Source: a virus
Length of the DNA stretch: 24,426 nt
Virus record (IMG/VR): IMGVR_UViG_3300017763_003342
Span: 1-24,426 of that record
Strand: one strand, 5' to 3'
Positions within the stretch are counted from its first letter, which is position 1, and each line of letters starts with the position of its first letter. The position numbers and the translations under genes are program-made. A model generated the notes under the pieces. It saw nothing but the letters and a program-made list of their open reading frames with translations, had not been told where the DNA came from and ran no database searches. Positions 1 through 24,426 of the stretch are shown one piece after another.

Positions 1-28
1 TATATATAACTAATAGAGAGATAAAAAG

Positions 29-268
29 ATGAAATCATTTAAAGACATTTGGGAAGTTGCAGCTAATTCAGTAGCTGGCTCTGGTGTTTCTCTACCTGCA
101 GATGCAGTAAAAAAGAAGAAAGACGTACAAAGGCGTTATGACGGCAGAACAAAAGAAGGTAAAAAATTCGTAGAAAGAATGATGGCCAAAAGATCTGCTA
201 GATTAGAAAAAGCCAAAAAACTTGAAGCCAAAAGGAACCAAGAAACTATAACAGCAAATAAAGAATAA
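29..268 (+). CDS. Small basic hypothetical phage protein
   Basis: A 79-residue protein very rich in lysine, arginine and glutamate. After about residue 28 it is almost entirely charged and probably forms one helix or coiled coil (VERMMAKRSARLEKAKK region). It has no signal peptide or membrane segment. A purine-rich stretch (gagagataaaaag) just before the ATG can serve as ribosome binding site. It ends 2 bases before the inner-membrane spanin gene, so the two are probably co-transcribed. I do not recognise the family. The composition would fit a nucleic-acid-binding or scaffold-like protein, but nothing specific supports that. Confidence 0.6.
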   Translation: MKSFKDIWEVAANSVAGSGVSLPADAVKKKKDVQRRYDGRTKEGKKFVERMMAKRSARLEKAKKLEAKRNQETITANKE

Positions 269-270
269 TT

Positions 271-663
271 ATGAATAAAATATTGATTGGAATTATAGGC
301 TCTTTAGCCATATCGGGATTTTTATATTATAACCTAGCTGTTGTACCAATGAAAAATAAGTTAGAAGAACAAGCCAAAGTAATATTGGCTCAAGATTTAA
401 GAGATCAAGAACAAAAAGCCACAATCGAGGCTATTCAAGGAAATCTTCAAAAAACCACTCAAGCTCTTTCAGGGCTACAAGTCAGAAATCAAGCATACGA
501 GGCAGAGATGGCTGAATATATGGATATATTTAGACGCCATAACTTATCTAAATTAGCAAGTGCTAAACCTGGTATGATTGAAACAAGAGCAAACGCTAGA
601 ACAAAGGAGGCATTCGATGCGATTGAAGCAGATAGTAAACGTATTAGTTCTCTTAACGATTAG
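271..663 (+). CDS. Putative inner-membrane spanin (Rz-like)
   Basis: A 130-residue protein with an N-terminal hydrophobic anchor (about residues 4-24, ILIGIIGSLAISGFLYYNLA) and then a long charged, glutamine-rich region (about 30-95) predicted by eye to be coiled coil. This is the plan of Rz-type inner-membrane spanins, which span the periplasm and join an outer-membrane lipoprotein to fuse the two membranes in the last step of lysis. The strongest support is context: a lipoprotein gene with its own strong ribosome binding site starts inside the 3' end of this gene (overlap 617-663), the classic nested Rz/Rz1 layout. Family assignment rests on architecture, not on a sequence motif. Confidence 0.65.
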   Translation: MNKILIGIIGSLAISGFLYYNLAVVPMKNKLEEQAKVILAQDLRDQEQKATIEAIQGNLQKTTQALSGLQVRNQAYEAEMAEYMDIFRRHNLSKLASAKPGMIETRANARTKEAFDAIEADSKRISSLND

Positions 664-1117
664 TGGTTGTTCACTACTTCAACAGGCTCCTAGAGAAGTT
701 GAAATAATAACTAAACCAGTTAAAATTGATATTGTTCAGCCAGTAATGCCTAGAGCAATAGATTTAAAAGAACCTAAATGGTATGTAGTTTCAGATACAA
801 AAATAATTGAAAATTGTTTAAAAGATCCTGAAACTAAAAAATCAAACTGTAAATTAGGTAGAGAAGATTTATATCCAGAAGGATACACATATCTTGATAA
901 ATTTATAGATGATATAAAGAAAAAACATGGCGGAGATATTGTATTTGTAGCTATGACGGTTGATGATTATGAGTTAATGTCTTATAATACTCAAGAAATT
1001 AAAAGATATATAAATCAGCTCGGCGAGGTGATAGTTTATTATAGGGATGTGACAATTAATGATGAAGATGCTGGAGCAGTTGAAATTAAAGTGGAGAAAG
1101 AAAATGGCAACAACTAG
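617..1117 (+). CDS. Putative outer-membrane spanin lipoprotein (Rz1-like)
   Basis: A 166-residue protein with a lipoprotein signal peptide and lipobox ending ISGC (Cys18), so it should be exported and lipid-anchored. I start it at 617, not at an ATG 39 bases upstream, because AGGAGG lies at 605-610 with ideal spacing and the signal peptide then begins directly. It overlaps the inner-membrane spanin gene by 47 bases in another frame. The mature part is much longer than classical Rz1 and contains a conserved-looking globular segment (YELMSYNTQEIKRYINQLGE) known to me from marine T4-like phages, plus a Cys pair near residues 66 and 78. It probably partners the upstream protein in outer-membrane disruption. 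It could instead be another phage lipoprotein. Confidence 0.65.
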   Translation: MRLKQIVNVLVLLTISGCSLLQQAPREVEIITKPVKIDIVQPVMPRAIDLKEPKWYVVSDTKIIENCLKDPETKKSNCKLGREDLYPEGYTYLDKFIDDIKKKHGGDIVFVAMTVDDYELMSYNTQEIKRYINQLGEVIVYYRDVTINDEDAGAVEIKVEKENGNN

Positions 1118-1865
1118 AATGAAAGAACAATTGACTGTATGGGAAAGAGGCGTAGTAGCAGCTAAACTCTCAGCAATTGCGTATATGAATCCTAAACCTG
1201 CAGAGACTGCTGGTAAGAAATTAGGATTTGCACAAGTAAAATTAATTAGTAAAGGTGGAGCAGAAGTTCTAATAGCAAAAGATAGAAATGATTTATGGTT
1301 TGCTTTTAGAGGAACGGAACCTTCAAAATTAAATGATGTTTTAGCTGATTTAAAATTAGTTAAACAAGCAGCAGTAGCTGGCGGTAAAGTCCATGGTGGA
1401 TTCCAAGAGGAAGTAAACGATTTATGGATGGATATCTTAAAAGAATTAGAGCATAATGATCAATTAAAAGTAAGAAAAGATGTATACTTTACAGGTCATA
1501 GTTTAGGTGCAGCAATGGCAACTATTAGTGCTACAAGATATAAGCCAGAAGAATTATTTACATTTGGATCACCAAGAGTTGGTGGACCTAAATTTATCAA
1601 GAACATTCATTGTGATCATTACAGATTTATGAATAACAATGATATCGTATGTAGAATCCCGCCAGCATGGTTAGGGTTTAGACATCACGGTGAAATGATT
1701 TACTTTAATAGATTTGGCGAAAAGGCATTAAAGCCAACATGGGCAGATACAATTTATGGTATTGTTAACTCATGGAAAAGATTTAAATTCTTTGACGGAG
1801 TTGTAGATCATGGTATGCCTAATTACGTAAAAGCAATTAAAGTATTAGCCAAAAAAGAGAAATAA
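1104..1865 (+). CDS. Class 3 (fungal-type) lipase, alpha/beta hydrolase
   Basis: A 253-residue alpha/beta hydrolase with all the marks of the class 3 lipase family (PF01764): FRGTE (68-72, oxyanion region), HGGF (97-100), nucleophile elbow GHSLG with Ser133, TFGSPRVGG (153-161), a likely acid Asp180 in NNNDIVCRIPP, and a likely catalytic His236 in VVDHGMPNY. These enzymes cleave ester bonds of acylglycerols or phospholipids. I chose ATG 1104 because GGAG at 1093-1096 precedes it. An upstream ATG at 1059 would add 15 basic residues and extend the overlap with the spanin gene. There is no signal peptide, so it is cytoplasmic until the membrane opens. Lying directly after two spanin genes, it may help dissolve membranes at lysis. 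That role is inference. Confidence 0.88.
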   Translation: MATTRMKEQLTVWERGVVAAKLSAIAYMNPKPAETAGKKLGFAQVKLISKGGAEVLIAKDRNDLWFAFRGTEPSKLNDVLADLKLVKQAAVAGGKVHGGFQEEVNDLWMDILKELEHNDQLKVRKDVYFTGHSLGAAMATISATRYKPEELFTFGSPRVGGPKFIKNIHCDHYRFMNNNDIVCRIPPAWLGFRHHGEMIYFNRFGEKALKPTWADTIYGIVNSWKRFKFFDGVVDHGMPNYVKAIKVLAKKEK

Positions 1866-1866
1866 T

Positions 1867-2196
1867 ATGCATTGGCTAATCATACTATCGTTAAAATCTA
1901 TATTATCATCGATAATTGGTAGTTCGTTTTATCAATGGTTCCAAGGTACAACTATGGGTATCTGGTTCCAAAAACAAGTTGATAGGTTTATGCAGTATTT
2001 TGCTGAACGATACGATCTTGAACTAGCTAAGAAGGATGCAAAATTTAGAAAACAGTATCCTTTAGCCGCAGAGCGACTAGATAAGCTAGAAGGCAATTCT
2101 CATCCATGTAAAGAATTACATGAATTTGATGCTTACCCAGATCTTATCAAGAGAATAGAAGAAATGGAGCGAAGGCTCAAAATAAAAGCAAAATAA
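1867..2196 (+). CDS. Small membrane-anchored conserved phage protein
   Basis: A 109-residue protein with an N-terminal hydrophobic segment (about residues 3-20, WLIILSLKSILSSIIGSS) and then a charged, soluble region containing WFQKQVDRFMQYFAERYDLELAKKDAKF, a pattern I recall from hypothetical proteins of marine T4-like phages. The C-terminus is a short coiled coil (IKRIEEMERRLKIKAK). It starts one base after the lipase stop, so it shares that transcript. It is the last gene before an nrdA promoter. Function is unknown. Position in a lysis-linked block makes a membrane role in lysis possible but unproven. Confidence 0.65.
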   Translation: MHWLIILSLKSILSSIIGSSFYQWFQGTTMGIWFQKQVDRFMQYFAERYDLELAKKDAKFRKQYPLAAERLDKLEGNSHPCKELHEFDAYPDLIKRIEEMERRLKIKAK

Positions 2197-2199
2197 CAT

Positions 2200-2228
2200 T
2201 GTACATTATGCCAAAAGTATGGTATAAT
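2200..2228 (+). promoter_or_regulatory. Sigma70-type promoter P1 (before nrdA)
   Basis: TGTACA at 2200-2205, a 17-base spacer, then extended -10 TGG-TATAAT at 2220-2228. It belongs to a set of four promoters in this window with the same -35-like core, spacer length and extended -10. It probably drives nrdA and the genes after it early or mid infection. Confidence 0.8.
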
Positions 2229-2259
2229 ATAACCTAATAAAATGAACGGAACCAATATA

Positions 2260-4563
2260 ATGTCGATTAAAGTTACAAAGCGTGATGGAACGCTTCAAGA
2301 ATTTGATTTAGATAAAGTACATAAAGTACTCGAATGGGCCGTTGAAGGCATTACTGGGGTCAGTATGTCGGAGATAGAGCTCAGATCAAATATACAACTC
2401 TATGATAAGATACCAGCTTATGACATTCATGAACTTCTTATTAAGAGTGCCTCAGAGCTTATATCAGAGCATACCCCCAATTACCAATTTGTTGCAGCAA
2501 GGCTTATATCATATAAGCTGAGAAAAGAAGTCTATGGGGATTATAAACCATGGCCATTATCTCACTTAATTATAGAAAATATTAGTAGAGAAGTTTATGA
2601 TGGTGCAATTATGGAAAACTATTCTCGTGAAGAAATCGATGAGCTGGATTCATATATAAAGCATGATAGGGATGATACATTTACCTATGCTGGTATGGAA
2701 CAGTTTAGAGGAAAGTATTTAGTACAAGACCGTAGAGATAAAACACACTACGAAACACCTCAAATGCTTTACATGATGGTTTCAGCAACACTGTTCATGA
2801 ATTATCCAAAAGAAAATAGATTAAAATTTGTTAAGGATTATTACGATGCGATTTCTCAATTTTATATTTCACTACCCACTCCAATTATGGCGGGAGTTCG
2901 AACTCCTACTAGGCAATTTAGTTCTTGTGTACTTATTGAGTCAGGAGACAGTCTTGATTCCATTAATGCTACTGCTACTAGCATTGTTAAGTATATAAGT
3001 AAAAAGGCTGGAATAGGGATTGGTGCTGGTTCTATTAGAGCAGCAGGAGCAAAAGTAGGAGATGGATCTGTAGTACATACAGGATTAATACCCTTTTTAA
3101 AATATTTTCAATCAGCAGTTAAGTCATGTTCTCAAGGTGGAGTTCGTGGCGGTGCAGCAACAGTTTATCTTCCAGTATGGCATTACGAATTCGAAGATTT
3201 AATTGTACTTAAAAATAATAAAGGTACAGAAGAAACAAGAGTTCGTCATATGGATTATGCATTTCAATTAAATAAAGTAATGTATGAACGATTATTAGAA
3301 GGTGGTAATATTACATTCTTTGATCCACATGACGTACCAGGATTATATGAATCTTTCTTTGATGACCAAGATAAATTTAAAACATTGTATGAAAAATACG
3401 AAAGAGCTTATTCTATTCGTAAGAAAACTTTACCTGCACTTGAAGTATTTCAAATGCTATTAACTGAAAGAAAAGATACTGGCAGAATTTATATAATGAA
3501 TGTAGATCATGCAAATGATCATGGTGCATTTGATCCGAAAAAAGCTCCAATCAGAATGAGCAATTTATGCTGTGAGATTGATCTACCAACTACTCCATTA
3601 GAATCATATGATGATCATACTGGAGAGATATCTCTTTGTACATTATCTGCAATCAACTGGGGTTTAATAAATGATACTCATGAGTTTGAAAAGTACTGTG
3701 ATCTATCAGTTAGAGCTTTAGACGAATTATTAGATTATCAAAATTATCCTATTGCAGCTGCTGAAAGCGGAACAAAAAATAGAAGACCATTAGGAATAGG
3801 TATTATTAATCTAGCTTATTTCCTCGCTAAAAGAGGTTTAAAATATAACGAAGAATCATTCTCTGTTATAGATGAATATGCTGAAGCGTGGTCATATTAT
3901 TTAATTAAAGCTTCAGCAAATTTAGCTGAAGAAAAAGGCAAAATACCTGCAAATAATGACACAAAATATGCCCGTGGGGAACTGCCAAATGATACATATA
4001 AAAGTGCAATAGATAATCTAATAGGGCATACTGAAAGATTACCGTGGGACGAGCTGAGAACTCAACTTAAAGCCACAGGCATCCGAAATAGTACCCTCAT
4101 GGCATTAATGCCTGCTGAAACAAGTGCACAGATTAGTAATAGTACAAATGGTATTGAACCTCCAAGAGCTTTAGTATCATATAAACAATCCAAAGACGGA
4201 GTTTTAGCTCAAGTCGTACCAGGCTATCACCATCTCAAAAATAAATACGATTTATTATGGGATCAAGAATCACCTGATGGCTATTTAAAAATTTGTGCTA
4301 TATTGCAAAAATACATTGACCAAGGGATATCGGTTAATACATCTTATAATCCAGAAAAGTTTGAGGATAATAAGATTCCAATGTCAGTAATGATTCAGGA
4401 CTTAGTAACTGCATACAAATATGGATTAAAGCAGTTATACTATTTTAATACTTACGATGGTGCTGGAGAAATGCAAGACGACGAACACCACACATATGAT
4501 AGTGGCACAACCGCAACAGTAACAGTTGAAATCGATGACGACTGCGAAAGTTGTAAAATTTAA
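2260..4563 (+). CDS. nrdA: Ribonucleotide reductase class Ia, large subunit
   Basis: Catalytic alpha subunit that reduces ribonucleoside diphosphates to deoxy forms with NrdB. An N-terminal ATP-cone begins VTKRDG. Redox/active-site cysteines are seen in FSSCVLIE, SNLCCEIDLPT (thiyl-radical Cys, catalytic Glu) and EISLCTLSAINWG. LYYFNTYDG carries the radical-transfer tyrosines. The C-terminus has the shuttle pair CESCKI, slightly shorter than the E. coli CESGACKI form. The length (767 residues) is normal and no intron or split is visible. Two starts are possible: ATG 2242, about 7 bases after the expected transcription start, or ATG 2260, which gives the usual MSIKVTKRDG beginning and has a weak GGA upstream. 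I prefer 2260. nrdB follows after 11 bases. Confidence 0.96.
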   Translation: MSIKVTKRDGTLQEFDLDKVHKVLEWAVEGITGVSMSEIELRSNIQLYDKIPAYDIHELLIKSASELISEHTPNYQFVAARLISYKLRKEVYGDYKPWPLSHLIIENISREVYDGAIMENYSREEIDELDSYIKHDRDDTFTYAGMEQFRGKYLVQDRRDKTHYETPQMLYMMVSATLFMNYPKENRLKFVKDYYDAISQFYISLPTPIMAGVRTPTRQFSSCVLIESGDSLDSINATATSIVKYISKKAGIGIGAGSIRAAGAKVGDGSVVHTGLIPFLKYFQSAVKSCSQGGVRGGAATVYLPVWHYEFEDLIVLKNNKGTEETRVRHMDYAFQLNKVMYERLLEGGNITFFDPHDVPGLYESFFDDQDKFKTLYEKYERAYSIRKKTLPALEVFQMLLTERKDTGRIYIMNVDHANDHGAFDPKKAPIRMSNLCCEIDLPTTPLESYDDHTGEISLCTLSAINWGLINDTHEFEKYCDLSVRALDELLDYQNYPIAAAESGTKNRRPLGIGIINLAYFLAKRGLKYNEESFSVIDEYAEAWSYYLIKASANLAEEKGKIPANNDTKYARGELPNDTYKSAIDNLIGHTERLPWDELRTQLKATGIRNSTLMALMPAETSAQISNSTNGIEPPRALVSYKQSKDGVLAQVVPGYHHLKNKYDLLWDQESPDGYLKICAILQKYIDQGISVNTSYNPEKFEDNKIPMSVMIQDLVTAYKYGLKQLYYFNTYDGAGEMQDDEHHTYDSGTTATVTVEIDDDCESCKI

Positions 4564-4574
4564 AAGGAATAATA

Positions 4575-5648
4575 ATGGCGATACTGAAAAAATCTAACAA
4601 ATCTCATCTGCTCAAAAATATGTTTTTAGATGAAGGCGTAGATATTCAAAGGTTTGATTTAGTTAAATACCCACAGCTAGAAAAAATAACAGAAAAACAA
4701 TTAGGATTCTTTTGGAGGCCCGAAGAGGTAGATATTTCAAAAGATAAAAAAGACTTTGATAATCTTACAGAACACGAACAACATATTTTTACATCAAATT
4801 TAAAAAGACAAATCTTACTTGATTCAGTTCAAGGAAGAGCTCCAAACATGGCTTTTTTACCTATAGCATCTTTACCAGAAGTAGAAAACTGGGTAGAAAC
4901 TTGGTCTTTCTTTGAAACAATCCATAGTAGATCATACACTCACATTATACGTAATGTATATCCTGATCCATCGGTTGTATTCGATAATATGTTGGATATA
5001 AAAGAAATTTTAGATTGTGGTAACGATATTGCAAAATACTATGACGATTTAATAGATTGTAATAATTCTGCAACTAACCGTATGGATCATAAAAGAGCAT
5101 TATGGATGTGTATGTTATCAGCAAATGCATTAGAAGGTGTAAGGTTCTATGTATCATTTGCATGTAGTTGGGCATTTGCAGAACTTAAAAAGATGGAAGG
5201 TAATGCTAAGATTATTAAGTTTATCGCAAGGGATGAAAATACACATTTAGCTGGCACAACAACTATACTTAAAAAAATGATAGCAGAAGATAAAGACTTT
5301 GAAAAAATATCTAAAGAAATGGAACCACAGGCAATAGATTTATTTACTAAAGTAATAGAGCAAGAAAAAGAATGGGCACACTATTTATTTAAAGATGGAT
5401 CCATGATAGGATTAAACGAAACGATTTTAAAAGATTACATTGAATGGATTGGTTGTAAAAGAATGAGAGCTCTTAATTTACCATGTCCATACACAGTTCC
5501 AAAATTAAATCCATTACCTTGGACGGAAAAGTGGATAGCTGGAAGCAGTGTTCAAGTTGCACCGCAAGAAACAGAAATAACATCTTATGTGACTGGTGGT
5601 GTAAAACAAGATGTTGACGATAATACATTAAAGGGTTTGAGTTTATGA
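4575..5648 (+). CDS. nrdB: Ribonucleotide reductase class Ia, small subunit
   Basis: A 357-residue diiron-tyrosyl radical subunit, partner of NrdA. All metal ligands expected from the E. coli protein are present: Asp83 (LLDSVQGR), Glu114 and His117 (FFETIHSRSY), Glu187 (NALEGVRF), and Glu221 and His224 (RDENTHLAG). The radical tyrosine is Tyr121. This makes it class Ia, not the tyrosine-less or manganese types. The C-terminal tail (DDNTLKGLSL) resembles the acidic tail that docks NrdB to NrdA. AAGGAA before ATG 4575 serves as ribosome binding site. The stop overlaps the next start (ATGA), indicating translational coupling in an nrdA-nrdB-glutaredoxin operon. Confidence 0.96.
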   Translation: MAILKKSNKSHLLKNMFLDEGVDIQRFDLVKYPQLEKITEKQLGFFWRPEEVDISKDKKDFDNLTEHEQHIFTSNLKRQILLDSVQGRAPNMAFLPIASLPEVENWVETWSFFETIHSRSYTHIIRNVYPDPSVVFDNMLDIKEILDCGNDIAKYYDDLIDCNNSATNRMDHKRALWMCMLSANALEGVRFYVSFACSWAFAELKKMEGNAKIIKFIARDENTHLAGTTTILKKMIAEDKDFEKISKEMEPQAIDLFTKVIEQEKEWAHYLFKDGSMIGLNETILKDYIEWIGCKRMRALNLPCPYTVPKLNPLPWTEKWIAGSSVQVAPQETEITSYVTGGVKQDVDDNTLKGLSL

Positions 5649-5866
5649 AGTATGGACAACAAACTGAATTGCTACTACATAAACCAAGAGATGCTACACC
5701 AGAAGAAGTTAAAGAATGGCAGAATGGTGGAGACTTTTTTATGACAGGAAAATTTGATGCTATGAAAGCTTTTGTAGTAATTCCTACAATTATACAAATG
5801 GTAGTAATTGGTGGAATGATGATGGCATTTGTATTAATAGGAACAGGAATAGGATTAGAAAAATGA
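5645..5866 (+). CDS. Small membrane protein between nrdB and glutaredoxin
   Basis: A 73-residue protein with a soluble first half (HKPRDATPEEVKEWQNGGDFF) and one strong membrane segment in the second half (about residues 43-68, rich in Met, Val, Ile and Gly). It overlaps nrdB by four bases and glutaredoxin by four bases, so all three genes are translationally coupled. The family is unknown to me. The tight linkage suggests it is expressed in fixed ratio with the reductase genes, but no role in nucleotide reduction can be read from its sequence. Confidence 0.65.
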   Translation: MKYGQQTELLLHKPRDATPEEVKEWQNGGDFFMTGKFDAMKAFVVIPTIIQMVVIGGMMMAFVLIGTGIGLEK

Positions 5867-6081
5867 TAGAAATATACGGTAAAGAACAATGCCCTTTTTG
5901 CGATATGGCAAAAGTGTTATGTACTCAAAAATTAAAAGAATGGAAATACTTTCAGTTAGGAAAAGATTTCAGTAGAGAAGATATGATTAAAAAGTTTCCA
6001 ACTGCAAGGACGTTTCCACAAATTATTATAGATGGCGATGAAATCGGCGGATACGACCAATTAAAAGAAAAACTAGGATAA
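5863..6081 (+). CDS. Glutaredoxin
   Basis: A 72-residue glutaredoxin with the active site CPFC (Cys10, Cys13) after the first strand, the cis-proline motif TFPQI, and the C-terminal GGYDQL glutathione-binding motif. Phage glutaredoxins of this kind regenerate ribonucleotide reductase, and it sits in the nrd operon as expected. T4 names its equivalent nrdC. I leave the symbol blank because marine phage copies are usually just called glutaredoxin. It overlaps the preceding gene by ATGA. Confidence 0.93.
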   Translation: MIEIYGKEQCPFCDMAKVLCTQKLKEWKYFQLGKDFSREDMIKKFPTARTFPQIIIDGDEIGGYDQLKEKLG

Positions 6082-6090
6082 GGAGTTAAA

Positions 6091-6234
6091 ATGAATGAAA
6101 TCACAATAGATTGTGAATATTGTTTTAATCGTAGTTATGTTGAATTTGAAGAAGCACATGAAGGACCTATATATTGTCCTAAATGCGGAAGCGCAGTAGT
6201 AGAGGAAGATAACGATCTTGATTTTGATGTATAA
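6091..6234 (+). CDS. Zinc-ribbon mini-protein (47 residues)
   Basis: A 47-residue ORF starting MNEITIDCEYC and ending DFDV. It has two Cys pairs, CEYC (8, 11) and CPKC (29, 32), a spacing typical of a zinc ribbon. The C-terminal tail is strongly acidic. AGGAG at 6081-6085 is ideally placed before ATG 6091. It lies 9 bases after glutaredoxin. Short acidic zinc ribbons are common in T4-like marine phages, and their roles (nucleic-acid or protein binding) are unknown. Confidence 0.78.
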   Translation: MNEITIDCEYCFNRSYVEFEEAHEGPIYCPKCGSAVVEEDNDLDFDV

Positions 6235-6237
6235 ATA
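6230..6237 (+). promoter_or_regulatory. Possible T4 late-type promoter box TATAAATA
   Basis: An exact TATAAATA, the T4 late promoter core, five bases before ATG 6243. In T4 spacing transcription would begin almost exactly at that ATG, giving a leaderless mRNA. It overlaps the stop codon of the zinc-ribbon gene, and the 8-mer is expected about four times per strand by chance in sequence this AT-rich, so it is uncertain. The same five-base gap to ATGG recurs at 17624. Confidence 0.35.
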
Positions 6238-6242
6238 CATAT

Positions 6243-6665
6243 ATGGAATGGAAATATAATGGTCGATTTTGGGAACCACCATCTGAGTTTAGCTCAGATG
6301 TGTATTATGGGTTTGTTTATTTAATTACTAATAGAGCAACTAATAAAAAATATGTCGGAAAAAAATTCTTTTGGTTTAAAAAGACCTTACCAATTACAAA
6401 AACAAGAAAACGTAGAAAAAAACTATTGGTTGAATCCGATTGGAAAGATTACTACGGATCTAATAAACACCTTAAAAGCGACGTTGAATCTCAAGGACCT
6501 GAAATGTTCTATAGAGAAATACTACATTTATGTAAAACAAAAGGGGAATGTGCATATATGGAAGCAAAGGAACAATTTGATAGAGAAGTGCTATTAACAG
6601 AAGATTATTACAATGGAATTATTTCGTGTAAAATCGGTGGACAAACCGTAAAAACATTAAAATAA
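6243..6665 (+). CDS. GIY-YIG family nuclease
   Basis: A 140-residue protein with a GIY-YIG endonuclease domain: FVYLI (about 24-28) and KKYVGKK (about 35-41), then basic residues KTRKRRKK, a DYYGSN segment, and a likely catalytic Glu in the YMEAKEQF helix (about residues 106-113). It begins MEWKYNGRFWEPP, a conserved-looking start that supports ATG 6243 despite the absence of an SD sequence. Stand-alone GIY-YIG enzymes in T4-like phages are homing endonucleases or host-DNA degraders. No intron or DNA-binding extension is visible here, so either is possible. It closes the nrd segment before promoter P2. Confidence 0.85.
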   Translation: MEWKYNGRFWEPPSEFSSDVYYGFVYLITNRATNKKYVGKKFFWFKKTLPITKTRKRRKKLLVESDWKDYYGSNKHLKSDVESQGPEMFYREILHLCKTKGECAYMEAKEQFDREVLLTEDYYNGIISCKIGGQTVKTLK

Positions 6666-6668
6666 CTC

Positions 6669-6697
6669 TGTACATTTAACTCAAACTATGGTATAAT
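6669..6697 (+). promoter_or_regulatory. Sigma70-type promoter P2
   Basis: TGTACA at 6669-6674, 17-base spacer, extended -10 TGG-TATAAT ending 6697. The ATG of the next gene is at 6705, only seven bases beyond the -10, so transcription should begin at or next to the start codon. Confidence 0.8.
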
Positions 6698-6704
6698 ATC
6701 TAAA

Positions 6705-7049
6705 ATGGGAGAATTAATACAATTCCCTACAGGTGAAATAATCACCAGGGAAAAGACTGAAGAAGAAATCATTAGAGATATTTCGGAAAGCTTAGTAGAA
6801 ATATCACAGCATTTATTTGATATAATTGATGATGAAATAGATGCGATTTCTAAACATGATGTTAATCTATTAGTTGGTATAGATCTCAGAGATGAAACAT
6901 ATAGAGAAAGTCGTGATGCTTTCGTCGTAGTAAATTTACTATATGCCTTATTATCCAGATATGTGGGCATGGAACATTCACTTCATAAGGATCTTGATAG
7001 CCTCTATATTAAAATAAAAGCGATGAATAAAAAAAATGATATTACTTGA
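6705..7049 (+). CDS. Hypothetical phage protein (114 residues)
   Basis: An acidic, probably all-helical protein (KTEEEIIRDISESLVEISQ, then a long DDEIDAISKHDVN segment). It has no signal peptide, membrane segment or known motif. The start at 6705 follows promoter P2 so closely that no SD is possible if transcription starts at the usual distance. It overlaps the RNase H gene by 14 bases, so it probably serves as the leading gene of a replication/repair transcript. I do not recognise the family. Confidence 0.65.
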   Translation: MGELIQFPTGEIITREKTEEEIIRDISESLVEISQHLFDIIDDEIDAISKHDVNLLVGIDLRDETYRESRDAFVVVNLLYALLSRYVGMEHSLHKDLDSLYIKIKAMNKKNDIT

Positions 7050-7905
7050 TTATAGCCAAATTGCACTTTCGAATATTATAGTGCAGAAATTAAACGATGA
7101 ATCTATGATTCGACATATGATTCTAAACAGTATAAGAATGTATAACAAACGTTATAGAGACGAATACGGACAAATGGTAATATGTGCCGACGGTATGAAT
7201 ACCTGGCGTAAAGATTACTATCCATACTACAAAGCAAAACGCAAAAAGAATAGAGAAGCTTCTTCCCAAGATTGGAATGAAATCTTTAGAATATTACATT
7301 TAGTGCGTGACGAAATTAAAGAAAATCTTCCATATAAAGTAGTACACATGGAAGGTGTAGAAGCTGATGATGTAATAGCATCACTAGTTCTACAATCACA
7401 AGAGTTTGGAATGAATGAACCTATGATGATAATATCATCTGATAAGGATTTTATTCAATTACAAAAGTTTAACAATGTTAAACAATTTTCACCTATTCAA
7501 AAGAAATTTGTGAAGGATGAAAATCCTAGAACATATCTTTTTAATCATATAATGAAAGGTGATACAGGGGATGGCATCCCAAATGTTTTATCTGATGATG
7601 ATACATTTGTTTCTGATAAAAAGCAAACGCCATTAAGAAAAACTAGGATAGCTGAATGGTTAGAAAATTCAGATGACTTAAGATCAGTAATGGACGATGA
7701 AATATATCGTAATTATCAAAGGAATAGAACATTAATTGATTTAACAGAAGTCCCAGAAACTATCCAGAAAAACATTATAAATAGTTATAACGAGCAAAAA
7801 GTAGCAATGAAAATGCGAGTTTTAAATTATTTAATTAAAAAAAGATGCAATCTATTGATTGAAGTTGTGGAGGAATTTTATAACAATGAAAAAATTATTG
7901 CCTGA
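7036..7905 (+). CDS. rnh: T4-type RNase H / 5'-3' exonuclease (FEN family)
   Basis: A 289-residue FEN-1/T4 RNase H family nuclease, which removes RNA primers and flaps from lagging strands. Visible metal-binding motifs are Asp5 (LLDYSQ), Asp52 (CADGMNTWR), EADD at 109-112, SSDKDF with Asp136 and Asp138, and KGDTGDGIPN with Asp176 and Asp179. The basic YYPYYKAKRKKNR segment matches the DNA-gripping region. The length is close to T4 Rnh (about 305). The start overlaps the preceding gene by 14 bases. A TATAAATA at 7776-7783 lies inside its 3' end and is probably a chance match. Confidence 0.92.
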   Translation: MILLDYSQIALSNIIVQKLNDESMIRHMILNSIRMYNKRYRDEYGQMVICADGMNTWRKDYYPYYKAKRKKNREASSQDWNEIFRILHLVRDEIKENLPYKVVHMEGVEADDVIASLVLQSQEFGMNEPMMIISSDKDFIQLQKFNNVKQFSPIQKKFVKDENPRTYLFNHIMKGDTGDGIPNVLSDDDTFVSDKKQTPLRKTRIAEWLENSDDLRSVMDDEIYRNYQRNRTLIDLTEVPETIQKNIINSYNEQKVAMKMRVLNYLIKKRCNLLIEVVEEFYNNEKIIA

Positions 7906-8317
7906 AATATTTAAGGAAGCTAATAAATTAGCAACCAGAGAAGAAAGAATCACCTTTCTGAGAGAACATGATAGCCCAGCATTACGGGATATCATCCGAA
8001 TCGCATTCGACAAAGATGTCGTATGTGTCATGCCAGAAGGAGCACCGCCTTATAAACCAGACGATGCACCCGAAGGACACGCACCCAGTTCACTATATAA
8101 AAGATTTAGAGAATTTAATCTCTACTTTAAAGGGCCAGTCGCTGATAAGATGAAGCCTTTAAGGAGAGAAACCAAGTTTATCCAGCTGTTGGAAAGTGTT
8201 CATCACACCGAAGCTGAGTTATTCATTAGAGCAAAAGATAAAATTTTGCATAAAAAACTAATGGGAATAACTAGAAAACTTTGTCAGGATGCATTTCCTG
8301 GTTTGATAGCAAAGTAA
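7886..8317 (+). CDS. Conserved T4-like phage protein of unknown function
   Basis: A 143-residue protein beginning MKKLLPEIFKEANKLATREER and containing MPEGAPPYKPDDAP and LYKRFREFNLYFKGP, patterns I recall from a conserved family in T4-like marine phages (hypothetical or DUF-class). I use ATG 7886 because GGAGG lies at 7869-7873. An ATG 27 bases upstream gives an odd N-terminus and no SD. It overlaps RNase H by 20 bases. The middle (about 7960-8210) is visibly richer in G+C than its surroundings. No catalytic motif is seen. Co-location with RNase H hints at a DNA-metabolism role only. Confidence 0.75.
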   Translation: MKKLLPEIFKEANKLATREERITFLREHDSPALRDIIRIAFDKDVVCVMPEGAPPYKPDDAPEGHAPSSLYKRFREFNLYFKGPVADKMKPLRRETKFIQLLESVHHTEAELFIRAKDKILHKKLMGITRKLCQDAFPGLIAK

Positions 8318-8370
8318 TAAAAAGCTATATTATGATAGTATCAATATTAACAACATTAAGGAACATGCTT

Positions 8371-8544
8371 ATGAATTGTCAATCCATTGAACGTCTTAAA
8401 AGAGATAAAAAAGAGACACTACACTATCGAAAGAAATTACTGAAAAGAGGTAAAGATGTATTAGCTGCTAAGATGCTTAAAAAGGCATCTTATATAGATC
8501 AACATCTAACCGAAATGAAAGCTATACAAATGGGAGGAAAATAG
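8371..8544 (+). CDS. Small basic hypothetical protein
   Basis: A 57-residue, lysine-rich, helical protein (IERLKRDKKETLHYRKKLLKRG). The frame is open from 8281, but ATG 8371 is chosen because AAGGAA at 8358-8363 is well placed before it and the upstream residues look unlike protein. It is the last gene before a perfect terminator hairpin (8555-8580). No family is recognised. The size and charge suggest nucleic-acid or protein binding, which cannot be confirmed here. Confidence 0.6.
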   Translation: MNCQSIERLKRDKKETLHYRKKLLKRGKDVLAAKMLKKASYIDQHLTEMKAIQMGGK

Positions 8545-8554
8545 GACTCACAAG

Positions 8555-8580
8555 AAAAGTACAGGGAAACCTGTACTTTT
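8555..8580 (+). terminator. Rho-independent terminator, bidirectional
   Basis: A perfect 11-base-pair inverted repeat, AAAAGTACAGG and CCTGTACTTTT, around a GAAA tetraloop, with an A-run on one side and a T-run on the other. It should stop transcripts coming from the 8371 gene. Its downstream arm contains the -35 element (TGTACT) of promoter P3, so terminator and promoter are interlocked. Confidence 0.85.
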
Positions 8581-8600
8581 CCACTAAACTGTGGTATAAT
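8572..8600 (+). promoter_or_regulatory. Sigma70-type promoter P3
   Basis: TGTACT at 8572-8577, 17-base spacer, extended -10 TGG-TATAAT ending 8600. ATG 8609 is eight bases later, so the mRNA should have almost no leader. The -35 is embedded in the terminator hairpin. Confidence 0.8.
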
Positions 8601-8608
8601 ACTATATT

Positions 8609-9163
8609 ATGAACATTTTTATATTAGATAATGATCCAGTGAAAGCAGCACAGCAACAGTGCGATAAACACATACCAAAAATGATTGTTGAGTCAGGCCA
8701 AATGCTCTCAACAACTCATAGAATGTTAGATGGAACCTTGGAAAAAAGACCATCTAAATCCGGTAAGAGAATGGTCAATTATTACAAACTAAATAACGAA
8801 AGGCGTGAGAATTTGTTGTACAAAGCTGTACATTTCAATCACCCTTGTACCGTATGGACAAGAGAATCATCACAAAATTACAGATGGCATTATGAACATT
8901 TTGTTGCACTTTGCAGAGAGTATACATACAGATATGGTAAGATACACAAAACTGAACATGTACTTGGATTGGAATTAGGATTACTACCTAAGAATATACC
9001 AGAAGGAAGTATGACACAATTTAAACTTGCTATGAAATCAAATCCAGAATGCTTTTTATCAGATCCTGTTAAATCTTATCGAGCATTCTATCAAACTAAA
9101 CAAGAAAGGTTTAATATGGTTTGGACAAAACGAGATATCCCAGGATGGTTTAATTATGCCTAG
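8609..9163 (+). CDS. Conserved phage protein, His/Trp-rich (unknown function)
   Basis: A 184-residue protein beginning MNIFILDNDPVKAAQQQCDKHIPKM and carrying FNHPCTVWTRESSQNYRWH, REYTYRYGKIHKTE and SDPVKSYRAFYQTK. This is a widespread family in marine and T4-like phages that I recognise by pattern. Conserved His, Cys, Arg and Trp residues suggest a metal-dependent or nucleic-acid enzyme, but I know no proven activity. It is the first gene after promoter P3 and probably begins a transcript running through PhoH and the PD-(D/E)XK nuclease. The stop overlaps the next gene by eight bases. Confidence 0.8.
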   Translation: MNIFILDNDPVKAAQQQCDKHIPKMIVESGQMLSTTHRMLDGTLEKRPSKSGKRMVNYYKLNNERRENLLYKAVHFNHPCTVWTRESSQNYRWHYEHFVALCREYTYRYGKIHKTEHVLGLELGLLPKNIPEGSMTQFKLAMKSNPECFLSDPVKSYRAFYQTKQERFNMVWTKRDIPGWFNYA

Positions 9164-9404
9164 TTACGATTTTGAAAATAAAGAAACTGGTGAAGTAAAA
9201 GAATATATTATGAGTTGGAAAGAACTAGATAATTTTAAAAATGATAACCCACACTTAAAACAAGTAATTCTTAAAGCTCCAGGTATTGATTACGATGGTG
9301 GAAAGGGTGTTTTAGAGAGAGCTGGAGCTGGATGGAAAGAAGTACAAGACCGGATTAAATCTGGATTACCACCAAGACTTAAGGATAATATTAAAACAAA
9401 ATGA
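9156..9404 (+). CDS. FmdB-like N-terminus small phage protein
   Basis: An 82-residue protein starting MPSYDFENKETGEVKEYIMSW. This mimics the beginning of FmdB-type zinc-ribbon proteins but has no cysteines, so it cannot bind zinc in that way. The remainder includes a glycine-rich segment (GIDYDGGKGVLERAGAGWKE). Similar proteins are common in T4-like cyanophages and pelagiphages, usually near phoH. AGGA at 9142-9145 precedes the ATG. It overlaps both neighbours (8 and 4 bases). Function is unknown. Confidence 0.75.
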   Translation: MPSYDFENKETGEVKEYIMSWKELDNFKNDNPHLKQVILKAPGIDYDGGKGVLERAGAGWKEVQDRIKSGLPPRLKDNIKTK

Positions 9405-10093
9405 ATGCTAAAAAACCATCTAGAATTCGTCTAGAACATTTAATCAAAAGAGAACCAATGACTCACGCACAGTCTGAAGTGTTTGATGGTTGGAAAGATA
9501 AGCAAAATATTGTAATGACTGGCTCAGCTGGTACAGGTAAAACCTTTATTGCTCTATACCTTGCATTGGAATCAGTTTTATCTAAAGATAATAATTATGA
9601 AAGGGTAGTAATTGTTAGATCAGCTGTACCTACTAGAGATATGGGATTTTTACCAGGTACTCAAGAAGAAAAGGAAGAAGCTTATAAGTCAATATATAAA
9701 TCATTAATCGGTGATTTATTTGATGATAAAGATGCATATCAAAAATTAAATGCATTTAAACATCTAGAGTTTTTAACCACTTCATTTTTACGCGGTTTAA
9801 CTATAAACAATTCAATTATTATAGTTGATGAAGCTCAGAATTGTAATTATCACGAGCTGTGTTCTATTATAACACGTATGGGAAATAATTCTAAAATTAT
9901 TTTTAGTGGTGATTATCACCAATCAGATTTTACAAAACAAACAGAACAAAACGGTATCATTAATTTCGTACATATTTTAGAACACATGAAAGATTTTGAT
10001 GTAATAGAATTTTCATGGAAAGATATTGTTAGAAGTGGAATGGTCAGAGATTTCTTAATGACCAAGGAAATGGTGGAAAATGCAAAACTTTAA
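9401..10093 (+). CDS. phoH: PhoH-like ATPase
   Basis: A 230-residue P-loop ATPase of the PhoH family. Walker A is GSAGTGKT (41-48), the family signature RSAVPTRDMGFLPG is at 73-86, and Walker B is IIIVDEAQN (139-147, Asp143 and Glu144). It is the short phage form lacking extra RNA-binding domains. PhoH is a near-universal marine phage gene. Its in vivo role is still debated, with proposals including phosphate-starvation response and RNA helicase/ribonuclease activity. No Pho-box is evident here. It overlaps the neighbouring genes by 4 and 14 bases. Confidence 0.93.
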   Translation: MNAKKPSRIRLEHLIKREPMTHAQSEVFDGWKDKQNIVMTGSAGTGKTFIALYLALESVLSKDNNYERVVIVRSAVPTRDMGFLPGTQEEKEEAYKSIYKSLIGDLFDDKDAYQKLNAFKHLEFLTTSFLRGLTINNSIIIVDEAQNCNYHELCSIITRMGNNSKIIFSGDYHQSDFTKQTEQNGIINFVHILEHMKDFDVIEFSWKDIVRSGMVRDFLMTKEMVENAKL

Positions 10094-10757
10094 ACATGAA
10101 CCAGTAGAATTAGGATATGGCGATTTAGTAGCTGAAACAAGTCCAAAGGGTAGAGTATATAAAGACCCTGAAGGAAAAGAATATCCATCTGTGACAACAG
10201 TATTAAAAATTCTATCAGAAGAAGCAATCCAAGCTTGGAGAGCTAGAGTTGGAGAAGAAGAAGCAAACAAGGTATCTTATCGAGCATCTCGAAGAGGTAC
10301 AACAGTTCATACAGTTATTGAAAAGTATTTAGCTAATGATGAAAATTATTTAGAAGGCGTAATGCCAAATAACATACAAACATTTAAAGATGTTCAGCCA
10401 ATTTTAGACGAATGTGTAACTAAGGTATATTCACAAGAAGCTGGTTTATATTCTAAACATTTAGGTTTAGCTGGTAGAGTAGATTTAGTTGGACAATGGA
10501 ACGGAGTAGATTCTATAATAGATTGGAAAACATCTACAAAATTGAAAAAGAAAAAATGGATTGAAAATTACTTTATTCAAGCTTCAGCATATGCTATTAT
10601 GTGGGAAGAAAGAACTGGTCGGCCAATAAAGCAATTAGTTATTTGTATTGCTGGAGATCAAGGCCCTCAGATTTTTATAGAAGATAGGGATAATTGGACA
10701 TCAAAATTAATAGATACTATTAACGAGTATAAAAGAAGAAAACTTTTTGGGAGGTAA
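10080..10757 (+). CDS. PD-(D/E)XK superfamily nuclease (RecB/Cas4-like)
   Basis: A 225-residue nuclease with the RecB-type core: RGTTVHTVIE (72-81), LGLAGRVDLVG with Asp135, IIDWKTS with Asp148 and Lys150, and the QxxxY helix FIQASAYA (Gln167, Tyr171). These residues form the single-metal catalytic centre that cuts DNA ends. In marine T4-like phages similar genes are annotated as exonucleases of replication/recombination. GGTGG just before ATG 10080 acts as ribosome binding site inside the phoH 3' end. No helicase or Fe-S domain is present. Confidence 0.88.
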   Translation: MQNFKHEPVELGYGDLVAETSPKGRVYKDPEGKEYPSVTTVLKILSEEAIQAWRARVGEEEANKVSYRASRRGTTVHTVIEKYLANDENYLEGVMPNNIQTFKDVQPILDECVTKVYSQEAGLYSKHLGLAGRVDLVGQWNGVDSIIDWKTSTKLKKKKWIENYFIQASAYAIMWEERTGRPIKQLVICIAGDQGPQIFIEDRDNWTSKLIDTINEYKRRKLFGR

Positions 10758-10758
10758 A

Positions 10759-10956
10759 ATGAATTATTTATTAAAAGCTTTAATAAAAAAATTAGAAGGC
10801 GATATCGAAGTAGCAAAAGCTAATATTATGGTATATCAAAGGAATGCAGCTGGAATAGGCGAACATATTGATATAGTAGAAACCATAGAAGCTGAAGTAG
10901 CTAAAATGGCGGATGCTGAAGATAAAATAGAAACAATAAACAGACATTTTAAATAA
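10759..10956 (+). CDS. Small coiled-coil hypothetical protein
   Basis: A 65-residue, all-helical protein (LLKALIKKLEGDIEVAKANI, then IDIVETIEAEVAKMADAEDK). ATG 10759 is preceded by GGGAGG at 10749-10754, clearly the right start. It overlaps the next gene by one base. Heptad-like spacing suggests self-association. No family is recognised. Similar short coiled coils occur between replication genes in marine T4-like phages. Confidence 0.65.
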   Translation: MNYLLKALIKKLEGDIEVAKANIMVYQRNAAGIGEHIDIVETIEAEVAKMADAEDKIETINRHFK

Positions 10957-11414
10957 TGCTTAAATGGCTACAAAATCATGAAACAAAAGGCTCTGTTGGG
11001 ATAACCTGTGGAGCCTTTGATTTACTACATGCTGGGCATATTACAATGTTAGCTGAAGCTAAAAATGAATGTGATTACCTTGTAGTTGCATTGCAAAACG
11101 ATCCATCAAAAGATCGATCATCTAAAAACACACCCATACAATCTTTAGTAGAAAGACAATTACAAGTAGCAGCTGTAAGATATGTTGACGATGTTATTGT
11201 TTATAACACAGAAGAAGATTTAAAAGATGTATTTTTATCACTACCTATAGATGTTAGAATTATTGGTTCAGATTACTTAAATAAAGATTTTACGGCCAAA
11301 GATATATGCGAAGAACGCAATATACGTATAGTTTATAACACTAGAGATCACTCCTTTTCCACAACTTCCCTTCGCGAAAGAATCAAAAAAGGCTTTAAAA
11401 TTAATATCTACTAG
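10956..11414 (+). CDS. Cytidylyltransferase-like nucleotidyltransferase
   Basis: A 152-residue HIGH-type nucleotidyltransferase. It has TCGAFDLLHAGH (HxGH at 25-28), the VERQ segment, an IIGSDY strand, and the C-terminal STTSLRERI motif matching the ISTTxxxxRI signature of TagD/RfaE-type enzymes. These activate glycerol-3-phosphate, sugar phosphates or phosphocholine with CTP. The substrate cannot be told from sequence. The phage copy may feed surface or nucleotide-sugar chemistry or act on a cofactor precursor. It is the last gene before a palindrome and promoter P4. Confidence 0.87.
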   Translation: MLKWLQNHETKGSVGITCGAFDLLHAGHITMLAEAKNECDYLVVALQNDPSKDRSSKNTPIQSLVERQLQVAAVRYVDDVIVYNTEEDLKDVFLSLPIDVRIIGSDYLNKDFTAKDICEERNIRIVYNTRDHSFSTTSLRERIKKGFKINIY

Positions 11415-11419
11415 TACAG

Positions 11420-11436
11420 AAACATGCATGTTTTTT
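11420..11436 (+). terminator. Palindrome plus T-run, possible weak terminator
   Basis: Perfect palindrome AAACATGCATGTTT (11420-11433) followed by more T residues, six bases after the cytidylyltransferase stop. As a hairpin it would have only about five pairs around a TGCA loop, so termination would be weak. It is flanked by GTACAG (11414-11419) and CTGTAC (11447-11452), an inverted pair whose right half overlaps the -35 of P4, as in the P3 terminator. Confidence 0.4.
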
Positions 11437-11447
11437 GCAGAAAACAC

Positions 11448-11476
11448 TGTACATTTGTCCTAATACCTGTTACAAT
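11448..11476 (+). promoter_or_regulatory. Sigma70-type promoter P4
   Basis: TGTACA at 11448-11453, 17-base spacer, extended -10 TGT-TACAAT ending 11476. It is the most divergent member of the four-promoter set in its -10, and the only one followed by a conventional leader with a strong SD (AGGAG at 11495-11499). Confidence 0.75.
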
Positions 11477-11507
11477 ATCTATATAAATCAAATTAGGAGT
11501 GATTAAA

Positions 11508-11756
11508 ATGGAAAGAATTAATTTAAATGATGTCGAACGAAAACCAAAAAATGGTTTCGTAGGCAAAAAAGTAGATGGATCATCAATTGTAGTAGTTGAT
11601 ATTGGTGATAATAAAGAACTAAAAAATCTTATGATTGATAATAAAGACTTATCATCATGGGATAAATTTTGCGATTTAATCGGCGACTTTGACCCAAGAG
11701 GTCAAGTAGATATTGATTGGCTATTTGTTAATGGAAAACCGAGGGTATTTCACTAA
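11508..11756 (+). CDS. Hypothetical protein (82 residues)
   Basis: An acidic soluble protein beginning MERINLNDVERKPKNGFVGKK. The frame is open from a GTG at 11499, but that codon lies inside the AGGAGTG ribosome binding sequence, so ATG 11508 is the start. It overlaps the following HAD-like gene by one base (TAATG), indicating coupling. I see no motif or membrane segment and do not recognise the family. Confidence 0.7.
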   Translation: MERINLNDVERKPKNGFVGKKVDGSSIVVVDIGDNKELKNLMIDNKDLSSWDKFCDLIGDFDPRGQVDIDWLFVNGKPRVFH

Positions 11757-12346
11757 TGGCATATGATATAAGCGATAAAATAATCCTAGTAGATTGCGAT
11801 GGAGTTCTCTGTGATTGGGGATATGCATTTACGCAATGGATGCAACACACTAAAGGATTTAAAACAGTACACGATAGCAAATATAATATTGCAGAAAGGT
11901 TTGGTATACAACCATCTGAAGGTAAAAAGTTAGTTAGAGAATTTAATGATTCTGCTGCAATAGCTTTTCTACCTCCACTTAGAGATGCAGTATACTATAT
12001 GAAAAGATTGAATATGCTACATGGATATAAGTTCGTGTGCATAACATCATTATCAACTAATAAATACGCACAGAGATTAAGAACACAAAATCTTAAAATG
12101 CTATTCGGAGAAGAGCTCTGGGAAGACTTTGTTTATCTAGGTTGTGGTGCTGATAAGGACGAAGAGCTCATAAAATTTGAAGGAAGCGAATGTTGGTGGG
12201 TAGAAGATAAACCAGAAAATTGTAAAGCTGGCGAAAAAGTAGGTTTAAGACCAATACTGGTTGGTCACGATCATAACATAGAATGCTATGATTATCCAAG
12301 GTTTGACAAATGGAAATACATATATAGGCATATAATCGGTGAATGA
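11756..12346 (+). CDS. HAD-like phosphatase / 5'(3')-nucleotidase-like
   Basis: A 196-residue HAD-superfamily protein. Motif I is LVDCDGVLCDW with nucleophile Asp13 and acid/base Asp15, motif II is CITSLS (Thr or Ser), and a late acidic motif is WWVEDKPEN. The DGVLCD form and helical cap resemble 5'(3')-deoxyribonucleotidases (NT5C type), which dephosphorylate nucleoside monophosphates. Phage copies might balance nucleotide pools after host DNA breakdown. It could also act on a sugar phosphate together with the nearby cytidylyltransferase. Substrate is not decidable from sequence. It overlaps the next gene by eight bases. Confidence 0.82.
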   Translation: MAYDISDKIILVDCDGVLCDWGYAFTQWMQHTKGFKTVHDSKYNIAERFGIQPSEGKKLVREFNDSAAIAFLPPLRDAVYYMKRLNMLHGYKFVCITSLSTNKYAQRLRTQNLKMLFGEELWEDFVYLGCGADKDEELIKFEGSECWWVEDKPENCKAGEKVGLRPILVGHDHNIECYDYPRFDKWKYIYRHIIGE

Positions 12347-12926
12347 GAAAGCAATTATATTAGGAAATGGAGAATCTAGAAAAGGTATAGATTACCGTAA
12401 GGTTTATCCAGATCATTTTGTTTATGGCTGTAATGGAGCTTATAAAGAATCTCCTGACGCTCTTGTGTGTACAGATAGCTATATGCAACACATAATATAT
12501 GAAACTAATTATTGTGAAAAGAATCTTTGCTATTTTAGCGAATGGGATCCATTACCAGGTGATGTTGCTTTAGGAATAGCACCTACAGCATTTGGTAATT
12601 TGGCTATGATTTCTAATAATAGAGAAAATAGACAAAACGCACAGATAGCTGGTACAGAAAAGTTCATATATATTACATGGGTTGATGATAACGACAATGT
12701 TATTTCAATCCCTGAAATAGAAATTTCATCTGGAAGTAGAGCTTTACTATTAGCCTGTGAGGCAGGATTTAAAGAAATTCTGCTATTGGGCTTTGATGGT
12801 ATGGGTGCTACTAATGTTTATCAAAAAGATAAAGGTTACGAAAGATCAACACCTCGTGCTGAGTGGATTAGTGAACGAGAAAAAATAAAAGGAAAATTTA
12901 AAGATATTAAAATAAAAGAGGTATAA
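12339..12926 (+). CDS. MptE/DUF115- or sialyltransferase-like fold protein
   Basis: A 195-residue protein starting with GTG (no usable ATG in frame). Its core reads AIILGNGESRKGID, then VYGCNGAYKE with DALVCTDSYMQH, then SSGSRALLLACEAGFKEILLLGFDGMG. An N-terminal GNGxS loop, a mid-protein D/N region and a C-terminal SG..AL..A...G...I.L.G.D segment are the plan of MptE-like/DUF115 proteins and of some GT29/GT42 glycosyltransferases. It may use a nucleotide-linked donor. I recall similar proteins in marine T4-like phages with no proven role. The assignment is by pattern only. Confidence 0.55.
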   Translation: MNEKAIILGNGESRKGIDYRKVYPDHFVYGCNGAYKESPDALVCTDSYMQHIIYETNYCEKNLCYFSEWDPLPGDVALGIAPTAFGNLAMISNNRENRQNAQIAGTEKFIYITWVDDNDNVISIPEIEISSGSRALLLACEAGFKEILLLGFDGMGATNVYQKDKGYERSTPRAEWISEREKIKGKFKDIKIKEV

Positions 12927-13067
12927 ATGGCAAAATCAACAGGAGCATATGCGTCATCACATATAGGCGTAAAAAAGGGAACAAGTCAAGGTCGAAGACC
13001 AGATACTTCTACAATGAATAAAAGTAAAAGACGATCATTTAAAAAATATAGAGGCCAGGGGAAATAA
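12927..13067 (+). CDS. Very small basic protein (46 residues)
   Basis: An ORF translating MAKSTGAYASSHIGVKKGTS and ending KKYRGQGK, strongly basic and Ser/Gly-rich. It begins directly after the preceding stop codon and ends two bases before the next ATG. The purine-rich AAAAGAGG at 12914-12921 serves as SD. Such short basic proteins recur at this place in T4-like marine phages. Function is unknown, and it may bind nucleic acid. Confidence 0.65.
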   Translation: MAKSTGAYASSHIGVKKGTSQGRRPDTSTMNKSKRRSFKKYRGQGK

Positions 13068-13068
13068 A

Positions 13069-13266
13069 ATGCCAACAAAATTTAAACCTACTCAGGTAAC
13101 AAGAGAACGTGGAACAGGAAAATTAAGTACTACACATTTTTATATGAAAACAATGCCGAAACAAGAATTGTTTGATTACATTAATAATGATAATAGTAAA
13201 CCTAAAATTAAACAGAAATGTCGAAATGAATTAATTCGACGTGGAATAAAAATAGTATATGCGTAA
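13069..13266 (+). CDS. Small conserved phage protein (65 residues)
   Basis: A basic protein beginning MPTKFKPTQVTRERGTGKLS and containing KIKQKCRNELIRRGI, a pattern I recall from many T4-like cyanophage and pelagiphage genomes. AGGGGA upstream acts as SD. The 3' end overlaps the next gene by eight bases. No catalytic motif is seen. The conserved C-terminal helix would suit a protein- or RNA-binding role, which remains speculation. Confidence 0.72.
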   Translation: MPTKFKPTQVTRERGTGKLSTTHFYMKTMPKQELFDYINNDNSKPKIKQKCRNELIRRGIKIVYA

Positions 13267-13423
13267 AATATGGACAATTTGGAAATATGCAATAGGAAGT
13301 TTTTCAGATGAACAAACTGAAGAATATGATAATGTTGTTGCAATTGCCAGAACATTCATTGTTGGATTAAACGTTATATGTGCAATTTTTATTATAGCTA
13401 ATATTATAAAGGGTTGGGTATGA
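13259..13423 (+). CDS. Small single-pass membrane protein (54 residues)
   Basis: An ORF starting MRKIWTIWKYAIGSFSDEQT and ending IIKGWV. One membrane helix spans about residues 31-49 (FIVGLNVICAIFIIANII). The KYAIGSFSDEQTEEYDNVVA segment is familiar from small membrane proteins of marine T4-like phages. It overlaps the previous gene by eight bases and the next by four (ATGA). No function is known. Its position in a chain of overlapping tiny genes just before the structural block is typical. Confidence 0.7.
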   Translation: MRKIWTIWKYAIGSFSDEQTEEYDNVVAIARTFIVGLNVICAIFIIANIIKGWV

Positions 13424-13590
13424 CAACAAAAAATGACATAACTGGCGATTTAATAAAAACTAAAACAGAAGGTCAAAGTAATTATAGAGATAATTATGAC
13501 AAAATATTCGGAAAAAAGAATAAAGACAAGATATCACAAGATTCTGTTCGACGAGAACAGCCCCTTTCGCGCGAAAGTGGTTCCAAATAA
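13420..13590 (+). CDS. Small conserved phage protein (56 residues)
   Basis: An ORF beginning MTTKNDITGDLIKTKTEGQS with the segment NYRDNYDKIFGKK, a combination I recall from marine T4-like phages. It overlaps the membrane protein gene by ATGA at its start. From 13496 on it shares its sequence with another small gene in a different frame, so its C-terminal 31 residues come from dual-coding DNA. It is hydrophilic, with no motif. Function is unknown. Confidence 0.6.
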   Translation: MTTKNDITGDLIKTKTEGQSNYRDNYDKIFGKKNKDKISQDSVRREQPLSRESGSK

Positions 13591-13651
13591 AAAGAAGAAA
13601 AACCCCCGTAAAGAAACTAAAAAGCTTATAAATAGTTTAATAGAGGACTAA
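13496..13651 (+). CDS. Very small basic protein (51 residues), overlapping frame
   Basis: An ORF beginning MTKYSEKRIKTRYHKILFDE with the segment NSPFRAKVVPNKKKKNPRK. The LFDxxxPFRxKVV-then-polylysine pattern resembles small proteins of T4-like marine phages, which is why I accept it despite a 95-base overlap with the preceding gene. It ends two bases before the next ATG. A TATAAATA box (13627-13634) lies inside its 3' end and serves the following structural genes. Confidence 0.55.
   Translation: MTKYSEKRIKTRYHKILFDENSPFRAKVVPNKKKKNPRKETKKLINSLIED
13627..13634 (+). promoter_or_regulatory. T4 late-type promoter TATAAATA (structural genes)
   Basis: Exact T4 late core 19 bases before ATG 13654. 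At T4 spacing transcription would start near 13640, leaving a short leader that contains the SD GAGG (13643-13646). Its place before the tail-fibre-like block fits late expression. Confidence 0.65.
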
Positions 13652-13653
13652 AT

Positions 13654-13920
13654 ATGAGTATAGATATTAATCAATTTGATTTCGGCTTTACGGCTGTAGA
13701 TGAGAATGAACTAGAAGCAGTACAAAAAGTTACTACTGAAGCTACTAGTGCATCTGCATCTTTACAAGAAGCTGAAGATAAATTAAACAAGCTGTATAAT
13801 GCCATATTGCCATTATTAACTAATCTTAAAAAGAACCCCGAAAAAGAATATATTCTCTGGCCTAATCGTACAGAAAAAATAGAAGAATTCGAAGATCATA
13901 TATCAGGAATTATAAAATGA
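13654..13920 (+). CDS. Conserved small protein ahead of tail-fibre-like genes
   Basis: An 88-residue acidic protein starting MSIDINQFDFGFTAVDENEL and continuing as an amphipathic helix with Ala/Ser/Thr repeats (VTTEATSASASLQEAEDKLN). The FDFGFTAVDE start is a pattern I recall from T4-like marine phage genes next to baseplate and tail-fibre genes. A late promoter and SD precede it. It overlaps the next gene by ATGA, suggesting stoichiometric expression. It could be a virion component or a fibre assembly factor. Neither is shown by the sequence. Confidence 0.68.
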   Translation: MSIDINQFDFGFTAVDENELEAVQKVTTEATSASASLQEAEDKLNKLYNAILPLLTNLKKNPEKEYILWPNRTEKIEEFEDHISGIIK

Positions 13921-15251
13921 CAATAATATCGTCTGGACAAATAGCTTTACAAGATGGAGGAACTAATCCATCAAGCACAGTAGAAAATAAGTTATACGAT
14001 AATACCATGATTTCAGGTGTCGATGGATTATTGACGGTAGAGAGAAGGTATGAACTTTCAAGTGGAGATCAATTTCAAAATTTTACAGAATGGCAAGGAG
14101 ATCATTATGGGTTTCATGCAAATCATCTTGCTTCAGGCGTACAAGGAAATCCTGTATTTGGTTTTTTAGGTAGTGTCGGGGGTGGATCGGGCCATCTTCC
14201 AGCTGGTAATTTTAGATGTCAATCTTTATCAAATATTGGATCAGCCACAACTGCATTTACAGATGGTAGTGGAACCACAAGGACTATAAGAGCTATAACA
14301 TGGGGAATTCCAGATACATCTCCATCACCAAACACTAACAGCAAATGGTTCATATTTGGTCTCAGCGGAACAGGTATTAGTAATAGCGATACTACATTTA
14401 AAAGTATAAAAATTACTAAACCTGGTGGATCACAACAAACATTTACAAGATCTAGTGCATCACAATACAGTTCATCCGATAATGGTGGTACTGCATGGGC
14501 TTGGGAAGTTGATAGTTCTGGTACAACTACAATAGATAATTTAGGAACAAGTGGAACTGGTTGGGATGTAGAAATATATGGTGCAGATATCACAACATCA
14601 TTTAATAATGGAATTGCTGAAGAACATGGTGGAGCAGATAGTTCTGATGTTAAAATGTCAGATTATTACACTAATGGAACCTTTTTAGGATCCGTATCAG
14701 GTGTTCCATCTACTGGCGAAATAAAATTTTCAGACTTTTTAGGTACAACCGCAACAGCTCAAGGTATACATTCATTTACCATGACACCAAAATGGCAGGT
14801 TGTACAAATGGGCCAAGCTAGCTCTTATATTTATTCATCTGGTTATTATGATGCTTATGGTTCCAACTCTGGTACTTTATCTGATGATACATTTCCTAAT
14901 ACTGGAACAATAAATTTCGGTGGAAGTAATAGAACAGCTAATTCATTGACAATAGGTACTTTTAGAAATTCTTCTTTTAATAATACAACCAATGGTACTT
15001 ATTTTGGTTTAACTATAACTTGTGATAGTGCCTTTACAAATGCTGGATTTACAAATATAAAAATTTATTTAAATAGTACTTCTGCATCTGGAACACCAGA
15101 TAAAACATTAGCTAGAACAAATGCATTCTTTTATGCATACCAATCGTCAGGCACATATTACGGCATTTGGACATGGTCGGAAACTAATGCATTTTCAACG
15201 TACTTTGGAACTTCTTCTAGCAATAATGATAGTTTTATAGTAATTGATTAA
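13917..15251 (+). CDS. Tail-fibre-like virion protein
   Basis: A 444-residue protein rich in Gly, Ser, Thr and Asn with little charge, as in beta-structured phage fibres and adhesins. Near residues 240-280 it has the fibre-module signature MSDYYTNGTFLGSVSGVPST followed by GEIKFSDFLG, which I know from virion structural proteins of marine T4-like phages. The C-terminal domain (about 285-444) is Tyr/Ser/Asn-rich and may be the receptor-binding part. It is translationally coupled to the 13654 gene, and a paralogous module lies in the next gene. It probably sits at the distal tail. Receptor is unknown. Confidence 0.7.
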   Translation: MTIISSGQIALQDGGTNPSSTVENKLYDNTMISGVDGLLTVERRYELSSGDQFQNFTEWQGDHYGFHANHLASGVQGNPVFGFLGSVGGGSGHLPAGNFRCQSLSNIGSATTAFTDGSGTTRTIRAITWGIPDTSPSPNTNSKWFIFGLSGTGISNSDTTFKSIKITKPGGSQQTFTRSSASQYSSSDNGGTAWAWEVDSSGTTTIDNLGTSGTGWDVEIYGADITTSFNNGIAEEHGGADSSDVKMSDYYTNGTFLGSVSGVPSTGEIKFSDFLGTTATAQGIHSFTMTPKWQVVQMGQASSYIYSSGYYDAYGSNSGTLSDDTFPNTGTINFGGSNRTANSLTIGTFRNSSFNNTTNGTYFGLTITCDSAFTNAGFTNIKIYLNSTSASGTPDKTLARTNAFFYAYQSSGTYYGIWTWSETNAFSTYFGTSSSNNDSFIVID

Positions 15252-15252
15252 T

Positions 15253-15260
15253 TATAAATA
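15253..15260 (+). promoter_or_regulatory. T4 late-type promoter TATAAATA (second fibre-like gene)
   Basis: Exact late core 16 bases before ATG 15277, in the short gap between two structural genes. At T4 spacing the SD AGGA (15265-15268) would sit at the very 5' end of the mRNA. Confidence 0.65.
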
Positions 15261-15276
15261 ATATAGGAAATAAAAA

Positions 15277-16059
15277 ATGCCATTACCAACAACTAACATA
15301 TCACTAAATGCAATCCACACAGAAGTAGGTGGATCATCAGCTACGACTGTTTCATTAAATGACGCAGATGTTAGAGGAATAGGAAATCCTAGTTCCACAT
15401 ATGATGGCGGTGATGGTATTAATACAACATCTGGTAGTACTATTTCAATCGGAGAATTTAGAGGGGCTGAAGATACAGCTAACTTTGAATTATTAACAGC
15501 TAATGCAAACGGCGTTAGAAATTCTAGTTCAGGTTTAGGAATGACCGGAACTAGAACAGTAACCTCAGGAATTGTGTTTTTAAATCCAGTTGGGTTATAT
15601 GCAAAAGCTACTCTAAATAATAATGTTGTAACTTTAGAATTCAAAGAATATAATTCAGCACCAACATCTACTTATTATAAGCCAAGTGGAACACAGACTA
15701 CATTATCAACTACTTATATTAATAGTGGATCAAGAACTTATGCATCAGGAGCTGTTGATGCAATGAAAATAAATTTTTCTTATCAGTTAACAGATTCTAC
15801 AGGTACTGGATCAGTACAAAATGCGTTCTCAGGACATGGAGCTACTTATGGTCCATATAGCTTCCACACCGTATCAAATGGTCAATCAGTCGGCGGTGGA
15901 ATATACGCTAATGCGACTGCAGAATGTTACACACAATCTGAAAGAAGTATTACAGTAACTGCAACATTAACATTAAGAGGCACTGGTTATAATGATACTG
16001 TGGTAGCAACGCATACTGGTTCATTTAGTAGTTTCTCTAATTCAAATAATTGTTTCTAG
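15277..16059 (+). CDS. Tail-fibre-like virion protein, second copy
   Basis: A 260-residue Gly/Ser/Thr/Asn-rich protein. Its first 70 residues hold the same kind of fibre module as the preceding gene (VSLNDADVRGI, then SGSTISIGEFRGA). The rest is predicted beta structure (TLNNNVVTLEFKEY, ITVTATLTLRGTGYNDTV). It has its own late promoter. Shared modules suggest that the two proteins assemble at the same tail structure. No enzymatic motif is visible. The lone cysteines near the end (AECYTQ, NNCF) are unusual for fibres. Confidence 0.68.
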   Translation: MPLPTTNISLNAIHTEVGGSSATTVSLNDADVRGIGNPSSTYDGGDGINTTSGSTISIGEFRGAEDTANFELLTANANGVRNSSSGLGMTGTRTVTSGIVFLNPVGLYAKATLNNNVVTLEFKEYNSAPTSTYYKPSGTQTTLSTTYINSGSRTYASGAVDAMKINFSYQLTDSTGTGSVQNAFSGHGATYGPYSFHTVSNGQSVGGGIYANATAECYTQSERSITVTATLTLRGTGYNDTVVATHTGSFSSFSNSNNCF

Positions 16060-16067
16060 GATAATAT

Positions 16068-16421
16068 ATGGCATTTTTAAATTATAAAACACAATTAATA
16101 AGAGACGAATCAAATGTCTCATCAATATATAAAGTTACAGTTGAAAGGCATAGTGCAACAACTGAATTAACACAAACATATAATGATGAAGATGGTAATG
16201 AACAAAGTTATACATATGATGGATTTATAGATGATACAGTCTTAGATTCTAGAATTATAACCTACGGTATACCAGAAGCTGATAAAACTAGCGTAGTTCC
16301 TGGCCATCCACATGTACATGAAGAAGAGATTGAATATCAAGAATGTGCAACAAAATGGTTAAATGCTGTTAAACAAACAGCTGAATATACGACAGCAAAA
16401 GAAGAATTACTAGGAGAGTAA
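16068..16421 (+). CDS. Hypothetical protein in structural block (117 residues)
   Basis: An acidic soluble protein beginning MAFLNYKTQLIRDESNVSSI, with a Tyr/Asp/Thr-rich middle (TYNDEDGNEQSYTYDGFIDD) and a His-rich patch (VPGHPHVHEEEIEY). AGGA upstream precedes the ATG, and it lies between fibre-like and lysozyme genes on the same late transcript. I do not recognise the family. The position allows a fibre accessory or assembly factor. The HPHVH patch could bind metal. Both are guesses. Confidence 0.6.
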   Translation: MAFLNYKTQLIRDESNVSSIYKVTVERHSATTELTQTYNDEDGNEQSYTYDGFIDDTVLDSRIITYGIPEADKTSVVPGHPHVHEEEIEYQECATKWLNAVKQTAEYTTAKEELLGE

Positions 16422-16424
16422 ATT

Positions 16425-16889
16425 ATGTTTTTTAATAAAAATAAAGATATTGATGTAGATCAATTAAGAGAACAATTAATAATAGACGAGGGACAAGTAA
16501 ATGAAATATATCATGATCACCTTGGCTATGCTACATTTGGCATTGGACACTTGGTATTGGAAGGAGACCCAGAATTCGGGTTGGCGTTGGGTACTGCAGT
16601 CTCAGAGGATAGAGTTATATCATGCTTCGCCAAGGATGTAGAGACAGTCATTAGTGATTGCAAAAAATTGCATGATGGTTGGGACGGCTACCCACAAGAG
16701 GTTAAACAAGTTGTCGCAAATATGATGTTTAATATGGGACTTACGCGCTTAAGTAAATTTAAAAAACACAACGCAGCGCTGCAATGTGGAGATTGGAAGG
16801 AGGCGGCTGTCGAAGGCCGTGATTCAAAATGGTACAGACAAGTGACGAACAGAGCAGAAAGACTCATGTTGAGACTCGAGGCGATGTAA
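16425..16889 (+). CDS. T4-type lysozyme (endolysin, GH24)
   Basis: A 154-residue muramidase that cuts the glycan strands of peptidoglycan. The catalytic triad has exact T4 spacing: Glu22 (IIDEG), Asp31 (IYHDHLG) and Thr37 (YATFGIGH), with 9 and 6 residue steps as in T4 lysozyme (11, 20, 26). VANMMFNMG and SKWYRQVTNRAERL match the C-lobe. There is no signal peptide, so a holin is needed. It has about 11 extra N-terminal residues compared with T4. The gene body (about 16500-16880) is clearly richer in G+C than its flanks, suggesting separate history or codon selection. Confidence 0.94.
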   Translation: MFFNKNKDIDVDQLREQLIIDEGQVNEIYHDHLGYATFGIGHLVLEGDPEFGLALGTAVSEDRVISCFAKDVETVISDCKKLHDGWDGYPQEVKQVVANMMFNMGLTRLSKFKKHNAALQCGDWKEAAVEGRDSKWYRQVTNRAERLMLRLEAM

Positions 16890-17023
16890 ATTATTATCAT
16901 ACTAATGAAACACAAACTAATAAAGGTTGGCATTGGTGTTATGATAAAAAAGGGTATTTTAGATACTCAGATTGGTTTAAAACTAAAAAGGAAATAGGAG
17001 AAAAATATGGCTTCAACAGTTAA
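16829..17023 (+). CDS. Small Trp/Tyr-rich hypothetical protein (start uncertain)
   Basis: A frame of 64 residues whose second half, GWHWCYDKKGYFRYSDWFKT then KKEIGEKYGFNS, looks like real protein and resembles short tail segments of marine phage proteins. The first ATG lies within the lysozyme gene (61-base overlap) and has no clear SD. The N-terminal 20 residues look like shadow sequence, so the true start may be later at a non-ATG codon. The 3' end overlaps the next gene by 17 bases. Function is unknown. Confidence 0.5.
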   Translation: MVQTSDEQSRKTHVETRGDVNYYHTNETQTNKGWHWCYDKKGYFRYSDWFKTKKEIGEKYGFNS

Positions 17024-17261
17024 ACTATTAGGCTCAGAAGTAAATTTAGCATCAGCAACTAACGTTGGAAATGCTAAATTAGTAAGAGTACTTAATAACA
17101 AAACAAGTGTTCAGGCAATTACACAAAAAAATGCTAGTGGTACAACACTAGCAACTGTTACTTTAGCAGCTGGAGAAGTTGCATATATTGAAAAGGGAGG
17201 CCAAGATACTTTAACTGGCTTAGCTTCTTCATTAGCAGTAAGTGTAGCATTTACTAATTAA
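17007..17261 (+). CDS. Small conserved phage protein, possible virion protein
   Basis: An 84-residue Ala/Thr/Ser/Val-rich protein starting MASTVKLLGSEVNLASATNV, with an alternating beta pattern (TTLATVTLAAGEVAYIEKGG). The MASTVKLLGS start and ...VEYIEK-type middle recur in many marine T4-like phages, often near structural genes. Composition suggests a small beta-sandwich such as a decoration or adaptor protein. No experiment is known to me. AATAGGAGAA upstream is a good SD. It overlaps the preceding gene by 17 bases. Confidence 0.72.
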   Translation: MASTVKLLGSEVNLASATNVGNAKLVRVLNNKTSVQAITQKNASGTTLATVTLAAGEVAYIEKGGQDTLTGLASSLAVSVAFTN

Positions 17262-17288
17262 TGAGGGCATTTCTCTTAGGAGAATATA

Positions 17289-17606
17289 ATGTTCGATTTA
17301 ACAGACACAGCATTAATTGAAACGCTCAAAAAAACCGAAGAATCGGGAAGCACCGATATACGTATTGGTGTTACTGGTGGCGGTTGTAATGGTTATGAGT
17401 ATGTTATACAATGGTGCGAAAAAATTAGAAGAGATGACCATATCTTAGATTATGGAAAATTTCAAATAATTATAGATAATGAATCCCTTGAATATCTGAA
17501 GGATGCCCAATTAGATTGGGTAACCGAAGGATTAAATTCCTTTTATAAAATAATCAACCCCCTGGAAACGGCATCATGTGGATGCGGTGTTTCCGTTTCT
17601 TTTTGA
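17289..17606 (+). CDS. A-type Fe-S carrier (IscA/HesB-like)
   Basis: A 105-residue protein of the HesB/IscA family, which carries or delivers Fe-S clusters. The three ligand cysteines are present at usual spacing: Cys33 in GGGCNGYEY and Cys97 and Cys99 in SCGCG near the C-terminus. The central IDNESLEYLKDAQLDW matches the family fold. The length is normal. AGGAGA precedes the ATG. A phage copy could help mature phage or host Fe-S enzymes during infection, but no obvious Fe-S enzyme is in this window. A terminator overlaps the gene's last codons. Confidence 0.9.
   Translation: MFDLTDTALIETLKKTEESGSTDIRIGVTGGGCNGYEYVIQWCEKIRRDDHILDYGKFQIIIDNESLEYLKDAQLDWVTEGLNSFYKIINPLETASCGCGVSVSF
17564..17605 (+). 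terminator. Rho-independent terminator inside 3' end of the Fe-S carrier gene
   Basis: GGAAAC at 17564-17569 pairs with GTTTCC ending 17594, and GCATC pairs with GATGC inside, around a short ATGTG loop with a small bulge. It is followed by the T-rich tract GTTTCTTTTT (to 17605). The hairpin is built from the codons for the SCGCG metal-binding motif. It would separate the structural/lysozyme transcript from the next late promoter. Confidence 0.65.
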
Positions 17607-17623
17607 TTTAAGATCACAATTAT

Positions 17624-17631
17624 TATAAATA
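17624..17631 (+). promoter_or_regulatory. T4 late-type promoter TATAAATA (holin-like/curli operon)
   Basis: Exact late core in the only gap before the 17637 gene, directly after a terminator. It ends five bases before the ATG, so transcription at T4 spacing would start at or next to the A of the start codon. No other promoter is seen from here to 24228, so it may drive the whole holin-like, curli, FecR and cyclase block. Confidence 0.6.
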
Positions 17632-17636
17632 AACGT

Positions 17637-17933
17637 ATGGATGAAGTGTTTAAGTTGATTGCTGATGTAGGAGCACCTATAGCCGGATCAATCATCATGG
17701 GCGTTTTTATATTTATTGTTATAAAGCAAATCCTTGCTGGTATAATAGACCAAATAAAGACTCTCACGATGTTTTGCCAATCTTTGGAGAATAGAGCGAG
17801 AACAATGAGCAACGAAATCATAAAAATCGACTTATTAGTATCTAGTGCATTAGATTTACCACCAGATATTGATAGAATAGCTCGTGCAGAAAACTTTATC
17901 GAAGATGGTAAACTTGATGTGAGAAGAGATTAA
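17637..17933 (+). CDS. Small membrane protein, holin candidate 1
   Basis: A 98-residue protein with a short periplasm-or-cytoplasm start (MDEVFKLIADVGAPIAGS), one membrane helix (about 12-30) and a helical cytoplasmic-type tail (DQIKTLTMFCQSLENRARTM) ending in charged residues. N-terminal pattern and size match the following gene, suggesting a tandem duplication. Single-helix proteins with coiled-coil tails of this kind act as holins in some phages (BhlA/UviB type), and lysozyme lies 750 bases upstream. The holin role is inference. There is no SD, consistent with a leaderless mRNA from the late box. Confidence 0.68.
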   Translation: MDEVFKLIADVGAPIAGSIIMGVFIFIVIKQILAGIIDQIKTLTMFCQSLENRARTMSNEIIKIDLLVSSALDLPPDIDRIARAENFIEDGKLDVRRD

Positions 17934-18205
17934 TGGACATTGGACAATTAGTATCAGATTATGGATTTCCAGCAGTTATGGCTGTAGGAATGGGTTATTT
18001 TATTTGGTATATTTGGCACTTTATTAATACGGTGATTGAGCCTGAGCTAGAAAAAATGCACATGGCTTTAATTAGAGTAATAGATCAAACAAGGATGTTA
18101 GATCAAGATATGATAAGATTACAGCAAAAAGTAAATGTAGTTTTAAGGTATAAAGAAAATGCAAAGAAGAAGCGAGGAAAAAGAAATGAAAAGCAAAATA
18201 ATTAA
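17933..18205 (+). CDS. Small membrane protein, holin candidate 2 (BhlA-like plan)
   Basis: A 90-residue protein: short N-terminus (MDIGQLVSDYGFP), one membrane helix rich in Gly, Trp and Tyr (about 12-32), a coiled-coil stretch (about 38-75, LDQDMIRLQQKVNVVL) and a very basic end (KENAKKKRGKRNEK). This order is that of BhlA/UviB-type holins. It overlaps the previous gene by one base and csgF by 20 bases, so translation of the curli genes follows directly from it. Holin activity is not proven by sequence, and the pair might instead anchor something else in the inner membrane. Confidence 0.68.
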   Translation: MDIGQLVSDYGFPAVMAVGMGYFIWYIWHFINTVIEPELEKMHMALIRVIDQTRMLDQDMIRLQQKVNVVLRYKENAKKKRGKRNEKQNN

Positions 18206-18713
18206 TTTTATATTTATTTTTACGCTATTATTAATAGCAACACCATCATCACAAGCTGATGAATTAGTACATAAATTTAAAAGTCCTTCCTTTAGTGGTA
18301 TAGGGACTTCATCACACTATTTAACTATAGAAAACCAAGAATTCTCACGTAAAAAAGCAATTGCTGATGATATTGAAGCTGCTTTATTACAAGCTGAGCG
18401 AGATGCAGAAAACACAACTCTAGCTAAATTTATGAGAAACCTAGAAAGCAGGATATATGCTCAACTTAGTAAACAGTTGGTAGAAAGTTTATTTTCTACT
18501 TGCGATATTACCGACCCAGCATGTCAACAATCAAGCTTTGGTAGTTTTGTATTAGAAGGTAATACTATTACTTACCAAAGAACAACTTGTGATGCATCAA
18601 TATATGCATGTGTACAAGATGAAGAAGTTATAATTATGACAATTACCGCAGAAGATGGATCTGAAACTACGATAGTTATTCCTATAGGAGCTGGAAGTGC
18701 TGGAACAGGCTAA
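18186..18713 (+). CDS. csgF: Curli assembly protein CsgF-like
   Basis: A 175-residue exported protein: signal peptide (about 1-24, ending SSQA), then ELVHKFKSPSFSGIG. This aligns with the N-terminus of E. coli CsgF (TFQFRNPNFGG), the part that plugs into the CsgG pore. The middle is helical (AALLQAERDAENTTLAKFM), and the C-terminus VIIMTITAEDGSETTIVI mirrors the CsgF end. It is longer than E. coli CsgF and has two cysteine pairs (106/113, 135/142) that E. coli CsgF lacks. GAGGA before ATG 18186 fixes the start. It overlaps csgG by 17 bases. Role: couples the CsgG channel to fibre nucleation outside the cell. Confidence 0.85.
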   Translation: MKSKIINFIFIFTLLLIATPSSQADELVHKFKSPSFSGIGTSSHYLTIENQEFSRKKAIADDIEAALLQAERDAENTTLAKFMRNLESRIYAQLSKQLVESLFSTCDITDPACQQSSFGSFVLEGNTITYQRTTCDASIYACVQDEEVIIMTITAEDGSETTIVIPIGAGSAGTG

Positions 18714-19590
18714 AAAAGCAATATCACTATTATCAGTAATAGTACTAACAAGTTGTGCTGGGATGCCTAGTATGACTGATAGCTGTAAAGATAGCTTAAT
18801 GGAATATTATGGCGAATGTAGAGAAAAGCCAATAGTAGTTCACTTACCAACACATAAGGAATTATTAGAATTACCAGCACCAGAAAAACAACCTGTGGTG
18901 GCAGTATATAATTTTCCAGATTTAACAGGACAAAGAAAACAAAAAGGAGATTCAGCTTTATTTTCAACAGCCGTTTCACAAGGAGCATCTACTATGTTAA
19001 TAGATGCTTTAAAAACTGCTGGTGGTGGAAGCTGGTTTAGAGTTGTCGAAAGAGTAGGTCTGGATCATTTAACTAGAGAAAGACAAATAGTTAGAACAAC
19101 TAGAGAACAATATGGCGAAGAGGACGAAACAGGATTAGCTCCTTTACTTTTCGCTGGAATCATTCTTGAGGGAGGTGTCATTGGATTTGATACTAACATC
19201 GAGACTGGGGGTGCAGGAGCACGATATCTTGGAGTAGGAACTTCGCGAGCCTATAGAAGAGATATAGTTACTGTACATTTAAGAGCCGTTAGCACATTGA
19301 CGGGTGAAGTTTTACTTAATGTGCAAACATCAAAAACCATTTTGGCTGTCGCTAATGGATATGATGTTTTTAAATTCGTCGATATGAGTACTCAGCTTGT
19401 AGAAATAGAAGATGGGATAACTGAAAATGAATCCGTGACACGGTCACTTCGATCAACAATTGAAGCAGCTGTGTTGGAACTAATATACCAGGGTCATGAC
19501 AGAGACTTTTGGGAAATAAAAGCAGGACATCGTCACCCTCATCAGGATGATGGGAATAACGATAAACACGCTTTAAACGAGGAAAACTAA
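18697..19590 (+). CDS. csgG: Curli secretion channel CsgG-like lipoprotein
   Basis: A 297-residue outer-membrane lipoprotein that in bacteria forms a nonameric curli export pore. It starts with GTG 18697, preceded by AGGAG at 18686-18690, and has lipobox VLTSC (Cys20). CsgG signatures are clear: VVAVYNFPDLTGQ (67-79), FSTAVSQGASTMLIDAL (89-105), ILEGGVIGFDTN (157-167), GGAGARYLGVG (171-181), VTVHLRAVSTLTGEVL (191-206), TSKTI, and HDRDFWEI near the end. The pore-constriction loop keeps the Phe (89) but not the Asn and Tyr of E. coli. A Cys pair (30/41) is extra. The 3' half is richer in G+C than the 5' half. Confidence 0.95.
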   Translation: MLEQAKKAISLLSVIVLTSCAGMPSMTDSCKDSLMEYYGECREKPIVVHLPTHKELLELPAPEKQPVVAVYNFPDLTGQRKQKGDSALFSTAVSQGASTMLIDALKTAGGGSWFRVVERVGLDHLTRERQIVRTTREQYGEEDETGLAPLLFAGIILEGGVIGFDTNIETGGAGARYLGVGTSRAYRRDIVTVHLRAVSTLTGEVLLNVQTSKTILAVANGYDVFKFVDMSTQLVEIEDGITENESVTRSLRSTIEAAVLELIYQGHDRDFWEIKAGHRHPHQDDGNNDKHALNEEN

Positions 19591-20319
19591 ATGAAAATGT
19601 TAAATAGATATATCGCATTTGCAATTTTGTTATGCCCTATAGTTGCTTTTGCCGGCACTAATGACAACAAGATCTTACTCGACCAGAGTGGAGATACACT
19701 AAACTTAACTATTGACCAAGTAGGTTATGGTAATAAGTTATGTGGATCTATTTCTAGTGGCGATTGTGCTACTGATTGGGTCTTGACTGGTAACACTGTG
19801 ACTATGGACATTGATATGCTAGGTAATTTAAACCAAATCTTCGGACCAACCTTATTTGATAATACTGACGTTGACTTAAAGTTAACAGGTAATAGCAATA
19901 TTTGGGATTGGAACGTAGGATATGGTGGAAGTGCTGATGCTTCAGTCGTTGATGTAGCAGTAACTGGAAACTCAAATACATTCGATATAGATTGGGGCTA
20001 CGCAGCTTCAGCTGAAAGATTGGATTTTGATCTAGATATTACTGGTGGATCTAACGTCTGGGATATCAATATTGATGCTGATGACGTTACATGGAATGTT
20101 GACGTAGTTGGATCTTCAAATAATTTTATGACAGCACAAACAGATGGTTCTGATCAATCTCTAACTATGGAGTGGATTGGAAGTAGTGGTGATATTGATA
20201 TCACTCAATCATCTGGCACATGCCCAACAGGTATAACAAGCTGTTATGGAGTAATTAATGCAGAATTCGATACTGAAAACGCTGTGGTTAATATCGTCCA
20301 AAAAGATACTACTGACTAG
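19591..20319 (+). CDS. Secreted curlin-repeat-like protein 1 (Asp/Asn-rich)
   Basis: A 242-residue exported protein: signal peptide (about 1-21, ending VAFA), then about seven degenerate curlin-like strand-turn-strand units centred on G45 (LNLTIDQVGYGN), G78, G100 (LKLTGNSN), G126 (VAVTGNSN), G152, G174 and G197, spaced 22-33 residues apart. Each has alternating hydrophobic residues before a G-x-x-N turn. The Gln ladder of CsgA is largely replaced by Asp and Asn, making it very acidic. Cys pairs at 51/59 and 211/218 bracket short loops. GAGGA precedes the ATG. It follows csgG at once, so it is the probable substrate of that pore. Confidence 0.72.
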   Translation: MKMLNRYIAFAILLCPIVAFAGTNDNKILLDQSGDTLNLTIDQVGYGNKLCGSISSGDCATDWVLTGNTVTMDIDMLGNLNQIFGPTLFDNTDVDLKLTGNSNIWDWNVGYGGSADASVVDVAVTGNSNTFDIDWGYAASAERLDFDLDITGGSNVWDINIDADDVTWNVDVVGSSNNFMTAQTDGSDQSLTMEWIGSSGDIDITQSSGTCPTGITSCYGVINAEFDTENAVVNIVQKDTTD

Positions 20320-21421
20320 TTTATTAGTTAGTACGTTTTCTTTTGCAGATGATATAGGCGGTATAGAAGAACATAAGGGCAGTGGTGGTATAACACGCTC
20401 AGGCGAAAATATTACCACTGAACTTGGTTTAGCTATACAGCAAATGGATCATGTAGAAACAGCTAAAGGCCGTATGCTACTAAAGTTCTTAGACGATTCA
20501 GTTGTTCGTTTAACTGAACACACTGAAGTAACGCTTACTGAATATTACTACGATCCTAATAAAAAGGCTGATGCTAATATGACTATGAAATTCGTGGCTG
20601 GTACAGCGCGATTTTCAACTGGAAGATTAGGTTTAGTACCAAAAGAAAATATAAAAATAGAAACTCCAACTGCCACTATAGCGGTTAGAGGTACAGATTT
20701 CACAACCTCGGTTGATGAATTGGGAAGAAGCTTAGTTATACTTCTACCTGAAACTGAATGTACAATTGACGGTGACTGTTCTCCAAGTGGTGAAATAACG
20801 GTTACTAACGAAGGAGGTGTTGTTACACTTAGTGAAGCTTATCAAGCAACGATGGTTTCAAGTTTTAACACAATTCCAAGTCAACCAGTTGTATTAGATA
20901 ATATTAACTTAAATATGATAGACAATATGTTTATCGTGAGTCCACCAAATGAAATTGAAGAAAAACAAGATGAAGGAAGTAATGGAACTGGGAATGCTGA
21001 TAACAATATTCTGGATTTTACTGATCTCGATACAGACTACCTAGCTGATGATTTTTTAGCTGAGGATAATCTAGAGTTTAATGAACTCGATATGGATTTA
21101 TTAGATGTCGACTTTCTACAAGACATATTGGTGGCATTGGAAAAAGTAAGTATCTTTAATCGTAGATCAGCACTAGATAGTTCATCAGGCGATATACAAG
21201 GAACTTTAGCCCCAGGGTTCGATAAAGATACACAATATAATACTATAATTGACCAAGGGGCTGGTCAAATATGGTTCTATAGAGAAGTAAACGGAGTAAT
21301 TTCTGTTAAAATACCTATAGGAACTAATTTAACTTTGGATACAGAAAATGAAGGTAGAAAAAATAACATTATTGTTGGCGATGGCCAGTCTGTTATTATC
21401 ATCATTCGTCAAGGCGGATAA
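20258..21421 (+). CDS. Secreted FecR-domain protein
   Basis: A 387-residue exported protein: signal peptide (about 1-30, ending FSFA), a FecR domain (about 55-165) with LLKFLDDSVVRLTEHTEV, FVAGTARFSTGRLG and the hallmark ETPTATIAVRGTDFT. Then a linker with a Cys pair (168/174) and an acidic, Leu/Asp/Phe-repeat segment (about 248-290, LDFTDLDTDYLADDFLAED). There is no inner-membrane helix or sigma-factor-binding N-terminus, so it is not a classical anti-sigma FecR. It begins 62 bases inside the curlin 1 gene, with GGAG before ATG 20258. FecR domains of this free periplasmic type are, to my recollection, often encoded beside CHASE2 cyclases, as here. Confidence 0.85.
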   Translation: MQNSILKTLWLISSKKILLTSLLVSTFSFADDIGGIEEHKGSGGITRSGENITTELGLAIQQMDHVETAKGRMLLKFLDDSVVRLTEHTEVTLTEYYYDPNKKADANMTMKFVAGTARFSTGRLGLVPKENIKIETPTATIAVRGTDFTTSVDELGRSLVILLPETECTIDGDCSPSGEITVTNEGGVVTLSEAYQATMVSSFNTIPSQPVVLDNINLNMIDNMFIVSPPNEIEEKQDEGSNGTGNADNNILDFTDLDTDYLADDFLAEDNLEFNELDMDLLDVDFLQDILVALEKVSIFNRRSALDSSSGDIQGTLAPGFDKDTQYNTIIDQGAGQIWFYREVNGVISVKIPIGTNLTLDTENEGRKNNIIVGDGQSVIIIIRQGG

Positions 21422-22061
21422 TTTAATAGAATTAAAAAATGTTGAATCTAATGATTTAGATCTTACTATAGAACAGGTAGGAGCTAATAATACTATACAG
21501 TGCTATCAAGATAATTGGTGCTATATAAAGGATAGTGTTACTATAGATTTTAAACAAGTAAATACATCCACTGCAACAAATGTTTTAGAAATTTGGCATG
21601 TAGAAGATGGTAATAATACTATACGATGGGGTCAAGGTGTTTCACTCAATAATAAGAATTCTACAACATGGGTATATGATGGAACTGAAGGCGGTGGTCA
21701 TTACGCTAGAATAGATGTACATGGCGGTGGTAATAATTTTATAGGATATCAGCAAAATGCTGGTGATACTACTGGACACATTTTTACATCTCTTATTTTT
21801 AGTGATAATAATGACATATGGGTTAGACAAAAAAATAATGGTCGTAAAGAATTAAACCTATACACAACATCAGATGGTAATACTATAGATGTTTTGCAAA
21901 AAACAAACGGTGGTGAACATACTGCTAATATAGCTTTACATGGTTCACAACCAACAACTTTAAATTTAATACAACAAGGACAAACTGATCAATCATATTC
22001 TATTACACAAAATTGTGTAACGGTTGGTGGTTGTTCTATCAGTGTAACACAGGGTAATTAA
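21348..22061 (+). CDS. Secreted curlin-repeat protein 2 (Gln-bearing)
   Basis: A 237-residue exported protein: signal peptide (about 1-23, ending FVKA), then six or seven curlin-like units such as LDLTIEQVGANNTI, LEIWHVEDGNNTIRWGQ, ARIDVHGGGNNFIGYQQ, SLIFSDNNDIWVRQK and LNLYTTSDGNTIDVLQK, then a Gln-rich end (LNLIQQGQTDQSYSITQ). The (hydrophobic)-x-G-x-N-x-I-x-x-x-Q layout is closer to CsgA/CsgB than the first curlin, with Gln kept at the strand end. Cys pairs at 52/58 and 223/229. The signal peptide is encoded inside the 3' end of the FecR gene (74-base overlap). It may be the nucleator or a co-subunit. Confidence 0.78.
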   Translation: MKVEKITLLLAMASLLLSSFVKADNLIELKNVESNDLDLTIEQVGANNTIQCYQDNWCYIKDSVTIDFKQVNTSTATNVLEIWHVEDGNNTIRWGQGVSLNNKNSTTWVYDGTEGGGHYARIDVHGGGNNFIGYQQNAGDTTGHIFTSLIFSDNNDIWVRQKNNGRKELNLYTTSDGNTIDVLQKTNGGEHTANIALHGSQPTTLNLIQQGQTDQSYSITQNCVTVGGCSISVTQGN

Positions 22062-22062
22062 T

Positions 22063-22323
22063 ATGGAATGTCCAGAAGATCTTATATGTTTTACTGAAGA
22101 AGAGTGGACAAATTTTTTAACTGAATATGAACTCGATATTGTAAATGAGGTTGGCACACCAACTTCTACAAGTGATGCGGAAGCGGCAATAAACTTTACA
22201 TGGGAAATTTTATTTCTCTCGCCATGGGAATTAGCTTACATAGCTTTACCTATGAGCGTTTTAGCGTTTTACGGGCTCACAATATATGCAATATTCAAAT
22301 GGCTTCAGAAAAAATTTAACTAA
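22063..22323 (+). CDS. Small C-terminally anchored membrane protein
   Basis: An 86-residue protein with an acidic soluble N-terminus holding a Cys pair (MECPEDLICF, Cys3 and Cys9), and one membrane segment near the end (about 55-78, WELAYIALPMSVLAFYGLTIYAIF) followed by a basic tail (KWLQKKFN). The basic tail suggests the C-terminus is cytoplasmic and the N-terminus periplasmic, like the other Cys-pair proteins of this block. It starts one base after curlin 2 stops. No family is recognised. It could link the fibre machinery to the cyclase, but that is only inferred from position. Confidence 0.6.
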   Translation: MECPEDLICFTEEEWTNFLTEYELDIVNEVGTPTSTSDAEAAINFTWEILFLSPWELAYIALPMSVLAFYGLTIYAIFKWLQKKFN

Positions 22324-22399
22324 TTTAAAATATTATATAAGAAGAAAATACGGCTATCCTAATCAGAAAAAAGGATTATTAATAGATATATACGCATGA
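22286..22399 (+). CDS. Possible 37-residue basic protein bridging to the cyclase gene
   Basis: A short frame beginning MQYSNGFRKNLTNLKYYIRR and ending KKGLLIDIYA. It overlaps the preceding gene by 38 bases and the cyclase start by ATGA. The otherwise noncoding 72-base gap is fully covered by it, and the residues (KYYIRRKYGYPNQKK) look protein-like. There is no clear SD, so it could be a leader peptide whose translation is coupled to the cyclase, or a chance frame. Confidence 0.4.
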   Translation: MQYSNGFRKNLTNLKYYIRRKYGYPNQKKGLLIDIYA

Positions 22400-24228
22400 A
22401 ATACATTACTTCAATATGGACAACACTATTAATAATTGTTTTATTAATTGGTTTAAGAGTACAAGATCCTCAGTTATTAGAAGAAACTAGATTAAATGCC
22501 TTTGATCAATATATCCAATCACTACCTGATAAACATTCAGACCAAATTGTATTAATTGATATAGGCGAAGATAGCCTAGAAGCATTAGGACAATATCCAT
22601 TCCCAAGACAAACATACGCACAGATGATATCTGATTTACGTAATGCAAATGCAGGTATGATTGGATTTACTATAATGTTTCCAGAATCAGATAGATTTGG
22701 TGGTGACGAAATATTTGCATCATGGATCAGAGATAATGGAATCATATTATCACAAGACGCAAGCTCAGCGGGAAGAAGTAATCAAGCACCATATGTAGGA
22801 ACAGCAATAAAAGGTATAGGCGATCCATATAATTATGCATATGAATACACTGGATTAGTAACTAATATATCAATGTTAGAATCAGAAGCTTGGGGTGTAG
22901 GATTAATAAATGGAGCTCAAGAGGTTGATAATGTCACAAGAAGAATACCTCTAATATCACAAGTAAACAATAAATTATATCCGTCATTTGCATTAGAAAC
23001 TATTAGAGTACTTCAAGACAAAAAATCATATACGATGCATGTCGAAGATTTTGGTATATTAGATGTAATGATTCCACCATATGAACCAGTAAAAACTGAT
23101 ACTAATGGATCTATATGGATTAATACAAATTACACATTTGATAGTTATATGTATGGAGTAGATGCATTACCTAATTTAAATGGAAAAACAGTTATTGTAG
23201 GAGTTACAGCTTCTGGTATAGTTCCACAAACATCAACACCGATGGGATTGGTATATCCTCATCAGTTACAGGCTTCTGTTATACAAACTATAATGGATGG
23301 ATCTTCTATATCTCGTCCGCAGTGGGCAGATTCAATGGAAATATTAGTTGGTTTGATTCTATCTTTAGTATTGGTCTTGACGGTATATTATCTACCGATC
23401 TGGGCATCGCTTGTTGTCTTCTTCTCGAACGTTGCAATTGCTGCATCTTCTGTATATTTCTTCTGGTACGAATGGGGTATACTCCTCGATCTTTCGTTTC
23501 AACTAATATTATATATAATAACCTTCACCTCAGCGGGCTTTAATAATTTTTATAAGCAATTTATGTTACGACAACAAATTAGAAAGCAGTTTGAAACTTA
23601 CCTAGATCCTAGACAAGTGGCACTATTACAAAAAGATCCATCGCTATTAAAGCTTGGTGGAGAACGGAAAGAGATGACATTTATGTTTATGGATATAGTA
23701 GGGTTTACTCCAATATCAGAGCATTATAAAAACAACGATGATCCTGAAGGGTTAGTGATTATTATAAATAATTATTTAGATCGTATGACTAAAGTAGTTT
23801 TAAAGCATGGTGGAACGATTGATAAGTATATGGGTGATTGTATTATGGCTTTTTGGAATGCACCATTACAATGTGATAATCATGCAGACATGGCTTTAAA
23901 AGCAGCAGAGGAGATAGTAGAGACAGCAGATGAACTTATTAAAGAATTGGAACAACAGGGTTTACCTAGGATTGATATTGGTATTGGTATCAACACCGGC
24001 GATTGCATCGTCGGAAACATGGGATCAGAAACTCGATTTGACTATTCCGTCATTGGAGATGCCGTTAACCTTGGAGCTAGACTCGAAGGCCAAACACGCA
24101 ATTATGATGGGGTTCGAGTGTTGTTATCACAGTTCACTGCTGGAAAGTGTAAAGAGAGAAGCTTCACTCAAGTCGATAGAATACAAGTCAAAGGTAAAAC
24201 AGAGAAAATTCAAATTTTCACTATCTAA
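22396..24228 (+). CDS. CHASE2-domain class III adenylate cyclase
   Basis: A 610-residue membrane enzyme making cyclic nucleotide from NTP. Order: an N-terminal membrane helix (about 5-21); an extracytoplasmic CHASE2 sensor (about 25-310, with IVLIDIGEDSLEALGQYPFPR, GFTIMFPESD, LNGKTVIVGVTASG); three membrane helices (about 313-385); a linker with FETYLDPRQV; and a class III cyclase (about 425-610). Catalytic residues are all present: metal Asp433 (FMDIVGFT) and Asp481 (KYMGD), adenine-selecting Lys477 and Ser551, and transition-state Asn558 and Arg562 (IGDAVNLGARLEG). So it should be active and prefer ATP. The FecR protein upstream is a likely sensor partner. This is very unusual cargo for a phage. 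Confidence 0.94.
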   Translation: MKYITSIWTTLLIIVLLIGLRVQDPQLLEETRLNAFDQYIQSLPDKHSDQIVLIDIGEDSLEALGQYPFPRQTYAQMISDLRNANAGMIGFTIMFPESDRFGGDEIFASWIRDNGIILSQDASSAGRSNQAPYVGTAIKGIGDPYNYAYEYTGLVTNISMLESEAWGVGLINGAQEVDNVTRRIPLISQVNNKLYPSFALETIRVLQDKKSYTMHVEDFGILDVMIPPYEPVKTDTNGSIWINTNYTFDSYMYGVDALPNLNGKTVIVGVTASGIVPQTSTPMGLVYPHQLQASVIQTIMDGSSISRPQWADSMEILVGLILSLVLVLTVYYLPIWASLVVFFSNVAIAASSVYFFWYEWGILLDLSFQLILYIITFTSAGFNNFYKQFMLRQQIRKQFETYLDPRQVALLQKDPSLLKLGGERKEMTFMFMDIVGFTPISEHYKNNDDPEGLVIIINNYLDRMTKVVLKHGGTIDKYMGDCIMAFWNAPLQCDNHADMALKAAEEIVETADELIKELEQQGLPRIDIGIGINTGDCIVGNMGSETRFDYSVIGDAVNLGARLEGQTRNYDGVRVLLSQFTAGKCKERSFTQVDRIQVKGKTEKIQIFTI

Positions 24229-24426
24229 TACTTATCCAACTGACCGCCAAATAGTATATTTTTATGTGATTAACACACTTGATATATGGACTACTTACAG
24301 GGGAGTAAAATCTGGAAAGGCTAAAGAGAAAAATCCGTTATTACCAAATAGTCCAAATATTGGAGAATTAATAGCCTTTAAGGTCGTATGGAGTGATGTA
24401 ATTCTTACGTCTTTTAATGAGGAAGA
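24104..24426 (+). CDS. Partial gene, membrane protein cut by window end (start uncertain)
   Basis: A frame open from ATG 24104 (inside the cyclase gene) to the end of the window without a stop. From about 24242 it reads TDRQIVYFYVINTLDIWTTY, then a basic loop, then NPLLPNSPNIGELIAFK and a second hydrophobic stretch (VVWSDVIL). The DxxTTxxG...NPLLP plan recalls small two-or-more-helix membrane proteins of the DUF5658 kind found in phages. The first 40 residues from ATG 24104 look partly like a shadow of the cyclase. A GTG at 24266 is the alternative start but would cut into the first helix. Neither has an SD. Confidence 0.5.
   Translation, partial: MMGFECCYHSSLLESVKREASLKSIEYKSKVKQRKFKFSLSNTYPTDRQIVYFYVINTLDIWTTYRGVKSGKAKEKNPLLPNSPNIGELIAFKVVWSDVILTSFNEE

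Follow-up and report, generated by a model that had tools for sequence, protein, structure and literature searches.

A class 3 lipase gene behind an overlapped spanin pair in a T4-like phage genome, and its alternation with DUF1353 genes in sister phages

Results

A spanin pair, a lipase gene and orfE form a close-packed run

The window, by which we mean the whole stretch of DNA that was analysed, is a 24,426-base record of a marine bacterial virus with T4-like genes, among which nrdA, phoH and a lysozyme gene were recognised by search and nrdB by eye. The genes at its left end are, in order, i-spanin, o-spanin, lipase, orfE and nrdA (Table 1). The first four make up one close-packed run on the same strand.

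Table 1. Coordinates of the features discussed in the text
Feature	Position	Strand	Description
i-spanin	271..663	+	130 aa; N-terminal membrane anchor, soluble remainder; phrog_739 Rz-like spanin, E 2.8e-7
o-spanin lipoprotein	617..1117	+	166 aa; lipobox ISGC; phrog_812 Rz-like spanin, E 1.5e-10
Class 3 lipase	1104..1865	+	253 aa; Lipase_3 match; triad Ser133-Asp180-His236; no strongly hydrophobic segment
orfE	1867..2196	+	109 aa; hydrophobic N-terminus; conserved behind lipase
Sigma-70-like site with TATAAT	2200..2228	+	Consensus scan; before nrdA; likely boundary of the spanin-lipase-orfE unit
nrdA	2242..4563		
T4-type lysozyme, candidate endolysin	16425..16889	+	Phage_lysozyme, E 3.5e-6; phrog_7 endolysin, E 7.2e-11

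Judged by profile match, lipobox and membrane anchor, the first two genes are a genuine spanin pair, as had been proposed from the sequence alone, and their products are predicted to form a periplasm-spanning complex and to disrupt the outer membrane. Specifically, the i-spanin has the N-terminal anchor (hydropathy 1.76 over 19 residues) and the periplasmic domain of a two-component i-spanin, while the o-spanin is a lipoprotein that is read out of frame where the two genes overlap. A feature scan found the same type of anchored ORF at the i-spanin place in those relatives with enough upstream room. The o-spanin gene starts at ATG 617, with AGGAGG upstream, shares 47 of its 501 nt with the i-spanin gene and extends 454 nt beyond it. 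The architecture is therefore 'overlapped', and the original prediction of an o-spanin nested within the i-spanin was wrong. In a published survey, overlapped pairs are the commonest of three architectures, accounting for 228 of 528 two-component spanin pairs (PMC6139136).

The window lipase is a conserved class 3 lipase

The lipase gene overlaps the o-spanin gene by 14 nt (1104-1117), in line with the overlap first described for it. Read from 1059, its ORF matches the PHROG esterase/lipase family at 1.8e-23. A start at 1104 is favoured because an upstream stop lies only one or two codons from this ATG in 14 of 79 loci (10 distinct); together with the TGGAG that precedes 1104, these stops disfavour a start at 1059.

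The protein shows all three hallmarks of a class 3 lipase: a profile match above the cut-off (Pfam Lipase_3, PF01764; E 7.4e-21, 74.9 bits, cut-off 22), a GxSxG motif with a catalytic triad, and the fungal-lipase alpha/beta hydrolase fold. The triad, Ser133 (in GHSLG), Asp180 and His236, is present at exactly the residue numbers given by the original prediction, and is invariant in 56 distinct sequences of its own clade (window included) and in cyanophage P-SSM2. A Pfam scan of the window lipase to E 1 returned Lipase_3, two general hydrolase models and an aldolase model, with neither a LysB nor a cutinase model among the matches.

The structural model of the lipase, built from 30 sequences, has a mean pLDDT of 71.6, with values under 50 at residues 72-99, 184-193 and 229-239, the last of which includes His236. 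Its closest structural counterparts are fungal triglyceride lipases and a feruloyl esterase. It aligns to the fungal lipase 3tgl (Z 14.5, rmsd 3.6, 203 aligned), to the feruloyl esterase 1uwc (Z 14.5, rmsd 3.5, 194 aligned) and to the plant phospholipase A1 2yij (Z 12.6, rmsd 3.7, 198 aligned), the substrate not being set by the fold. Foldseek matched the model to 6qpr (E 1.4e-7).

The median dN/dS of the lipase is 0.098 over 80 comparisons with the window, a rough value in that one comparison is saturated and the median dS is 1.22. By this ratio the gene appears to be under purifying selection, and with its conserved gene order it amounts to more than a chance arrangement. The window lipase is thus a real, conserved and selected gene next to a real spanin pair. 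The orfE product behind it has no PHROG match at 0.001.

No signal peptide was seen in the lipase, whose largest 19-residue hydropathy is 1.06 (at most 1.22 within the first 60 residues of the 56 sequences). This bears on one conceivable role, modification of the envelope during infection, such as stripping acyl or acetyl groups off a surface lipid to block superinfection. Although a review names O-antigen as a possible target of modification by a lipase or esterase (PMC10975011), the lipase has no strongly hydrophobic segment for export and is placed with spanins, and no such activity of a class 3 lipase appears in the literature covered. We consider this role very improbable.

The lipase tracks the spanins within its clade

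Relatives of the lipase were found at 136 viral-contig loci, and the best 80 of these were kept. Among these best 80 of 136, the o-spanin is present in 79, the i-spanin in 74, and orfE and nrdA in all 80; the loci that lack a spanin match start within about 200 bases of the lipase. A search from the o-spanin side confirmed 101 relatives, of which the best 80 were kept, mostly on the same contigs as the lipase loci. The lipase lies directly behind the o-spanin in 70 of these best 80 of 101, with at most 184 nt between the matches and with orfE in the same 70. One further locus is cut off (L250) and nine are without lipase (L264-L272), so that 70 of the 79 informative relatives keep lipase and spanins together, as the predicted association requires, though such counts overstate independence because related phages share gene order by descent. 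Neither Lipase_3 nor DUF1353, a family considered below, occurs on the contigs of the nine lipase-free relatives, which are fragments of 2 to 34 kb. The lipase often accompanies the spanins, but not always.

The lipase-free relatives also place the spanins beside a lysozyme. The window lysozyme sits 15 kb from the spanins and the lipase. In L264, L265 and L267-L270 the gene immediately before the spanins codes for a T4-type lysozyme (the L269 copy is cut by the contig start), the L266 contig begins behind the point where the lysozyme would lie, and these spanin-adjacent lysozymes are 53-59 percent identical to the window lysozyme. L271 has a lysozyme about 1.4 kb before the spanins and L272 a lysozyme fragment at the contig start. 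Because a lysozyme directly precedes it in six of the seven loci L264-L270, the spanin pair belongs to a lysis module.

A scan of single genomes confirmed three loci. Two of them, in a Rhodobacteraceae bin (L273) and a Gammaproteobacteria bin (L274), are taken for phage contigs, and the third is a distant lipase in a Pelagibius genome (L275). The two bins belong to different classes, and these loci name no host for the clade.

A DUF1353 gene takes the lipase slot in sister phages

Seven records of the phage collection hold a relative of the window o-spanin: four strains of Methylophilales phage Melnitz and three Sinorhizobium phages. Behind the Melnitz spanin pair (L087, 6592-6984 and 6920-7327; phrog_739 and phrog_812) stands a DUF1353 gene instead of a lipase gene. 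The same order of i-spanin, o-spanin and DUF1353 is found in L116 and L171, so that DUF1353 takes the slot of the window lipase, and in HTVC008M a DUF1353 gene adjoins spanin-like genes. The DUF1353 proteins of L093, L116, L171 and Melnitz match PF07087 with 50.3 to 52.7 bits (cut-off 22.5). Neither lipase nor DUF1353 was found near the o-spanin relative of Sinorhizobium phages phiN3 and Phosso.

We fetched 80 of the 97 DUF1353 loci found and iterated the spanin profiles on them. Both spanins lie within 1.5 kb in 63 of the 78 loci with a complete gene (54 behind the enzyme, 9 before it); of the remaining 15, 12 run out less than 1 kb past the gene, and in 3 the o-spanin is the sole spanin recognised. 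The catalytic-type residues His124, Asp125 and Asp158 do not vary among 64 distinct sequences of the pelagimyophage type.

An assay has shown TtaP, a DUF1353 protein encoded in the typhoid toxin islet, to be a phospholipase A2, and the study considers other DUF1353 proteins likely to be phospholipases A2 too and mentions similarity to prophage DUF1353 proteins; it also states that deletion of ttaP changed no envelope trait tested (PMC11525133). Asp158 probably corresponds to TtaP D85, to judge from the D-x-x-F context, with a longer spacing in the phage proteins. Our DUF1353 model (mean pLDDT 76.7), compared with known structures for a three-helix phospholipase A2 core, gave a best Foldseek E of 0.14 and a best VIA-align Z of 2.8, neither to a phospholipase A2, and a profile search of PDB sequences with DUF1353 returned nothing at E 10. 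Since the fold comparison gave no phospholipase A2 match, the assignment rests on the TtaP study together with the conserved residues.

A strongly hydrophobic N-terminal stretch is present in all 78 DUF1353 counterparts, which speaks to the idea that the lipase acts only after lysis, giving no help to lysis itself and dissolving vesicles or receptor-bearing fragments that trap virions. A soluble enzyme would indeed be set free at lysis, and a hydrolase of Bacillus phage NIT1, released at lysis, clears extracellular polymer (as told in PMC12173070), but such a hydrophobic stretch in the counterpart misfits a released enzyme. Clearing of debris is therefore a slim prospect.

Furthermore, we looked at the genes around DUF1353 in 11 additional phage records of our own choosing (one search gave 37 records). 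An annotated amidase, endolysin, holin, peptidoglycan-domain protein or M15 peptidase lies near DUF1353 in seven of these 11 (Carin1, Fnu1, phiRTG5, ChrisDB, FNU_1P, Cygsa01 and DMCA). The DUF1353 stretches of Arash, PCH45, Bakedbeans and GX15bay contain no annotated lysis gene, most neighbours being hypothetical. In phage KIRK, DUF1353 stands among head and tail genes, according to a table of the paper (PMC7924643). Cygsa01 also has a GDSL lipase close to DUF1353, with one gene between them.

Lipase and DUF1353 do not occur together in the records compared

We looked for co-occurrence in 50 records: 25 lipase contigs and 22 DUF1353 contigs (HTVC008M one of the latter), which are the longest contigs of the 80 lipase and 80 DUF1353 loci and mostly fragments, as well as Melnitz, P-SSM2 and the cyanophage fragment AG-345-O18. 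None of the 50 holds both genes; Melnitz holds DUF1353 only, and P-SSM2 and AG-345-O18 hold lipase only. This pattern is suggestive of mutual exclusion.

The o-spanin tree comprises 56 representatives drawn from 147 sequences (76 lipase-side, 62 DUF1353-side and 9 from loci with neither enzyme); sequences shorter than 90 aa or lacking a recognised lipobox were left out, as were other loci with o-spanin relatives and HTVC008M. In this tree, the lipase rows adjoin L116, L171 and the Melnitz-type rows, and the lipase-free rows fall inside the lipase clade. The tree is midpoint-rooted only, and several of the joining rows, L116 and L171 among them, are long-branched. With such a tree, and with P-SSM2 carrying a lipase, we assign no direction to the exchange between lipase and DUF1353.

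A recurrent promoter-like box separates nrdA from the spanin-lipase-orfE run

In distinct upstream regions, TATAAT occurs within 110 nt of nrdA in 54/54, of the lipase in 1/52, of the i-spanin in 1/46, of orfE in 3/55 and of nrdB in 18/48. The box before nrdA is a consensus match only, a general scan of positions 1-4700 having given 13 promoter-like sites, fewer than the mean of 22.5 in shuffles. Because TATAAT recurs before nrdA but not before the lipase, the data suggest that nrdA begins its own unit and that the lipase groups with the spanins.

This grouping is relevant to a metabolic role, in which the lipase would free fatty acids from host lipids for energy or membranes and would adjoin the spanins because both precede nucleotide genes. 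The lipase does lie upstream of nrdA, with orfE between, at every one of the best 80 of 136 loci, and its P-SSM2 relative sits a few genes before gp61 and nrdA. Yet the box in front of nrdA weakens the case for a metabolic operon of the two genes, and the lipase alternates beside spanins with a protein of a phospholipase A2 family; in addition, losing membrane lipid in mid-infection would presumably be costly. We regard auxiliary metabolism as unlikely, and the suggestion that the lipase supplies fatty acids, part of the original prediction, gained no support.

Two other motif scans were made. The sequence TATAAATA, which we take to be the T4 late promoter consensus, occurs ahead of the lipase, at a distance of 1 to 5.6 kb, in 42 of the 44 distinct loci that extend far enough; this count has no control, and we give it no weight. 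A curlin-like motif in 19591-20319 and 21348-22061 does not exceed shuffles, 22 and 5.7 percent of which reach the count.

Outside the clade the lipase occurs apart from these spanins

Twelve phage records with a distant lipase were found, and seven were fetched. None of the fetched stretches of these seven lipase-bearing records contains a window- or Melnitz-type spanin, and the annotated records P-SSM2, SCTP-2, XacN1 and CrV name no lysis gene beside the lipase. In Salicola phage SCTP-2, the lipase and an o-spanin relative are 63 kb apart. P-SSM2 and AG-345-O18 have the lipase in a neighbourhood similar to that of the window (phrog_407, phrog_451 and gp61, with nrdA in P-SSM2); a search of both for phrog_812 o-spanins gave none. 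Outside the clade the lipase thus moves independently of these spanins, an outcome that the original prediction had named as refuting it.

These observations fit a plastic stretch, from phrog_407-type genes to nrdA, that collects cargo, with lipase and DUF1353 as unrelated passengers that adjoin the spanins by chance. P-SSM2 has the lipase but no phrog_812 spanins, the seven outside loci show none of these spanins near the lipase, and nine relatives have the spanins but no lipase. Chance cargo would nevertheless not lead one to expect two unrelated lipolytic families that alternate and do not co-occur in the records compared, a DUF1353 gene near lysis genes in most of the phage records read, or a lipase under purifying selection. 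We consider such a fortuitous arrangement quite unlikely.

Discussion

Gram-negative lysis relies on holins to open the inner membrane, on endolysins to cut through the wall and on spanins to fuse the membranes. The textbook account includes, to our knowledge, no lipid-degrading enzyme. From the gene order, the enzyme families, the catalytic residues and the alternation with DUF1353 that we observed, we infer a substrate, a timing, a membrane route and a role in lysis for the window lipase: it would be an accessory lysis enzyme that hydrolyses membrane phospholipid, a reading to which we assign a probability of about 0.55.

The lipase, proposed to be phospholipase A1-like or lysophospholipase-like in activity, would be made in the cytoplasm from the spanin-lipase-orfE unit, probably translationally coupled to the o-spanin. 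Its access to lipids would depend on a holin, because no signal peptide is seen, and it would meet them once the holin lesion opens the inner membrane. The lysozyme would then cut peptidoglycan, the spanins would fuse both membranes, and the lipase would weaken or dissolve the membrane remnants, freeing the virions. Sister phages may use a membrane-anchored DUF1353 phospholipase A2 in the same role.

This role in lysis gains weight because the lipase alternates with DUF1353, a family with a proven phospholipase A2 among its members. The idea of phospholipid digestion during lysis, already part of the original prediction, is strengthened to that extent and loses some ground to the independence of the lipase from these spanins outside the clade. 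Also counting against it are the nine lipase-free spanin relatives, the two Sinorhizobium phages with neither enzyme near the o-spanin relative, the place of DUF1353 among head and tail genes in KIRK, the unchanged envelope traits of the ttaP deletion and the distant endolysin, and, for phospholipid as the substrate, the better fold matches to other enzymes and a Lipase_3 family that spans triglyceride lipases, feruloyl esterases and phospholipases.

A broader reading, which we hold tentatively and think somewhat doubtful, is that the lysis blocks of marine T4-like phages have a standing lipid-hydrolase position, filled by a class 3 lipase or a DUF1353 phospholipase A2, so that lipid hydrolysis would be a regular fourth lysis activity. 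The lipase might then act as a spanin stand-in at the outer membrane in cyanophages without this spanin family, such as P-SSM2. Such a standing slot, if real, would be highly interesting. With a conserved lipolytic gene that accompanies the spanins and alternates with a family including a proven phospholipase A2, phage digestion of membrane lipid becomes directly testable; if the reading is true, it also matters for what becomes of membrane lipids at the lysis of marine bacteria. A phage-lysis origin of DUF1353 phospholipases becomes testable too; their founding member TtaP is encoded in the same toxin islet as a muramidase that toxin release requires (PMC11525133).

Lipolytic genes in Gram-negative lysis cassettes are already known. 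One encodes a GDSL lipase and belongs to a Pseudomonas syringae phage (PMC12173070); another, coding for a patatin-like phospholipase, lies in the lytic cassette proposed for phage WO (PMC9203015). To call a lipase in such a block 'little described', as was done at the outset, was too strong. The lipase-spanin tie and the alternation with DUF1353 were not found in print. As far as the open-licence PMC literature was accessible, it holds no report of a class 3 lipase beside spanins, of DUF1353 beside spanins, or of their alternation. The main text of a pelagimyophage paper does not contain the words spanin, holin, lysis or lipase (PMC7029224), and the Melnitz paper uses spanin once, about lambda, and lipase not at all (PMC9004378).

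The window pair resembles the overlapped spanins of the Rz/Rz1 type in its N-anchored i-spanin, in the out-of-frame lipoprotein o-spanin that overlaps its end and in its phrog_739 and phrog_812 matches, whereas it differs in having a lipase behind it and a candidate endolysin far off (PMC6139136). The P. syringae phage enzyme is likewise a serine lipase beside the lysis genes of a phage with a Gram-negative host, and its active site is needed for killing by a chimera; it differs in belonging to the GDSL family, in having a predicted carbohydrate-binding module and in lying upstream of holin and endolysin, and the word spanin is absent from the paper (PMC12173070). The phage WO protein, a patatin-like phospholipase A2, is likewise a phospholipase proposed for lysis in a Gram-negative host. 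It differs from the window lipase in its patatin family, in replacing an endolysin where host peptidoglycan is undetected and in being without the standard endolysin-holin-spanin set (PMC9203015).

The DUF1353 phospholipase A2 TtaP (PMC11525133) and its phage relatives likewise form a lipolytic family near lysis genes, with a spanin-adjacent slot in sister phages. They differ from the window lipase in a His/Asp dyad in place of the Ser-Asp-His triad and, in pelagimyophages, in the hydrophobic N-terminal anchor. The esterase/lipase of PHROG 21992 from P-SSM2-like cyanophages shares the family, the triad and the neighbourhood of the window lipase; the P-SSM2 protein is about 28 percent identical to it, in a genome without a phrog_812 spanin. 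LysB of mycobacteriophages is a mycolylarabinogalactan esterase that finishes lysis at the outer lipid layer of mycolate hosts. It belongs to another esterase family, whereas the window protein matches Lipase_3.

Holin candidates near the curli genes and the spanins

In the window, a tandem pair of small genes encoding proteins with a hydrophobic segment (phrog_18771) leads into csgF and csgG. Two phrog_18771 matches lie shortly upstream of csgG in 12 of the 20 records searched, comprising nine contigs of the lipase clade, HTVC008M, the contig of L121 (a pelagimyophage-like locus of the DUF1353 type) and Methylophilales phage Melnitz. One of the window copies weakly matches the holin family phrog_4898 (0.0019), and in the pelagimyophage-like locus L100 a phrog_18771 member lies directly behind the o-spanin gene; the protein is thus a holin candidate that might link the curli pore with lysis.

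A second candidate holin is encoded in many pelagimyophage contigs, where the interval between DUF1353 and the spanins holds a 52–53-aa gene with a long hydrophobic part. Two such genes tested, and a similar 56-aa gene in L171, gave no PHROG match at 0.01. In PHROGs (phrog_1158) and in several records, NC_020484 gp144 among the entries, proteins of the DUF1353 family carry the label "tail assembly chaperone"; this label is probably misleading, because the family has a proven phospholipase A2 member and lysis neighbours.

The spanin genes of HTVC008M are seemingly interrupted, with an i-spanin-like ORF of 75 aa, a lipoprotein of 46 aa and a stop within the match to the o-spanin family phrog_812. 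The ORFs at the corresponding place in its relative L095 are 149 and 118 aa.

Coordinates of candidate lysis-associated and neighbouring features
Feature	Locus	Coordinates
phrog_18771 tandem pair, csgF and csgG	window	17637-19590
Genes behind csgG	window	19591-24228
52-53-aa hydrophobic gene	L100	4604-4762
Similar genes	L104, L108, L119, L123, L131, L136, L157	
Seemingly interrupted spanin genes	L092 (HTVC008M)	4619-5152
phrog_451 protein	L087 (Melnitz)	7936-8391
phrog_451 protein	L271	3135-3674
phrog_451 protein	L082	7508-7801
phrog_451 protein	L085	7858-8229

Genomic surroundings and relationships

The gene set behind csgG is unusual for a phage, encoding two secreted-looking proteins together with one protein that has a FecR domain and a membrane protein of the CHASE2-nucleotide cyclase type. 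The secreted-looking proteins, which might be the cargo, gave no significant Pfam match, and their curlin-like motif count was not significant; curlin genes are stated to be absent from related phages (PMC7029224, PMC9004378).

A phrog_451 protein recurs upstream of the primase gene: it is encoded there in Melnitz, in two cyanophages and in L271, a locus with a relative of the window o-spanin but without a lipase. The Melnitz protein also belongs to the coiled-coil family DUF7201, and that of HTVC008M has weak haemolysin-family matches.

As judged from capsid sequence, the lipase-clade phages form a separate marine T4-like group: the major capsid proteins of five of their contigs (L184–L192 comparison) share 71–95% identity among themselves, but only 60–66% with those of HTVC008M, one further DUF1353 contig, Melnitz and P-SSM2.
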